Below, piece by piece: positions 1 to 64,000 of a stretch of DNA of 64,000 bases. Positions within the stretch are counted from its first letter, which is position 1. The number at the start of each line of letters is the position of its first letter. Position numbers and translations under genes: made by a program. Source of the stretch: Bifidobacterium ruminantium DSM 6489 (GTDB lineage Bacteria > Actinomycetota > Actinomycetes > Actinomycetales > Bifidobacteriaceae); NCBI RefSeq assembly GCF_000770925.1, contig NZ_JDTK01000008.1, forward strand, positions 1 to 64,000, written 5' to 3'. A model generated the notes under the pieces. The model made no database searches and was not told the DNA's origin. It worked only from the letters and a program-made list of their open reading frames with translations.

Positions 1-2274
1 CAGGTCCACGCTGTAATCCGACTGATCAATCCTCACAGACTTGGTCGGGGTGACCACGCAATTGCGGGCTTCCCAAGTGCCGGAGGAGGTATTGCCGTTC
101 CAAGCGTAGTTGCCGTCGATCGAAAGACCGGCCGCATCCTCGCCATCGGTGGTGTCGGCAGGATACTTCTTGGTGTTGGTGGCGTTGCCGTCGTTGAAGA
201 TGATACGGGCGTTGTCGCCGACGAGATCGTCAGGAATCTCATACTTGTATTCGCCGTCCTGACCGCAGGTGTCGGACGCGGCGACCTTCGTCATCGGTTC
301 GCCCGGCCACTTGGCGTTCTCCTGCAGGGTGGTGGCGTCAGGATCGTCCACATACACGTATGCATACAGGTTGCTCCACGCGTTTGGCTTCTTTGCATAA
401 GCCGTGCTGGTAGCGTTCGGATCCTTCTTTGTACAAGTGAATTCACCGGAAACCGTCTGGCCATCCGCATCCTTGCCCTGTACCTTCACGGTAACAGTGC
501 CACCGACAGCGGTGGAAGCGCCGACGGTGATGGTGTCGCCGTCCTTATAGGAGCCGGATTTGCCTTCGGAAGTGGTATAGGTGGTGTTCGTAGCGTTGCT
601 CGCGTTCAAGGTGACGGTGGTGGTGTTCGTCTTGAACGACTTGGAACCGCTGGCGGAAACCGAAGCGGAGTTGTCGGTGAAGAACACGCTGATCTTGCCG
701 GCGGGAGCGGAACCGGAGGTAATCTTGCCGCCGGAAACGGTGATCTTGCCGCCGGAGACCTGATCGGTGTAGGAACCGTCATCAAGGGTGGTGGTGGTTC
801 CAGCCAGGTTCTGGGTGTCACCCATGTTGGTGATGGTCACACCGTCGTTCTTGGAGTTGCCATCCTTGATGTAACGCTCGACCATAAGGCAGGAGTTCGC
901 GCCGCAATTGCGCATGTATTCCGCGGCCTTGTTGTTGTTCATGGTGTTGCGGAAGTGGTTCACGGCAACGACCTGCGGATCCTTCCAGCTTGGAGAGCCT
1001 GCATCGCCGAGCTGGCTCTTCTCCGCGAACTGCGGCTGGCTGCCGCCGGAGCCGACAGGTCGATCGAAGTACAGCGGCATGGTCTGGGAGCGGGAGCCGA
1101 TTACGCCCCACCCCATAGTCATTTCCCATTCGCTCATCTTCATGGACGCGCCATAATCGTCGGGCTTGTTGGAATAGTTATCGTGCGATTCCACCCAGGA
1201 AACGAGATTGTTGCCACCTGCGGCGTTGTCCCAATTGTTGAGGTTGCCAGCATTCAGATTCTTCGAGCTCAACGCGCCGCGGAGCTTGACACCGTAGTAG
1301 GAAGCGGTCACAGCGCCACCATGACGGCTGTTGTTGGCGAACAGCTTGGCGTAATCGGCATCATGGGAAATGGAATCCTGCAGCACCTCGCCGTACTGGA
1401 ATTGGGCGCCGTTGTTCAACACGATATTCCAATACTGGGAGCCGTCATATTCGTCTGGCAGCTCGATATGCTTGGCCGCGTCGAAACGGAAGCCATCCAC
1501 GCCGTCGTTCACCGCCTGCACGAGGTAATCATGCATCATGTTGGCGGCCTCGGTCTTCGAGGTGTTGATGTCGTACAGGCCGAGCAGCTTGCAGTGTGTC
1601 ACCTGGTAACGGTTGTTGTAGTCCTGTACGTCGCCGTCGTTGCAGTCGTGATGGTACAGGTCGGACTTCCTCCAACGATCCGCGATGGCATTCCAGGTGG
1701 CGGTCATATGGTTGGCGACCACGTCCACGATAATGCGCACGCCGTACTTGTGTGCGGTGGCGCACAGACTCTTCAGATCGGATTCGGAACCCATCACCCA
1801 GTTGCCGATGGTGGTGTCGGTCGGCTGGTACACGTAGTACCAGTTCTCGGTGAAGATCTTGCCCTTATTACCGGTGTGGATGGCGGAGATCGGCTCGGTC
1901 TGCACAGAGGTGTAGCCAGCTGCCGCGATTTCCGGAATGTGCTGTTCGATCGTCTTGAACGACCATTCCCACGCATGCAGCGTGGCGCCTTCGCTCATCT
2001 CCTTCGCCAGACCGTACTTGGCTCGTGCAGCCTGGAACGTGGAGTTCTCCACGGTGTCCGCATAGCTGTCGCGGTTCGTGGCAGCTTGTGCGGCAGTGGT
2101 GGTGACGGTGACGCCGCCGATGGCGGTGGCCACTGCAGCCAGGCTTACAGCCAACTTCTTCCAGATGGTGTTCTTCTTATGGTACGCATGGGTTCTCTCA
2201 TGCGTTGCGGTATGCCAGTGCGCAGAAGAATGCATATCTTCTCCACCGCCTGGCTGATTATCTCTAGCCTTCAT
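1..2274 (-). CDS. Secreted GH13 alpha-amylase with starch-binding module (3' end outside window)
   Basis: Reading the minus strand from 2274 gives one open frame to the window edge (about 758 codons, no stop). A Sec signal peptide lies at about residues 35-66 (KK, hydrophobic core, AQA cleavage site). The four GH13 signatures are visible: DVVANH (about residue 178), GFRFDAAKH with the nucleophile Asp (about 260), GEVLQ with the acid/base Glu (about 294) and VESHDNY (about 365). Residues about 625-735 resemble a CBM26-type starch-binding module (AYVYVDD, WPGEPMTK, ARIIFNDG). The enzyme should hydrolyse alpha-1,4-glucans outside the cell. ATG at 2274 has GGGAGG only 3-4 nt upstream; the in-frame ATG at 2235 has GGAG at a better 5 nt, so the start is uncertain between the two. 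Further binding modules may lie beyond the edge. Confidence 0.95.
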   Translation of the reverse strand, partial: MKARDNQPGGGEDMHSSAHWHTATHERTHAYHKKNTIWKKLAVSLAAVATAIGGVTVTTTAAQAATNRDSYADTVENSTFQAARAKYGLAKEMSEGATLHAWEWSFKTIEQHIPEIAAAGYTSVQTEPISAIHTGNKGKIFTENWYYVYQPTDTTIGNWVMGSESDLKSLCATAHKYGVRIIVDVVANHMTATWNAIADRWRKSDLYHHDCNDGDVQDYNNRYQVTHCKLLGLYDINTSKTEAANMMHDYLVQAVNDGVDGFRFDAAKHIELPDEYDGSQYWNIVLNNGAQFQYGEVLQDSISHDADYAKLFANNSRHGGAVTASYYGVKLRGALSSKNLNAGNLNNWDNAAGGNNLVSWVESHDNYSNKPDDYGASMKMSEWEMTMGWGVIGSRSQTMPLYFDRPVGSGGSQPQFAEKSQLGDAGSPSWKDPQVVAVNHFRNTMNNNKAAEYMRNCGANSCLMVERYIKDGNSKNDGVTITNMGDTQNLAGTTTTLDDGSYTDQVSGGKITVSGGKITSGSAPAGKISVFFTDNSASVSASGSKSFKTNTTTVTLNASNATNTTYTTSEGKSGSYKDGDTITVGASTAVGGTVTVKVQGKDADGQTVSGEFTCTKKDPNATSTAYAKKPNAWSNLYAYVYVDDPDATTLQENAKWPGEPMTKVAASDTCGQDGEYKYEIPDDLVGDNARIIFNDGNATNTKKYPADTTDGEDAAGLSIDGNYAWNGNTSSGTWEARNCVVTPTKSVRIDQSDYSVDL

Positions 2275-2298
2275 CGGCCCTCCCTGATAGAGGGATGC

Positions 2299-2382
2299 AG
2301 ACACAGCGGTGGAAGTTGCTGCAAAAGCGCTTCTTCCGTAGTTGTGTTCCTTGTTGTGGCTTTACAACACGGCGCTGTGTCT
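2299..2382 (-). promoter_or_regulatory. Leader of the amylase gene: 10-bp inverted repeat plus operator-like AAGCGCTT
   Basis: Upstream of the amylase start a perfect 10-bp inverted repeat (AGACACAGCG at 2299-2308, CGCTGTGTCT at 2373-2382) brackets 64 bp. Inside it lies the palindrome AAGCGCTT (2325-2332), which looks like a LacI-family half-site pair, and a smaller repeat GTTGT-N6-ACAAC (2354-2369). This could be a repressor or catabolite-control site, or a long-range hairpin in the mRNA leader. The promoter itself is not clear. The rest of 2383-2798 is non-coding; I see only AT-richer sequence with a few TTGCG repeats near 2595-2630. Confidence 0.4.
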
Positions 2383-2798
2383 GATCCCATCTCCTTTGAC
2401 AACATTCGCATAGTTTTTACGCATTATCAAGAATATCATATTATCGGTTGCCGATGCGGCTTATGCTGCACACGTTTTCAGACCGTTTGTCTAATTTCTT
2501 AAAGTGTCGTGTTTCTTACCGTTATTGGCTTTGCGCGTATTGAAGCTTGGCAGGAGGCCGCGGGGTGGTAATTGGTGCTGCCAGCGAGTCGTTGCGAACG
2601 TTGCTGCTTGTTGCGATTCGTTGCAATCATATGAAATGTACAGACCGTAAAAGAAAACGTTATCAGATGTAATTCAAACAAGTTTTCCGCAGCGATGTTT
2701 GCGCCGCAAATTATGGCAAATGTTATTTGCATAACAGAACCAGAATTCGGTAGGGGGCTGCGGATGTTTTCTTGGAGACTGAATGAAAGGATTATCGT

Positions 2799-2933
2799 AT
2801 GTCCGGTCCCGAGGAACGACAGCGTGCGGTGGAGCTGTATCCCGCCACACCGATGGCAACGGCCCAGGTGGCCGAACACCTGGGACACCCGACCAGGCAG
2901 TGCCTGGGACGCTGGCTGGCAAGGCCCCCCTGA
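2799..2933 (+). pseudogene. IS3-family transposase OrfA N-terminal fragment
   Basis: A 44-codon frame reads MSGPEERQRAVELY and later TAQVAEHLGHPTRQCLGRWL, which is the N-terminal helix-turn-helix of IS3-family OrfA proteins (about 90-100 residues when intact). It stops at TGA (2931-2933) just after the HTH. No OrfB and no clear terminal repeats follow, so this is a decayed remnant. It marks the region between the amylase and the surface-polysaccharide block as a past insertion site. Confidence 0.7.
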
Positions 2934-2981
2934 AAGCCATATAATTACTCTAGCAAGAGAGACGCTGTCAAAGGAGAAGGC

Positions 2982-4019
2982 ATGGGGTTCAGAATCCGCA
3001 AAAGCATCAGCTTGGGCAAGGGCGTGCGTGTCAACCTCGGCAAAAACGGCATTAGCAGCGTTACATTCGGTAAGCGCGGAGCGCCACATGTCACGGTGGG
3101 AAAGCGTGGCACATATGTCGGAACCAGCATCCCGGGAACAGGCATCAGCTACAGCCAAAAAATTTCAGGAAAGAAGAGCTCCGCATCCAAACCTGCCAAG
3201 AACAAAACGAAAGCATCGTCCCCAACGGCTACTGCACAACTGCCTATAGTCACGCAACAATTGGAAACGCCTGCCTCGCCATCCTTCTTCGACACGGGAA
3301 GCATGGTCCAAACGAACGGTTCGACCATTTTGTGTCCCGAAAGTACAAGTCCCGACTTCGTAAGTCCCAACAGGACGAACACGAGTTTCGGCGGAACGAA
3401 CACCCCACCATCCGGCGGAAAACATGCGAAAACCCCGAAGCGGCCAGGAAGCTGGAAACGGTGGATTGTCATCATCCTCGTCGCTGTCGTGGCGCTTGCC
3501 GTAGGCAACATGAGCGCTGATCCAACGCAAAGCAACCAGTATAAGGAACTGCAGCAGCAGCTGACTACGCAGAAGAGGCAAAACGGCAAGCTCCAGCAGC
3601 AGGTTGATGAGCTCAACCAGAAGTTGGACGATATCCAGGATCTCAAGGACCAACTGGATCAACAGAAAGCCGAACAGGATTCGCAGCAGAAGCAGCTCGA
3701 CCAACAGAAATCAGAGCAGGAGCAGAAACAACAGGAACAAGACCAGAAGCAGCAAGAACAGGATCAGCGTCAAACTCAGCTCGACGAGCGCGAGAAGAAC
3801 ATAGCGCAACGTGAGGAAGCTAAGAAACAGGCCCAAGAGCAACAGCTGGCGCAAGTCGCTCAGCAACAACAGTCCCAAGCTCCGGCGGCAACGTCATTTG
3901 ACAGGGCGCATGGCGGCGCATTCTGTTCCACTGCGGGAGCCACAGCGCAATCAGACCGTAGTGCCTCGATACTCACATGCCGGGTGGCATCCGACGGTCG
4001 GTTGCGTTGGGGGCATTGA
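2982..4019 (+). CDS. DUF4236 / coiled-coil membrane protein
   Basis: 345 residues. The N-terminal 55 residues (MGFRIRKSISLGKGVRVNLG, then GTYVGTSIPGTGISY) match the DUF4236 pattern. A low-complexity Ser/Thr/Pro linker leads to one membrane segment (about 160-177, WIVIILVAVVALAVG). A long Gln/Glu/Lys-rich heptad region (about 183-300) should form a coiled coil. The C-terminal 35 residues (GAFCSTAGATA ... LTCRVASDGRLRW) match a small two-Cys module seen at the end of many actinobacterial envelope proteins. AAGGAGAAGGC before the ATG is a good ribosome site. Function is unknown. It sits alone between two insertion-sequence remnants, so it may be an accessory gene. Confidence 0.85.
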   Translation: MGFRIRKSISLGKGVRVNLGKNGISSVTFGKRGAPHVTVGKRGTYVGTSIPGTGISYSQKISGKKSSASKPAKNKTKASSPTATAQLPIVTQQLETPASPSFFDTGSMVQTNGSTILCPESTSPDFVSPNRTNTSFGGTNTPPSGGKHAKTPKRPGSWKRWIVIILVAVVALAVGNMSADPTQSNQYKELQQQLTTQKRQNGKLQQQVDELNQKLDDIQDLKDQLDQQKAEQDSQQKQLDQQKSEQEQKQQEQDQKQQEQDQRQTQLDEREKNIAQREEAKKQAQEQQLAQVAQQQQSQAPAATSFDRAHGGAFCSTAGATAQSDRSASILTCRVASDGRLRWGH

Positions 4020-4283
4020 TCGCAGGCTAAAGAATCTGCGAATTTGTGCACTGCTGTAAATATCACATGATTTCGATTTTCGACCGATTCATACATTCTC
4101 GGAAAGAAAAGTACATTCAATGCAACTATTTTTGTGCATCCATGGTTGAAAGAATGCCAAAATGTCTATTTTGAGATTTGATGATGCCAGTTTCAAGGGC
4201 TTCCGTAAGTCTATGACGAGCCAAAGATTCTGCCTGCGAATAGAGCGTTAACTTCTATAATTTCATGGTGAGTATTTGTGGTT

Positions 4284-4375
4284 TTCAAGGCCACTGATTA
4301 TTCCCTATCAAGGCCACCGTTATTGCCGAAGGAGGCCAGTGACGGACTGGATCAAGGCCATTGGCCCCTTTATGG
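4284..4375. mobile_element. IS21-family terminal repeats (one end)
   Basis: The motif CAAGGCCA occurs at 4286, 4309 and 4353, and a variant GGAGGCCA at 4331, giving a regular 22-23 bp spacing. Multiple short terminal repeats of this kind are typical of IS21-family ends. They lie directly beyond the C-terminal istB remnant on the minus strand, at the expected end. The outer boundary is probably near 4275, but no target duplication could be confirmed. Confidence 0.6.
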
Positions 4376-4561
4376 TCAGGATTCGAGCATGGACTGTCCG
4401 TGCCGTTGCCTCATGTTGAACTCGCCGGTGTCGATCCATACCGTGTTGTGCACGATGCGGTCGAGGATGACGTCTGCGGTGGTACCGTTGCCGAGATGGC
4501 TGTTTGATTGCCGAGTAGGTGGCGAAAGCGGTGCTGGCGTTGTCATATGTTCTTTTGTCAA
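4376..4561 (-). pseudogene. IstB (IS21 helper ATPase) C-terminal remnant
   Basis: The minus-strand frame contains HLGNGTTADVILDRIVHNT and WIDTGEFNMRQRHGQ, which is the conserved C-terminus of IstB helper ATPases (family pattern LGxxTxADxIxDRxVHN). Only about 45 residues are recognisable out of about 250; no Walker motifs and no IstA remain. The surrounding non-coding DNA from 4020 to 4285 and from 4562 to 4900 holds nothing else I can identify. Confidence 0.65.
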
Positions 4562-4900
4562 ATAAATCTGCGTGCCGGGGGCTGGCGGCGTTCCGCTGAA
4601 TCTTGTGTAGAACTCGAAGTAACTGCATCGGTCATTGGATTACAGGGCACCGGAAGTGACGGAGACTGAGTATTATCGGAGCTTCGGTACAAGCTGCCTC
4701 ACTATGAAGGCGGGACAAAAATCAGGCCATATCAATCGGATACAGAGCAGAAAGATCCTATTTTGTGATTTATCCTTATATTTCACACGTAAGCAAAATG
4801 GTGGCCGGAAGGAGAGGCAGCGACTTTTGAAGACGCCAGTTACCTTATAACCGGGAGACCAAAGAGTTCGGATCGGAACAGGAGGAGGGGAGAGGCAGTT

Positions 4901-5269
4901 CTACCTCGTCGCATAAATCTGCGAACCAAACGGCCACAGCGCCAGTTTGGCCATTTTGAACGACTGGATACCGAACGGAATGCCGATGATGGTAATGCAG
5001 TTCAGCAGTCCGGCGCACACGTAGCCGATCGCCATCCACACGCCGGCCAGCACGAACCACACAATGTTGACCAGCACCGAGCCCACGCCGCCTCCATAGA
5101 CCACAGTCTTGCCGAACGGAGTCAACGTCAGCCCCGCCATCTTGAACGCCTGCACGCCCAGCGGGATGCCGACGATGGTGACGCACAGCACCAGTCCGAT
5201 GACGGCCCAGCCGGCGGCCAGGAACAGTCCACCCAGAATCAGCCACAGAATATTGCCAAGAAGTCTCAT
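4901..5269 (-). CDS. yccF: YccF-family inner-membrane protein
   Basis: 122 residues from ATG at 5269, which gives the family-typical start MRLLGNILWLILGG. Two homologous halves each contain a membrane stretch followed by the conserved motifs TIVGIPLGVQAFKMAGL and TIIGIPFGIQSFKMAKL, the hallmark of the duplicated YccF (DUF307) domain. Function of the family is not established. A longer frame starts at 5308, but 5269 is favoured because TACCAT ends exactly 6 nt upstream and there is no ribosome site, as for other leaderless genes in the window. It is divergent from the surface-polysaccharide block. Confidence 0.88.
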   Translation of the reverse strand: MRLLGNILWLILGGLFLAAGWAVIGLVLCVTIVGIPLGVQAFKMAGLTLTPFGKTVVYGGGVGSVLVNIVWFVLAGVWMAIGYVCAGLLNCITIIGIPFGIQSFKMAKLALWPFGSQIYATR

Positions 5270-5281
5270 GAAAACATGGTA
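5270..5281 (-). promoter_or_regulatory. Leaderless -10 site for yccF
   Basis: TACCAT (5281-5276 on the minus strand) followed by 6 nt and ATG. No Shine-Dalgarno sequence is present, so transcription probably starts at the A of the start codon. Confidence 0.5.
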
Positions 5282-5505
5282 ACGAACGTAGGCTGATACA
5301 GGCAACATTACGCTATGTGAAAGCGGCTGTTCATGGCATTGCGCTTCATGATTATCGAGGGAATTTTATCTGTTTGCCTGTCATTGCGCGGCATCGCGAG
5401 GTTCTGAAGAAAGCCTTCTTAAAACCTCTACCGGTTATTTACGTTGGAAACTGAAAGAAATTCGAGGGGGCATACTATTCTTGGAACGGATGTTATCAAC
5501 GTAAG

Positions 5506-7002
5506 ATGGAGAAAAATTCAGTGGCTTCTGTAGAGAACGCTAATGCGCAGCAGGCCGTTGCGCCACAAGGGGTGGTTGAAGAAACGGATGACGGCATCAC
5601 CCTGATGGATTTGCTGAAGATTATCCGCAAGCACCTTGTTGCCACGATCGTCGCTTTTGTAGTCGTGGTGGCGGGCGTGAGCGCCTACACATTCCTGGCG
5701 CCGCCGAAATACACCGCTACGGCACAGACCATGGCCACCTACAATGCTTCGGGTGATGGCGAAAGCATTAGCCAGCAGTCCACTGGCGGCACTTACATTT
5801 CCAACCAGATCACCTCGTATCCGACGCTGGCCACTACTTCGAAGGTGTTGAAGCCGGTCATCGAAGAGCTTGGGCTGGATAAGACCGTGGCGGATCTTGC
5901 GGATCAAGTCACGGTCACCAATCCGACTAATACCGCGTTCGTGAACATCTCCGTCGTGGATGGCGATCCGCAGCAGGCGGCTGATATCGCCAATGCGGTT
6001 GCCGGATCGTTGAAGGACGTTATTGAAAAGGACCTGTACTCCGGAACTGAATCACCGGTAAGGGTGTCCATTGTGCAGAAGGCGCAGACGCCGCAAAGCA
6101 AGTCTTCTCCGAAGACCGCGCTGTATTTGGCCGTCGGCGTGGTGCTTGGCATCATTATTGGTGTGTTCACGGCGCTTATCAAGGATCTGCTCAATACCAA
6201 GGTCGAGGAAACCTCCGAAGTGCGTGCTGTCGTGCACGCCTCCACTCTCGGTTCCGTGCCGACGGATTCCTCTCTTGATGAGAAGCGCCCGGTAGTCGTC
6301 AGCCAGCCTAATGGAGCTATCGCAGAAGAATATCGTCGTATCCATACCAATATCGAATTCCTGCAAACTGATCGTACCGAAGGTGTGGGCCAGCTGATTG
6401 TCATCACGTCCGCCCAGCCTTCTGAAGGCAAGACCACCACTTCCATCAACACCGCTGCCGCGTTGGCCGAGGATGGTGCGAAGGTGCTGCTCGTTGATGC
6501 CGATCTTCGTCATCCTTCCGTGGCGCATCATCTGGGCATCGAAGGCAATGCTGGATTGGCTCACGTGCTTTCCGGGCAGATGCGTCCGAAGGACGTGGTC
6601 CAGAGCTATTGGCGTCCGAACCTGCACATCCTGCCTGCTGGCAAGCGCCCTGCCAATGCGGGTGTGTTGCTTGGCTCCGAGACCATGAAGCTCATGGTGG
6701 AGCAGGCACTGACCCAGTACGACTACGTAATCATCGATACCGCTCCGTTGAACGTTGCGAATGATGGTGCCGTCTTTGGACGTTGGGCCAAAGGCATTGT
6801 TCTTGTTGCCGGACGCGGTGTGTGCGAGAAGAAAGCATTGCAGGAAGGCTTCGATTCGCTGGTCGATGCCAATGTGCCCGTGCTTGGCTTCATCTTCAAT
6901 TACGCCGATCCGAAGAAGATGCATAATCAAAGCAATTATTACTACTATTACGAAGATGGCGCGCCACGTCGGAAGCGCGGTGGCCATAACAAGAAGCACT
7001 GA
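5506..7002 (+). CDS. Polysaccharide co-polymerase / bacterial tyrosine kinase fusion (Wzz + BY-kinase)
   Basis: 498 residues. An N-terminal Wzz domain is flanked by two membrane segments (about 42-62 and 205-226) with an extracellular loop between. The cytoplasmic kinase carries Walker A (PSEGKTTTS, about 303-311), Walker A' (LLVDADLRHP, about 328-337) and Walker B (YVIIDTAPL, about 408-416). It ends with a Tyr cluster NYYYYYED, the autophosphorylation tail of BY-kinases. Such proteins control chain length and export of exopolysaccharide or capsule. Kinase and Wzz are fused, as in Proteobacteria and many Actinobacteria. No good ribosome site precedes ATG 5506; TACTAT at 5471-5476 may be the -10. 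GTG at 5521, behind GGAG, is an alternative start. Confidence 0.93.
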   Translation: MEKNSVASVENANAQQAVAPQGVVEETDDGITLMDLLKIIRKHLVATIVAFVVVVAGVSAYTFLAPPKYTATAQTMATYNASGDGESISQQSTGGTYISNQITSYPTLATTSKVLKPVIEELGLDKTVADLADQVTVTNPTNTAFVNISVVDGDPQQAADIANAVAGSLKDVIEKDLYSGTESPVRVSIVQKAQTPQSKSSPKTALYLAVGVVLGIIIGVFTALIKDLLNTKVEETSEVRAVVHASTLGSVPTDSSLDEKRPVVVSQPNGAIAEEYRRIHTNIEFLQTDRTEGVGQLIVITSAQPSEGKTTTSINTAAALAEDGAKVLLVDADLRHPSVAHHLGIEGNAGLAHVLSGQMRPKDVVQSYWRPNLHILPAGKRPANAGVLLGSETMKLMVEQALTQYDYVIIDTAPLNVANDGAVFGRWAKGIVLVAGRGVCEKKALQEGFDSLVDANVPVLGFIFNYADPKKMHNQSNYYYYYEDGAPRRKRGGHNKKH

Positions 7003-7031
7003 GTATTCATTCATTTGAATTGAGGGGTGGA

Positions 7032-8699
7032 ATGACGAATAAAGAGAACGCTTCCCGATCAGTGAAAGGTGTTCCGGTGAATCCGTCCAGGGATGTTGTT
7101 GACACATCTTGGGATATTCCTCCGTTGTCCTTCCCAGGCTCGGAACCGATTCCGAAGGAATTCTATGAAGATTCCGCGGAAGGCGTTTCCTCCAGTTCCA
7201 CCCCTCTGGTATCGATTCCGGAGCTTACGGATATTCCGTACGTTCCGGTTGAGAATCTATCTTTTGATGCTCCGGAAACCACGGAATCGCCCGATACGCA
7301 GGGCACGATGGTGCAGAACGGAACGGCACCATCCGATGCACCCGAAGAGACGCAGGTGGTCACGCAGACTTTGCCCCTGAACGCCGGAACTCTAACCGAT
7401 GATGCTCAGGGTATGTCTGCGAGTGACGCCGATGCGTTGACTCAAGTGCTTGATTCCGCGGTCGAGCCTTCAACTGAAATAGAAGATCTTGAACAGCTGG
7501 CTGAGGAAGATCCGGAGCATGATCCACTGAAAACCGTTCCTGCTCAGCCGAAGAAAGAGCCTTCCTCGAAGAGCAAGCATACTGCCCTCGCCATTATCGC
7601 CGCGGTCGCGGCTGCTGTGATTGCCGTTACCAGCATTCTTGTGGTGCGCAACAAAATCGATACCAAAGAGAAGCGTGCCGCGGTCTCCGTTTGCCAAAAG
7701 GCGAAGGATAGATATTTCGACGCCAGCAAGAAACTGCAGGATACCGTCAAACAGGCGGCTGATCTGCAGAAAACCGCATCAAATCAGGTAGCGGATGCAA
7801 CTACCATTGAGCGGCTGAATAAGGCTATCAACAAGGCTCAGAATCTCGAAGCCGCCAGTGATTGCTCGGTATTCCAATCCGAAACCGCACTGCGCACGCA
7901 TGCCCGTAATATGAGCAAGCAAGTCGGAGCTATCAAGAAACAGACCAAGGCCGTCACGACTGCGGCTACGGCTGTCGCGTCCAGCAAGAAAGCCCTGAGT
8001 GTGACCAAGACGACCGTTTCATTGCAGAAAGCCATTGCCGATGCTCGGACATTGCTTGCCAATTCCGAGGGAGCGGTTGCGGATGAGTCGACGCGTGACG
8101 CGCTTGCCAAGGCCATCGATGCGGCCCAGAAGCTCATCGATGGTAAGAGCACCGATATCACTGCCATGCAGAACGCGTCGAAGACGCTTTCCTCGTCCTC
8201 TGACGCGGTGAACCAGTCGGTGAACGAGCAGGCTGCGGCCAATGCCCAAGCGAATGCGAATTCCAATTCTGACTCCAACCTGAATACTGATACTGGAACC
8301 ACAAAACAGCCTGATTATTCGTACACGGGGCAGCCGGAATCTGGTGCTGGCCCGGGTGGTAATAACCCGAATGGCGGTAGCCAGGGTGGCGGCAATGGCG
8401 ATGGTGGTGCCAACCAAGGTGGTAATAACCCGAATGGCGGTAGCCAGGGTGGCGGCAATGGCGATGGTGGTGCCAACCAAGGTGGTAATAACCCGAATGG
8501 CGGTAGCCAGGGTGGCGGCAATGGCGATGGTGGTGCCAACCAAGGTGGTAATAACCCGAATGGCGGTAGCCAGGGTGGCGGCAATGGCGATGGTGGTGCC
8601 AACCAAGGTGGTAATAACCCGAATGGCGGTAGCCAGGGTGGCGGCAATGGCGATGGTGGTGCCAACCAAGGTGATAACAGTGACACTGGTGGTAACTAG
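7032..8699 (+). CDS. Membrane-anchored surface protein with Gly/Asn-rich tandem repeats
   Basis: 555 residues. ATG 7032 follows GAGGGG at good spacing; a TTG 12 nt upstream is less likely. The acidic N-terminal 180 residues should be cytoplasmic. One membrane segment lies at about 185-207 (ALAIIAAVAAAVIAVTSILVV). The external part is helical, Ala/Lys-rich and FIVAR-like (LAKAIDAAQKLIDGKS). The C-terminus consists of five identical 21-residue repeats (GGNNPNGGSQGGG, then NGDGGANQ). It lies between the BY-kinase (29 nt gap) and the priming transferase, so a role in polysaccharide assembly or wall attachment is plausible but unproven. No sortase motif is seen. I do not recognise a characterised homologue. 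Confidence 0.85.
   Translation: MTNKENASRSVKGVPVNPSRDVVDTSWDIPPLSFPGSEPIPKEFYEDSAEGVSSSSTPLVSIPELTDIPYVPVENLSFDAPETTESPDTQGTMVQNGTAPSDAPEETQVVTQTLPLNAGTLTDDAQGMSASDADALTQVLDSAVEPSTEIEDLEQLAEEDPEHDPLKTVPAQPKKEPSSKSKHTALAIIAAVAAAVIAVTSILVVRNKIDTKEKRAAVSVCQKAKDRYFDASKKLQDTVKQAADLQKTASNQVADATTIERLNKAINKAQNLEAASDCSVFQSETALRTHARNMSKQVGAIKKQTKAVTTAATAVASSKKALSVTKTTVSLQKAIADARTLLANSEGAVADESTRDALAKAIDAAQKLIDGKSTDITAMQNASKTLSSSSDAVNQSVNEQAAANAQANANSNSDSNLNTDTGTTKQPDYSYTGQPESGAGPGGNNPNGGSQGGGNGDGGANQGGNNPNGGSQGGGNGDGGANQGGNNPNGGSQGGGNGDGGANQGGNNPNGGSQGGGNGDGGANQGGNNPNGGSQGGGNGDGGANQGDNSDTGGN
8355..8669 (+). repeat. Five identical 63-bp tandem repeats (in-frame VNTR)
   Basis: Five head-to-tail copies of a 63-bp unit beginning GGTGGTAATAACCCG, each encoding 21 residues. 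All copies read identically, including third positions, which implies recent expansion or ongoing homogenisation. Unit gain or loss would keep the frame. Confidence 0.95.
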
Positions 8700-8804
8700 A
8701 ACGAAGAATCCGGCGGATCTGATTCAAGTGATGCCGAAATCTCGTGACTGCTGTGCCAAAATCGCCATGACGTGAATGCGAATATCTAATATCGGGTGCG
8801 CTCC

Positions 8805-8822
8805 TTTTTTTTTGGGGGGGGG
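8805..8822 (+). repeat. T9G9 homopolymer tract upstream of the priming transferase
   Basis: Nine T (8805-8813) are followed directly by nine G (8814-8822). The tract ends 17 nt before ATG 8840. TATTAT at 8836-8841 could be a -10 element; its -35 position would then fall at the T/G junction. Confidence 0.85.
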
Positions 8823-8839
8823 CTGGTAAATTCGGTATT

Positions 8840-10528
8840 ATGCGCGGTAGAGAAGAGAAGAAGATGAGAGATGAGCATAATGATAGAAGCGACAGGCCGA
8901 ATGATATGCCTGAAACCATAACGCAGGAGATTCATGTGGTTTCATCTGATTCACGTCGCCGTCGGCATTCGGATGCGCGTGATCAGTCTTCTCAACAGCA
9001 GTTCGAGCCAATAACTTTCTCCAATACGCCGTTTCAGACGGAGGAGGATGGTCATCATATCTCCAAGGCGGATGCCGCGCCTCAATGGAGATTCGCTTTT
9101 GTGGCCAGCCTCGTGTTCGTTGATTTGGCGGTGATGCTGTTTTCCTTGATCATCAGCCTGCTTATCAACGGCGCTGCGCTTGACGCTATCGGAAGAGTGA
9201 TGCCGTTTTGGCTGTTCCTCGTTCTTTTCGGTTTGATTTGGCTGCTATGTTTGGTCTTCGCTGGCGCGTATCATCGTCATGTGATGGCGGAGGGATACGA
9301 ACTGTATGCCAAAATCATCAACGCATCATTGCTGACCATTATTTCATATTGCAGTCTTGCCTTCTTCTTTAAACTGTCTTTGCCGCGGACGGCACTGATT
9401 CTCGCTCCGGTAATCGCGTTTTTCCTGGAGATTATTGCCCGATGGCAGATGCGCCAGGCTCTGCATCGCAATCGCAGAAAAGGTTTCTGCAAATATCGCA
9501 CTGTGGTTGTCGGTTCGTCGGATGGCATCAACAAGGCTCTGCGTACCATGCAGAATTATTCCAATTGGGGATATGAGCCGGTAGCTGTGTGCCCGATTGA
9601 AGCGGTGAATACTGAAAAAGACGCGTATGCGATTACGACGTATAATCCGGATTTTGATATTGAAGGCTCGGATAAACTCAAGGTGATCCCGTTCAACTCG
9701 GCTTTCCCGCGTGTATGTGAGCATCTTGGCGCACAGGAGATATACGTGGCTGATGTGCTGTCGCGCGATTCCGAAATGCTGCACGGCATGTCTCTGGCGG
9801 TTGAATCCCTTGGCATGGAACTTGCGTTGGCCGTGTCTCTGGCCGATGTGAGCGGACATCGTCTTTATTTACGCAACACCACCGAACAGCCTGTGCTGCT
9901 TGCCTCTTTACCGCAATACTCCGGTACCGCGAATGTGGTCAAACGTGCGCTGGACATCATTGGCTCCATTTGCGCGTTGGTTATTTCCTCGCCGATTCTG
10001 CTTGGTGTGGCAATTGCCATCAAACTTGACGATGGCGGTCCAGTGTTCTTTTCCCAGACCCGAATCGGATTACATGGAAAACCATTCAAAATGTATAAGT
10101 TCCGGTCCATGGTCACCAATGCCGAGGAGCTGAAGCAGAAGCTCGCCAAGGAAAGTGGGCAGGAAGACCGTTTCATCTTCAAAATGAAGAACGATCCACG
10201 CATCACCAAGGTCGGTCATTTTATTCGTAAGACCTCCTTGGATGAGTTTCCGCAGTTCTACAATGTGCTGAAGGGGGACATGTCTTTGGTGGGGCCCCGT
10301 CCGGCATTGCCGGAAGAGGTGGCACGCTATGGATCCTTGTACTCGGCACGTCTGCTGGTCAAGCCAGGCATCACTGGTCCTTGGCAGGTGTCCGGGCGTT
10401 CCGATCTTTCGCAGGAACAAAGCGAGTATCTGGACGTGTCCTACATCGAGAACTGGTCAATAGCGGGCGATCTTGCGATTCTAGCCAAGACGGTGATGGT
10501 GATATTCACGGGTCGTGGATCGTACTAG
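8840..10528 (+). CDS. Priming undecaprenyl-phosphate sugar-phosphate transferase (WbaP/CpsD type)
   Basis: 562 residues. The N-terminal half has about 70 polar residues, four hydrophobic segments (about 80-200) and a CoA-binding-like region. The C-terminal 190 residues form the bacterial sugar transferase domain: VKRALDIIGS with a membrane hairpin, FFSQTRIG, KMYKFRSM, DEFPQFYNVLKGDMSLVGPRP and the final KPGITGPWQVSGRS. The enzyme transfers a hexose-1-phosphate to the lipid carrier, the first step of exopolysaccharide repeat-unit assembly. ATG 8864 (residue 9) is an alternative start if TATTAT at 8836 is the promoter. The T9G9 tract lies directly upstream. No further glycosyltransferase genes follow in the window. 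Confidence 0.93.
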   Translation: MRGREEKKMRDEHNDRSDRPNDMPETITQEIHVVSSDSRRRRHSDARDQSSQQQFEPITFSNTPFQTEEDGHHISKADAAPQWRFAFVASLVFVDLAVMLFSLIISLLINGAALDAIGRVMPFWLFLVLFGLIWLLCLVFAGAYHRHVMAEGYELYAKIINASLLTIISYCSLAFFFKLSLPRTALILAPVIAFFLEIIARWQMRQALHRNRRKGFCKYRTVVVGSSDGINKALRTMQNYSNWGYEPVAVCPIEAVNTEKDAYAITTYNPDFDIEGSDKLKVIPFNSAFPRVCEHLGAQEIYVADVLSRDSEMLHGMSLAVESLGMELALAVSLADVSGHRLYLRNTTEQPVLLASLPQYSGTANVVKRALDIIGSICALVISSPILLGVAIAIKLDDGGPVFFSQTRIGLHGKPFKMYKFRSMVTNAEELKQKLAKESGQEDRFIFKMKNDPRITKVGHFIRKTSLDEFPQFYNVLKGDMSLVGPRPALPEEVARYGSLYSARLLVKPGITGPWQVSGRSDLSQEQSEYLDVSYIENWSIAGDLAILAKTVMVIFTGRGSY

Positions 10529-10554
10529 ATTTTATATGGCGTTTTGCCTCACGA

Positions 10555-10597
10555 TTTCCCTCTGCTCTATGTGATGGAACAGAGGGAAATTTTGTTT
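10555..10597 (+). terminator. Rho-independent terminator after the priming transferase
   Basis: Ten-bp perfect stem TTTCCCTCTG / CAGAGGGAAA (10555-10564 and 10580-10589) followed by TTTTGTTT. Confidence 0.85.
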
Positions 10598-10684
10598 AGA
10601 AATTCAAAAAAAGGGGTGCTGTGTGGCACAATGGTGCGCTGGAGCATCATATATACGTTTTTTGAAAAATGAGGAGTGAGTTGC

Positions 10685-12445
10685 ATGGGACAGCATATGG
10701 CAAGACCTGTGGAGGCAAAGAAATCCCATGTGGTACGCAATGTGGTAATTGCGATTCTGTTGCTGCTGGTGGCATGCGCGGCGGTCGCGGGAGTGTTCGG
10801 CTATCAGCTGTACAAATCCGCCATGGCTGCCAAGACGCATGTGTACGCCGTAGTGGACGAGGCCGCCAAATTGAAATCCGGATCAGCCGCCGATATTCTG
10901 GCCAATTTGGATGGTTCAATCGCGAAAATGCAGAAAGAAGCCAAATCCGCACAGCAGGAAGTCGACAAGCCAATATGGAATATGGCAAGCAAGCTACCGA
11001 TTTATGGCTCTGACATCGCATCGGTACGCACTACGGTCGGTGTGTTGAATGATTTTGCCAATGGCACTCTTCCGCAGCTGCAGCGGTCTGCTGACCAGCT
11101 GTTCAACTCCAATCTTTCCGATGGAAATGGCGGATTGAATGTGGAACCCATGATTACGGCGGCAGAAGGGCTTAACACCACGACCAAAACGATGCGTGCT
11201 CAGTCGGACACCTTGAACAAGTTGCCGGAAGCCCATCTCGGTGTGATCAACAAGGCTCTGACCGAAGGCAAGACCCAGTTCAACACTCTTGCCGACAAAG
11301 TCGATGAACTGACGGGAATCATCAATATGATGCCTTCCTTCCTTGGCGCCAATGGAACACGCAACTATGTGCTGCTGGCTCAGACCAATTCGGAAATCCG
11401 TTCTTCCGGTGGCCTGTGCGGTTCCGCCGGTTCCTTTACTGCCGATCATGGCAAGATCACGGTCGGTGAGTTCCACCCGGATGCCGAATTCCATGGATCG
11501 GCAGTCGACCAGCTGCATGACGATGACGCTTATGTGTTCTCGGACCTGTGGTTCGGACAAGTCATCCACAACATAACCTCCACGCCCAATTTCCCACAGT
11601 CCGCCCGCATGGCTTCGGAATTGTGGCAGCAGCAGTCCTTCGGGTTTCAAACCGATGGCGTGATGTCCTTGGATCCGGTGGCGTTGCAATCCATGGTTGC
11701 GGATACCCAGCCGGTGACCATGCCGGATGGCCGGGTGCTGGATGGCAGCAACACCGCCTCGTTCCTGTTGAACGGAGTGTATAAGGAAGTGGCGGTTGCC
11801 GATCAGGACAAGTATTTCTCTTCCGTGGCCGAGCAGGTGGTGAGCAATCTATTCTCGGATATGAATTCGCAGAAGCTGATGAAATTGGCCAGCACGCTGA
11901 TGAAAATGGGGGAGCAGCGCCACGTTTATTTCTGGTCCTTCCATGATGAGGATCTCGCCGCTTTGCGCTCGGCAGGTGTAACGGGCGAAATCTCCTCGGA
12001 CAAGACCAATCCGGTGACCGGTCTTTATTTGAACGAAATGGCCGCGTCTAAGATCGATTATTATATCGATCGCAAGACCGTGGTAACCCGGACCAACGGC
12101 AATACGTATCACGTCACCACCACTTTCACCAACCGCTTGCAGCCGGGAGAAGTGGCGGCATTGCCTGAATATATCAAGGCGAATGGCAAGACGGGAATCG
12201 CCAGCAATGATCTGATGATTTATGCCCCGGCAGGCGGCTCTGTGGCGAACGTTGAGACGTCTGCCGGAACATCCTTCAGACGTTATTCTGTTGACGATCA
12301 TGATGTGTATAAGACAAGCATCAGCATCGCGCCCGCATCAACAGTGACCGTTACTTGGGACGTGACCGTGGCGGATGGCGCTCAGCCACTGAAATTCGAT
12401 CAGACGCCGACCATCACCGATCCGAACGTCACATACCAGTATTGA
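10685..12445 (+). CDS. DUF4012 membrane-anchored envelope protein
   Basis: 586 residues from ATG 10685, which has GAGGAG 8 nt upstream; a GTG inside that ribosome site (10676) is unlikely. One N-terminal membrane segment (about 18-38, VIAILLLLVACAAVAGVFG) anchors a large external domain. The central part matches DUF4012, with the typical RNYVLLAQTNSEIRSSGG and a long helical region before it. Members are often found in polysaccharide gene clusters of Actinobacteria and have been discussed as glycan-assembly proteins, but the function is not defined. A short AT-rich gap and a terminator separate it from the priming transferase, so it probably has its own promoter. Confidence 0.88.
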   Translation: MGQHMARPVEAKKSHVVRNVVIAILLLLVACAAVAGVFGYQLYKSAMAAKTHVYAVVDEAAKLKSGSAADILANLDGSIAKMQKEAKSAQQEVDKPIWNMASKLPIYGSDIASVRTTVGVLNDFANGTLPQLQRSADQLFNSNLSDGNGGLNVEPMITAAEGLNTTTKTMRAQSDTLNKLPEAHLGVINKALTEGKTQFNTLADKVDELTGIINMMPSFLGANGTRNYVLLAQTNSEIRSSGGLCGSAGSFTADHGKITVGEFHPDAEFHGSAVDQLHDDDAYVFSDLWFGQVIHNITSTPNFPQSARMASELWQQQSFGFQTDGVMSLDPVALQSMVADTQPVTMPDGRVLDGSNTASFLLNGVYKEVAVADQDKYFSSVAEQVVSNLFSDMNSQKLMKLASTLMKMGEQRHVYFWSFHDEDLAALRSAGVTGEISSDKTNPVTGLYLNEMAASKIDYYIDRKTVVTRTNGNTYHVTTTFTNRLQPGEVAALPEYIKANGKTGIASNDLMIYAPAGGSVANVETSAGTSFRRYSVDDHDVYKTSISIAPASTVTVTWDVTVADGAQPLKFDQTPTITDPNVTYQY

Positions 12446-12495
12446 CGGCGGATGTTGGAATATTTAGATTATTCCAGATTATTCAAATAAATAAT

Positions 12496-12540
12496 GGGGG
12501 TATTCCTTCTAAAAATAGAAGGGGTGTTCCCATTTTTTTT
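12496..12540 (+). terminator. Rho-independent terminator after the DUF4012 gene
   Basis: A 16-bp stem with several G-U pairs (arms begin GGGGGTATTCC and TAGAAGGGG) closes an AAAA loop and is followed by eight T. Confidence 0.85.
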
Positions 12541-12631
12541 GAGTCAAAAGAGAATACCGTGATTCGAGATTTTTGCGTAGTTGCTGTAAAGTACCTCTTG
12601 TAATTATCGTTATGTATTTAAGGGGGATGTA

Positions 12632-13117
12632 ATGTCCATTCTTGATGGATTTGAAGCGATTGGAGAGGAAATCACGAGTAAAATAACCATGACGGTCATG
12701 GAATCATCCGTGCGCTTCTCCAAAGGGGCCGTTGAGGCGCTTGGCCGTCCCGCGTACGTGAAGCTGCTGGTTAATGACAAGCAGAAGAAAATCGCCATCC
12801 AAGTATGCGATGCAAAAGACGAGAACGCCATCAAATTCTGCGGGAACAATCGGAATAAAACTGGCAACACGAGCTCGGATATCACCAGAAAAGCCTCTTC
12901 CGTGACCATTCGCAACACGGATGTGCTGGTCGCCGTGCAGAAGTTCTTTACGTTCTCCGAGGTCGCCGACGATCAAATCGCCTATTTTGCGATGGACGGT
13001 GAATTCTATCCGGATGAGAAGGTTATTATTTTCGCCACGAACGAGGCTACGAGCGGAGTGGCAGGCAAGCGTGGCCCTCGCAAAGGTTCGAAGCACGCGA
13101 CCAAGAGCGAGAAATAA
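12632..13117 (+). CDS. Hypothetical protein, 161 residues
   Basis: Starts at ATG 12632 behind AAGGGGGAT, a strong ribosome site. No signal peptide or membrane segment is visible. The N-terminal part (SVRFSKGAVEALGRPAYVKL, then KKIAIQVC) has the look of a small beta-rich DNA- or nucleotide-binding fold, and the C-terminus is basic (GKRGPRKGSKHATKSEK). Similar short proteins occur in lactic acid bacteria and phages, but I cannot assign a function. It has its own terminator-flanked transcription unit between the DUF4012 gene and a long inverted repeat. Confidence 0.75.
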   Translation: MSILDGFEAIGEEITSKITMTVMESSVRFSKGAVEALGRPAYVKLLVNDKQKKIAIQVCDAKDENAIKFCGNNRNKTGNTSSDITRKASSVTIRNTDVLVAVQKFFTFSEVADDQIAYFAMDGEFYPDEKVIIFATNEATSGVAGKRGPRKGSKHATKSEK

Positions 13118-13167
13118 ATGAATTTAGTATTTGCTTTGTCTGAACAATAATCCAGCAAAGCGGATAC

Positions 13168-13234
13168 AAACGATACGCGCTCGAATTATACGACATCAAA
13201 TCAAAATGTCGTACAATTCGAGCGCGTATCGTTT
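13168..13234. repeat. 29-bp near-perfect inverted repeat between convergent genes
   Basis: Arms 13168-13196 and 13206-13234 are complementary over 29 bp with one mismatch, closing a 9-nt loop. It lies between the convergent hypothetical gene and the wall-hydrolase gene. It probably ends transcription from both sides, although no T-run follows on either strand and the stem is unusually long for an intrinsic terminator. Confidence 0.8.
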
Positions 13235-13270
13235 AAGGCTGCATATTTCTTCTAGACGGCGTCAGTAGCG

Positions 13271-14269
13271 TCAGTAGGATTTGTGCGCGAGCCAGTACGC
13301 GTATGCGCCCTGGATGGAACCGTAGCGCTGGGCGCAGTAACCCCAGAACCACTTGAGCTGGGTCTGGTAGTTGGTGGCCCAATCGGCGCCTGCGCTGACC
13401 ATCTTCGATCCCGGAAGCGCCTGCGGCAGACCGTATGCGCCGGAGCTCGGGTTGGTGGCCGACACGTTCCAGCCGGATTCGTGCGAGATGATGTACACGG
13501 TCGCGGTGAAGTCCTCTTCGGTGTAGCCGTTGGACAGCAGGTAATCGTGGGCCCACTGCTGCATTTCGCCGGCAGGAACGGTGGTGCCGATGGTCGCCGC
13601 AGCGGTGGACGGCGTGGTGGAACCGGTGCCCACGAGGATCACCTTGTCAGTAGGGGCTTTCTTCACGAACGAGCTGATCATATTGGAGGAGACGACCTTG
13701 CCGCCAGACTTGGTGACGAGATTCGTGGTCTCCATCACGCCTTCCTGGCCTTCGGTCTCAACCTTCTCCTGACCCTTCGGCAGGGAGGAGGTCTCCTTCT
13801 TCACCGTGTTGAACGGAATCGCGGTGTCTGTCACAGCGACGGAAGCACCAGCGCGATTGATGGTGATGACGGTTTTCTCGTTGACTTTCGTAGTCAGTGC
13901 CGGTGAGACGGTGTCTTCCGGATCCAAAGTGATATCGCCGGCATCCAGCACGGACTTCACGTCGGTGAAATCGGTGCCGGGAACCACTCGGGTCTTGCCG
14001 TTGATCTTCACGGTGACATACGAGGTGTTGCCCTTCAGCGCCTCACGCGCGTTGCCACGGGAAGCCTCGTTGGCATCGGACACGGAATACGCGGAAACCG
14101 ATTGGGGCTTCTCTTTGCTTGCATCCGCGGTTGCGTACAGGTTATGGGACACGAAGCCGCCGGTGGCCAACAGCCCTACTGCCGCGACCGTTGCGGCAAT
14201 CTTCACCAGCTGCGACTTGCTCGGCAGAGACAAGGTAGCCGGCTGGGCATGTCTTTTGTGGTTAGCCAT
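13271..14269 (-). CDS. Secreted G5-domain peptidoglycan hydrolase (RpfB/YabE-like, transglycosylase fold)
   Basis: 332 residues from ATG 14269 behind AGGAG; the longer frame to 14362 lacks support. A signal-anchor (about 20-45) is followed by a DUF348 ubiquitin-like region (about 85-140), a G5 domain (about 160-225, with EGVMETTNLVTKSGGKV) and a C-terminal lysozyme-like domain with HESGWNVSATNPSSGAYGLP and a terminal YWLAHKSY. The glutamate in SHESGW is the likely catalytic acid. Domain order resembles resuscitation-promoting factors and YabE proteins, which cleave peptidoglycan during growth and division. It is convergent with the hypothetical gene at 12632 and lies downstream of the thioredoxin gene on the same strand. 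Confidence 0.9.
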   Translation of the reverse strand: MANHKRHAQPATLSLPSKSQLVKIAATVAAVGLLATGGFVSHNLYATADASKEKPQSVSAYSVSDANEASRGNAREALKGNTSYVTVKINGKTRVVPGTDFTDVKSVLDAGDITLDPEDTVSPALTTKVNEKTVITINRAGASVAVTDTAIPFNTVKKETSSLPKGQEKVETEGQEGVMETTNLVTKSGGKVVSSNMISSFVKKAPTDKVILVGTGSTTPSTAAATIGTTVPAGEMQQWAHDYLLSNGYTEEDFTATVYIISHESGWNVSATNPSSGAYGLPQALPGSKMVSAGADWATNYQTQLKWFWGYCAQRYGSIQGAYAYWLAHKSY

Positions 14270-14418
14270 TCTGCTCCTACATAGCTTACAGTTCCTCGGC
14301 GGATTCAAACGCTTTTCGAACGCGTGCGCGCGGCCACATGGGCTCCGCCGGAAAACGCACAACTACATATAGTCTAGCGCATTCCAAGGAATTCGATCGC
14401 CGAACGAGGAAAACGTTG

Positions 14419-14793
14419 TCATTCCGCGGAAACACCGGAGGGGGTATCTGGGCCATCGTCCGAAGCGCTCATGTCGAGCGCCTTGGCCTGTTTGATAAGC
14501 GCGTCCAGATCGGAGGCACGCAACGCTCCGGCCTGCTGGAACACGATCTGCTGGTTCTTGACGACCATCAGCGTCGGCACCGCCTGCACCTTGGCAGCGG
14601 AGGCCAGATCGGGATTCTGGTCGATGTCCACCTTGGCGAAGTAGACATCCGGATTCTCCTCGCTCGCCTTCTCGAACGTCGGGCCGAACGCGCGGCACGG
14701 ACCGCACCATGTCGCCCAGAAATCGACGAACACCAGATCGTTTGATTCGACGACCTGGTTGAAATCCTGCGAAGTGACTGCATGCGTTGCCAT
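14419..14793 (-). CDS. trxA: Thioredoxin
   Basis: 124 residues with the active site WCGPC (about 30-34), the preceding VFVDFWAT, and the cis-proline motif VPTLM. It has a C-terminal acidic tail of about 18 residues (SDDGPDTPSGVSAE) beyond the usual 105-residue domain. It reduces protein disulfides in the cytoplasm. AGGA precedes the ATG. The leader (14800-14880) carries several repeats of the pentamer TTCGA. The gap 14794-15050 has no gene; a GACTCGAATCCCC stretch there is not a tRNA. Confidence 0.93.
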   Translation of the reverse strand: MATHAVTSQDFNQVVESNDLVFVDFWATWCGPCRAFGPTFEKASEENPDVYFAKVDIDQNPDLASAAKVQAVPTLMVVKNQQIVFQQAGALRASDLDALIKQAKALDMSASDDGPDTPSGVSAE

Positions 14794-15038
14794 ATCCGTT
14801 CCTGCTTTCTGACGTTCTTTTCGACGTTCCGATGTTTCGTTATCTCGACGTGCTTCGACTTTTCGATTTTTTCGATTTTCGATGCCGCGTATGCCGGCAT
14901 ATGCGATATGCCCGGCCGGCTCGTGACTCGAATCCCCGCCCGCGAAAAGTATATAGCCGCGCGCTGCGCCGACGCAATGCCATATTCGATTGCGCTACCG
15001 GAGGAATCGAAATCGAGTGAAATTCACATACCGTGCGC

Positions 15039-15050
15039 GATAATGGAACC
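15039..15050 (+). promoter_or_regulatory. Leaderless -10 site for the DUF4916 gene
   Basis: GATAAT (15039-15044), then 6 nt, then ATG 15051. No Shine-Dalgarno sequence. Confidence 0.5.
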
Positions 15051-15671
15051 ATGCCAGTGATGAATGATGAAGTGCCCGACGAGGGCGATTTCGACGCCAA
15101 CCGCCATCGCGGGGAATTCGATGACATAACACCGGAGGATTTCATCCGCGGAATGGGAAACCCACCCGGATGGCTGTCATCCGACGGGATCAACCACATG
15201 CGGCGGCAGATACCGATCCCCTACGTCGTGGTGGTGCCGGTGCGCACCGACGATCTCGGCCGCGTATCACAGGTCGGCTCGCTGCTGCGCGTCAGTGACG
15301 ACGGCGGCATCGAACGCACACTCATCGCAGGACGCGTCCTCTACCACGAATCGCTGCGGGAAGCGGTAGCACGCAACGTGGCGAAAGACCTCGGCGACAT
15401 CGCCCTACCGCAGCTGCCGATCAGCCCACAGCCGTTCACCGTGGCCGAATTCTTTCCCACACCAGGACTGTCGGATTACTACGATCCGCGCCAGCACGCG
15501 ATCGCGCTGTGCTACGTGGTGCCGATCGCAGGCGACTGCAAACCGCAGGATGAGACGCTCGACGTGGAATGGGTGGACCCCAACAGCGACATCCTCGACA
15601 CCTTCGTAGGGCAGATGAGCAACGGCTATGGCACCATCGTGCGCCAAGCGCTCGCATGGACCGGCAGGTAG
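15051..15671 (+). CDS. DUF4916 / NUDIX-family protein
   Basis: 206 residues. An acidic N-terminus is followed by PPGWLSSDGINHMRRQIPIPYVVVVPVR and GRVSQVGSLLR, characteristic of the DUF4916 group within the NUDIX superfamily. The region REAVARNVAKDLGD corresponds to the NUDIX helix, but the canonical REUXEEXGU catalytic box is not intact. It may therefore be a binding rather than a hydrolysing protein. ATG 15051 is chosen over an upstream GTG (15033) because of the well-placed -10 element. The alpha/beta hydrolase gene follows 18 nt downstream and is probably co-transcribed. Confidence 0.82.
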   Translation: MPVMNDEVPDEGDFDANRHRGEFDDITPEDFIRGMGNPPGWLSSDGINHMRRQIPIPYVVVVPVRTDDLGRVSQVGSLLRVSDDGGIERTLIAGRVLYHESLREAVARNVAKDLGDIALPQLPISPQPFTVAEFFPTPGLSDYYDPRQHAIALCYVVPIAGDCKPQDETLDVEWVDPNSDILDTFVGQMSNGYGTIVRQALAWTGR

Positions 15672-15689
15672 AAGCACGGAGGAGAAGAC

Positions 15690-16538
15690 ATGGCGATCGA
15701 ACTGAAGAACACCATCTATTGCAATGGCGAAGGCACGCCGGTGGTGCTCGTGCATGGATTCCCGGTGGACCACCGCATGTGGGACGCATGCGCCAAGGCA
15801 TTGGAACGCAAGGCTGTGGAACAAGGTGTGAAACATTTTCCGATTTGGGCTCCGGACATGCCCGGCGCTGGCGAAGGGCCGATTCCGTCGGATGAGGACA
15901 GCGGCGGCAAGGATGCGGACGGCGCATTCCCATACGGACTTGACCGCATGGCGGACGCATACGTGGACCTCCTGCATAAGGCCGGCTGCGACAAGGCGAT
16001 TTGGGTGGGCCTGTCGATGGGCGGCTATCTGATTCTCAACATCCAGCGGTTGCATCCGGAAGCAGTGGCCGCGCTCGCATTGTGCGACACGAAGGGCGAT
16101 GCGGATTCTGCGCAGATGCGTGCAAAGCGCGTCGCCATCGCCGAGGAATGCGAGACGACCGGCACGCATGAGCCGGTAATGGGATTCGCGGTGCCGTCGG
16201 ACGCCGATTCCACGGTGAAGCGATCGGAGGCGTATTGCAGGCAGTTCGAGACGTGGATCAATGAGCAGCCGGCTGCGGGTATCGCATGGCGTGAGCGTAT
16301 GGCGTCGGGACGTCCCGATCTCAACGACGTGCTGCCGGGAATCGACGTGCCGGTTGCCGTGATCTGCGGCGACAAGGATCCGTCCAGCCCGCCGGCCGTG
16401 ATGAAGCCGGTTGCCGATGCTATGGCGAAGACCGACGTGGCGATGACGGTGATCGACGATTGCGGACATTTCAGCGCATACGAGCATCCCGACCAGGTGG
16501 CCGCGGCGCTGCTGGAACTGGTGAAGCGGGTCGGCTGA
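15690..16538 (+). CDS. Alpha/beta-fold hydrolase
   Basis: 282 residues. VVLVHGFPVDHRMWD carries the oxyanion-hole HG motif (about residue 15). GLSMGGYL (about 109-116) is the nucleophile elbow with Ser. The catalytic His lies in DCGHFSAYEHPDQV near the C-terminus (about 260), and an Asp in VICGDKDPSSP completes the triad. This matches esterase, peroxidase or proline iminopeptidase-type hydrolases; the substrate cannot be told from sequence. GGAGGAGAAGAC before the ATG is a strong ribosome site. It lies in one unit with the DUF4916 gene. Confidence 0.88.
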   Translation: MAIELKNTIYCNGEGTPVVLVHGFPVDHRMWDACAKALERKAVEQGVKHFPIWAPDMPGAGEGPIPSDEDSGGKDADGAFPYGLDRMADAYVDLLHKAGCDKAIWVGLSMGGYLILNIQRLHPEAVAALALCDTKGDADSAQMRAKRVAIAEECETTGTHEPVMGFAVPSDADSTVKRSEAYCRQFETWINEQPAAGIAWRERMASGRPDLNDVLPGIDVPVAVICGDKDPSSPPAVMKPVADAMAKTDVAMTVIDDCGHFSAYEHPDQVAAALLELVKRVG

Positions 16539-16557
16539 CGTCATATCGTGTGTACAT

Positions 16558-16655
16558 CGCACGCATATAGAACGTATATAAATCGTATATAAAAAATATG
16601 TACTTCGCATATATGACGGATATACTATTTATATAAATCTTATATATAAATCGCA
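16558..16655. repeat. AT-rich tract with three TATATAAATC repeats
   Basis: An AT-rich island in otherwise GC-rich DNA. TATATAAATC occurs at 16575, 16630 and 16643, with other ATATAT runs between. It sits between the hydrolase gene and nudC. It could contain the nudC promoter or bind a nucleoid protein. Confidence 0.5.
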
Positions 16656-16688
16656 GTGAAATCATCGTAACGAAAGAAGCGAGAAACC

Positions 16689-17792
16689 ATGAGCATGTTC
16701 TCACCACTGGCGCTGACGCAGGCGCTGCCGTTCCTGCCGCTCGCCCAAGGCGACATCGACTACGAAGTGGCGCGACGCGGCGAGCCTGACCTGTTCGCCA
16801 AAGTGCTGGCGGAACCGGCCACGAAAGTCATCCTCGTCAAGGATGGCAAAGTGGCGGTGCCTCACGGCCAAGGCGCGATCGCCGACTATGCCAACGTGAA
16901 CATGCGCCTCGCGCAGCTTCCGGGCGCCTATGTTTCTGCGGAGCTCGAATCGCATCCGTCGGCGCTCGCCATGTTCCTCGGCACCTACGGCGGACGATTG
17001 GGAGGGCACGTGGTCGCCGTGGACGTGACACGCGTGCGGCCCGCATCCGAATCCGCCGCGATGGCCGAAACGACGCGCGGCGGCGGTGTGGACGATGCGT
17101 TCGCCGAAGTGCGGCCGAGCCGATCGCAAGCGAAGACCACGAAATCGCTGCTCGAAAACGCGGCGACGCGATTCGATTGGGTCGATCTGCGCGGATTCGC
17201 GCCGCATGCCAGCGCGCGCGAAGCCGGTCAGGCCACATCCGCGATCTCCCTGAGCGTATGGCATGCGAGGCAACGTCACTGCCCGACCTGCGGAGCCCCC
17301 GTCGAACCGGCGCTCGGTGGATGGGCGCAGCGTTGTACGAGCGAAGCGGATGGCAATCGTTTGCTTTTCCCGAGGATCGAACCGGCTGTCATCACCGCGA
17401 TCGTCGACCATGACGACCGCCTGCTGTTGCAGCACAACAGCGCCTGGGAAAACAGCGGCCTGTACTCGGTGTCGGCCGGATTCGTGGAGGCCGGCGAGAA
17501 TCTGGAGCACGCGTGCCGGCGCGAGGCCAAGGAGGAGGTCGGCATCGAGATCGGAGAGCTCAAGTATCTCGGGTCGCAGCCGTGGCCGTTCCCCGCGTCG
17601 CTCATGATGGCGTTCAAGGGTGTGGCGGTCAATACGGACGTGTGCGTGGATGGCGAGGAGACGCTCACGGCGCGATGGGTGACGCGCGATGAGTATATGA
17701 ACGAGCTGGTTTCGGGACGTATGGAGGCTCCGGGCAAGGCCACGATCGCGCGTTACATGATCGAGGAGTGGCTCGGCCACGATCTGCCGTAG
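16689..17792 (+). CDS. nudC: NADH pyrophosphatase NudC-like NUDIX hydrolase
   Basis: 367 residues. An N-terminal domain of about 190 residues precedes a Zn-ribbon (HCPTCGAP ... AQRC) and a NUDIX domain. The NUDIX box reads GFVEAGENLEHACRREAKEEVGIEIG. The diagnostic SQPWPFPASLM motif identifies the NADH pyrophosphatase subgroup, which cleaves NAD(H) to NMN(H) and AMP and can remove NAD caps from RNA. Only three of the four usual zinc cysteines are present (the last is replaced within CTSEADGN). The start at ATG 16689 has an AAGAAGCGAG sequence upstream, a weak ribosome site. Confidence 0.9.
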   Translation: MSMFSPLALTQALPFLPLAQGDIDYEVARRGEPDLFAKVLAEPATKVILVKDGKVAVPHGQGAIADYANVNMRLAQLPGAYVSAELESHPSALAMFLGTYGGRLGGHVVAVDVTRVRPASESAAMAETTRGGGVDDAFAEVRPSRSQAKTTKSLLENAATRFDWVDLRGFAPHASAREAGQATSAISLSVWHARQRHCPTCGAPVEPALGGWAQRCTSEADGNRLLFPRIEPAVITAIVDHDDRLLLQHNSAWENSGLYSVSAGFVEAGENLEHACRREAKEEVGIEIGELKYLGSQPWPFPASLMMAFKGVAVNTDVCVDGEETLTARWVTRDEYMNELVSGRMEAPGKATIARYMIEEWLGHDLP

Positions 17793-17832
17793 TGCGCCGT
17801 GCGGTTGTCGTAGGTTTGCCATGCGATTGCCG

Positions 17833-17844
17833 TACAATGGCGGC
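17833..17844 (+). promoter_or_regulatory. Leaderless -10 site for gcvH
   Basis: TACAAT (17833-17838), then 6 nt, then ATG 17845; no Shine-Dalgarno sequence. Confidence 0.55.
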
Positions 17845-18249
17845 ATGAGCGAAGACAACGACACCAAGCTGAACCTCGACGTGCCCGAGCACCTCGAATA
17901 CTCCGATGAACACGTGTGGGTGGACGCATCCGTCGAACCCGCCATGGTGGGCGTCACCGAATATGCCGTCGGACAGTTCGGCGAACTGGTGTACGTCGAC
18001 CTGCCCGAAGTCGGCACCCAGGTCGAGGCGGGCGACGAAGTGGCAGAATTCGAGTCGTCCAAAGCCGTCACGGCACTGGTCTCCCCGGTCGCGGGAACAA
18101 TCCGCTACGTCAACAGCGAAGCCGCCGACGATCCGAGCATCGTCACCGGAGATCCGTACGGCGAGGGCTGGATCTTCAAAATCGAACTCGAGGACGATGA
18201 GCCGGATTTGCTCACCGCTGACGAGTACGCAAAAATCGTGGCCCAGTGA
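17845..18249 (+). CDS. gcvH: Glycine cleavage system H protein (lipoyl carrier)
   Basis: 134 residues. The sequence follows the H-protein pattern: YSDEHVWVD, VGVTEYAVGQFGELVYVDLP, EFESSKAVTALVSPVAG with the lipoylated Lys, and DPYGEGWIFKIE. H protein carries the lipoyl arm between the P, T and L proteins. No gcvP, gcvT or dihydrolipoamide dehydrogenase is in the window, but a lipoate ligase gene lies 6 kb downstream. ATG 17845 is chosen over an in-frame ATG 24 nt upstream because that extension would overlap the -10 hexamer. See the finding on the orphan lipoyl pair. Confidence 0.93.
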   Translation: MSEDNDTKLNLDVPEHLEYSDEHVWVDASVEPAMVGVTEYAVGQFGELVYVDLPEVGTQVEAGDEVAEFESSKAVTALVSPVAGTIRYVNSEAADDPSIVTGDPYGEGWIFKIELEDDEPDLLTADEYAKIVAQ

Positions 18250-18320
18250 CCCACTTCGGCCAGTTCCAGGGCGTCTTCTAAATTTTGCTGTGGCGTAATC
18301 GTTTGTTCGAACGTGACTCC

Positions 18321-18332
18321 TATAGTGTGCGT
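18321..18332 (+). promoter_or_regulatory. Leaderless -10 site for the App1-type gene
   Basis: TATAGT (18321-18326), then 6 nt, then ATG 18333; no Shine-Dalgarno sequence. Confidence 0.55.
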
Positions 18333-19613
18333 ATGAATGAAATTCAGCCGTTGCCGCAGTTTCCGCCGCACCTCAATCGGCACGCCGATTCGCAGCGGAC
18401 GGATGGAAGGAACGATGCGCCGTCCGATGACATGGCCACCGTGCCGATTCCTGCGCGCAAGGTAGCCACCACTTTCGACACGGCCTCCAAGCATGAGCGG
18501 ATTGAAGCCAAGCCGCTGCTGACCAGGCTGTTCCGTCATGCCGTCACCGGCACGTTCGGCATCTGGCTGAAATTCTCCACCGCGCTGGTGCATGCCCTGG
18601 ACTGGTATCCGCGCGTGGAACCGTATGTCGGCTACGGCACCGAGCATTACTCCCGCCTGATTTGTCGCACCGTGTACGGACCGTTCAAAAGGCAGGCCGG
18701 ACGGCTGTCCCGCGGCATCCGCGGCATGCTGATGGTGCCGTCGCCGCATACCAAGGTGTGTCTCGCGATCGACGACGTGCCTATCGAAACCGTGCAGGTG
18801 GGCGCGTCCGAAGTGTACGACGCGGTTGACAGCCATCCCGACACCTCCAGCGAATTCGTGGCGTCCGACGATGCCGGATACCTCGACCTCGTCGCCGAGC
18901 ATTCGCTCGATCCGGGCATTCACAACGTGTCGTACAAAGTGCGCAGTCGCAAGCCGGTGGACGCCAATCTATTCACCATTCCAAGCGGCACCAAGGTGGG
19001 CGTGATCTCCGACGTGGACGACACCATCATGGTCACGCAGGCGCCGAGCTTGGTGAAGGCCGCGTACAATCTGCTGCTGCTCAACCCCCGCAAGAAGGTG
19101 CCGGTGCCCAGCATGAACCTGCTGTTCACCCGCATCGCGGACATGTTCCCGGACGCCCCGTTCTTCTACCTTTCCACGTCGCCGTGGAACGTGGAAAGCT
19201 CGATCCGGCATCTCATCACGAACCATGGTTTTCCGGAAGGGCCTTTGCTGCTGCGCGACCTTGATCCGCGTCCGAAGACGTTCATTCCGTCGGGCGTGCA
19301 GCACAAGCTTGAATTCGCCGAGCAGCTGATGGCGGATTTTCCGGATATGAAGTTCATTCTGATCGGCGATGACGGGCAGAAGGATCCGACCACGTACGCC
19401 ACAATCGCGCGACGGTATCCGGGACGCGTGCTGGCGATCGCCATTCGGCAGCTGTCGCCGCGCGAAGTCGGGGGAACGCTCGGCTCCGTCGCGGGACGTG
19501 CGTCCACGCAGCCGACGCCGGTCACCGATGTGCCGGTATTCATGGGAACGACCGGATCGAACATTATGAAGACGATGCTGCCGTACCTGCGTTCCGTGCG
19601 TTTCGACGATTAA
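18333..19613 (+). CDS. App1-type phosphatidate phosphatase family protein (DUF2183)
   Basis: 426 residues. The C-terminal half carries the App1 catalytic domain of the HAD superfamily: GVISDVDDTIMVT (about 223-235, with the DxDxT nucleophile), FFYLSTSPWNVES, and ILIGDDGQKDPTTY near the C-terminus (acidic motif). The N-terminal half is a less conserved region common in bacterial members. Yeast App1 is a Mg-dependent phosphatidate phosphatase; the substrate of bacterial homologues is unclear. ATG 18333 has a perfectly placed -10 hexamer and no ribosome site, so the longer frame from 18285 is rejected. Confidence 0.88.
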   Translation: MNEIQPLPQFPPHLNRHADSQRTDGRNDAPSDDMATVPIPARKVATTFDTASKHERIEAKPLLTRLFRHAVTGTFGIWLKFSTALVHALDWYPRVEPYVGYGTEHYSRLICRTVYGPFKRQAGRLSRGIRGMLMVPSPHTKVCLAIDDVPIETVQVGASEVYDAVDSHPDTSSEFVASDDAGYLDLVAEHSLDPGIHNVSYKVRSRKPVDANLFTIPSGTKVGVISDVDDTIMVTQAPSLVKAAYNLLLLNPRKKVPVPSMNLLFTRIADMFPDAPFFYLSTSPWNVESSIRHLITNHGFPEGPLLLRDLDPRPKTFIPSGVQHKLEFAEQLMADFPDMKFILIGDDGQKDPTTYATIARRYPGRVLAIAIRQLSPREVGGTLGSVAGRASTQPTPVTDVPVFMGTTGSNIMKTMLPYLRSVRFDD

Positions 19614-19674
19614 TGGCGATTCCGCCTGCCGGAAACGGCGGAAACATACGATGCGGGCCGGTATGGCAGGCCGG

Positions 19675-19687
19675 TATAATCGCGTGC
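19675..19687 (+). promoter_or_regulatory. Leaderless -10 site for the oligopeptidase gene
   Basis: A consensus TATAAT (19675-19680), then 7 nt, then ATG 19688. Confidence 0.6.
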
Positions 19688-22198
19688 ATGAGTGAATTTC
19701 GGGGCATGAACGACCCGTCCGCATCGGAGCAGGATGGGTTCGGCGCGATTCCGCGCGCGAAACGGGTGCCGAAGGAGCGCACCTTCCATGGCGACACCTT
19801 CATCGATCAATACGAATGGCTGCGGGACAAGCAATCGCAGGACGTTCAAGACTACGTGGCGGCACAGAACCGCTATTGCGAACAGCGTATGGCACCGCTC
19901 AAATCACTACGGAAGACGCTGTTCGAGGAATTCAGGTCGCATGTGCAGGAAACCGACATGTCCGTGCCGACGCGCATGGACGGCTACTGGTACTTCACCC
20001 GCACCATGCAGGGGCGGCAATACGCCACGCAATGCCGGGTGCCGATCCGCGGCGCGGACGATTGGGATCCGCCGACAGTGGAGGCCGGCGTGCCGCTCGA
20101 CTGTGAACAGGTGGTGTTCGATACGAACGCCGAGGCGCAAGGCCACGATTTCTTCCGCATCGGCGGCATGGACATTTCCAAGGACGGCCGTTGGATGCTG
20201 TACGGCACCGACACGACTGGTGACGAACGCTACGATTTCCGCATCCGCGATCTTGAGACCGGCGACGAGCTGGAGGAGCGGTTCGAAGGCATCGGCGGAG
20301 CCTGCTTCACACCGGACGCGCAATGGGTGTTCTACGTGCTGCTCGACGACGCGTGGCGTCCGTACGCGGTGATGCGCCACCGTGTCGGCACCCCCGTGAC
20401 CGATGACGTGGAGGTCTACCGCGAGACGGACGAACGCTTCTGGGTGGGCATCGGACTGTCCTTCGACGAACGGAACATCGTGATCGGCACCGGGTCGAAA
20501 ACCACCACCGAGGTGCTGATGCTGCCGGTGGACACCCCAGAGGGCTCGTTCCGGGCCTTCATTCCGCGCGAAACCGACGTGGAATACGATGTGAGCTTCG
20601 CCTGCTTCGAAGGCGCGGGGGAGCATGGCGAGGATATTCCGCTCGCCGTGGTGTACCACAACGCGTTGAATTCGAATTTCGAGATCGATGTGATCGATAT
20701 GCGGACGCACGAGCCTCCATACCGGCTGGGTGAAGGCGTGCGCGTGGCGGTCGGATCGCCCTACGGTTGCGAGCATGGCGACGACGTGGACCCCGGCGCC
20801 TCCTCCATGCCGATCGGCACCCCGTATTCAAATCCCTGCAATCCCGCCATTCTGCAGGGCGCGCACGGCTTGGGCATCGAGGGTATCTCGATCCATCGGC
20901 ATTTCGTCGCATTGCAATACCGCGCGGAAAGCCTGCCGCACATCGCGGTGATGACGAAACGGGCCGCCGCCGAGGATTTCCTGGCCGGCCGGCCATGGCG
21001 GTTCACCGAACTGGTGCCGCACGCGCTGGAGGACGATTGGGACGTCGACGAATCCGTGGACGAGATCAACGAGGAACGCGCCGAGATCTGGGGCAAACTG
21101 GACGCGGCCGCCGCCGCGCAAGGCAAGGGATCGGCCGTGCATGGCGTCTCGCGTCGGGCGATGACGTCGTCGGACGGCGCCACCGCCGACCGCATGCCGG
21201 GGGAGACACGACGCCTGTATTCGATCGGCGTGGGTGGCAACCCCTCGTATGACGCGCCGCGCATGCGCTACTCGTTCGCCAGTTACACGCGCCCCGGCGA
21301 ACTGCACGATTACGATCCGGACACCGGCGAGGACCGTCTGCTCAAACGCGCCACCGTGCTGGGTGGTTTCGATCCGCGCGACTACATGGAACGCCGGGTG
21401 TGGGTCACCGCGCGCGACGGCGAACGCATCCCCGTCTCGCTGGTATGGCGACGTGACGTGCCGACTTGCGATTCCGCCATGTTCATCACCGGCTACGGCG
21501 CATACGAGATCAGCTCCGATCCGGGATTCGCGGTGTCACGCATCAGCATGCTCGACCGCGGCGTGCTGTACGCCGTGCCGCACATCCGCGGCGGCGGCGA
21601 AATGGGACGCGCCTGGTACGAGCAGGGGCATCTGCTCAACAAGAAGCATTCGTTTGAGGACTTCATCGACGCCACGCGCGCGCTGCAGCACGCCGGACTG
21701 GCCTCGCCGCTGCGTACGGTGGCGAACGGCGGCTCGGCGGGCGGCCTATTGATGGGGGCGGTCGCCAACATGGCTCCGGAATGCTATGCGGGCGTGGAGG
21801 CGGATGTGCCGTTCGTGGACGCGCTGACCTCGATCCTTGATCCTTCGCTGCCGCTGACCGTCACCGAATGGGACGAGTGGGGCGATCCGCTGCACGACGC
21901 GGATGTGTACGCGTATATGAAGTCGTACACGCCATACGAGAATGCGCCAGATAGTGAAAATGATGAAAGAACTGCCGTTTTTCCGAAAATTTTCATTACC
22001 ACATCCATGAACGACACCCGCGTGCTGTATGTGGAGCCGATGAAATGGCTGGCTCGGCTGCAGCATGCCGGTGTGGACGCCGTGGCGAAAATCGAGGTGG
22101 AAGCCGGCCATGGGGGTACGTCCGGGCGGTACAAGCAATGGGAGGAAGTCTCCTATGAGAACGCTTGGTGCTTGTCGATGATGGGCATCGGCAGCTGA
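19688..22198 (+). CDS. Prolyl oligopeptidase family serine peptidase (oligopeptidase B-like)
   Basis: 836 residues. The start of the fold (IDQYEWLRD) is typical of S9A enzymes. A beta-propeller occupies the N-terminal part, and the C-terminal alpha/beta hydrolase domain contains VPHIRGGGEMGRAWYEQG, the nucleophile GGSAGGLLMG (Ser at about 684), an Asp in NDTRVLYVEP and the His in GHGGTSGRY. These features match oligopeptidase B (cleavage after Lys/Arg in peptides). At 836 residues it is about 140 longer than E. coli PtrB; extra sequence lies between propeller and catalytic domain (about residues 345-520). The start at 19688 is fixed by the TATAAT 7 nt upstream; it removes 25 codons from the longest frame. 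Confidence 0.92.
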   Translation: MSEFRGMNDPSASEQDGFGAIPRAKRVPKERTFHGDTFIDQYEWLRDKQSQDVQDYVAAQNRYCEQRMAPLKSLRKTLFEEFRSHVQETDMSVPTRMDGYWYFTRTMQGRQYATQCRVPIRGADDWDPPTVEAGVPLDCEQVVFDTNAEAQGHDFFRIGGMDISKDGRWMLYGTDTTGDERYDFRIRDLETGDELEERFEGIGGACFTPDAQWVFYVLLDDAWRPYAVMRHRVGTPVTDDVEVYRETDERFWVGIGLSFDERNIVIGTGSKTTTEVLMLPVDTPEGSFRAFIPRETDVEYDVSFACFEGAGEHGEDIPLAVVYHNALNSNFEIDVIDMRTHEPPYRLGEGVRVAVGSPYGCEHGDDVDPGASSMPIGTPYSNPCNPAILQGAHGLGIEGISIHRHFVALQYRAESLPHIAVMTKRAAAEDFLAGRPWRFTELVPHALEDDWDVDESVDEINEERAEIWGKLDAAAAAQGKGSAVHGVSRRAMTSSDGATADRMPGETRRLYSIGVGGNPSYDAPRMRYSFASYTRPGELHDYDPDTGEDRLLKRATVLGGFDPRDYMERRVWVTARDGERIPVSLVWRRDVPTCDSAMFITGYGAYEISSDPGFAVSRISMLDRGVLYAVPHIRGGGEMGRAWYEQGHLLNKKHSFEDFIDATRALQHAGLASPLRTVANGGSAGGLLMGAVANMAPECYAGVEADVPFVDALTSILDPSLPLTVTEWDEWGDPLHDADVYAYMKSYTPYENAPDSENDERTAVFPKIFITTSMNDTRVLYVEPMKWLARLQHAGVDAVAKIEVEAGHGGTSGRYKQWEEVSYENAWCLSMMGIGS

Positions 22199-22282
22199 CT
22201 GGCCGCCGACTGTCGGAATGGGCTGTCCATTTGCTGAGCTGTTTTAGTCCGATAGGTGAATCACTGACTAGAGTCGCGTGCT

Positions 22283-23323
22283 ATGAGTGATTCTGCAAAG
22301 AAGTACACCATCGCCGTCATTCCGGGCGATGGCATTGGCAAGGAAGTGACTCCGTGGGCCCAGAAGGCTCTGGAGAAGGCGGCCGAAGGCGTCGCCGAAT
22401 TCGAATATGAGAAGTTCGATCTGGGTGCCGAGCGCTATCTGCGTGACGGCGCGATTCTTCCGGAAGAGGAAGAGGAGCGCATCAAGAAGACCGACGCCAT
22501 CCTGCTGGGCGCCGTCGGCGATCCGCGCATCAAGGCGGGCATTCTGGAACGCGGCCTGCTGCTCAAGCTCCGCTTCGACCTGGACCAGTATGTGAACCTG
22601 CGTCCGTCCAAGCTGTACAAGGGCGTTACCTCGCCGCTCGCCAACCCGGGTGACATCGACTTCGTGGTCGTGCGTGAAGGCACCGAAGGCCTGTACTGCG
22701 GTGCCGGCGGCGCAGTGCGCCGTGGCACCCCGAACGAGGTGGCCACCGAAGTGTCCATCAACACCGCCTATGGCGTGGAGCGCGTGGTACGTTACGCCTT
22801 CCAGCTGGCCATGAAGCGCAGGAAGCATGTGACCCTTGTGCACAAGAAGAACGTGCTCGTCAACGCCGGCGACATGTGGCAGCGCATCGTCGACAAGGTG
22901 GCCGAGGAATACCCGGAGGTCTCCCACGACTACCTGCACATCGACGCGACCACCATCTTCATGGTGTCCAACCCGTCCCGCTTCGACGTGATCCTGACCG
23001 ACAACCTGTTCGGCGACATCATCACCGACGAGGCCGGTGCGGTGGTCGGTGGCGTCGGATACTCCGCCTCCGGCTGCATCAACGCGTCCAACGAATACCC
23101 GTCCATGTTCGAGCCGATCCACGGTTCCGCTCCGGACATCGCCGGCCAGAACAAGGCCAATCCGACCGCGGCCATCCTGTCCGCCGCCATGCTGCTCGAG
23201 CATCTCGGATTCGACGATGCCGCCAAGAAGATCCATACCGCCGTGGAAGCCGACATCGAGGAGCTCGGCTCCACCACGCGTTCCACCGACGAGGTCGGTC
23301 GCGACATTCTGGCGCGCATGTGA
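22283..23323 (+). CDS. leuB: 3-isopropylmalate dehydrogenase
   Basis: 346 residues of the isocitrate/isopropylmalate dehydrogenase family: [53 protein letters not shown] and HGSAPDIAG. It oxidises and decarboxylates 3-isopropylmalate in leucine biosynthesis. No other leu genes are adjacent, which is common in bifidobacteria. No ribosome site is visible; TAGAGT ends 8 nt before the ATG and may be a -10 with a very short leader. Confidence 0.95.
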
Positions 23324-23407
23324 GACGACATATAAAGATACGTGACGGCATGTGACGGTTCGAAAAGCCGAGAAATCGGCTGATTCCGACTTCCGTCCCA
23401 TCCTTTG

Positions 23408-23450
23408 AGACGCCCACCGAAAAGGGTTTTTCCCGAATTGGCGGGCGTCT
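23408..23450 (+). terminator. Terminator-like hairpin after leuB
   Basis: Eleven-bp stem AGACGCCCACC / GGCGGGCGTCT with one mismatch and a nested GGG/CCC pair. No T-run follows, so termination efficiency is uncertain. Confidence 0.5.
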
Positions 23451-23518
23451 TCGCATATTCGGGGATTTTTCAGGGGCCGCCTAAGGTGGAATCGGGTGGA
23501 AATGGGCAAACTTTGGGA

Positions 23519-23530
23519 TATTGTTGAGAC
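23519..23530 (+). promoter_or_regulatory. Leaderless -10 site for the TM2 gene
   Basis: TATTGT (23519-23524), then 6 nt, then ATG 23531; no Shine-Dalgarno sequence. Confidence 0.5.
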
Positions 23531-24340
23531 ATGAGTGATAACAACGCCGATTTCAACGGCAACGGTCAAATCAACAATCCAACGTCGGGTGACGCGACCC
23601 AGGCCGATTTCGGCCAGTCGTATGATGCCTCGCAAAGCGATGCGCAGATGTATGCTCAGGAAACGCAGCTGGACACCTCGCTCCACGGGCAGCACGCTGC
23701 CTATGCCCAGTCCGCATCGCCGGCCCCGTCCTACGATTCCAACGCAGGCTCCTATGCCCAGCCCGGCTACAACCAATATGCCCAGCCGGATTATGGCCAG
23801 CCGGCATACGGCCAACAGCCGTCCTATGATCAGCCGAATTATAGCCAGCCGGCTCCGTCCTACGATTCCAGCGCATCGTCCTATAGTCAGTATGCGCAGC
23901 CGTCCCAGCAGCCGGTCGCCCCGGCTCCGGTCTATGATCCCAACGGTGCCTACGGACAGCAGTCCTACGGTCAGCCCGCTTATGGCCAGCCCTCCTATGG
24001 CCAGCCGAATTACGGTCAGCAAGGCTACTCCTACAACCAGTCCGCCTATACGCAGCAGCCCGCCTATGGTCAGCCCGTTCCCATGGGGTACTCGCAGAAG
24101 TCGAAACTGGCCGCGGGACTGCTTGGCATCTTCCTCGGCGGCCTCGGCGTGCACAACTTCTACCTGGGCAACACCGGCAAGGCCGTCGCGCAGCTGCTGC
24201 TGACCATCATCGGCTGGATCATCTTCATCGGCCCGGCCATCGCCAGCATCTGGGGTCTGGTGGAAGGCATCATGATCCTCGCTTCCCATCCCGGTTCCCA
24301 GTGGCATCGTGACGGCAAAGGTGTAGAGTTGCAGGATTGA
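23531..24340 (+). CDS. TM2-domain membrane protein with Gln/Tyr/Gly/Pro-rich N-terminus
   Basis: 269 residues. The first 190 are low complexity with many QP.YGQ units, of the kind that forms disordered, self-associating segments. The C-terminal 75 residues form the TM2 domain: KSKLAAGLLGIFLGGLGVHNFYLG, a short turn, and a second membrane stretch (AQLLLTIIGWIIFIGPAIASIWG). Function of TM2 proteins is not settled. The stop codon overlaps the start of the lipoate ligase gene by one base (TGATG), which suggests translational coupling. Confidence 0.87.
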   Translation: MSDNNADFNGNGQINNPTSGDATQADFGQSYDASQSDAQMYAQETQLDTSLHGQHAAYAQSASPAPSYDSNAGSYAQPGYNQYAQPDYGQPAYGQQPSYDQPNYSQPAPSYDSSASSYSQYAQPSQQPVAPAPVYDPNGAYGQQSYGQPAYGQPSYGQPNYGQQGYSYNQSAYTQQPAYGQPVPMGYSQKSKLAAGLLGIFLGGLGVHNFYLGNTGKAVAQLLLTIIGWIIFIGPAIASIWGLVEGIMILASHPGSQWHRDGKGVELQD

Positions 24341-25521
24341 TGATCCGAGGACTATACAAACAGCCGGGCGGCAAACTCGTGGGAGTTTCCGTCCGGCTTT
24401 CCCATGCGCGGCGAATGGAAGACACGCACGCCGTCGAATGCCATATCGACGGCGATTTCTTTCTTGACGGCGATGAAGACGATACGTGGCGGATGCTGCG
24501 TTCCATGGAAACCGCGTTGGAACGATGCGCCTCCGAACATGCCGGAAATCCGACGGCGATGCAAGACGCCGCGGCCATCGCCATCGAAAAAACAATGCTG
24601 GACCATCCAGACGCGCGCATCGTCGGCATGGACGCGCAGGGCATCGCCATCGCATTCCGCAGGGCGATCGACGGCATGACGGCCGACGGCGATTCGTTCG
24701 CGATTCCAGCATCGTCAAATGGCGTGCACGGCAGAAATTACGCCGATAGCGAGGTGCCACGAGCACGTCGGCAGGACGCACGTCGGCAGGAATCGCGGTC
24801 CGAAACGGACAGCGACCGAAGCGAATACGCGCGACGGTGGCGCATGCTGCGGCCGCGCATCGTACATGATACCCCGCGAAGCCCGCAGGAGCAGATGAAC
24901 GTCGACGCCGCATGGGCTCGGGAAGTGGCCGAAGGAACCCGCGAACCCATCCTGCGCATCTGGGAATGGGCCGCCCCGGCCGTGGTCATCGGCAGATTCC
25001 AATCGCTTGAGGACGAAGTCAACGTGCGTACCGCACACTCGGAAGGATTCCAGATCGTACGCCGATGCACCGGCGGGGGAGCGATGTTCATCGAGCCGGG
25101 CAACACCATCACGTACTCGCTGTACGCCCCGCTCGATTTCGCCCACGGCATGAGCATCGAGGAATCCTACAAGCTCTGCGACCACTGGCTCGTCGAAGCC
25201 CTGCGCGGACTCGGCCTCGACGTCCGCTTCGCCGGAATCAACGACATCGCCACCCAACACGGCAAACTCGGCGGAGCCGCGCAGCGCCGCTTCGCACCCG
25301 TGAACGGCGGGCCGGGCGCCATACTGCATCACGTCACGCTCGCCTACGACATTGACGCGGAGAAAATGACACGCGTGCTGAACGTGTCACGCGAGAAAAT
25401 GTCCGACAAAGCGGTGAAATCCGCTGTGAAACGCGTCGATCCCATGCGCTCGCAGACCGGCATGAGCCGCGACGAGGTGGTTGCATGGCTGGTCGCCGCG
25501 GCCAGGCGAGTTACAATATAG
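24340..25521 (+). CDS. lplA: Lipoate-protein ligase with N-terminal LplB-like accessory domain
   Basis: 393 residues. The N-terminal 110 residues (YKQPGGKLVGVSVRL ... CHIDGDFFLDGDEDD) match the small accessory domain that follows the catalytic domain in E. coli LplA and is the separate LplB in Thermoplasma. A Gly/Arg-rich linker leads to the catalytic domain (about 165-393): VVIGRFQSLEDEVN, RRCTGGGAMFIEPGNTITYS and GKLGGAAQRRF, where Lys is the expected catalytic residue. It would activate lipoate with ATP and transfer it to GcvH or another acceptor. The domain order is reversed relative to E. coli LplA. Start ATG 24340 overlaps the TM2 stop codon. Confidence 0.88.
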   Translation: MIRGLYKQPGGKLVGVSVRLSHARRMEDTHAVECHIDGDFFLDGDEDDTWRMLRSMETALERCASEHAGNPTAMQDAAAIAIEKTMLDHPDARIVGMDAQGIAIAFRRAIDGMTADGDSFAIPASSNGVHGRNYADSEVPRARRQDARRQESRSETDSDRSEYARRWRMLRPRIVHDTPRSPQEQMNVDAAWAREVAEGTREPILRIWEWAAPAVVIGRFQSLEDEVNVRTAHSEGFQIVRRCTGGGAMFIEPGNTITYSLYAPLDFAHGMSIEESYKLCDHWLVEALRGLGLDVRFAGINDIATQHGKLGGAAQRRFAPVNGGPGAILHHVTLAYDIDAEKMTRVLNVSREKMSDKAVKSAVKRVDPMRSQTGMSRDEVVAWLVAAARRVTI

Positions 25522-25583
25522 CCCGATATAGCCCGAATGGTCGAAGGTGCCCGGCTTGGCAGGCATTGGATGGCGCCGACGAT

Positions 25584-25593
25584 GGGGGGGGGG
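25584..25593 (+). repeat. G10 homopolymer upstream of the Crp/Fnr regulator gene
   Basis: Ten consecutive G in the gap between lplA and the regulator gene, ending 32 nt before its start codon. Confidence 0.85.
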
Positions 25594-25625
25594 TAACGAA
25601 AGCGCGTCGGAACGGAGGCACATCG

Positions 25626-26366
25626 ATGGTCACCTCGAATGGAGTCAACGGAATCAATGACTTCGACGGTTTCGACGATGAGCGTGAGACGCTGCTGCAC
25701 ACCGCGTTGTTCAAGCAGGTCTCGCCCGAAGAGGCGGAGGAGCTGCTGCCGCACCTGCGTCACGCCGAATATTCGAAGGGCGATTTCATCTTCCGCGAGG
25801 GGGATACCGACCATCGCATGTACCTGCTGGAAGAAGGCCGCGTCAAATTGATCCGTCAGGCTTCCGACCGGCGCGTGCAGCTGCTGAGCATCCACGCGTA
25901 CGGCGAGGTGCTGGGCGAGATTCCGGTGTTCGACCCGCATGGCGGACCGCGCACGGCTTCGGCGGTGGCGATGACCAACGGCACGCGCGTCGTCTGGCTG
26001 GAACGCGACGCGTTGTTCGCCTGGCTCGACGAGCATCCGCGCGTGGCCGTGGACATGCTGCAGGTATTGGCACATCGCATGCGCAGCAACAACGAGCGTA
26101 TCTGCGATCTGGTGTTCATGGACGTTCCCGGACGCCTCGCCAAAACGCTGCTCAATCTGGCGGCGCGGTTCGGAGAGCCGGTCGAAGCGGGCCTGAAGGT
26201 TCCGCACGATCTGACGCAAGAGGAGATGGCGCAGCTTGTCGGCTCCTCGCGCGAGACGGTGAACAAGGCGTTGATGGATTTCGTCAACCGCGGATGGATA
26301 GCAAGGGAAGGCCGGTCGATCATCATCTACCAGCCGGGCATGCTGATCCGTCGATCACGTAGATGA
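25626..26366 (+). CDS. Crp/Fnr-family transcriptional regulator
   Basis: 246 residues. A cyclic-nucleotide-binding-type domain (about 25-140, with GDFIFREGD and GEVLGEIPVFD) precedes a winged helix (about 190-240) containing LTQEEMAQLVGSSRETVNKALMDFVNRGWI. The phosphate-binding Arg and Ser of cAMP receptors are only partly conserved (GGPRTASAVA is present in the usual PRSATV place). It resembles GlxR-type actinobacterial global regulators. GGAGG lies 7 nt before ATG 25626; the longest frame begins inside lplA and is rejected. The G10 tract lies in its upstream region. Confidence 0.92.
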   Translation: MVTSNGVNGINDFDGFDDERETLLHTALFKQVSPEEAEELLPHLRHAEYSKGDFIFREGDTDHRMYLLEEGRVKLIRQASDRRVQLLSIHAYGEVLGEIPVFDPHGGPRTASAVAMTNGTRVVWLERDALFAWLDEHPRVAVDMLQVLAHRMRSNNERICDLVFMDVPGRLAKTLLNLAARFGEPVEAGLKVPHDLTQEEMAQLVGSSRETVNKALMDFVNRGWIAREGRSIIIYQPGMLIRRSRR

Positions 26367-26477
26367 TTCCATGCAGATGATTTTCGGCTGATTTCCAGCT
26401 TTTCCTGAGAAAACGGCGGTTTTGTGAGAAACCCGTGGCGTCTGTTGGCGCGTGTTCGTTTAGTAGACCCGCCACTT

Positions 26478-26490
26478 TAGAATGGGCGTC
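26478..26490 (+). promoter_or_regulatory. Leaderless -10 site for the PBP gene
   Basis: TAGAAT (26478-26483), then 7 nt, then ATG 26491; the ATG of the longest frame (26482) falls inside the hexamer. Confidence 0.55.
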
Positions 26491-28782
26491 ATGCCCAAAA
26501 AGAAGAAGACCCTGACCGTTCAACGCGTGCTCGCCCTGGTAATCGCATACATCATGCTATGCGTGGGCGGCGGTATTGTGACGAGTATTTTCTTCCTTCC
26601 CGCCGTGTTCGGCGCCAATAGCGTGGTCAAAGCCGTCGTTCCATCGCTTACGGTGGAAGGCATTGATTTCGATGTGACCAGTCTTCCGCAGAAATCCACC
26701 ATGTACGCCTCCGACGGCAAGACGAAGATCACGGAATTCTGGGATCAGAACCGCGAAGTCGTGCCGCTGAAGAAAGTCTCCAAAGTCATGCAGCAGGCCG
26801 TCGTGGCCCGTGAGGACAAGCGATTCTTCGAACACGGAGGCGTGGATGTGCAAGGCGTGTTCCGTGCGTTCGTCCAAACCTACGTCAAAGGCGGTGACCA
26901 GCAGGGCGGTTCGTCGCTGACACAGCAGTATGTCAAAAACGCCCTGATCATGCAGGCTTCCCAGGACAACGACCCGATCTCCCAATACCATGCGTCCGAA
27001 GACACCATCGCCCGCAAAATGCGTGAAATGCTGATCTCGGTGCAACTGGAGAAGAAATACTCCAAAGCCGAGATCCTGCAGGGCTATCTCAACATCGCGC
27101 AGTTCGGCGGCAACAGCCTGTATGGTGTGCAGGCCGCTGCCAAGCGCTACTTCGGAACCACGGCCGACAAGCTGAACGTGGTGCAGGCCGCGACCATCGC
27201 AGCCATCACCAAGAATCCGAATTCCTACGACCCGTCCGTCGAAGCGAACCAGAAGGAATCGGAAAAGCAGCGGAACATCGTGCTGCAGCTGATGCACGAC
27301 CAAGGCTACATCTCGACCAAGCAATACAAGGAAGCGGTCAATACGCCGCTGAAGGACACCCTGAACCTGCAGTCCAACTCGACCGGCTGCATGGCCGCCG
27401 AATACGACGCCGGCTACTTCTGCGACTACGTCGTGCACAAGATCCTGAATTCCAAGGAGTTCGGCAAGACCCAGGAGGATCGTGAGCGGCTCCTCAAGGA
27501 GGGTGGCCTCAAAATCGTCACCACGCTCGACCTCGACGCCAACACGCTGCTCAACGAGACGGCACGGAAGACGATTCCTCCGGAGGATCCCTCCGGAATG
27601 GAAATCGTCATGGCATCAGTCAAACCGGGCACCGGCGAAGTACTGGGATTCGGCTTGAATCGTACATACGATGCGACCGACGCCGGTCTGACCGATCAGA
27701 CGAAGGACGCTATGAACTACGCCGTCGACTACGTGGATGGCGGCGGACGTGGCTTCTCCATCGGCTCCTCGTGGAAGCCGGTGAACCTGGTCGCATGGAT
27801 GGAGGCGGGACATTCCGTCAACGAGAATCTGCAGACCACGACCAGATACCCCACATCCCTGTTCGCCTGCGACCGGTACAAGGGCGGCACGGACGTGTGG
27901 TCGCTGACCAACGCCATCACCAACAACACCGTGAACCCCGAGACCCCTGCGCTCGCTTTGGCGCGATCCCATAACACCACGCAGGCGTCTATGGCCTCCG
28001 TCATCGGCCTGTGCAAGATCGCCGACACGGCGACCGAACTTGGCTACCACGATGCCTACACCGGCGAGACGCTTGACAAGACGGCGTCCTTCGTGCCGGC
28101 AATGCTGGTGGGCAATGTGAACGTCTCACCGCTGACCATGGCGAGCATCTTCGCCGTGTACGCCTCGAACGGCGTGCAGTGCAATCCGATTGCGTTGAGG
28201 AAGGTCACCACGGTGGACGGCGACGATTTGAAGGTGCCGTCGGCGAACTGCCATCAGGCGGTTGACCCGGAGATTATCCAGACTCTCGCTTGGGCCATGA
28301 ACCAGGGTGTTGTCCGTACGGATGGCGCAGGCCAGGTGGCGAAGCTCGCGAACAATCGCAAGACCTTCGCCAAAACCGGTACCCATGAGGATCAGTATGT
28401 GACGACGGGCGGCTTCATTCCAAACCAGATCGCCACGTTCGTGCTGGTCGGCGATGTGCAGAATCCTGTGCAGAACCCGATTGCGAACATCGCCATCAAC
28501 GGCCAATACCACAGCTATTGGGATGGTTCGACCATCGCGGCCCCGGCCTGGCGCGACTTCATGAACGCGTACGCCGAACGAAAGCAGCTGCCGATCGACA
28601 ATGATTACGGCCAAGCGGCGTCCAAGTATTCCGCGACCTCCAGCAGCGTCACGCCGATCGGCGGAGGTAAGAAGACCACGCCGACGCAGCAGCAGTCGAC
28701 CATCATCCAACAGCAGAATCAGTCGATTCAGCAATCGCAGCAGAACCAGCAATCGCAGCAGACAACGCAGAATCGACAGTGA
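26491..28782 (+). CDS. Class A penicillin-binding protein (transglycosylase/transpeptidase)
   Basis: 763 residues. A membrane anchor (about 15-37) is followed by a GT51 glycosyltransferase domain with REDKRFFEHGGVD (catalytic Glu), QGGSSLTQQYVKN and LQGYLNIAQFGGN. The transpeptidase domain has SIGSSWKPVN (SxxK), ARSHNTT (SxN) and FAKTGTHED (KTG). The last 60 residues are Gln/Ser-rich and probably disordered. It polymerises and cross-links peptidoglycan. The start at 26491 gives MPKKKKTL, a plausible cytoplasmic tail, and fits a leaderless promoter. The gene has its own terminator downstream. Confidence 0.95.
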   Translation: MPKKKKTLTVQRVLALVIAYIMLCVGGGIVTSIFFLPAVFGANSVVKAVVPSLTVEGIDFDVTSLPQKSTMYASDGKTKITEFWDQNREVVPLKKVSKVMQQAVVAREDKRFFEHGGVDVQGVFRAFVQTYVKGGDQQGGSSLTQQYVKNALIMQASQDNDPISQYHASEDTIARKMREMLISVQLEKKYSKAEILQGYLNIAQFGGNSLYGVQAAAKRYFGTTADKLNVVQAATIAAITKNPNSYDPSVEANQKESEKQRNIVLQLMHDQGYISTKQYKEAVNTPLKDTLNLQSNSTGCMAAEYDAGYFCDYVVHKILNSKEFGKTQEDRERLLKEGGLKIVTTLDLDANTLLNETARKTIPPEDPSGMEIVMASVKPGTGEVLGFGLNRTYDATDAGLTDQTKDAMNYAVDYVDGGGRGFSIGSSWKPVNLVAWMEAGHSVNENLQTTTRYPTSLFACDRYKGGTDVWSLTNAITNNTVNPETPALALARSHNTTQASMASVIGLCKIADTATELGYHDAYTGETLDKTASFVPAMLVGNVNVSPLTMASIFAVYASNGVQCNPIALRKVTTVDGDDLKVPSANCHQAVDPEIIQTLAWAMNQGVVRTDGAGQVAKLANNRKTFAKTGTHEDQYVTTGGFIPNQIATFVLVGDVQNPVQNPIANIAINGQYHSYWDGSTIAAPAWRDFMNAYAERKQLPIDNDYGQAASKYSATSSSVTPIGGGKKTTPTQQQSTIIQQQNQSIQQSQQNQQSQQTTQNRQ

Positions 28783-28849
28783 CGCCGTGGTGAATCGCGG
28801 TTCCGTCGTGTTTGCGATGTTCACGTCACAGGCAAAGTGAACAGTCCAT

Positions 28850-28877
28850 GAACGCCCGCCCCAACAGGCGGGCGTTC
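28850..28877 (+). terminator. Hairpin terminator after the PBP gene
   Basis: Perfect 11-bp stem GAACGCCCGCC / GGCGGGCGTTC with a 6-nt loop, followed by TGCTT; the T-run is short. Confidence 0.65.
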
Positions 28878-28997
28878 TGCTTACAATGCAAGTGATGTCG
28901 TTCCATTGGTTATTGGCTCCAACGGTTCCATTGGCGCCAATCGTTGGAAGCACGGCGCGAGATCGATGGTTTTGGAATTGCTAAGGAAGAGATGACG

Positions 28998-30125
28998 ATG
29001 GGCAAGAGCGAGAAGAACAACGATGTCAAGAAGGACGGGACGATCAGGTTGTTCGATCCGATGACGTTGTGCGGCGTGACCATGCGCAACCGTATCTGGC
29101 TGCCGCCGATGGACACGTATTCCGCGCTGGCGCAGGACGGCAGGCCGACGCCGTTCCACTACCAGCATTACGTGTCGCGCGCGATGGGCGGCTTCGGCAT
29201 GATCATCATGGAAGCGACGGCCGTCTCGCCGGAAGGCCGCATCTCGCCATGCGATCTGGGATTGTGGGACGACGCGCAGATGGAGGCATGGCGTTGGATT
29301 GTCTCCGATGTGAAGGCCACCGGAACGACGGTGGCCGTGCAGCTCAACCATGCGGGACGCAAGGGCTCCACGGGCTGCCATCCGATCGGTTTTGAGGGTC
29401 GGAGCGTGCCGAGGGAGAATGGGGGATGGGAGACGGTCTGCCCGAGCGCCGACGCGTATGGGGCGCTGGCGCGTCCGCGCGCGCTGAGCGTCGATGAGAT
29501 CCACGCCATCGTCGGACAGTTCCGCGATGCCGCTTGGCGCGCATCGGATATCGGCTTCGACGCGGTGGAAATCCATGCGGCGCACGGTTATCTGCTGTCC
29601 CAGTTCCTTGACCCGCTCATCAACAGGCGTGACGACGAATACGGTGGCACGTTCGAAAACCGCGTCCGCATGCTGGTCGAGGTTGTGGACGCTGTCCGTT
29701 CCGTCATTCCGGAGACCATGCCGCTTCTGGTCCGTGTCTCCGCCACCGACTGGGCCGCAGGTGGCTGGGATCTCGATCAGACCGTCGATCTGGCCAAGAT
29801 TTTGAAGGCGCATGGCGTGGACTTGATTGACGTGTCCACCGGCGGTCTGATTCCCGATGTGACCATTCCGGTGAAGCCCGGCTATCAGGTGCCGTTCGCC
29901 GAGCAGGTGCGGTCGCGCGCCGGCATCCCGACCACCGCGGTGGGACTCATCACCAAGCCGAAGCAGGCCAAGAAAATACTGAAATCGGGTGCGGCGGATG
30001 CCGTGGAGATCGGCCGCGTGGCACTGCGCGACCCGTACTGGCCGCTACGCGCCGCGCATAAGCTGGATGTGCCGGTCGACAAGGCGCCATACCAGTCGCC
30101 GTATCTGCGTGGCGCATTCCGCTGA
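28998..30125 (+). CDS. NADH:flavin oxidoreductase (Old Yellow Enzyme family)
   Basis: About 375 residues. TIM-barrel FMN enzyme: LFDPMTLCGVTMRNRIWLPPMD at the start, QLNHAGRKGS, DAVEIHAAHGYLLSQFLDPLINRR with DEYGG and RVRMLVEVV, and the late ISTGG-like VSTGG and GRVALRDPYWP. This matches YqjM/NamA-type ene-reductases that reduce activated C=C bonds with NAD(P)H. ATG 28998 has AGGAAGAG at about 6 nt; ATG 28992 is possible. The frame upstream to 28944 lacks support. The gene is convergent with pyrD. Confidence 0.9.
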   Translation: MGKSEKNNDVKKDGTIRLFDPMTLCGVTMRNRIWLPPMDTYSALAQDGRPTPFHYQHYVSRAMGGFGMIIMEATAVSPEGRISPCDLGLWDDAQMEAWRWIVSDVKATGTTVAVQLNHAGRKGSTGCHPIGFEGRSVPRENGGWETVCPSADAYGALARPRALSVDEIHAIVGQFRDAAWRASDIGFDAVEIHAAHGYLLSQFLDPLINRRDDEYGGTFENRVRMLVEVVDAVRSVIPETMPLLVRVSATDWAAGGWDLDQTVDLAKILKAHGVDLIDVSTGGLIPDVTIPVKPGYQVPFAEQVRSRAGIPTTAVGLITKPKQAKKILKSGAADAVEIGRVALRDPYWPLRAAHKLDVPVDKAPYQSPYLRGAFR

Positions 30126-30216
30126 TCGCATCGCCGTTTTTCTGTTTGCGGGCAATATTTGCGGGCGCGCCGCCGACGTCTCTTCTGTCGGCTTGCGCGC
30201 CCGCTTGATCGTTTTG

Positions 30217-30247
30217 GTAATCGCGATTGAAAGGAAATCGCGATTAC
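30217..30247. terminator. Hairpin between convergent OYE gene and pyrD
   Basis: Perfect 12-bp stem GTAATCGCGATT / AATCGCGATTAC around a 7-nt loop. It lies 14 nt from the pyrD stop codon; no T-run is clear on either strand. Confidence 0.5.
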
Positions 30248-30261
30248 AAGACCTGCGTGGC

Positions 30262-31410
30262 CTACGCGTCGATGCCGACGGCCTCGCTGACATGCTCGAA
30301 ACCGTCCTTCCGGAGCAGTTCGGCGAGCCCGCGCTTCAACACGGTGATCTGCTGCGGGCCGCGGTACATGAGGGCGCTGATGAACATCACCAGCGACGAG
30401 CCGCTGCGGATCTTCTCGTACGCCTGTTTGGGGGTGAAGACTCCGCCGATGCCGGCGATCGCGAACCGGTCGCCATACTCGCGATAGACCTGCCTGATGT
30501 GCTCGTTGCTGGCCGCATAGCAAGGCGAACCGGACAGGCCGCCCTCCCAATCGCGCGGAATGTTCATGCCGGTGCGGTCCTTCTGCAGGTTCGCTATCGA
30601 CAGACCCTGCACGTTGTGCTCGGCCAGCACGTCAAGCAGATCCTTGAATTCGGGCCACGTCTTGTTCAACGGCATTTTGACGAGCGTCGGCTGCGGACGG
30701 TCGATCTTGTCAAGCTCGGTGAACAGCTTGTCAAGCGCTTCCGGGCTTTCGTTGAACGGTTCGCCCGCCATCGTGTTCGGGCAGGAGATGTTCACTTCGA
30801 CCATGGCGGTGCGGCCGGCCGCGCGGCGCATCGAAATGCAGTAATCCTCGATGCCCTCGTCCAGATCGCCGGTCTTGTCGTCGTTCGTGCGGGCGATGGA
30901 CACCGAAACCTGCATGTTTTTGGCCTTCGTCCACGCGTTCTCGGCCCGCGGAATCACCACTGCGGAACCTTCGTTGGCCAAGCCGACGTGCACCATCATC
31001 GAATCGTATTCAGGCAGACGATGGAACCACGGGCGAGGATTGCCGGGGCATGGACGGGAGGTGGTGGAGCCAACCGTTTCGAAGCCGAAGCCGACGTTGT
31101 CGAGCAGCACCGGCATCTCGCAATCCTTGTCGAGGCCGGCGGACAGGCCAAACGGGTTGGCGAAGTCGACGCCCATCACGTTGGTCTCCAATATCGGATC
31201 GGTGTAGTCGAGCATCTCACGGCACAGCCACATCAGCGGTGGAATGTTGCGCGTGACCTTGCAGAATTCGATCATCTGGCTGTGCGCCACGTCGGGCGTG
31301 TGATTGAAGACGAAATGCGGTTTGATGATGTGTTTGTAGCCGAAGGTGAAGAGGTCGGTGGTGGCTTTGTTCACGGCGTCGTGCCAAAAGTTTTCGGAAA
31401 CGTATGTCAT
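30262..31410 (-). CDS. pyrD: Dihydroorotate dehydrogenase (class 2, quinone-type)
   Basis: 382 residues. The sequence follows class 2 PyrD: an N-terminal amphipathic region, NPFGLSAGLDKD, VGSTTSRPCPGNPRPW, RTAMVEVNISCPN (with the catalytic Ser region), LVKMPLN, GLSGSPCYAAS and IGGVFTPKQAYEKI. It oxidises dihydroorotate to orotate in pyrimidine synthesis and passes electrons to a quinone. Class 2 in a fermentative organism is notable because quinones are not expected to be abundant; another acceptor is possible. No other pyr genes are adjacent. AAGGA precedes the ATG. Confidence 0.9.
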   Translation of the reverse strand: MTYVSENFWHDAVNKATTDLFTFGYKHIIKPHFVFNHTPDVAHSQMIEFCKVTRNIPPLMWLCREMLDYTDPILETNVMGVDFANPFGLSAGLDKDCEMPVLLDNVGFGFETVGSTTSRPCPGNPRPWFHRLPEYDSMMVHVGLANEGSAVVIPRAENAWTKAKNMQVSVSIARTNDDKTGDLDEGIEDYCISMRRAAGRTAMVEVNISCPNTMAGEPFNESPEALDKLFTELDKIDRPQPTLVKMPLNKTWPEFKDLLDVLAEHNVQGLSIANLQKDRTGMNIPRDWEGGLSGSPCYAASNEHIRQVYREYGDRFAIAGIGGVFTPKQAYEKIRSGSSLVMFISALMYRGPQQITVLKRGLAELLRKDGFEHVSEAVGIDA

Positions 31411-31576
31411 GGTTCCTTATTCTCGCACGTTTTCATTGGTTTCGCATGGCATTTTGGGCAAAAGCCGATGTGTGTCGGTGCGGCGGACAGGACGTTCGTT
31501 TTTGTTCGTTTTAGGCTGAATTTGAGTCGATTGTGGTGCGGCTTTGCGCGAAACACGCGCGAAACGCTCAACTCAG

Positions 31577-31612
31577 TTGTATTTTTGAGTGAACATGTGC
31601 GATAATGTTCAT
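31577..31612 (+). promoter_or_regulatory. Promoter and palindromic operator of the gal operon (leaderless)
   Basis: TTGTAT (31577-31582), an 18-nt spacer, GATAAT (31601-31606), then 6 nt and ATG 31613. A perfect 7-bp inverted repeat TGAACAT-N8-ATGTTCA (31590-31611) covers the -10 and the start point. The regulator encoded immediately downstream is the likely ligand, giving autorepression. Confidence 0.6.
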
Positions 31613-32416
31613 ATGATTTCGTCGCAACGCCAGCATTTGATTTTGAGCCGTCTGCGTACCCGTGGTGCGGTGCGCATCACTGCACTGTCCAAGGAATTGG
31701 GCGTCTCCGCGATGACCATCCGCCGTGACATCGCCGATCTGGCGGACAAGGGTCTGCTGAAGCGCGTGCACGGCGGCGCCGTCAGCACCAGCACGCTGCT
31801 GAGCGAACCGCTGTTCTCCGTAAAGTCGCAGATGGACATCGGTCTGAAGGACGCAATCGCACAGGAAGCCGTCAAATACGTGGCCCCCGGAGACGTGATC
31901 GCCATCGGCGGCGGCACCACGGCGTACGTGTTCGCACAACATCTGCTCGAATCGCAGCAATCGTCGGGCATCACCATTCTTACCAACTCCATTCCGGTGG
32001 CGGAGCTGGTGCAGGCGCTCGAATCGAAAGACGTGGAAGTCATCGTCACCGGCGGCGTCACCACGCGCTCCAACTCGCTCGTCGGGCCGATCGCAGACAA
32101 AGTGGTCGCCTCACTGCGCGTCAACACCGTATTCCTGGGCACGCATTCCGTGTCCATTCCGCGTGGCTTCCTTATGCCGAACTCGCTGGAAGCCGCAACC
32201 GATATGGCGATGATGGACATTGCCGATCGCACGATAATTTTGACCGACCACACCAAGTGGAGCTGCACGTCACTGTCGCTGTTCGCACGTTTTGACCAGG
32301 TGGATACAGTCATCACCGATGACGGATTGGACCCCGATTCGGTGTCGAAAACAAGGGATTTGGTCAAAGAACTCGTTCTGGCACGCCAGGCCGAGCCGGT
32401 TCAGGAAGGTGAATAA
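31613..32416 (+). CDS. DeoR-family transcriptional regulator of galactose genes
   Basis: 267 residues. The N-terminal winged helix (about 4-60) reads RQHLILSRLRTRGAVRITAL, then LGVSAMTIRRDIADLADKGLLKRVHGG, the DeoR signature. The C-terminal sugar-phosphate sensor domain (about 75-240) contains AIGGGTTAY and TNSIPVAELV, of the phosphosugar isomerase-like fold. The gene is 4 nt upstream of galT, so it probably controls galT-galK in response to a galactose metabolite. ATG 31613 is chosen because the GATAAT element ends 6 nt before it; the frame from 31589 would overlap the promoter. Confidence 0.92.
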   Translation: MISSQRQHLILSRLRTRGAVRITALSKELGVSAMTIRRDIADLADKGLLKRVHGGAVSTSTLLSEPLFSVKSQMDIGLKDAIAQEAVKYVAPGDVIAIGGGTTAYVFAQHLLESQQSSGITILTNSIPVAELVQALESKDVEVIVTGGVTTRSNSLVGPIADKVVASLRVNTVFLGTHSVSIPRGFLMPNSLEAATDMAMMDIADRTIILTDHTKWSCTSLSLFARFDQVDTVITDDGLDPDSVSKTRDLVKELVLARQAEPVQEGE

Positions 32417-32420
32417 TCAC

Positions 32421-33671
32421 ATGAGTGATTTCGTCAACTACACTCCGGGAGAATATGCGAAGGAGCATATCCGTATCACGCCGACCACGCTTGCCGATGG
32501 CCGCGACTTCTTCTATCTCGATGACGATTCGGAATACGTCTCCGGCGTCAAGACTCGCGAACTGAAGGATCCGCGCCAACTTCCGTACCGTTTCTCCAAT
32601 CAGCTCAACGCGGCCGGCGAGGAGGTGCCGTACGCGGCTCCGGAAATGCGCCGCGACCCGCTGACCGGCGATTGGATTCCGATGGCGACCGCACGTATGA
32701 ACCGTCCGATCACCGCCGGTCCGGGCGCGACGGCCAAAGGCAATCCGCTGGCCGCGCGCAAGCCAGGCGATCCGTACCAGGACGGCGAAGTGCCGGACAC
32801 CGACTACAACGTGGTCGTGTTCGAAAACCGCTTCCCGTCGATGGTGCGCGTGCCGGGCCGTTCCGAAGCCGTGGAATACGTCAACGGTAACCCGCTGTGG
32901 GAGAAGAAGCTCGCTGCAGGCCGCTGCGAAGTGATCTGCTTCGACCCGGATGAAGACGGCCTGCCGGCGGACCTGCCGGTCTCCCGCCTGCGCACCGTCG
33001 TGGAAGCATGGGCGTTCCGCACCGCCGAAATCTCCAAGATGGAGGGTATTGAGCAGATCTTCCCGTTCGAGAACCACGGTCAGGAAATCGGTGTCTCCCT
33101 GGCTCACCCGCACGGCCAGGTCTACTGCTATCCGTTCATCGCACCGAAGATGGAAGCCGAACTCAAGCAGACCGAAGCCTACCATGAGAAGACCGGCGGC
33201 AACCTGCTCAAGGATCTCATGAACTCCGAAATCGAAGCCGAGGAACGCATCGTCATGCGCAACCACAGCTGGGTCGCCTATGTGCCGGCCGCGGCACGCT
33301 GGCCGCTCGAGGTTCATGTGGCCCCGGTGCGCGACGTGCTCACCCTCGACGAGCTCAACGACCAGGAACGCTGGGATCTGGCCGTCATGTACTCCACCCT
33401 GCTCAAGCGCGGCAACGCGTTCTTCGACAAGGGCGACGGCAAGGGCATGGACCTGCCGTACATCGCAGCATGGCACCAGGCTCCGATCCATGACAAGCGC
33501 CGTGAGAACTACCGCCTCAACCTGCAGTTCTTCTCGTTCCGCCGCGCCGCCAACAAAATCAAGTACCTGGCCGGCTCCGAATCAGGCATGGCCGCATGGG
33601 TTTCCGACACCACGCCGGAACTCATCGCCAAGCGCTTCCACGAGCTCGGACCAATCGATATCGAAGGCTGA
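32421..33671 (+). CDS. galT: Galactose-1-phosphate uridylyltransferase
   Basis: 416 residues, HIT superfamily. It shows YAAPEMRRDPLTGDWIPMAT, VVVFENRFPSM, FENHGQEIGVSLAHPHGQVY with the nucleophile His in HPHGQ, and HQAPIHDKRRENYRLNLQFF. It exchanges UMP between UDP-glucose and galactose-1-phosphate (Leloir pathway). It starts 4 nt after the regulator stop codon, with AGGAAGG about 10 nt upstream. A frame opening 43 codons earlier overlaps the regulator gene and is rejected. It is followed by galK at 31 nt. Confidence 0.95.
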   Translation: MSDFVNYTPGEYAKEHIRITPTTLADGRDFFYLDDDSEYVSGVKTRELKDPRQLPYRFSNQLNAAGEEVPYAAPEMRRDPLTGDWIPMATARMNRPITAGPGATAKGNPLAARKPGDPYQDGEVPDTDYNVVVFENRFPSMVRVPGRSEAVEYVNGNPLWEKKLAAGRCEVICFDPDEDGLPADLPVSRLRTVVEAWAFRTAEISKMEGIEQIFPFENHGQEIGVSLAHPHGQVYCYPFIAPKMEAELKQTEAYHEKTGGNLLKDLMNSEIEAEERIVMRNHSWVAYVPAAARWPLEVHVAPVRDVLTLDELNDQERWDLAVMYSTLLKRGNAFFDKGDGKGMDLPYIAAWHQAPIHDKRRENYRLNLQFFSFRRAANKIKYLAGSESGMAAWVSDTTPELIAKRFHELGPIDIEG

Positions 33672-33702
33672 AAGCCAATAAAACCCAAAGGACAAAACAC
33701 CA

Positions 33703-34953
33703 ATGACTGCTGTTGAATTCATTGAGCCGCTCTCGCACGACGAGGGTGTGAAGAACGCGACCGACCTGTTCCGCGCCACCTACGGTGAGGAACCGGCTGG
33801 CGTATGGGCCGCACCGGGCCGTGTGAACCTGATCGGCGAACACACCGACTACAACGCGGGCCTGTGCCTGCCGATCGCACTGCCGCACCGCACGTTCATC
33901 GCGCTCAAGCCGCGTGAAGACACCAAGGTGCACGTGGTTTCCGACGTTGATTCCGGAAACGTTACCGAAGCCGACCTCGATGGTCTGCAGGCCGGTGGTG
34001 TGGAAGGCTGGGCCGCCTACCCGGTAGGCGTGGCCTGGGCATTGCGTGAAGCCGGCTTCAATGCGGTGCAGGGCTTCGACGCGGCATTCTCCTCCTGCGT
34101 GCCGCTCGGTTCCGGTCTGAGCTCCTCCGCAGCCATGACCTGCTCCACCGCCTTGGCGCTGGATGATGTGTACGGTTTGGGTTATGGCGCATCCGATGCC
34201 GGTCGTGTGACGCTGATCAACGCCGCCATCAAGTCGGAAAACGACATGGCGGGCGCGTCCACCGGTGGCCTCGACCAGAACGCATCCATGCGCTGCACTT
34301 TCGGCCATGCGTTGCGTCTTGACTGCCGTCCAGAGCTGAGCCCGCTGGAGAACGTCTCCCAGCAGGAATTCGATCTCGACAAGTACGGTCTGGAACTGCT
34401 GGTGCTTGACACCCAGGCTCCGCATCAGCTCAACGACGGCCAGTATGCCCAGCGTCGCGCCACTTGCGAGAAGGCCGCCGAAATCCTCGGCGTGGCCAAC
34501 CTGCGTGTGGTCGCCGACAGCATCGCCAAGTCCGACGATCCGTTCCAGGCGCTCAAGGAAACGCTCGACAAGCTGGAAGACGACACGATGAAGAAGCGCG
34601 TGCGCCACGTCATCACCGAAATCGCCCGTGTCAACTCCTTCGTGCGTGCCTTCGCCAACGGCAAGATCGACGAGGCCGGTCGACTGTTCAACGTGTCTCA
34701 TGATTCGCTCGCCGCGGACTACGAAGTGACCGTGCCGGAACTCGACACCGCGGTGGACGTGGCGCGCGCCAACGGCGCGTACGGCGCCCGCATGACCGGC
34801 GGCGGCTTCGGCGGCTCCATCATCGCGCTGGTGAACAAGGGCCAGGGTCACGAGATCGCGCAGAAAATCGCCGACCGCTTTGAGCAGGAAGGCTTCAACG
34901 CACCGCGCGCCCTGCCGGCATACGCGGCGGCCGCTGCAAGCCGCGAGGTCTGA
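33703..34953 (+). CDS. galK: Galactokinase
   Basis: 416 residues of the GHMP kinase family: the galactokinase signature GRVNLIGEHTDYNAGLCLP (about 42-60), the ATP loop PLGSGLSSSAAM (about 131-142) and GARMTGGGFGGS near the C-terminus. It phosphorylates galactose at C1 and feeds galT. AAAGGA precedes the ATG. A strong terminator follows, so the operon is regulator-galT-galK. Confidence 0.95.
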   Translation: MTAVEFIEPLSHDEGVKNATDLFRATYGEEPAGVWAAPGRVNLIGEHTDYNAGLCLPIALPHRTFIALKPREDTKVHVVSDVDSGNVTEADLDGLQAGGVEGWAAYPVGVAWALREAGFNAVQGFDAAFSSCVPLGSGLSSSAAMTCSTALALDDVYGLGYGASDAGRVTLINAAIKSENDMAGASTGGLDQNASMRCTFGHALRLDCRPELSPLENVSQQEFDLDKYGLELLVLDTQAPHQLNDGQYAQRRATCEKAAEILGVANLRVVADSIAKSDDPFQALKETLDKLEDDTMKKRVRHVITEIARVNSFVRAFANGKIDEAGRLFNVSHDSLAADYEVTVPELDTAVDVARANGAYGARMTGGGFGGSIIALVNKGQGHEIAQKIADRFEQEGFNAPRALPAYAAAAASREV

Positions 34954-34971
34954 TCGTAGCGCTCTACGCTG

Positions 34972-35025
34972 AAAACGCGCGTTGGCGCACGCCTTTCCAT
35001 GGACGTGCGCCAACGCGCGTTTTTC
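34972..35025 (+). terminator. Strong terminator after galK
   Basis: Perfect 20-bp stem (34972-34991 with 35004-35023) around a 12-nt loop, ending in TTTTTCG. Confidence 0.9.
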
Positions 35026-35127
35026 GTATGTGATTTACTCGTGGACCAGATTGGTAGTTGGAATGAACGTAAACCTTGTGATACGAGGATTTGGCGCTAC
35101 TCGGATTGCGGAGCGTTCATCCATACG

Positions 35128-35282
35128 GAAGATGATTGCGCGTTCAAGATGGCATTGGCGAAATGTGATTTTATGCGCAGAATCTCTATTCTAGAATTCG
35201 ACTTTATGTCGAAAACGGCATATATGAAATATGATTTTGTGCAGTAAAATAGTGAAATGAAATTGCGATTTATGCTAGATGG
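35128..35282 (+). repeat. Array of degenerate repeats with about 33-bp period before the DUF4143 gene
   Basis: Copies of a motif close to GAAATNNGATTTTATGC begin at 35160, 35194, 35226 and 35259, with a weaker one at 35128; spacings are 32-34 bp. The last copy runs into the start codon of the ATPase gene. The core GATTTTATGC varies to GACTTTATGT, GATTTTGTGC and GATTTATGC. The period is about three helical turns or eleven codons. Confidence 0.6.
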
Positions 35283-36623
35283 ATGGTGGAAACGTTGAAA
35301 CGAAAAGCATATGACGACCTGCTTGCCTGGAAATCAGGCAAGACCAAGCAGGCGCTTCTCGTCACCGGTGCTCGTCAGATTGGCAAGACGTATCTCATCC
35401 GTGAATTCGGCCGTGCGGAATACGACCATTTCATTGAATTCAATCTCGCGTTGGATGATGCGGCGCGTGAGTCGTTCGCGGCCGCACGTAATCCGGGAGA
35501 TCTTCTACTTCGCATTTCCATCGCGGCATCCGAGCCTTTGGTGCCGGGAAGCACGCTGATTTTCATCGATGAGATTCAGTATTGTCCCGATATCATCACA
35601 TTGGTGAAGGCATTGGTGGACAAAGGCGAGTACGACTACATCTTTTCCGGTTCACTGCTTGGAGTCGAACTGGAAAATGTGCGCTCATATCCGGTCGGGT
35701 ACATGTCGGAGCTTTTTATGTATCCGATGGATTTCGAGGAATTCTGCTGGAGCATGGGGCTCGCGGGGGAAGCGTTCGCGATGGCGCGCGAATCGTTGCG
35801 GAACGAACAACCGGTTCCCGAGTATCTCAATGAACGCTTGCTGGGGCTGTTCCACCGGTATTTGCTGACAGGTGGCATGCCGGATGCGGTCGGCGCGTTC
35901 GTCCGGGATGGAACCATAGACAATGTGCGCCGGATCCAATCCGATATCAGACGTTTCTACAATCGGGACATCACCCAATACGCGCCGAAAGACCGTAGAC
36001 TGGTCATTCAGGAAATCTATCGGCTGATCCCAAGCGAGCTGAACAACTCCACCCGTAGATTCAAGGTCGGCGACGTTTCCCAAGTGAAACGATACAGCCA
36101 GATCGAAGATGAATTCCTGTGGTTGTCGCGGGCCAACGTCGCATTGCCCGTATACAACGTTGAGGAACCGAGAAGCCCGTTGCTCGCCTCCCGGGAGCGC
36201 AAGCTGCTCAAATTGTTTTATTCGGATGTCGGATTGCTGACCGGCACATACGACAAACAGGCCACTCTCGGTATACTCGATGGTCTCGGAGCCGAAGGGC
36301 GCATGAACTATGGCGGCGTCTATGAGAGTGTGGTCGCCCAAGAACTGACCGCACATGGATTCGTTCCATACTATTTCACCGGCAAAAAGACGGGGGAATT
36401 GGATTTTCTCATCGAAGACGAATCGGGCAGGGTTCTTGCTCTGGAGATCAAATCCGGCTCGAGATTCCGCTCCCACGCGGCTTTGAACAAGGCGTTGGAC
36501 ATGCCCGGGTATGCGATCGATGGCGCGTATGTTTTGGCGGAGACCAATGTGGCACGTGAAGGCAAAGTGCTCTATCTGCCCATATACATGGCAAGTCTTC
36601 TGCAGCGTCCGCGGGTGGTATGA
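35283..36623 (+). CDS. AAA-type ATPase with DUF4143 domain
   Basis: 446 residues. The N-terminal ATPase domain has Walker A TGARQIGKTYL (about 28-38) and Walker B STLIFIDEIQYCPD (about 93-106), followed by sensor-like FSGSLLG. The C-terminal DUF4143 part contains DRRLVIQEIYRLIP and the nuclease-like stretch GELDFLIEDESGRVLALEIKSG, with the PD-(D/E)XK-like spacing Asp...Glu-x-Lys. Such proteins are very common in gut bacteria but their role is unknown. TATGCT ends 6 nt before ATG 35283, suggesting a leaderless start. The gene is isolated between two terminators and follows the repeat array. Confidence 0.88.
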   Translation: MVETLKRKAYDDLLAWKSGKTKQALLVTGARQIGKTYLIREFGRAEYDHFIEFNLALDDAARESFAAARNPGDLLLRISIAASEPLVPGSTLIFIDEIQYCPDIITLVKALVDKGEYDYIFSGSLLGVELENVRSYPVGYMSELFMYPMDFEEFCWSMGLAGEAFAMARESLRNEQPVPEYLNERLLGLFHRYLLTGGMPDAVGAFVRDGTIDNVRRIQSDIRRFYNRDITQYAPKDRRLVIQEIYRLIPSELNNSTRRFKVGDVSQVKRYSQIEDEFLWLSRANVALPVYNVEEPRSPLLASRERKLLKLFYSDVGLLTGTYDKQATLGILDGLGAEGRMNYGGVYESVVAQELTAHGFVPYYFTGKKTGELDFLIEDESGRVLALEIKSGSRFRSHAALNKALDMPGYAIDGAYVLAETNVAREGKVLYLPIYMASLLQRPRVV

Positions 36624-36712
36624 CGCGCGTCGCCACTGGATGTTCCGCCGACGCGACACGCCCGGACGACTTACGAAGCGATTCCAGACGTGGTAGCGTG
36701 ACGACGTTCTTG

Positions 36713-36762
36713 AAAACCGCATGGCCCAGCCGAATTTTCCCGGTCGGGCCATGCGGTTTTTT
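36713..36762 (+). terminator. Strong terminator before the MFS gene
   Basis: Perfect 15-bp stem AAAACCGCATGGCCC / GGGCCATGCGGTTTT (36713-36727 and 36746-36760) followed by T. Confidence 0.9.
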
Positions 36763-36779
36763 GATGCCTGAGGCATCAA
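36761..36779 (+). promoter_or_regulatory. 8-bp palindrome before the MFS gene (operator candidate)
   Basis: TTGATGCC-TGA-GGCATCAA is a perfect inverted repeat 25 nt upstream of the TTG start codon and directly after the terminator. Its position suits a repressor site for a drug-exporter gene. Confidence 0.4.
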
Positions 36780-36804
36780 TGTCGTCGAGAGAGGAAAATC
36801 GCTG

Positions 36805-38217
36805 TTGCAAGAGACAACGCAACGCATCCCATCACACCATGACCAACCCCGTTTCGAGCATCCGCACAAGGTGATGCTCGGCCTGTATGCAGGCGCGTTC
36901 CTGGGCATGCTGTCCGAAACATCCATGAACATCGCGCTGCCGGACCTGTGCGACGCGTTCAACATCACCACCGGCACCGCGCAATGGATGGTCGTCGGCT
37001 ACATGCTCGCCATCGGCATCGTGCTGCCGTGCGTGGGCTTCCTACTCAAATGGATCAAGGCGAAGACCCTCGTGCTCGTCGCGCTCGCCTGCTTCCTCGT
37101 CGGCTCCGTGCTGTCCGCCGCGGCGCCGGTGTTCGCGCTGGTGCTTGCCGGACGAATCATCCAAGGTGTCGGCACTGGCATCGTGCTGCCGACCATGTAC
37201 GCGGCCATCATGCGCGTCTTCCCGCCGGCCAAGATCGGCGCCGCCAACGGCGTGGCCGGCCTGGTGATCATGTTCGCCCCGGTGATCGGCCCGACGCTGG
37301 CCGGCCTGATTATCGGCGCATGCTCCTGGCGCGCGATCTTCGTGCTGTTCGCCGTCGTCGCCGCTGTCGCCATCGCATGTACCGCGGCCACGTTCGTCAC
37401 GCCGATCGAAACGACCCATCCGAAGGTCGACATGCTGTCGGTGATCGCCTCCGCGATCGGCTTCGGCTGCTTCGTGGCCGGCGTGAGCCTCGTCGCCGAC
37501 ATGGGCTTCAACGCGCTGGTCGTGACGCTGCTGGTAATCGGCGTGGTGGTCGTCGCATACTATGCGTACCGCCAGCTGCACATCGACGATCCCGTGCTGG
37601 ATCTGCGCGCGCTCGGCATCGCCTCGTTCCGCACGCCGGCCCTGATGGTCACCTGCTCGTTCGCCTGCACACTGGCGATCATGTACCTCGCCCCGCAGGA
37701 ACTGCAGCGCGGGCTGGGACTTGACAGTTCCGTGGCCGGCATGCTGATGCTCGCCGGCGGCGTGGTCAACGCGATCGTCTCGTTCCTGTCCGGCCGTCGG
37801 TACGACCGCATGGGCGCGGCTCCGCTCGTCCGCGTCGGCGCCGTGGTGGCCATCATCGGCTCGCTGCTGTTCCTTGCGATCGGTGTGACGACCGCTCCGG
37901 CGTTCTTCATCCTCGCGCATGTGGTGTTCATGATCGGCATACCGCTCATGCAGCAGCCCGCGCAGTCCGCGGCGCTGAAGGGTCTGCCGCGCGAGCTCGC
38001 CGCCGACGGCTCCACCATCCTCAACACCATGCAGCAGGTGTTCGGCGCGATCGGTGCCTCCATCGCCACCTGCCTGCTCGGCATGGGCTCCGGCTCCACC
38101 GCCGCAGAGGGATTCGTGGCCGGCTCGCGGTACGGCTATGTGTTCGGTCTCGTGCTGATCGTACTGGTGCTGGCGCTGTCCTTCCTGCTCAAGGAACAGC
38201 ATGGCGCACGGGACTGA
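36805..38217 (+). CDS. MFS multidrug-type exporter (DHA2/QacA-like)
   Basis: 470 residues with about 14 predicted membrane segments. Motifs of the DHA2 group are visible: LSETSMNIALPDLCDAFN in helix 1, GRIIQGVGTGIVLPTM (motif B, with the Arg) and GPTLAGLIIGACSWRAIF (motif C region). The substrate is unknown. The start codon is TTG 36805 with GAGGAAA 7 nt upstream; the first ATG downstream is out of frame. A perfect AT palindrome begins 4 nt after the stop codon. No regulator gene is adjacent. Confidence 0.9.
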   Translation: MQETTQRIPSHHDQPRFEHPHKVMLGLYAGAFLGMLSETSMNIALPDLCDAFNITTGTAQWMVVGYMLAIGIVLPCVGFLLKWIKAKTLVLVALACFLVGSVLSAAAPVFALVLAGRIIQGVGTGIVLPTMYAAIMRVFPPAKIGAANGVAGLVIMFAPVIGPTLAGLIIGACSWRAIFVLFAVVAAVAIACTAATFVTPIETTHPKVDMLSVIASAIGFGCFVAGVSLVADMGFNALVVTLLVIGVVVVAYYAYRQLHIDDPVLDLRALGIASFRTPALMVTCSFACTLAIMYLAPQELQRGLGLDSSVAGMLMLAGGVVNAIVSFLSGRRYDRMGAAPLVRVGAVVAIIGSLLFLAIGVTTAPAFFILAHVVFMIGIPLMQQPAQSAALKGLPRELAADGSTILNTMQQVFGAIGASIATCLLGMGSGSTAAEGFVAGSRYGYVFGLVLIVLVLALSFLLKEQHGARD

Positions 38218-38220
38218 CCG

Positions 38221-38241
38221 CGTATATATAAGATATATACG
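38221..38241. repeat. AT-rich perfect palindrome after the MFS gene
   Basis: CGTATATAT-AAG-ATATATACG, nine-bp arms. Further ATATAT follows to 38265. It resembles the AT-rich islands at 16558 and 40543. Confidence 0.7.
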
Positions 38242-38327
38242 AAGTATGCATGTAGTATATATGTTCTGATCCAATGCGAAACAGCAAACGGACACAACCG
38301 TCTCAGTATGTAACGCAAACAAGCATC

Positions 38328-38356
38328 AAGGCACGTGTTTTGGCACGTGCCTTTTC
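38328..38356 (+). terminator. Terminator upstream of the ACT-domain gene
   Basis: Ten-bp stem AAGGCACGTG / CACGTGCCTT with loop TTTTGG, then TTTTC. It lies 110 bp after the MFS stop codon. Confidence 0.75.
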
Positions 38357-38428
38357 TATACTGAAGGACACGTCCGGCAATCGCCGGGACGGTAATTGGA
38401 TATTCGCACCTAACGATTAGGGAGTTCC

Positions 38429-38701
38429 ATGAACAAGGCAATCATCACCGTCGTCGGCCAGGACACTGTCGGCATCATCGCACGCGTCTGCACCTACCTT
38501 TCCGCGCACAAGGTCAACGTACTCGACATCTCCCAGACCATCATCGACGGCTTCTTCAACATGATGATGATTGTGGACTATTCCAATACGGACAAGGAAT
38601 TCGGCGAGGTTGTGGACGACCTCGACAAGCTCGGCGAGGAGATCGGCGTGCGCATCCGCTGCCAGCGCGAGGAGATCTTCACCAAGATGCACCGCGTCTG
38701 A
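38429..38701 (+). CDS. ACT-domain protein (UPF0237)
   Basis: 90 residues forming one ACT domain: AIITVVGQDTVGIIARVCTYLS, then VNVLDISQTIIDGFFNMMMIVD. Single ACT-domain proteins usually bind an amino acid and regulate a partner. This family is conserved next to the DUF711 protein that follows at 66 nt, so the two probably act together. GGGAG lies 4 nt before the ATG. Confidence 0.92.
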   Translation: MNKAIITVVGQDTVGIIARVCTYLSAHKVNVLDISQTIIDGFFNMMMIVDYSNTDKEFGEVVDDLDKLGEEIGVRIRCQREEIFTKMHRV

Positions 38702-38767
38702 TCCGCGGCGCACGTGAGTCATCCAAGCAACCGAAGCTACGAATCGTACCAATCGTAAGGAAGAACC

Positions 38768-40132
38768 ATGCTGAATATCATGGAGGTCCACGAGACCAAC
38801 AAGATGATCGAGCAGGAGAAGCTCGACGTGCGCACCATCACCATGGGCATCAGCCTGCTGGACTGTGCGGCCGACAGCGTCGACGAGGTCTGCGAGAACA
38901 TCTACAACAAGATCACCACGTATGCCAAGGATCTCGTATCCACCGGCAAGGCCATCGAACGCGACTACGGCATCCCGATCGTCAACAAGCGCATCACCGT
39001 CACCCCGATCTCGCTGGTCGGCGCAAGCTCCTGCAAGAGCTCCGAGGATTTCGTCAAAATCGCGCACGCGCTTGACCGTGCGGCCAAGAAGGTCGGCGTC
39101 GACCTGATCGGCGGCTACTCCGCGCTTGTGTCCAAGTCCATGACCCCGGCCGAGGAGATGCTCATCCGCTCCCTGCCGCAGGCGCTCTCCGAAACCGACA
39201 TCGTATGCTCCTCCGTGAACGTGGGCTCCACCAAGACCGGCATCGACATGAACTCCGTCGAGCTGCTCGGCCATATCATCAAGGACATCGCGCACGCCAC
39301 CGCCGACAACGACTCCTACGGCTGCGTGAAGTTCGTGGCGTTCTGCAATGCCCCCGACGACAATCCGTTCATGGCCGGCGGCTTCCACGGCGTGACCGAA
39401 GGCGACGCCGTGATCAACGTCGGCGTCTCCGGCCCCGGCGTGGTCTCCCGCGCGTTGGACGAGGCCAAGGGCAAGGACTTCGAGTTCCTGTGCGAAACCA
39501 TCAAGCGCACCGCGTTCAAGATCACGCGCGTCGGCCAGCTGGTGGCCCAGGAAGCCTCCCGCCGCCTCGGCATACCGTTCGGCATCATCGATCTCTCGCT
39601 CGCCCCGACCCCGGCCGTGGGTGATTCCGTTGGCGAAGTGCTGGAGAAGATCGGCCTTGAGCAGGTCGGTGCCCCGGGCACCACCGCGGCGCTCGCCATG
39701 CTCAACGACCAGGTGAAGAAGGGTGGCATCATGGCGTCCTCCTACGTGGGTGGCCTGTCCGGCGCGTTCATCCCGGTCTCCGAAGACAAGAACATGATCG
39801 ATGCGGCCACCAACGGCTGCCTGAAGATCGAAAAGCTTGAGGCCATGACCTGCGTGTGCTCCGTCGGTCTTGACATGATCGCCATCCCCGGCGACACCAC
39901 CGCATCCACCATTTCCGGCATCATCGCCGACGAGGCAGCCATCGGCATGGTCAATCAGAAGACCACCGCCGTGCGCGTGATTCCGGTGGAAGGCAAGGGC
40001 GTGGGCGAGATGGCCAACTTCGGCGGCCTGATGGGCTACGCGCCGATCATTCCGGTGAACCAGACCAGCTGCGAGGCCTTCGTGACCCGCGGCGGCCGCA
40101 TCCCGGCACCGATCCACTCCTTCAAGAACTGA
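38768..40132 (+). CDS. DUF711 / UPF0210 (PFL-like) protein
   Basis: 454 residues, full length for the DUF711 family: [71 protein letters not shown] and [13 protein letters not shown]. The fold is related to pyruvate formate-lyase but the glycyl-radical loop is absent, so it is not a known radical enzyme. Its activity is undefined. It is coupled to the ACT-domain gene upstream and probably sensed or regulated by it. AAGGAAG precedes the ATG, and a hairpin follows at 40172. Confidence 0.92.
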
Positions 40133-40171
40133 TCGATTGATCGCGCCGCGTATTCGCGTTCGTCCCTGCTT

Positions 40172-40193
40172 CGGCCCCTCTGCGGAGGGGCCG
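40172..40193 (+). terminator. Hairpin after the DUF711 gene
   Basis: CGGCCCCTC / GGAGGGGCCG stem with a 3-nt loop, followed by TTGTGG; the T-run is short. Confidence 0.6.
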
Positions 40194-40361
40194 TTGTGGT
40201 ATTCCGTGCGATGAGATGGCTGCGGTCTCGGTGGGGGAGAGCGGGTCCGCGCATAGAGGTTTGCGATGCGGGCGTACAGATGAATATGGAGCGTGCAAGC
40301 GCGGATTCACAGGAAACTCGCAGAAAAACATGGTGGTTCCTGAAGGTTTGGGAGGTTAACT

Positions 40362-40409
40362 ATGTCTCAGCTGCAAAAAGCCCCGAACCGCAAGGTTCCC
40401 GATAATTGA
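40362..40409 (+). CDS. Possible 15-residue peptide (MSQLQKAPNRKVPDN)
   Basis: ATG 40362 has GGGAGG at 6 nt, one of the best ribosome sites in the window. The frame ends at TGA 40407-40409, shortly before a CU-rich tract and terminator. A GNRA-type hairpin lies within the codons. It could be a leader-type or free small peptide, or the ribosome site could be a coincidence inside an RNA gene. I do not recognise the peptide. Confidence 0.4.
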   Translation: MSQLQKAPNRKVPDN

Positions 40410-40454
40410 ATCCCCATTCTTCTCTCTTCCTTCTCTCTTCTTCTCTCTTCTCTG

Positions 40455-40485
40455 AGCCCGGAGGCCTCCACTTCCGGGCTTTTTT
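40455..40485 (+). terminator. Rho-independent terminator of the small locus
   Basis: AGCCCGGA / TCCGGGCT stem (40455-40462 and 40473-40480) followed by six T. Confidence 0.9.
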
Positions 40486-40542
40486 GTTGATCATTGATTT
40501 CTTGATGCTGGTGCCGCATAGATTGAAATCAATCGTCTCTTG

Positions 40543-40598
40543 TATAACAGTAGTGTATATAAGTTATACATACTATTAATATGTATACTACTGTTATA
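40543..40598. repeat. Nested AT-rich palindrome upstream of the archaeal-type ATPase gene
   Basis: Outer arms TATAACAGTAGT / ACTACTGTTATA (12 bp, perfect) enclose inner arms ATACATA / TATGTAT. The whole lies 31 bp before the ATPase start codon and could be an operator or a cruciform. Confidence 0.7.
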
Positions 40599-40628
40599 GA
40601 AATATCCTTATGAGAAACAGGGGTACGA

Positions 40629-42038
40629 ATGTTCGTAGGACGAGAACACGAGCTTAACGTGATGCGCCGGCTGTATGAACGTCGTGGTTTTGAAATGGTC
40701 GTACTATACGGACGCCGGCGAATAGGCAAAACCTCCCTTATCGAGGAATTCGCAAAAGATAAGCGAGTCCTGTTCTTTACGGCATTGCAACAAAGCGATC
40801 TGCTGAACCTGCGTGGATTCTCCGCGGCCATAGCCGAATTCTACGGGCAGCCTTCGGAAATGCCGCCCTTTGCCACATGGCAACAAGCCTTTGGCTACAT
40901 AGCCAAGCGAGAACAGGAATCCAGCACGCCGATGATATTGGTATTCGACGAGTTTCCTTATGCGGCACTCGCCAACACCTCCCTTCCTTCGGCTCTGCAA
41001 ATCGCCATCGACCATGATCTCAAGCGGACCAATGTGATGCTGGTTCTTTCCGGCAGCAATGAAGGATTCATGGAAAGCAAAGTGCTCGGCGCGAAGAGCC
41101 CGCTGTTTGGCAGACGCACCGCACAGATTCGCCTGCAACCCTTCAGCTATCTGGATGTTGCGAAATTCCTGCCGAACACCCCGCCGGTTGAGCAGGTAGA
41201 CTATTACGCCACCTTCGGTGGCACACCGTATTACCTGAGTCAGCTCGACGAATCGGCCGGCTATCAGTCCAACGTCATCAACCTCTGCTTCGACAAGCTC
41301 GGCACGCTGTATGAGGAGCCGATGATGCTGTTACGTGAAGAGTTGCGCGAGCCGGCCATCTATTTTTCTGTGATGCAGGCCATCGCAAACGGCGAATCGA
41401 CGCCCAAGGCGATCGCGGAGCATTCCGGAGTCGAGCATGGCAACATCAACCTGTACCTGCAAACACTCAACAATCTCGGCCTTGTCGAAAAGCGAGTGCC
41501 GTTCGGCGAAAAACCGGAACGCTCGCGCCGCGGCATGTACACCATCAAAGACCCCTTCTTCGCATACTGGTTCCGCTTCGTGGGGCCCAACATGGGCGCC
41601 GTGGAACAGAATGCGGGCAGTATCGCCGCACATAGGTTGGCTCTCGGCGAAGCGTTCGCTACCTATGTAGGCCAGCAATTCGAAACGATCTGCGCCCAAT
41701 GGCTGGCCTATGTCAACGCCGCCGGAAAGCTTCCGTTCCTCGCCACTTCCTTCGGGAAATGGTGGGGGACCAACCCAACGAAACACGAACAGACTGACAT
41801 CGACGTGATCGCGGCCGACGCCTCATCGAAGACCATACTGCTTGGCGAGTGCAAATGGCGCAACAATCTTGACGAGACCGAGACCATCGAGGCTTTACGT
41901 GACCGTGTCGGATTAGTTCGAGGATTCGCCACCACTCATCTGGCGGTATTCACCAAAAAACCTTTGAGCAAAGCCACACGAGCGAAATATCCCGAACTCA
42001 TCGCCGAATCGGTAGACGATTTGTATAGTGCGTTGTAA
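40629..42038 (+). CDS. Archaeal-type ATPase with DUF234 nuclease-like C-terminus
   Basis: 469 residues. MFVGREHELNVMRRLYERRG and Walker A YGRRRIGKTSLIEEF (about 27-41) identify the ATPase_2 group common in Archaea. Walker B is MILVFDEFPYA (about 105-115), followed by LSGSNEGFM. A winged helix (about 255-300) and the DUF234 domain (about 310-440) follow, with EQTDIDVIAADASSKTILLGECKW, a PD-(D/E)XK-like Asp...Glu-x-Lys pattern. Architecture parallels the DUF4143 protein at 35283, though the families differ. Function is unknown. AGGGG lies about 7 nt before the ATG. Confidence 0.88.
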   Translation: MFVGREHELNVMRRLYERRGFEMVVLYGRRRIGKTSLIEEFAKDKRVLFFTALQQSDLLNLRGFSAAIAEFYGQPSEMPPFATWQQAFGYIAKREQESSTPMILVFDEFPYAALANTSLPSALQIAIDHDLKRTNVMLVLSGSNEGFMESKVLGAKSPLFGRRTAQIRLQPFSYLDVAKFLPNTPPVEQVDYYATFGGTPYYLSQLDESAGYQSNVINLCFDKLGTLYEEPMMLLREELREPAIYFSVMQAIANGESTPKAIAEHSGVEHGNINLYLQTLNNLGLVEKRVPFGEKPERSRRGMYTIKDPFFAYWFRFVGPNMGAVEQNAGSIAAHRLALGEAFATYVGQQFETICAQWLAYVNAAGKLPFLATSFGKWWGTNPTKHEQTDIDVIAADASSKTILLGECKWRNNLDETETIEALRDRVGLVRGFATTHLAVFTKKPLSKATRAKYPELIAESVDDLYSAL

Positions 42039-42103
42039 ATCCTATTCAGCAGCATGCATTTGTCCGTTTCCGGTTCATCTGGCGGATCTATTGCCCTGTC
42101 CAA

Positions 42104-42234
42104 GTCATAACCATCCGGATACCATGTCATAACCCATCCGGATAGGCGAGATAGAAGTCTAGATATGGTGCAATGGCTGAAAACAATAATCGCGGTGAAA
42201 GTGACGAATGATGCTACTTTCACCGCGATTGTTG
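42104..42234. repeat. Tandem 18-bp repeat and terminator hairpin after the ATPase gene
   Basis: GTCATAACC-ATCCGGATA occurs twice (42104-42121 and 42126-42144, one extra C in the second). A 19-bp stem (42184-42202 with 42216-42234, one G-U pair) follows and probably ends transcription of the ATPase gene. Confidence 0.6.
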
Positions 42235-42270
42235 AGAGGTGTTGGGAGGTTGCGTTAGAGCTTTTCTCCT

Positions 42271-42512
42271 CACGCCCCGGTTGCAATTATGGACGAGCCT
42301 TGCGGCTCGCCTGTATTGCTTCCTCGCTCGGCACTGTCGTGCCTCGCTCGGCGGGGCTACTTGGAAGCGCACTGCGCTTCCAAGTCACGCCCCGGGAAGT
42401 AGGGATTGTGGATCGGCCTTTGGCCGGGCCGTCATGTTTCCTCGCTCAGGCCTGTCGGCCTTCGCTCGGCGGGGCTACTTGGAAGCGCACTGCGCTTCCA
42501 AGTCACGCCCCG
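42271..42512. repeat. Two tandem copies of a hairpin-rich 115-118 bp repeat
   Basis: CACGCCCCG occurs at 42271, 42386 and 42504 and bounds two units. Each unit has three hairpins in the same order: a GC stem (GAGCC-TTGC-GGCTC or CGGCC-TTT-GGCCG), a stem with loop TGTC (GGCAC/GTGCC or AGGCC/GGCCT), and the identical stem ACTTGGAAGCG-CACTG-CGCTTCCAAGT enclosed by GGGGC/GCCCC. The stems of the first two hairpins differ between copies but stay paired. The last unit supplies the stop codon of the minus-strand methyltransferase gene. Confidence 0.8.
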
Positions 42513-43186
42513 CCAGCAAATCCCAGTTGGCGCCAGGCTTCGTAGATGGCGATGGAGGCGCAGTTAGTAAGATTCAGGCTGCGCAGGCTCGGGCGCATCG
42601 GCAGACGCACCTGCTCGGCCACGTATGGACCGGCCATGATGTCCATCGGATCGGGGATATTGCCCGGTTCCGGGCCGAACAGCAGAATGTCGGTCGGCCT
42701 GTATTCGATGTCGGTGTACAGCTTGGTGGCGTGCGCGGTGAATGCGATGATGCGCGAATCGGGCATCGATTCCACCAGATCCTCGAAATTCGGGTGCAGC
42801 ACCACATGCGCCATGTCATGGTAGTCGAGTCCCGCACGGCGCAGCTTGGTATCCCGCAGATTGAAACCCAAAGGTTCCACCAGGTGCAGAATCGTGCCGG
42901 TCACGGCGCACAGGCGGATCGCGGAACCCGTGTTGCCCGGAATACGCGGGGAGTAGTAGCACAGGTGCGGGGTGGAGGTCTCCGCCTTGGCCGCATCCTT
43001 CGCGCTCAGCATGGCGTCCACCACGGAAATCGGGTTGCCATGCGCGTCGGTCACCAGCTCGTCCGGGCCGTAATTGGACTTGCGGTACCCGTATTCGAAC
43101 ATCTTCTCGACCTTGGCCTCCGCCGCGGCGGTTTCGGCGTTCGGCGTTGCGCCCCGCGCGGTATCGGTATGCTCTTCATTCGTCAT
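42503..43186 (-). CDS. trmL: tRNA (cytidine(34)-2'-O)-methyltransferase TrmL-like (SpoU family)
   Basis: 227 residues from ATG 43186. After an N-terminal extension of about 70 residues unique to this subgroup, the SPOUT domain shows RIPGNTGSAIRLCAVTGT (motif 1), DILLFGPEPGNIPD (motif 2) and SLNLTNCASIAIYEAWRQLGF (motif 3, knot). TrmL methylates the wobble base of tRNA-Leu. The final codons and TGA lie inside the hairpin repeat at 42504. The start codon is only 20 bp from the divergent mutY start, and the longer frame to 43432 overlaps mutY and is rejected. Confidence 0.88.
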   Translation of the reverse strand: MTNEEHTDTARGATPNAETAAAEAKVEKMFEYGYRKSNYGPDELVTDAHGNPISVVDAMLSAKDAAKAETSTPHLCYYSPRIPGNTGSAIRLCAVTGTILHLVEPLGFNLRDTKLRRAGLDYHDMAHVVLHPNFEDLVESMPDSRIIAFTAHATKLYTDIEYRPTDILLFGPEPGNIPDPMDIMAGPYVAEQVRLPMRPSLRSLNLTNCASIAIYEAWRQLGFAGGA

Positions 43187-43206
43187 AAATGCTAAGAATA
43201 GGAACG

Positions 43207-44181
43207 ATGAACGACACGAACACCATGCATGCGGCCCTGCGCGGCAACGCCACGACAATCGCCATTGAAACCGATGCCGACGAAATCGAAACGGCGCTCG
43301 CACAATGGTGGCACGACAATACGCGCGACCTGCCATGGCGATTCGGCCGCACCACACCGTGGGGCGTGCTCGTCTCCGAAGTGATGAGCCAGCAGACGCA
43401 GATGGGCCGTGTCGTGCCGTACTGGACGGCATGGATGGAACGGTGGCCGGACGCGGCCGCGCTCGCCGAAGCTCCCAAATCCGATGTGATCACCGCGTGG
43501 GGCAGGCTTGGTTATCCAAGACGGGCATTGCGATTGCGCGAATGCGCCCATGTCGTCGCATGCGATTACGCCGACGAGCTGCCGCGTACCTATGACGAAT
43601 TATTGGCATTGCCTGGCATCGGCGATTACACGGCCAGCGCGGTGCTGTCGTTCGCTTTCGGCGAACGTATCGCGGTTATCGACACGAATATCCGTCGTGT
43701 GCTGTCGCGCGCGTTCGTCGGCGTCGAATCGTTCGGCGGAGCGGCAAGCCCGGCGGAACGCGCGCTGGCGAAACGGCTGCTGCCGGACGATGGCTTCGCG
43801 AAATGCCGTCGATTCGATCGGCCTTCCGTCGTATGGAACCAATCCGTGATGGAACTCGGCGCGACCGTGTGCACCGCGAAATCGCCGTTATGCGACGCCT
43901 GTCCGATTGCGGCGCAATGCGCGTTCCTGCGCAACGGAAGGCCAGGATTGGGGGAGCGGCGCACACGTCCCCGCCAACGGTTCCAGGGAACGGATCGTCA
44001 GGTGCGCGGACTGGTGCTGAACGCGTTGCGCGGATTACCGGACGGCGAGACGACGCTTGATCGCGGAAGCGTCGAAAAGCTCTGGAAGGATCATGTGCAG
44101 CTCGACAAATGCATCGCGTCGCTTGACGAGGACGGGCTTATCGAAATCCTGCCCGGAGGAGGCGTGCGGCTTCCTGACTGA
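43207..44181 (+). CDS. mutY: A/G-specific adenine glycosylase
   Basis: 325 residues. It shows LPWRFGRTTPWGVLVSEVMSQQTQ with the catalytic Glu, the helix-hairpin-helix LPGIGDYTASAVLSFAFG, catalytic Asp in VIDTNIRRV, and a [4Fe-4S] site C-x6-C-x2-C-x5-C (CTAKSPLCDACPIAAQC). It removes A opposite 8-oxoG. The C-terminal MutT-like domain of E. coli MutY is short or absent, as in several Actinobacteria. ATG 43207 is preceded by AGGA close to the start; an ATG at 43189 in frame is less likely because it would overlap the divergent gene's control region. Confidence 0.93.
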   Translation: MNDTNTMHAALRGNATTIAIETDADEIETALAQWWHDNTRDLPWRFGRTTPWGVLVSEVMSQQTQMGRVVPYWTAWMERWPDAAALAEAPKSDVITAWGRLGYPRRALRLRECAHVVACDYADELPRTYDELLALPGIGDYTASAVLSFAFGERIAVIDTNIRRVLSRAFVGVESFGGAASPAERALAKRLLPDDGFAKCRRFDRPSVVWNQSVMELGATVCTAKSPLCDACPIAAQCAFLRNGRPGLGERRTRPRQRFQGTDRQVRGLVLNALRGLPDGETTLDRGSVEKLWKDHVQLDKCIASLDEDGLIEILPGGGVRLPD

Positions 44182-44284
44182 GCCCACCTAGGCTTGCCTA
44201 AGCCTGTTTGAGCCCGCCCAGACCTGTCCGAACACGAAAACGATGCGCGCGGTGCATACGCAAACCGCTTGGAACACGGCACGC

Positions 44285-44297
44285 TAGACTGGGAGCC
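44285..44297 (+). promoter_or_regulatory. Leaderless -10 site for the gene at 44298
   Basis: TAGACT (44285-44290), then 7 nt, then ATG 44298. No Shine-Dalgarno sequence other than GGGAG within the spacer, too close to the start. Confidence 0.45.
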
Positions 44298-44945
44298 ATG
44301 GCTCAAAAGACCTCTCCACGAACCGGTAAAAATCGTACGGAAAAACAGCAGGCGGTGTATCGTCGCCGTCGCATCGTCGTAGGCGTCGCCTTGGTCGTGG
44401 TGCTGAGCTTCATCGTATTCTGCCTGTATTCGCTTTCCCAAGGCATTGTGGCGGTCAACCGCGAAATCCATCACGCCGACGTGTACGCGATCTCCCGCAA
44501 GGAAGTGCCGACGCCGACCGGACAGCAGAAGAAAAGCAGCGTCCCCGATTGCGACGCGTCCGACATCGCGTTGTCGGTCACGCCGGCCGCGTCGAGTCTC
44601 GGCGTGGGTGATTCTATGGATTTCGCAGTATCCGTGAAATACAACGGCACAAGCAAGGCCGGCTGCCTGATCGACGTCTCCCAATCCGGCACGGTGCTGA
44701 CGATCAAATCGGGCAAGGATGTGATCTGGAAATCGGACGTGTGCCCCGTGAATTCGGATTACCGTCTGCTGGTCAAGGGCGACGAGGTCAAGCAGACGAT
44801 CACATGGCCGGGCGTGCGCTCCGGATCGGCATGCGCGGACGCGGCCGATTTGCCGAAGGTGGATCGGGGCGTGTACTCCGCCCAACTGTCGGTCAAGGGG
44901 CATGCGAAGACCAAGTCGGAGCCAGTCGGTATCACCGTGGAGTGA
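44298..44945 (+). CDS. Membrane-anchored hypothetical protein
   Basis: 215 residues. A basic N-terminus (RKKR-like YRRRR) precedes one membrane segment (about 29-50, VVGVALVVVLSFIVFCLYSLS). The external part is a beta-rich domain of about 130 residues (DIALSVTPAASSLGVGDSMDFAV ... VWKSDVCPV-like region). It contains five Cys, four of which may form disulfides. Proteins of this kind are conserved upstream of rpoB in bifidobacteria, but the function is not known. The start at 44298 removes 30 codons from the longest frame. Confidence 0.8.
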   Translation: MAQKTSPRTGKNRTEKQQAVYRRRRIVVGVALVVVLSFIVFCLYSLSQGIVAVNREIHHADVYAISRKEVPTPTGQQKKSSVPDCDASDIALSVTPAASSLGVGDSMDFAVSVKYNGTSKAGCLIDVSQSGTVLTIKSGKDVIWKSDVCPVNSDYRLLVKGDEVKQTITWPGVRSGSACADAADLPKVDRGVYSAQLSVKGHAKTKSEPVGITVE

Positions 44946-44969
44946 AAATCTATAGGGTATGCTATTCTC

Positions 44970-44999
44970 TTGACTTTGCGTAGATGCGTGTCATATAGC
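44970..44999 (+). promoter_or_regulatory. Promoter of rpoB
   Basis: TTGACT (44970-44975), an 18-nt spacer and TATAGC (44994-44999). The leader would be about 100 nt and contains no strong hairpin I can see. Confidence 0.6.
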
Positions 45000-45107
45000 G
45001 GGCACGCTGACAAGGAAGAAGCGCCCGCGTATTCGGCATATGGTGGCCAATGAGAGCGCTTCCGGGGAAACATATCGATACGATTAGCGAGCGATAAGGA
45101 ACGTCCA

Positions 45108-48668
<3,561 letters not shown>

Positions 48669-48674
48669 TCGAAC

Positions 48675-48725
48675 GGGACGGCCGCGACGCATGACAAGCG
48701 CCGCGTCGCGGCCGTCCCCCCCCCC
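48675..48725 (+). other. GC-rich 16-bp hairpin and C10 tract between rpoB and rpoC
   Basis: Perfect stem GGGACGGCCGCGACGC / GCGTCGCGGCCGTCCC (48675-48690 and 48703-48718) around a 12-nt loop. It is followed by a run of ten C (48716-48725). It is not an intrinsic terminator because no T-run follows. It may be a processing site or may tune the rpoB to rpoC ratio. Confidence 0.7.
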
Positions 48726-48769
48726 GACAAACGTGATAAGCATTAAGAATCGATAGACAGGACAATAGA

Positions 48770-51700
48770 GTGCTGGACGTCAACGAATTTGACAAACTGA
48801 GGATCGGACTGGCCACCGCCGACGACATCCGTAACTGGAGCTACGGCGAGGTCAAGAAGCCGGAAACCATCAACTACCGTACCCTGAAGCCGGAGAAGGA
48901 TGGCCTGTTCGGCGAGCAGATCTTTGGACCTACCCGCGATTGGGAATGCGCCTGCGGCAAGTACAAGCGCGTGCGTTTCAAGGGCATCGTCTGCGAGCGC
49001 TGCGGCGTGGAAGTCACCAAGAGCCGTGTGCGTCGTGAGCGCATGGGCCACATCGAGCTCGCCGCTCCGGTGACCCACATCTGGTTCTTCAAGGGTGTGC
49101 CTTCCCGTCTGGGCTACCTGCTGGACATCGCTCCGAAGGATCTGGAGAAGGTCATCTACTTCGCTGCCTACATGGTCACCAAGGTGGACGAGGAGCAGCG
49201 TCACCAGGATCTGCCGGATCTGCAGCAGGAGTTCGACAACGAAATCGCCAACCTCGAGAAGCGTCGCAACGCCGAAATCGAGGATCGTGCCAAGAAGGTC
49301 GAAGCCGATCTGGCCGAGCTCGAGGCCGAAGGAGAGGCCAAGGGTTCCGCCCGCGCCAAGCTGCGTAACAGCGCCGAGCGAGAAATGGCCGCCATCCGTA
49401 CCCGTTACGACGAGCAGATCCAGCGTCTGAGCGCTGTGTTCGACCGCTTCAAGAACCTGAAGCCGGGCGATATGGAAGGCGACGTCGACCTGTGGCGTGA
49501 GATGGAGGATCGCTATGGCGATTACTTCGAAGGCTGCATGGGCGCCGAAGCTATCAAGAAGCGTCTGCAGGACTTCGACCTCGAGGCCGCGGCCAAGCAG
49601 CTGCGCGAGGAGATCGACACCGGCACCGGCCAGCGCAAGGCGCGCGCCCTGAAGCGTCTGAAGGTCGTCAACGCGTTCCTGACCACCGGCAACAAGCCGG
49701 AGGCCATGGTGCTCGACGTGATTCCGGTCATCCCGCCGGATCTGCGCCCGATGGTGCAGCTCGACGGTGGCCGCTTCGCCACCTCCGATCTGAACGACCT
49801 CTACCGTCGTGTGATCAACCGTAACAACCGTTTGAAGCGACTCATCGAGCTGGGCGCTCCGGAGATCATGCTCAACAACGAGAAGCGCATGCTCCAGGAA
49901 GCTGTCGACTCCCTGTTCGACAACGGCCGTCGTGGCCGTCCGGTCACCGGCGCTTCCAACCGTCCGCTGAAGTCCCTGAGCGACATGCTCAAGGGCAAGC
50001 AGGGCCGTTTCCGTCAGAACCTGCTTGGTAAGCGTGTGGATTACTCTGGCCGTTCCGTGATCGTGGTCGGTCCGTCCCTGCGCATGCACCAGTGCGGTCT
50101 GCCGAAGCCGATGGCGCTCGAGCTGTTCAAGCCGTTCGTCATCAAGCGCCTCGTGGATCAGGGCTTCGCGCAGAACATGAAGAGCGCCAAGCGTCTTGTG
50201 GATCGCGCCGATCCCGAAGTGTGGGGCGTGCTTGAAGAGGTCATCTCCGAGCATCCGGTGCTTCTGAACCGTGCGCCTACGCTGCACCGTCTGGGCATCC
50301 AGGCCTTCGAGCCGATCCTGGTGGAAGGCAAGGCCATCCACCTGCCGCCGCTTGCCTGCGCCGCGTTCAACGCCGACTTCGATGGCGATCAGATGGCAGT
50401 CCATCTGCCGCTGTCTGCCGAAGCCCAGGCCGAGGCCCGTTCCCTGATGATGGCTTCCGACAACATCCTGAAGCCGGCCGATGGCCACACCGTGACCATG
50501 CCGTCCCAGGACATGATCCTCGGTCTGTATTACCTGACCACCGTCACCGACGGAGCCAAGGGACAGGGACGTGTGTTCTCCTCGCTGGAAGAGGCCGAAA
50601 TGGCCCTCGACAAGCATGAGATCGACATGCAGGCCAAGGTGCTCATCCGTCTGCCGAAGGACTTCGTCCTGCCGAAGGATTGGGAGCCGGGCGAGGTCAA
50701 GGTCGTTGATCCGGAACCGGGTAGCCCAGACGTGGTCAAGGAGGAGCGTTTCCATGACGGCTCCATCCTGTTCGCCACTTCCTATGGTCGTATCCTGTTC
50801 AATGGCACGCTGCCGGTCGATTATCCGTTCGTCAACGAGCAGGCGCCGAAGAAGCGTCTGAGCAAGATCGTTGACGACATCGCGACCCGTTACTCCACCG
50901 CCCAGGTGGCCGCCACGCTGGACGCGCTGAAGGATCTGGGCTTCACCCGCGCACCGTGGTCCGGTGTGTCCTTCGCGTTCTCCGACGTTATCCAGCCGCC
51001 GGAACTTGACGATTACATCGAGAAGTACGAAGGCGAAGCCGACAAGGTCAACGAGAACTACGAAATCGGTATGCTTACCGAAGAGGAACGCCGCCAGGAG
51101 CTGGTGGACCTCTGGACCAAGTGCACCAGCGAGGTCTCCGAGGCCGTCGAGAAGCACTTCGATTCCAAGAACAACCTGGCCATCATCGTGCAGTCCGGTG
51201 CACGAGGAAACATGATGCAGATCAACCAGATCGCAGGCATGCGAGGCCTGGTAGCAAACCCGAAGGGCGAGATCATTCCTCGACCGGTCAAGTCCAACTA
51301 CCGCAAGGGTCTGTCCGTGCTGGAATACTTCATCTCCCAGCACGGCGCTCGTAAGGGTCTGGCCGATACCGCACTGCGTACCGCAGAGTCTGGTTACCTG
51401 ACCCGTCGTCTGGTGGACGTCTCCCAGGACGTGATCGTGCGCGAGGAGGACTGCGGCACCAAGCGTGGTTTGGTCATGAAGGTCGGCGAACGCGATGCCG
51501 ACGGCAACCTGCATCTGGTCAAGGCCGCCGACGGTGGTCCGTACTCCCGTCTGCTCGCCTCCGATGTCATCGATCCCGCCGACGGCGAGACCGTGCTATA
51601 CAAGGCCGGCGACGCCCTGTCCATGGACGTGCTCAATGATCTCGTCGCCCACGGCGTGGAAGAGGTCAAGGCCCGTTCCGTGCTAACCTGCGAATCCAAG

Positions 51701-52786
51701 CGTGGCGTGTGCGCCAAGTGCTACGGCTGGTCCCTGGCCACCAACAAGCTGGTGGACGTCGGCGAGGCCGTCGGTATCGTGGCCGCTCAGTCCATCGGCG
51801 AGCCTGGTACCCAGCTGACGCTTCGTTCCTTCCACTCCGGTGGCGTCGCATCGGCTTCTGATATCACCCAGGGTCTTCCTCGTGTCACCGAGCTTTTCGA
51901 AGCCCGTACCCCGAAGGGCGAGGCCCAGATCACCGAGTTCCCGGGCGTGGTCAAGGTGGAGGACACCGAGCGTGGCCGCCAGGTGACCTTGACGCCGGAC
52001 GACAGCTCCATCGAGCCGATCGTCTACACGGTGACCCGTCGTGCGCCGATGCTTGTCAAGGATGGCGAGCACGTCGAAGCCGGCACCCAGCTGACCGAAG
52101 GTTCCGTCGATCCGAAGAAGATCCTGCGTATCCTCGGCCCGCGCGCCGCGCAGGTCAACATCGTGGAAGGCGTGCACACCGTGTACCGCTCCCAGGGTGT
52201 GGATATCCACGACAAGCACATCGAGGTCATCGTGCACCAGATGCTGCGTCGTATCACCGTGATCGATTCCGGTGACACCGCCCTGCTTCCGGGCGAGCTC
52301 GTGGATCAGGCACGCTTCAAGGCCGCCAACATGGAGGCCGTGAAGAACGGTGGCAAGCCCGCCGCCGGCCGTCCGGAGCTGCTGGGCATCACCAAGGCCT
52401 CCCTGGCTACCGATTCCTGGCTGTCCGCCGCATCCTTCCAGGAGACCACCCGCGTGCTCACCGAAGCCGCCCTGAACCAGAAGGTCGATGACCTGAAGGG
52501 TCTCAAGGAGAACGTCATCATCGGTAAGCTCATCCCGGCAGGTACCGGCCTTGCCCGTTACCGCAACGCCACGGTGGAGCCCGACAAGGCCATCCGCGAC
52601 ACCATCTACCCGAACTTCGGTCTGGGTGGGGAAGGCGCCGACACCTCCTTCGGCGATGCCGATTTGTCCGATGTGGACTTCTCCAACATCGATTTCGGCG
52701 ATCTGAAGCTCGGCGACGACTTCAATCCGGATGACTTCCTGAACGATAACGGTGGTCAGATGGATCTGGGCGACACCACCGTGTGA
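48770..52786 (+). CDS. rpoC: RNA polymerase beta' subunit
   Basis: 1338 residues. The N-terminal zinc site ([20 protein letters not shown]), the catalytic [12 protein letters not shown] with three Asp for Mg, the second zinc site (CGTKRG ... [14 protein letters not shown]) and the trigger-loop region are all present. A coiled insertion of about 100 residues (about 130-230, [19 protein letters not shown]) is typical of actinobacterial beta'. The start codon is GTG 48770 with AGGA upstream. It forms an operon with rpoB and ends in a strong terminator. Confidence 0.98.
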
Positions 52787-52826
52787 CGCCGACCGCGCGA
52801 TAGTCGAAAGACGAATCGTCCTACAT

Positions 52827-52880
52827 GACGAGGGGGCGGAACCGACCGATACTGGTCGGTTCCGCCCCCTCGTCGTATTT
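52827..52880 (+). terminator. Strong terminator after rpoC
   Basis: Perfect 21-bp stem (52827-52847 with 52854-52874) around a 6-nt loop, followed by GTATTT. On the minus strand it may also end the convergent transcript. Confidence 0.85.
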
Positions 52881-53015
52881 GCTGCGGAAACACGACGAGA
52901 TGCGCAATGGGGATACTTTAATGGGGATCTAAAGCGGATATTGCGGATATAAAAAAACGGGAGCCGACCTGTCGATCGACTCCCTGAATCGCAGCAATCG
53001 AAATGCTGCCTGGAA

Positions 53016-54248
53016 TCACTTGATCTTTTCTGAAAGCGTTTCGTCCAAGGACGTGAGCGCCTTGGACAGGTCGGCGTCGTTCGCCTCCTGCTCCAAGGTG
53101 TTTGTATCCAGCGACTTGATGTCGTCAAGCTCGGTCAAATCATTGCTGAGCTGACGGAATTTCTTGTATTTGCTGGAGCCATACTCAAGATTGCTGACGT
53201 CGAGTTCGACTATCTCATCGACGATGTCCTTCGCGTCCTCCGCGTGATTCCTCATCGATTTGCCGTAATCGGCATACGATTTGATGGACGATTGGGCCAG
53301 GTCGCCGGCCGCCGTGGAGCATTCTCCGAGCATCTTGGAATACTCGCGGTAGTACGAGGACATGTCGGAGTAATCGAAATCAGGAAGTTTCGTGCATGTC
53401 TGGGCCATTTTCATGTACACGGGGAGGGTCTGCGTCAGCCCGCCGACGTACTTCTCGTATTTCGCGTAGCTTTGCGTGTAGAGCTGGTATTTCTCGTTGA
53501 CGTCCTTGTCCTTTTTCACCGCCTTCAGCGCGGCGAGCCCATCACTGTCCTGCTTGAAGGTGTTCAGCTTCTTTTGGACCTTCCTGTAGGTGTATGCGGA
53601 ATCGTTATCTTCCGAATACAGTGCCGAGCTCAGTTCCTCGTTGATGGCGTTGTAGCTTTTCTCCAGCGCCTCCACTTGGGATTGGGCTTCCTTGTAGTCG
53701 GAACGGCTCACATGGTTCGTGACGAACAGCACCGCCACCAACGCGATGACGACGACCGCGGCCACCGCTCCGATGATGATGACGGGCATCGGCGGTTTCT
53801 TGGATGCCGCGCCAGGCTGCTGGAGAGGCGGGTTTCCAGGCATCGGCGGACGTTGCCCGTATGATTGCGGCTGTCCGTACCGGGGTGATTGCGGTGACTG
53901 GGATGGCTGGGGCATCGGCTGGGGCTGCTGGGATATTGGTTGCGGCTGCCCATACGGTTGCATTGGTTGCGGCTGCCCATATTGGGTAGGCTGAGACATT
54001 TGCGGCTGCTGCCCGTATTGCGGAATCGGTTGTCCATATCGCTGTGTTTGCTGCGATTGCGGCGGCTGGGGTATTGGCTGTTGCGGCTGTCCATATTGCG
54101 TACCAGGCTGTGCACCATACTGCGTTGGCTGAGGCATCGGTGCCTGCTGCCCGTACTGGGGAGCTGGTTGTTGTTGACCGTGGTTCGGCGTCGGCGCCTG
54201 CGGAGACTGGCCGTACTGCGGCTGTCCGTAAGGGGTCTTATTGGCCAT
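53016..54248 (-). CDS. Membrane protein with Gln/Pro/Tyr-rich N-terminus and helical external domain
   Basis: 410 residues from ATG 54248 (AAGGA upstream). Residues 1-150 are low complexity (YGQPQ and PQPTQYG units) and cytoplasmic. One membrane segment lies at about 158-182 (VIIIGAVAAVVVIALVAVLFV). The external 230 residues are helical and charged (EAQSQVEALEKSYNAINEEL), with two conserved-looking Cys. Architecture resembles the TM2 protein at 23531 only in its N-terminal composition. No known domain is recognised. It is divergent from the FHA gene and near the signalling cluster. Confidence 0.85.
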   Translation of the reverse strand: MANKTPYGQPQYGQSPQAPTPNHGQQQPAPQYGQQAPMPQPTQYGAQPGTQYGQPQQPIPQPPQSQQTQRYGQPIPQYGQQPQMSQPTQYGQPQPMQPYGQPQPISQQPQPMPQPSQSPQSPRYGQPQSYGQRPPMPGNPPLQQPGAASKKPPMPVIIIGAVAAVVVIALVAVLFVTNHVSRSDYKEAQSQVEALEKSYNAINEELSSALYSEDNDSAYTYRKVQKKLNTFKQDSDGLAALKAVKKDKDVNEKYQLYTQSYAKYEKYVGGLTQTLPVYMKMAQTCTKLPDFDYSDMSSYYREYSKMLGECSTAAGDLAQSSIKSYADYGKSMRNHAEDAKDIVDEIVELDVSNLEYGSSKYKKFRQLSNDLTELDDIKSLDTNTLEQEANDADLSKALTSLDETLSEKIK

Positions 54249-54429
54249 AGGATATCCTTGTCCTGCCTTCTTCTTTTGGGGTTGAATTCGCGAATGCGGA
54301 AAACAATGAATCGGCATTTCGTCGCTATTCTCGTCGCTATTGACGATGTCCAGATTAGCGACATGCTTCGGGAAAGGCCCTAGCCGTATTACAGGGTGGA
54401 TATGTCGTCATGAATATCACGGAAATCTT

Positions 54430-54441
54430 TACAATAGGGGT
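54430..54441 (+). promoter_or_regulatory. Leaderless -10 site for the FHA gene
   Basis: TACAAT (54430-54435), then 6 nt, then ATG 54442. An AGGGG lies in the 6-nt gap, too close to act as a ribosome site. Confidence 0.5.
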
Positions 54442-55047
54442 ATGAGTTTTCTACCTTATCCGCCGCCACCCGAACCGGGATGGTACGACGATGATGCCAC
54501 AGTGATGTCTCAACCCGCATCTGAGCCGTCCCTTGGCGCAGATGATTCCGCAGCCGTGACGCAGTCGCAATCCGCGGCACTGGAAACGTCTACGCCTCAG
54601 GAAGCGCCTGTGGTGCAGAATGAAGCGGCACAGAACGCTTCTGACCTGCGGAATGACGATGAGGAGATGGACTGGGACGGCACGGTGCTGTCCTCCGCGT
54701 TCACCATGAAGCAGCCCAAGCGCGAGTACGTGCTGGACAACGAGCAGACCGGTCAGCAGGTGGTCGTGGACAGGAGCGTGCTGTTGGGACGCAAGCCTTC
54801 CGCGGATGTGCCGGAAGGCGCCAAAGCTGTCAAATTGGAAGACCCGACGCGTACCATTTCCCGCAATCACGCGGCGATCAGCTTCGATCAGAACGGCACG
54901 CTGTGGATCGAGGACTACGGGTCGCTCAACGGCACGTACATCATCCGCGACGATGTGGAGACCAAGGTGGAGCGTCAGCCGATGGAATTGGAGGCGCCGT
55001 GCACGGTGCGCATCGGCGACCAGTTCTTCACGTTCTCCGAACAGTAG
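54442..55047 (+). CDS. FHA-domain protein
   Basis: 201 residues. A Pro-rich then acidic N-terminal 95 residues contain DDEEMDWDGTVLSS (about 73-86). The FHA domain (about 105-200) has the core motifs LLGRKPSADVP, ISRNHAAISFD and DYGSLNGTYI, with Arg, Ser and Asn for phosphothreonine binding. It should recognise a phosphothreonine peptide made by a Ser/Thr kinase. It lies next to a PP2C phosphatase and the MoxR cluster. The MoxR protein contains the similar motif DLEGTVLST. ATG 54442 is fixed by the -10 site; the frame from 54340 is rejected. Confidence 0.92.
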   Translation: MSFLPYPPPPEPGWYDDDATVMSQPASEPSLGADDSAAVTQSQSAALETSTPQEAPVVQNEAAQNASDLRNDDEEMDWDGTVLSSAFTMKQPKREYVLDNEQTGQQVVVDRSVLLGRKPSADVPEGAKAVKLEDPTRTISRNHAAISFDQNGTLWIEDYGSLNGTYIIRDDVETKVERQPMELEAPCTVRIGDQFFTFSEQ

Positions 55048-55071
55048 TGTTGTTCGAGCGCGAGTAATACG

Positions 55072-55114
55072 AAGCGGGCTGCAGTGGGATTTCCACTACA
55101 GCCCGCTTTTTCCA
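55072..55114. terminator. Bidirectional terminator between the FHA and LRV genes
   Basis: Interrupted stem AAGCGGGCTG.AGTGG / CCACT.CAGCCCGCTT followed by five T on the plus strand; it also separates the convergent minus-strand gene. Confidence 0.85.
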
Positions 55115-55137
55115 TATCCAAAAGGAATGGCGGAACG

Positions 55138-55797
55138 CTACTGACGCAGGCGGATGGCCGCGTTGACGGCCGAATCATTCAGCTGTCCAAGCCAGGCGAG
55201 CAATTCCGGATAGATGTTCGGATTGCGGGCAAGGCATGGACGCAGCTCCGGTGTCTCACTGGCGATGCGCGCCATCAGCATCTGATCCGTGGTGGTCAAG
55301 GCGAGCTCCGCAGTGAATCCGGCCTGTTCTGCCGGGACCCCCTGCGGCGCGACGTATTGCTGCTGGACATTCTGCTGCTGGACGGCGGAATAGTCGGCCA
55401 CCTCGGACAGGTTCTCGGGATTCGTGTATGGATCGATGTATTCAGTCGAGACATCATTGGACGCTGAAAGATCCGCGCTTTGCACGTACTGCTGCTGAGC
55501 GACGGGCTGCTGGGCTGCGACAGGCTGCTGAGCAACGGCCTGCTGCTGTGCGACAGCATCGGCTTCCTCCTGCGGTTGAACGCCTTCCTGAGGAACCGGC
55601 CAGCCCATCGCCACAAGCTGCTGGCGGGCGCGTTCGTCGCCGAATTCGGCGACCCAACGTTTCAGTCCCGGGTATGCGCGCGGATTGGCGACGACGTTCG
55701 CGCCGAACTCCGGATTCTCATAAGCGATCTTGGCTAGGAGCACGGGATCCGCGTTCGGATCCTGCACGGCCGCCACCGCGGCATCGAAATCGATCAT
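55138..55797 (-). CDS. LRV-repeat protein with Gln-rich linker
   Basis: 219 residues. Two related helical blocks, DPVLLAKIAYENPEFGANV-VANPRAYPGL and MLMARIASETPELRPCL-ARNPNIYPEL, match variant leucine-rich (LRV) repeats. A Gln/Val-rich linker of about 75 residues (QQPVAQQQYV) lies between. The protein has no membrane segment. By position it corresponds to the last gene of the PFNA cluster of bifidobacteria, although I see no vWA domain here. ATG 55797 has AGGAG at 6 nt; ATG 55800 is also possible. It follows the PP2C gene by 48 nt. Confidence 0.8.
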   Translation of the reverse strand: MIDFDAAVAAVQDPNADPVLLAKIAYENPEFGANVVANPRAYPGLKRWVAEFGDERARQQLVAMGWPVPQEGVQPQEEADAVAQQQAVAQQPVAAQQPVAQQQYVQSADLSASNDVSTEYIDPYTNPENLSEVADYSAVQQQNVQQQYVAPQGVPAEQAGFTAELALTTTDQMLMARIASETPELRPCLARNPNIYPELLAWLGQLNDSAVNAAIRLRQ

Positions 55798-55845
55798 CAT
55801 ATTCTCCTTGTTCTCGTGGCTTTTTCTTAATCCTATTGAACGATC

Positions 55846-56706
55846 TTATTGAACGACCCGCAATGTTTGCAGCGTTCTATCCAACATGTCGTTGATGTCC
55901 TCGTCATCGCTGATTTTGCTGACGGTCCAGTCGTTTCCGGTAGGGACGTCGGCGTGGAGATCAACCACGATGACGGTGACGTTGTCGTTGCCGCCGGCGT
56001 CCAGCGCGGCGCGCACCAGCATGTCCGCGGCCATCTGCGGATCGGCGTACGCGGCCGCGATGCCGGCGAGCTGTTCGCGGCTGATCTGCGCGTGCAGTCC
56101 GTCGGAGCAGATGATGAATCGACCGTCGGCACATGCGGCGTACCAATCCGGTCTGATACCGGCGGGAGCGCCGATACATTGCGTGATGATGTTGCGCGGA
56201 ATGCATCGGCTTGCCTCGTCGGGCGTCATCTCGCCCGAATCGATGGCGTTCTGCCGTTCCGAATGGTCGCGGGTGATGCAGGTCAGCGAATCCGCCATCC
56301 AAGCGCCGTTCTCGTCGGCGCGCATATGGTAGGTGCGCGAATCGCCCACGTTGACGATGTAGCAACGTTCGTCGGGGGAGACGGTTCCATCCTCGAATCG
56401 CATCGGCAGCAGTACGCCGCTGATCGTGGTTCCGGCCACGCCTCCGAGTTCCTCGCCCAGCCGCAGCACGTCCTGTTGCGCGAGAAGCAGCGTGTCGTCA
56501 AGCATGTCGAGATCGCGCGTCGGCTGGTCGGCAAGCCGCGCGAACCGTTCGGCGACGGTGGAACTCGCTTGTTTGCCGCCTTTGCCGCCACCCATGCCAT
56601 CGCACACCACGTACACGCCGTGACCGATGAAGGCGCTGTCCTGATTGTCTTTCCGGCGCAATCCGATATCGCTGTTCAGACCGACCTCAATGCGTTCAAG
56701 GCTCAT
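55846..56706 (-). CDS. prpC: PP2C-family Ser/Thr protein phosphatase
   Basis: 286 residues. PP2C motifs are present in order: GLRRKDNQDSAF (metal Asp), VVCDGMGGGKGG, VNVGDSRTYHMR, ITRDHSERQ, IICSDGLHAQIS and GGNDNVTVIVVDL. It would dephosphorylate phospho-Ser/Thr proteins such as the targets of the kinase expected beside this cluster. The start ATG 56706 overlaps the stop of the transglutaminase-like gene (ATGA), and AAGGA lies upstream. The longer frame begins inside that gene and is rejected. Confidence 0.93.
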   Translation of the reverse strand: MSLERIEVGLNSDIGLRRKDNQDSAFIGHGVYVVCDGMGGGKGGKQASSTVAERFARLADQPTRDLDMLDDTLLLAQQDVLRLGEELGGVAGTTISGVLLPMRFEDGTVSPDERCYIVNVGDSRTYHMRADENGAWMADSLTCITRDHSERQNAIDSGEMTPDEASRCIPRNIITQCIGAPAGIRPDWYAACADGRFIICSDGLHAQISREQLAGIAAAYADPQMAADMLVRAALDAGGNDNVTVIVVDLHADVPTGNDWTVSKISDDEDINDMLDRTLQTLRVVQ

Positions 56707-59120
56707 AGGTTTCGTCCTTTCTTCCCGATCCGACGGAAGTGGAACACGTCCGCGAGGGAAAGCTTCGCCCGCCATCTGCGGAGCATCGGCAGCGAATCGA
56801 GTATGAATCTTCGCTCTTCGATGACGTCGTGCCAGTACCGTTCCACCTGGCTCTGTGCGACCTCGTCTCCGGAGAACGACGCGTAATCGGCCTGCTTGCC
56901 CAAAGCGAGCAACGCTTCGGTATCGATGCCCATCTGCTTGGAGATGGACGCCGCCTGCTCGTTTCGGGTGCCACGGATGTCAAGGCCGCTTTGCCGGGCG
57001 AGGGCCGCGACGGCCTGCCATCCCGCTGCGACGCGCTGCGACGCGCTGCCATGCCTGCGCGCTCTCGCCAAGGCTATCGCCTTGATGGCAAGCAGCAGAC
57101 CGCATACGATGAGCACGGTCCAGACGGGGCTGCCGTAGATGGCGACCTTTTTTGCGATTCTGCCGAAGCGCTGCCAGAACAGGTTCGCCGACGTCTCGTC
57201 GGCCATGCTTCCGCCGATTGACGATCTGCCCTTGGCCTGGGTGTCGTCGCGCAGCGGATCGGTGAGCGGCACCGGAGGCTGACGCACCAGGGTCTGCGGA
57301 TTCGGCGGAGTCAGATTCTGGTTCTCGTCGGGGATCTTCGTCTCCTTCGGAGTTGGATGGAACGCCACCCAGCCGTAGCCGTCCAGCTTGATCTCGACCC
57401 ATGCCGTCATGTCGTTGCCGGTGAATTTCGTGACGGTCGACTTGCCGTGCTTCTCGGTGCGGTCGTTGCTGATATCGCCCTCATCGTTCTTCGGCAGGAA
57501 GCCGAGCACCACGCGGCTCGGCAGGCCGAGGCTGCGGGCCATAAGCGCCATCGCGGACGCATACTGCTCGCTGTCACCGACCATGGCGCTGCCGGCGAGC
57601 AGCTGGTTGATGCGGTAATTGCCATGACCGGCATTGGACGGGTAGTCGCCGGTTAATCCATGCGAAAACCAGCCGGCCTCCTTGAGCTTGCTGGCGAGGG
57701 CCTGCGCGGCCTCTCCGCCCTTGGCCTGGCCACCCGCGATCGCGGTGGCGAGCTTGTCCACGCAGTCGGGCACATCGTCGGCTTTGGGCTGGCTGATGGA
57801 GACGGCGTCCGCCTTGGCTATCTCCTTGTCCGTCGGCACGTCTGGCATGATGCCGGTCTCCGTATAGGTCAGGCCTTTGGAGGTGCGCGAAGGATAGATG
57901 GCCGACATGGTGTCGGTGTTGTAATAGAACGAATCGGCATCCGATGATTTGGCGAATTCCACGCTGGAGGCCGCGCCAGATAGAGGCAGCCAGTAATCGT
58001 TCAAACCATCGTCGACGGTGAATTTCGCGGTGAACCGCTTGCCTTTGGCTGTGTTCTTGATCGTATCGCCAACACGGTGGTAATTGGAGGAATCCGTGGC
58101 CATGGTGGAATCGGACAGATTCCATACATTGCCGTCGAACCGATCCATGACCGCTAGGCGCACCGTCGAGCCGGCCGGCAGATCCCTCGCGGTCAGCAGC
58201 ACATCGGTCTTGTGGCTCTTGATGTACGAGCGCATGCCGCTCAGCGGGCTGGTGTAGTCGTAGGGGCTCAGCGGCGGTTCATACCGGTCGCGCAGGATGG
58301 TGCGGTCCTGCCCGACGGCCAGACATCCGCCGATCGCCAGCGCGGCCGACAACAGCACGATGATGACGGAGCTGATCCAGCGGCCCAACTCCAGCAGCTT
58401 CCAACGCGCGCTGATCCAGATCACCAGCGCAATCGCGGTGAACGTGCCGACCGCGATGCGATGGAAGCCAGTCGAGGAACCCAGCAACGCGCAGATCGTA
58501 AGATTCGCGACGACGGGAATGATGGCGATCGTGGTGAATCGTCCATCCTCCGCCACCGCGAAAATGCCGGTGAGCAGCGCGGCCCATAGGCAGATCGTCC
58601 AAACGGCGAGCAACGAGCCGTCGCCAGTGCCGGTGGGCGGGTCGATGGCCAGCAGGTACTTGAACGAGCCGAGCATCTGCATCCAGCCTCGGGTCAACGT
58701 GCGCAGCGTCGGAACGACATGGGCGATGGTGGTGTCGTTCAGGAATATGACGGGACCGACCACCAGCTGTGCCAGTGCCATGAACAGCATCTGCCACCAC
58801 AGACGCAATGCGGGGACGAGCCCGGCGAGCGCGACGAGCGAACCGATGATGGTGGCGGGAATCGCCGCCACCGCCCATGCCTGGGCCGATCCGTACACGT
58901 CGATGAGATTGCTGGCCGCGGCGAGCGTGAGCAGCGAGGATACGAGCAGACCCACGTACTGAGCCATGCGGGGGCGGTTGAGGTTCGGCAGCGCCTGCGA
59001 TTTGCCGTCTCGGGACATCCAGATGACCGAGTGCGTGGAATCGGCCCACGATCCGGTGACGGTTCCGGTTCCGGTGAGGTTCGTGGTGTATGTGGAATTC
59101 GTAAGATTGGTGGTGCTCAT
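56703..59120 (-). CDS. TgpA-like membrane protein with degenerate transglutaminase domain
   Basis: 805 residues. Six to seven membrane segments (about 50-265) precede an external transglutaminase-like domain (about 390-600) and a final membrane segment (about 660-685) with a cytoplasmic tail. The core motifs are recognisable but altered: GDSEQYASAMALMARSLGLP has Ser in place of the catalytic Cys, MTAWVEIKLDGYGWV has Thr in place of His, and VAFHPTP has His in place of Asp. The protein is therefore probably not a transglutaminase. It is the tgm gene of the PFNA cluster. Both ends overlap neighbours by ATGA, indicating translational coupling. GGGGGTG precedes ATG 59120. Confidence 0.9.
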   Translation of the reverse strand: MSTTNLTNSTYTTNLTGTGTVTGSWADSTHSVIWMSRDGKSQALPNLNRPRMAQYVGLLVSSLLTLAAASNLIDVYGSAQAWAVAAIPATIIGSLVALAGLVPALRLWWQMLFMALAQLVVGPVIFLNDTTIAHVVPTLRTLTRGWMQMLGSFKYLLAIDPPTGTGDGSLLAVWTICLWAALLTGIFAVAEDGRFTTIAIIPVVANLTICALLGSSTGFHRIAVGTFTAIALVIWISARWKLLELGRWISSVIIVLLSAALAIGGCLAVGQDRTILRDRYEPPLSPYDYTSPLSGMRSYIKSHKTDVLLTARDLPAGSTVRLAVMDRFDGNVWNLSDSTMATDSSNYHRVGDTIKNTAKGKRFTAKFTVDDGLNDYWLPLSGAASSVEFAKSSDADSFYYNTDTMSAIYPSRTSKGLTYTETGIMPDVPTDKEIAKADAVSISQPKADDVPDCVDKLATAIAGGQAKGGEAAQALASKLKEAGWFSHGLTGDYPSNAGHGNYRINQLLAGSAMVGDSEQYASAMALMARSLGLPSRVVLGFLPKNDEGDISNDRTEKHGKSTVTKFTGNDMTAWVEIKLDGYGWVAFHPTPKETKIPDENQNLTPPNPQTLVRQPPVPLTDPLRDDTQAKGRSSIGGSMADETSANLFWQRFGRIAKKVAIYGSPVWTVLIVCGLLLAIKAIALARARRHGSASQRVAAGWQAVAALARQSGLDIRGTRNEQAASISKQMGIDTEALLALGKQADYASFSGDEVAQSQVERYWHDVIEERRFILDSLPMLRRWRAKLSLADVFHFRRIGKKGRNL

Positions 59121-60337
59121 GCCAACACCCCCATGATCAGGGGAAGATCGTTGAGGTCTCCCACGGTTGCCAATGTGAAGTCGGAATATCGTTTGATGGC
59201 GCGGGGTTGGTCGGTCACGGCCTGCAATACAACGCAGGTCGCGGAGCGGGGGAGCGCGAGCACCATGCGTTTGATGGAGTCGATGTCTTTGTTCCTGCCG
59301 ACGGTGAAGAAGTAGAAGGTCGAGTCCGGGGCGTTCGCAAGCGTTGCCTGGGCGAGGTTGGGATTGTCGTCGAGATCCGGTTCGATGGCGCTGCACCCGT
59401 CGAGGAACTCTGTGGTGTTACGCGGCTTCGCATGCTCGGTTCCGGCCTGCGTGCTCACGGGACGGTGTTGTTGCAGGCATTGCACGCCGATGGAGGCGTG
59501 GATGGACACGGCTAGCTCGAATTCCCGGGCGTCCATGTAGTCGTCCGGATTGATGCTGATGGTCAGGGCGGTGTCGGTGCGGCGCGTGGCCTCGTATTGG
59601 CGTATCATCAGTGAGCCGGTTTTCGCGGAGCTGAGCCAGTGAACGTTGCGCACATCATCGCCGGGCTCGTATTCGCGCAGTCCGTAGAAATCGAGGTCGT
59701 CGTCCACGATTTCGCCGCTTGGCTGCCCCTCCAGATCGCGTGGAATGCCGGCGTTCAGGGTGTTGAGCATGACGGTCTGCGGGTGGATGAACACGTTGAT
59801 CTGGTCGACGAGTTTCTTTTCGTGACGGATCAGTCCGAACGGGTCGCCTTTGCGGATCGACAAGGGGCCGATGGGCAGCACGGCGCGGGAGACGGCGGTG
59901 AATTCCACGTTCGTCTGGCGTGATTGGCCGGCTGCGAGCATCGGAATGGCGAACTTCTCGTGGTTGTCTCCGATGGGCAGATCTCCGCGGGCCGAGGCGG
60001 TGGGGGTGCGTCCGGGATTGTCCACGCAGACTTCGACCTGCACGGTGTCCGATACGGTGACTCGTTTTTCAGATACGTCGATGGTCGCTTTGAACGACGT
60101 GTTGCCAAGCGAGAGGATGACCGCTGTGACCAGCATGACGATGAACACCGCCGCCATGGCCAGCAGCTCATGCCATCCGAGGAGGCTGAACGCCACGAGC
60201 GAGGCGATGGCGAGCGCCATCACGACCCATCCGAGCGGGGAGACGTATGAGGTGACCAGCCGTTTGATGCGATGCCTGATGCGGCGCAGCGACCGTTTGA
60301 GGGTTCGTCTGCGCTGCATTGTCTGCGATTGCCGCAT
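59117..60337 (-). CDS. DUF58 membrane protein
   Basis: 406 residues. Two membrane segments (about 37-75) follow a basic N-terminus. The DUF58 core contains DFYGLREYEPGDDVRNVHW (about 215-233), the family signature, followed by a vWA-like fold. DUF58 proteins typically work with MoxR ATPases and TgpA proteins in envelope assembly or stress functions. The stop codon overlaps the next start by ATGA, and MoxR is upstream by 79 nt. A weak AAGG lies upstream of the ATG. Confidence 0.92.
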   Translation of the reverse strand: MRQSQTMQRRRTLKRSLRRIRHRIKRLVTSYVSPLGWVVMALAIASLVAFSLLGWHELLAMAAVFIVMLVTAVILSLGNTSFKATIDVSEKRVTVSDTVQVEVCVDNPGRTPTASARGDLPIGDNHEKFAIPMLAAGQSRQTNVEFTAVSRAVLPIGPLSIRKGDPFGLIRHEKKLVDQINVFIHPQTVMLNTLNAGIPRDLEGQPSGEIVDDDLDFYGLREYEPGDDVRNVHWLSSAKTGSLMIRQYEATRRTDTALTISINPDDYMDAREFELAVSIHASIGVQCLQQHRPVSTQAGTEHAKPRNTTEFLDGCSAIEPDLDDNPNLAQATLANAPDSTFYFFTVGRNKDIDSIKRMVLALPRSATCVVLQAVTDQPRAIKRYSDFTLATVGDLNDLPLIMGVLA

Positions 60338-60416
60338 TCCTTGACCTTTCAGGTTGTGTCGGAGTGTATGCCGGGGTTCGGTTGCGTGGCCGGGTCCGGT
60401 TAGGGGATGGCTGGAT

Positions 60417-61805
60417 TCAGGCGTTGGCGCCCAGCGTCGGGGCGGGGACTTCCTCGAGGATCTGCTTGATCATCTGCTCGGGGGTCGTTCCTGCGAAGGT
60501 GGCTTCGGCGGTGAGGGTGATGCGGTGCGCGAGGACGGGCACGGCGAGGTTCTTGACGTCGTCCGGAACCACGTAGCCGCGGTTGTCGGAGGCCGCCCAT
60601 ACGCGTGCGCAGCGGGTCAGCGCGAGCGCGCCTCGCATGGAGGATCCGACTTGGATGCGTTCGTTGTGCCGCGTGTTTTCGACCAGTCGCACGATGTATT
60701 CGAGGATGGCGTCGTCGAGATGCACTTTCTTGCTGATCTCGCGCATGCGCAGCACGTCGTCGCCGCTGAGCACCGGGGACACGGTGGAGGCGCGGTCGGT
60801 GACGTTGACCTGCTTCAGGATGTCGACGCTCACGTCATGGCTCGGATAGCCGATGGTGGTTTTGATGAGGAAACGGTCCATCTGCGCTTCCGGGAGCTTG
60901 TAGGTGCCGAGCTGTTCGATTGGATTCTGGGTGGCGATGACCATGAACGGCTGGGGCACTTCATGGGTGACGCCGTCGACGGTGACCTTCTGCTCCTCCA
61001 TGACCTCGAGCAGCGCGGACTGAGTCTTCGGCGAGGCGCGGTTGATCTCGTCTGCGAGCACGATGGACGCGAAGATCGGTCCTTCGCGGTATTCGAATTC
61101 GCCCTTCTTCTGGTCGTAGAAGGTGACGCCGACCACGTCGGACGGGAGCAGATCCGGGGTGAACTGGATACGCTTGAAGGATATGGCGATGGAGTTGGCG
61201 AGGCCTCGGGCCAGCTGGGTTTTGCCGGTTCCCGGGTTGTCCTCGAGCAGGATGTGGCCTCCGACCACCATGGCGGTGGCGCATTGGCGGATCGGCTCCT
61301 CCTTGCCGACCACGACTTGGGAGACGTTGTCGACGAGTTTGGAGAACTTCTCATGGAATTCGACGATGTCCTCGCTCGGCGCGGACATCATGGAGGTGTC
61401 GATGACCGGCTGCTTTTTCCCGGATGGGGTGTTTTCGGCCTGGCGCGACTGCTGCTGGTTCGGAGTCACCGGGGTCGTCGGCTGTGCCGGAACCGTCGGG
61501 GAGACGGGCGCGACCGGAGAGACGGGGGACTGCTGCACGGTCTGCCGGGTCGGCACGGCCGGCGTGAACTGCTGGCGGGCGTTGCCCGTGGATGGTGCCA
61601 CAGGTTTCGTGGCGACCGGGTTTTTGACGTTGTGCGTGCTCAGCACGGTGCCTTCCAGATCCTCGTCATCCTGCGGAAGGTGCGGCAGGCTGGGGGCGGG
61701 GAAGGCAGTATGCGGCTGCTGCGCTGGCGTGGCGGGTTGGGCGGGAACTCGCGGATTGTGTCCGATGGAACCCAGCTGGGTGGCGTCGTCGAATTCGTTG
61801 CTCAT
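60417..61805 (-). CDS. MoxR-family AAA+ ATPase with long disordered N-terminus
   Basis: 462 residues. The first 140 residues are Pro/Thr/Gln-rich and include DDEDLEGTVLSTHN (about 46-59). The AAA+ domain has Walker A DNPGTGKTQLA, the MoxR GFTP-like VQFTPDLLPSD region (IQFTPDLLPSDVVG), Walker B SIVLADEINRASPK and sensor 1 MVIATQNPIE. MoxR chaperones mature or remodel partner proteins such as the DUF58 product encoded next. ATG 61805 has AGGAG at 7 nt; the frame to 61916 is rejected. It is the aaa-atp gene of the PFNA cluster. Confidence 0.94.
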   Translation of the reverse strand: MSNEFDDATQLGSIGHNPRVPAQPATPAQQPHTAFPAPSLPHLPQDDEDLEGTVLSTHNVKNPVATKPVAPSTGNARQQFTPAVPTRQTVQQSPVSPVAPVSPTVPAQPTTPVTPNQQQSRQAENTPSGKKQPVIDTSMMSAPSEDIVEFHEKFSKLVDNVSQVVVGKEEPIRQCATAMVVGGHILLEDNPGTGKTQLARGLANSIAISFKRIQFTPDLLPSDVVGVTFYDQKKGEFEYREGPIFASIVLADEINRASPKTQSALLEVMEEQKVTVDGVTHEVPQPFMVIATQNPIEQLGTYKLPEAQMDRFLIKTTIGYPSHDVSVDILKQVNVTDRASTVSPVLSGDDVLRMREISKKVHLDDAILEYIVRLVENTRHNERIQVGSSMRGALALTRCARVWAASDNRGYVVPDDVKNLAVPVLAHRITLTAEATFAGTTPEQMIKQILEEVPAPTLGANA

Positions 61806-61879
61806 GGGATTGCTCCTTGTTGTGGTGGTGCTCGGATCGGTGGGTTGTGGTTGATTTCGATGGTCTCGTTCGCGTGCTG

Positions 61880-64000
61880 TCAGCGTCTCGCGTAGTAGGC
61901 CAGGCCGCGAATCCAAGGTTTGGATTCGCCGTCGATGGTGGACAGGGCGACGGATGCGGCTACGGGCTTGGTTTCGCGGGCGGATTGCGCGTCCTGTCCG
62001 GAATCGGTGTCCGGATCGGGATCCGGTACCGGTGCCGGAGGCGTGTACCGGTCCTTGTCAAGCAGCCGCTTGCCGTCGGCTTCGTTGTTCAACGCGGGAT
62101 CGGATCCCACGACTCTTGCCTTCCACTCGTAATCGGCGCCTGTGGGCAGGATGTCCTTGACGTCCAGCGTTCCGTTGGTGCTCGGCGTCCAATCGAAGTC
62201 GTGGGGTTTGCCATTCACGGTGAAGGTGATCAGGGTCCTGCCGGGCTGGCCGTACATGGTCGCCGACCCGCCGCTGACCTTGATGAGGTTCGTGTCGTTG
62301 GCGTCCCATGTGAGCGTCGGCGCATTGATAACGGCCTTCACCTTATGGACGTATTCCGGATTGGCTTTGCCGGGCGTGGCGGCGCTTTGCGCGCCGTTGA
62401 ATTGCTGGATGACTGAGGCTTCGGAGCAGGATTGCCATTCGGAGAGGCGGAAATCATGCTTTTTTTCGGAATCGCTGGCGGTATAGGAGCCGAGTCCGGT
62501 CGCGTTCACGATGAATCCGTCGGCATGCCCTGACGGCGTCCAGCTGACGGTGCACACGTCGTCATGTCCTTTGATGGTGACTGACTTCGGCGCCTGTATT
62601 GTGTATTTCGGTGTGAACTTCACGACGACTTCGTCGCTGTGCACGTTTTCCTTGCCGACCACTGCCGCTTTGATGGTGTATTCCTTTGTGTTGAGATCAT
62701 GCTCGGGTATGCCGAACTGCGCGCTTCCGCCGCATTTCATGGTCTTTGTGACGTCTCCGGAAATCTCGACGGCACTGCATCCGGCATTGCGGGTGTTGCC
62801 CACCGATTCGATGGTGATGGTTCCTTCGGTGTCGTCGTTCGTCACGGAAATCTTCGGAGCATCGGGCTTGCTCCACGGTTTGACCGAGTCGGAGGACTTG
62901 GACGGCTGGCTCCAGTTCACCTTGTTGTGGGCTCTCACCGTTGCCGTATACGAGTCGCCATCGGTGATCGCGTTGGCTTCAAATTCGAAGTCGATTCGGG
63001 TGGAATTCGTCGTCTGTTTCGCCGGTGCGTTCCTGCCGGACAGGGTCACCTCGTAGGTGTCGATCGCGGAGAAATTGCCGTTTGGCGCCTTCCATGTGAC
63101 GCTTATCGTGTTTCCGTTGACTTCGGCCTTCACGTCCGTCGGTGCATCCGGCAGCTTGTCCGGCGTGCCGTCCACGGTGTTGGATTCCTTGGACCAGCCG
63201 ACTTCGTTCTTGGCTTGCACCTTGAACGAATAGGTTTTGCCGTTCTTCAAGCCGTCGATGAGGCAGGAGGTCTTCTGCCCGCACGATTGCTCTCCGGAAC
63301 CATCGCCACTCCAGGCCACCTTGTATTCGGTGATCGGGCTGCCGTTCGCCGAACCGGCCGTCCAACTCAGATTCACGGCACCGTCCTGCGGGTCGCCGGA
63401 CACTGCGGACAGCAGCGGCGCATCCGGCTTGTCCATCACCGAGACGCTGATGGTGCCGGTCACTTCGCGTTCCTTCGTCTTGGTGGCGTCGCGCGCGGTG
63501 ATGATCACTTTGTTGGTGCTCGCGCCGATGTCGGATGCCGCCGTGATGGAGATCACGCCGCCGGATGGGCATTCCACGGTCAGTTTCGAAGCACCGTCGG
63601 ATGTGCAGCCGGTTACGGTCAGTGGGGTGTCGGGGAACGGGTTGTAGGCGTCGGACAGCATATTCACCTGTTCTCTGGATCCGGCCTTGATCTTCACGGT
63701 TTTGTCGCCGAGCCGGGCCAACGGCCTGTTGGACGCGGTGACGCGAACGGTCATACCGGCACTCACCGTGCCCTTCGAATACTTGATGTCGACCGGCACG
63801 CTGATGGTAGTGCCTGGGGTGGCCGTCTTGTCCGCCGACACAGTCAATGTGCCGTCAGAACTCACCTTGGCATCCACGCCATTGGCGCTTGAACCGCCGG
63901 AATATGTGTACTGCTTCTCATCGTCGTACAGTCCGGAGACCGAATGAGTCAGTGCCGTCAGATCGATAGTGGTGACGCTTTCTCCGGCCACCACGTCGAC
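61880..64000 (-). CDS. Fibronectin type III surface protein (5' end outside window)
   Basis: At least 706 residues, open to the right edge. Tandem fibronectin type III domains are clear (DAPLLSAVSGDPQDGAVNLSW, YSFKVQAKNEVGWS, DAPTDVKAEVNGNTISVTW), preceded by Ig-like regions and followed by further beta-rich modules and a Pro/Asp-rich tail. No C-terminal sorting signal or membrane segment is seen, so the anchor must be near the N-terminus outside the window. This is the fn3 gene of the PFNA cluster; a homologue in B. longum has been reported to bind host TNF-alpha. The kinase gene pkb2 is expected just beyond 64000. Confidence 0.92.
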   Translation of the reverse strand, partial: VDVVAGESVTTIDLTALTHSVSGLYDDEKQYTYSGGSSANGVDAKVSSDGTLTVSADKTATPGTTISVPVDIKYSKGTVSAGMTVRVTASNRPLARLGDKTVKIKAGSREQVNMLSDAYNPFPDTPLTVTGCTSDGASKLTVECPSGGVISITAASDIGASTNKVIITARDATKTKEREVTGTISVSVMDKPDAPLLSAVSGDPQDGAVNLSWTAGSANGSPITEYKVAWSGDGSGEQSCGQKTSCLIDGLKNGKTYSFKVQAKNEVGWSKESNTVDGTPDKLPDAPTDVKAEVNGNTISVTWKAPNGNFSAIDTYEVTLSGRNAPAKQTTNSTRIDFEFEANAITDGDSYTATVRAHNKVNWSQPSKSSDSVKPWSKPDAPKISVTNDDTEGTITIESVGNTRNAGCSAVEISGDVTKTMKCGGSAQFGIPEHDLNTKEYTIKAAVVGKENVHSDEVVVKFTPKYTIQAPKSVTIKGHDDVCTVSWTPSGHADGFIVNATGLGSYTASDSEKKHDFRLSEWQSCSEASVIQQFNGAQSAATPGKANPEYVHKVKAVINAPTLTWDANDTNLIKVSGGSATMYGQPGRTLITFTVNGKPHDFDWTPSTNGTLDVKDILPTGADYEWKARVVGSDPALNNEADGKRLLDKDRYTPPAPVPDPDPDTDSGQDAQSARETKPVAASVALSTIDGESKPWIRGLAYYARR

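Follow-up and report, generated by a model that had tools for sequence, protein, structure and literature searches.

What is the hairpin-rich tandem repeat that closes the trmL gene of Bifidobacterium ruminantium DSM 6489, how did it come to the end of a gene, and what keeps its stems paired? The repeat lies in a stretch of 64,000 nucleotides (contig NZ_JDTK01000008.1, positions 1 to 64,000), which we call the window. L and G numbers are our handles for loci and genomes.

Organization of the array behind trmL

The array occupies about 42270-42515 and is sensibly read on the minus strand, the sense strand of trmL. As the first-pass annotation had described, it consists of two tandem units of ~115 nt with three hairpins each (Table 1). 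The units are spaced by 118 bp and are 86% identical over 91 nt. On the trmL strand the order is P1 5' arm, GTGA with the stop codon, P2, P1 3' arm, GAGCGA, P4 (loop GACA), GAGCGAGG, P5 and the tail ATAATTGCA, which is intact in unit 2 and degenerate in unit 1, where it reads CCACAATCCC. The P2 hairpin of 27 nt, a perfect 12-bp stem with a three-base loop, has the same sequence in both units. The P4 stems differ in both arms, with pairing and loop kept (in plus-strand letters GGCAC-TGTC-GTGCC in unit 2 vs AGGCC-TGTC-GGCCT in unit 1), just as had been noticed earlier. The 8-bp stem outside P2 (GGCGGGGC/GCCCCGCC) is formed by the last trmL codons paired with a downstream arm. The trmL stop codon does belong to the element, as proposed; it lies in the gene-proximal unit. 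The window has two occurrences of the hairpin-with-flanks pattern and 100 shuffles have none, and the folding energy of 42270-42514 on the minus strand is -146.5 kcal/mol (z -11.2 vs shuffles).

Beyond the array is a separate inverted repeat, a candidate trmL terminator. It is absent from the consensus terminator scan of 42050-42560, which gave one site, on the plus strand and antisense to trmL, with 0.4 expected. A similar hairpin is found behind the unit also in L011 and L012. Two further repeats of the window are a 23-bp direct repeat present twice at 42100-42144, with CATCCGGATA, between the ATPase/DUF234 gene and the hairpin element, and a 63-bp tandem repeat at 8355-8677 with 5.1 nearly perfect copies.

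Table 1. Features of the trmL array and its surroundings (window coordinates)
Feature	Positions	Strand	Basis
Host gene, SpoU/TrmL-type RNA methyltransferase (PF00588); ORF 42503-43432	42503..43186	-	profile match
Unit 1, gene-proximal	42399..42515	-	R1 match, 48 bits
P1 5' arm, unit 1 (GGCGGGGC); final trmL coding bases, Gly-Gly-Ala region	42507..42514	-	sequence; P1 pairing in 8-unit trmL alignment
trmL stop codon TGA between P1 5' arm and P2; its A is P2 base 1	42503..42505	-	ORF call, SpoU methylase
P2 hairpin, unit 1 (ACTTGGAAGCGC-AGT-GCGCTTCCAAGT)	42477..42503	-	sequence
P1 3' arm, unit 1 (GCCCCGCC), complementary to trmL end	42468..42475	-	sequence, alignment
P4 hairpin, unit 1 (AGGCC-GACA-GGCCT); flanks GAGCGA / GAGCGAGG, GA/GA inside outer GC/GC pair	42448..42461	-	sequence
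P5 hairpin, unit 1 (CGGCC-AAA-GGCCG)	42414..42426	-	sequence
Unit 2	42280..42394	-	R1 match, 67 bits
P2 hairpin, unit 2; same as unit 1 P2	42359..42385	-	sequence
P4 hairpin, unit 2 (GGCAC-GACA-GTGCC); other stem, loop as unit 1	42330..42343	-	sequence
P5 hairpin, unit 2 (CGAGCC-GCAA-GGCTCG), then TCCATAATTGCA	42294..42309	-	sequence
Third-unit remnant, 10 nt, closing array; direct repeat of gene end (CGGGGCGTGA)	42270..42279	-	sequence, repeat search
Separate 19-bp inverted repeat (95%) beyond array; T-rich stretch after it on minus strand	42184..42234	.	repeat search

A family of dispersed units in Bifidobacteriaceae

BLAST of the own genome returns the window locus as the only full copy, with two other matches of 14 nt (E 2.9), and an exact 23-mer scan of the genome contigs gives 0 occurrences, presumably because the stems vary. 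With the window element as query, BLAST has hits in 19 of 112 genus genomes, a figure that counts the own genome. The pattern of P5 plus tail occurs at 39 places in 21 of the 112 genomes, with 0 for the reversed control, and ten units from this search made the seed of a covariance model, R1.

With R1 the further copies that the first-pass annotation had proposed to look for prove to be many. At E 0.01 it matches 95 of 112 genus genomes, 25 of them with at least 30 matches; about 33 candidates were scored per genome, hence the match counts per genome are lower bounds. Family-wide, 111 of 189 Bifidobacteriaceae genomes are matched (16/77 outside the genus), and the control, 118 other genomes across the phylum, gives one matched genome, at 36 bits. 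The own genome has 12 matches, the top two of which reach 75 and 72 bits vs 67 and 48 for the window units. On the complete G015 chromosome (2.27 Mb) R1 finds 27, with scores of at least 45 bits for 11; among weak matches, those under about 40 bits, there may be hairpins unrelated to the family.

Rfam 15 gives seven matches up to E 5 in 41800-43000, all far under the gathering score; those overlapping the element are mir-3180 (20.6 of 99 bits) and GlsR24 (13.9 of 100). At 12 further element loci it returns only a tRNA and one match overlapping that tRNA. The window array is unmatched in the plasmid and phage collections, as is a tandem pair from L076 in the plasmid collection. We conclude that the dispersed ~115-nt three-hairpin units form a family of Bifidobacteriaceae, as far as searched.

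Other repeats were seen near some loci. L300 (G068), upstream of an lnpA relative, has a tandem array of three units from a variant subfamily whose outer arm differs (GACGTTGCCGTGAAG / GCAACGT). In L079 (G037) the permease-associated unit is followed by arrayed hairpin-like repeats from another family (ggaggccgtaactgagcgctatcc...). A separate hairpin repeat, CTCCCTCAGTC...GACAGCTCCC...CCGAGGGAG, occurs near genes in L016, L017, L024, L070, L091 and others.

Fold of the unit and covariation of its stems

A full unit consists of the nested P1 and P2, a GNNA-loop hairpin between GAGCGA motifs, and a GNA- or GNNA-loop hairpin ending with TAATTGCAGG. The last part of the host gene, stop codon included, is usually found within the outer 5' arm. 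Alignment A5 comprises 33 units outside the R1 seed, aligned by MAFFT without structure. In it 96.8% of 1053 cells are paired and 23 of 32 pairs show both-sided, compensatory change; 0 of 500 shuffles reach any of five measures, and slid structures leave 27-38% paired. The choice of A5 leans to structure because its units are among the best matches of R1; RNAalifold predicts 31 of the 32 pairs from the alignment alone. Hence, the covariance-model check proposed at the outset speaks for the kept pairing. Alignment A6 comprises eight trmL-associated units, both window units included, which were found by BLAST and not by R1. Here 91.5% of cells are paired and 11 of 33 pairs show both-sided change (equalled in 1/500 shuffles). 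Further pair types are no more numerous than in shuffles (404/500 reach the count).

The loops are conserved in A5: C-GNA-G in P5 (25/33), C-GNNA-G in P4 (31/33) and C-NGT-G in P2 (32/33). In the trmL set, tandem G.A/A.G mismatches replace Watson-Crick pairs of other units in P1 (L013) and P2 (L008, L010, L013), and by eye also in P4 (GAGCGA..GAGCG vs GAGCGG..CCGCG).

Is the pairing kept at the level of RNA? G-U makes up 14 of 986 standard pairs, with one constant G.U column left out, vs 59 of 1143 in the tRNA stems of G015, which is 3.6 times rarer (p 1e-6). In 173 terminator-like hairpins of G015, picked by folding energy, it makes up 235 of 2111 pairs (11% vs 1.4% in the element). A-C cells number six in A5 and four in A6, G-U cells 14 and four, and the excess of G-U over A-C (18:10) is not significant (p 0.18). 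The rarity of G-U means that the stems behave as constrained on both strands, or as repaired palindromes. It speaks against a purely RNA-level reading, making template switching the leading rival, and maintenance of the stems at the DNA level is possible. Template-switch correction of palindromes also yields paired changes, as set out in the consulted part of PMC8794818. Thus, the earlier claim that covariation means selection on structure stands as to the kept pairing and is too strong as to its cause. Selection is better argued from orientation, stop-codon position, and conserved loops and flanks.

Placement at stop codons

We examined the placement of units in 60 hand-chosen, high-scoring loci of 12 genomes, taken from the genus rows of R1; these loci are not independent, as several genes recur in related genomes. 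A codon-usage gene finder places a sense gene directly upstream in 50 loci and makes an antisense call in 10, three of which (L319, L342, L362) have a sense host by other analyses, including a cruder gene finder. The latter, used first, gave 39 sense, 14 antisense and seven none. Counted from the unit start, the host stop codon falls within -8 to +19 in 48 of the 60 loci; in 44 it is inside the unit. It is exactly at +6 (GGC-TGA) in 31 and at +14 in seven; a few +6 stops follow a codon other than GGC, for example those of L361 and L345. The gene that follows runs in the same direction in 47 of 60 loci, though its distance varies.

On the whole G015 chromosome a sense host is present for 22 of 27 matches (p 0.0015), and in 18 the stop codon is within -60 to +40; nine lie over 60 nt away from a sense stop or next to an antisense gene. 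In this genome 40 called genes end with GGC-TGA and 396 GGCTGA sites are outside called genes, the latter an overcount, as the finder's calls extend over 77% of the genome. Random use of the hexamer would therefore not be expected to put units at gene ends.

The units are dispersed over unrelated genes, and tandem units are arranged head-to-tail. By profile the hosts are ABC permeases (three examples) and, one each, a CNNM/CorC-type protein, melibiase, Hsp20, ThiD, LepA, GatB, IlvC and a class E sortase; an aspartate aminotransferase relative matches its profile below the cut-off. Many of these genes have no unit in G015, hence no single gene needs one.

Insertion into gene ends

In one gene family the unit has demonstrably, by comparison of coding ends, split a pre-existing coding end. 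CNNM/CorC-type hosts end inside the unit (VRKAAEA* in L352 and L344, VRKAAAA* in L366). At most 3 nt from the unit end follow codons for PDHAPVA* (L352), PDHAPVAEV* (L344) and PEHAPIAEA* (L366). In G015, where the gene has no unit, the protein ends KAGAPDHAPLPEEPQTDDAN* (..IEVRKAGAPDHAPLPEEPQTDDAN*). By eye, the old frame resumes in all three genomes if the unit is taken from after AAGGC up to TTGCC. The displaced C-terminal codons behind the unit argue that the element was inserted into this gene, which bears out the insertion at a gene end supposed at first pass. No clear target duplication is seen at these three loci.

We viewed 30 of 46 places at lnpA, the lacto-N-biose phosphorylase gene (PF09508 for L083), with a permease upstream in 26. 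Of these permease-lnpA junctions 17 have the unit by eye, one truncated, and all 17 end with GGC-TGA. The nine without it end with GGATAA (4), GGCTGA (4) and GGCTAA (1); the association of gene end with unit gives p 0.002, ignoring kinship. For trmL, 80 loci of named genomes were compared, the best among 241, and 10 of them have a P2-type hairpin just behind the stop codon. All 10 end with GCG-TRA vs 5 of the 70 without the hairpin (p 2e-9, ignoring kinship), and three of these five (L102, L115, L131) show a variant unit by eye.

Host tails differ from those of unit-free G015 orthologs: DWAK* vs EWTSR*/EWANR*, WLV* vs WLTR* and AWAGI* vs AWLGR*. We considered a W-x-x-R* tail as a mark of insertion and rejected it: L371 and L333 end VWLRR*, as does the unit-free G015 ortholog. 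The tail alone thus proves nothing, and the other tail differences are only suggestive. A clean target-site duplication was suspected from direct repeats of gene ends, which are frequent behind units but mostly resemble remnants of a further unit. Such repeats flank single units in L093 (15 nt) and L015 (11 nt) and could be target duplications.

Outer stem matched to the host gene

P1 also pairs with unusual host ends, GGGCAAACC/GGTTTGCCC in L323, GGCTAGGGC/GCCCTAGCC in L051, GGCTACGCC/GGCGTAGCC in L371 and GGCTGATCC/GGATCAGCC in L368. A perfect match to the host is not the rule everywhere: among 75 loci the exact P1 length is at least 9 in 34, at least 7 in 43 and shorter in 29, the shorter ones including some with GA/GA inside and some misparsed; in three loci no P2 was found. 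For the 31 usable units of A5 the mean match of a unit to its own arm is 8.2 of 9 positions, vs a maximum of 7.7 in 5000 permutations, with two common arm types making up 21 of the 31.

These matches allow a bolder reading, which we put forward tentatively and hold to be rather doubtful. The units might represent a novel class of mobile RNA/DNA element, with stop codons as insertion sites and a sequence fitted to the host. The P1 3' arm would complement the last host codons (GGCTGACGC, GGCTAGGCC, GGGCAAACC, GGCTACGCC, GGCTGATCC...) through pairing-guided insertion or fold-back copying, and the gene end with its stop codon would join a regulatory fold. An outer stem written or chosen to fit the host gene would, if true, be an unusual insertion mechanism.

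Comparison with known elements

Like REP/BIME (PU) sequences with their RAYT, the units are dispersed palindromes near gene ends, and the high copy number and dispersal of REPs are found here too, with the counts given above. Unlike them, the element is ~115 nt long (mostly 110-122 nt per full unit), has three hairpins, usually encloses a stop codon, often matches its outer stem to the host and is mostly in sense orientation. A REP is a short (~20-40 nt) imperfect palindrome with a GTAG-type 5' head (heads are listed in PMC2817692, from which we draw on an extract); full units have no such head. REPs are extragenic and alternating, while here the stop codon is mostly inside the unit and tandem units run head-to-tail; the opposite strand is also matched in L093 and L334, in both cases overlapping the main unit and apparently by cross-matching of the palindrome. 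The Y1 transposase (PF01797) of REP systems is found in 7 of 112 genus genomes vs 95 with R1 matches, so that the REP-associated transposase for which the first-pass annotation proposed a search does not follow the element. Of its REP/BIME-like assignment, the dispersed palindromic family holds and membership does not.

Integron attC sites are folded, lie at gene ends and conserve structure rather than sequence, and in this respect the element is like them. A common GTTAAGC box prompted the idea of attC, which we rejected: no RYYYAAC partner is visible by eye and no cassette arrangement was seen. With intrinsic terminators the element shares a GC-rich hairpin behind the stop codon; it differs in its three domains, its rare G-U pairs and the missing T-tract, P5 being followed by TAATTGCAGG. 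The malE-malF intercistronic structure of E. coli, which is a REP, is comparable: it too is stable and follows a transporter gene, within a sugar operon. That is, however, a single case of tested function, unlike the genus-wide mobile family with a putative function described here.

ERIC, RUP and Correia/NEMIS elements are similar in being ~100-150 bp long, non-autonomous, with long stem-loops and behind genes (PMC2229807, in part). They have terminal inverted repeats and target duplications, whereas here stems covary freely, the outer arm overlaps the host gene and no terminal repeats are seen beyond P1. The element would act like a REP or an ERIC yet does not qualify as a REP. The open-access literature searched holds no paper reporting this hairpin family, and bifidobacteria are absent from the main text of a 2025 REP survey (PMC12306157).

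Proposed mechanism and alternative explanations

We suggest that the array is probably a REP-like, non-autonomous, non-coding mobile element, retained as a structure of mRNA 3' ends or of intercistronic regions. Units would persist where insertion leaves a working stop codon. The co-transcribed fold would then act as a barrier at the mRNA 3' end or between cistrons, protecting the upstream message, often that of an ABC permease, from 3'-5' decay; in addition, or instead, it might pause transcription. This would uncouple the level of the upstream mRNA from that of the downstream gene, in the manner of the malE-malF structure, which protects malE mRNA from 3'-5' decay (PMC5927463, partial text). 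We base this explanation on the family specificity, the kept pairing, the stop-codon placement, the CNNM/CorC insertion, the intercistronic lnpA sites and the malE precedent. The effect on upstream mRNA may have either sign, given that ERIC alters the stability of upstream transcripts by destabilising them (PMC2229807, same portion). Among mobilising enzymes searched for in the 112 genus genomes, Y1 transposase was found in seven and reverse transcriptase in eight, and neither follows the element.

The stems may also be kept perfect by mutation, with template switching in replication (quasipalindrome correction) restoring the palindromes and slippage multiplying the units, without a selected function. 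The mechanism is laid out in the part of PMC8794818 cited above, and it would fit the few G-U intermediates, the joint change of adjacent pairs in A5 and the P2 shared by both window units. We nevertheless hold it to be unlikely, since it leaves unexplained the sense placement at stop codons, the dispersal to unrelated genes and the loops and unpaired flanks conserved over the genus (GAGCGA, GNNA loops, TAATTGCAGG). Another rival is a true REP/BIME family, moved by RAYT or another IS200/IS605-type Y1 transposase acting on single-stranded DNA hairpins. Palindromic units with few G-U pairs would suit such an enzyme, as would the CNNM/CorC-type insertion behind a short GGC-like sequence without clear target duplication, since IS200/IS605 members make no larger target duplications (PMC2817692, extract); moreover, the element-rich G016 carries three Y1 genes. 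Y1 is, however, rare in the genus, absent from the element-rich G003, G005, G048, G055 and G073 and present in G033 and G045, both without an R1 match, and the GTAG-like head is missing from units that form head-to-tail arrays. This origin is highly improbable. A single Y1 transposase gene is present in the own genome (PF01797; G000:C4:19490-19867, open frame of 163 aa).

The units might, finally, end transcription units as factor-dependent or hairpin-only terminators, or as RNA polymerase pause elements. Transcript ends of B. breve UCC2003 are often at GC-rich stem-loops that are not of the rho-independent class and have no clear consensus (PMC5746004, in excerpt). If stems covary, motif finders would fail to see a consensus. 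Against this reading, the hairpins have no T-tract, the next gene is mostly co-directional at varying distance, and trmL appears to have a separate terminator-like hairpin downstream. In addition, the permease-lnpA unit sits within what is presumably a single operon, as the two genes are usually taken to be. A role as terminator thus seems quite unlikely, and the mobile element kept as an mRNA structure is the explanation that we prefer.

Significance for bifidobacteria

Bifidobacteria thus harbour a widespread structured element that is likely to escape searches for sequence motifs, given the covariation of its stems. Some of the consensus-less "GC-rich stem-loop" transcript ends in B. breve (PMC5746004, in excerpt) could be copies of it. 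Some species have dozens of copies at gene ends, where the element may influence mRNA lifetime. In sugar-transport clusters, including the junction before lacto-N-biose phosphorylase, an enzyme of human-milk sugar, it may set the ratio of transporter to enzyme.
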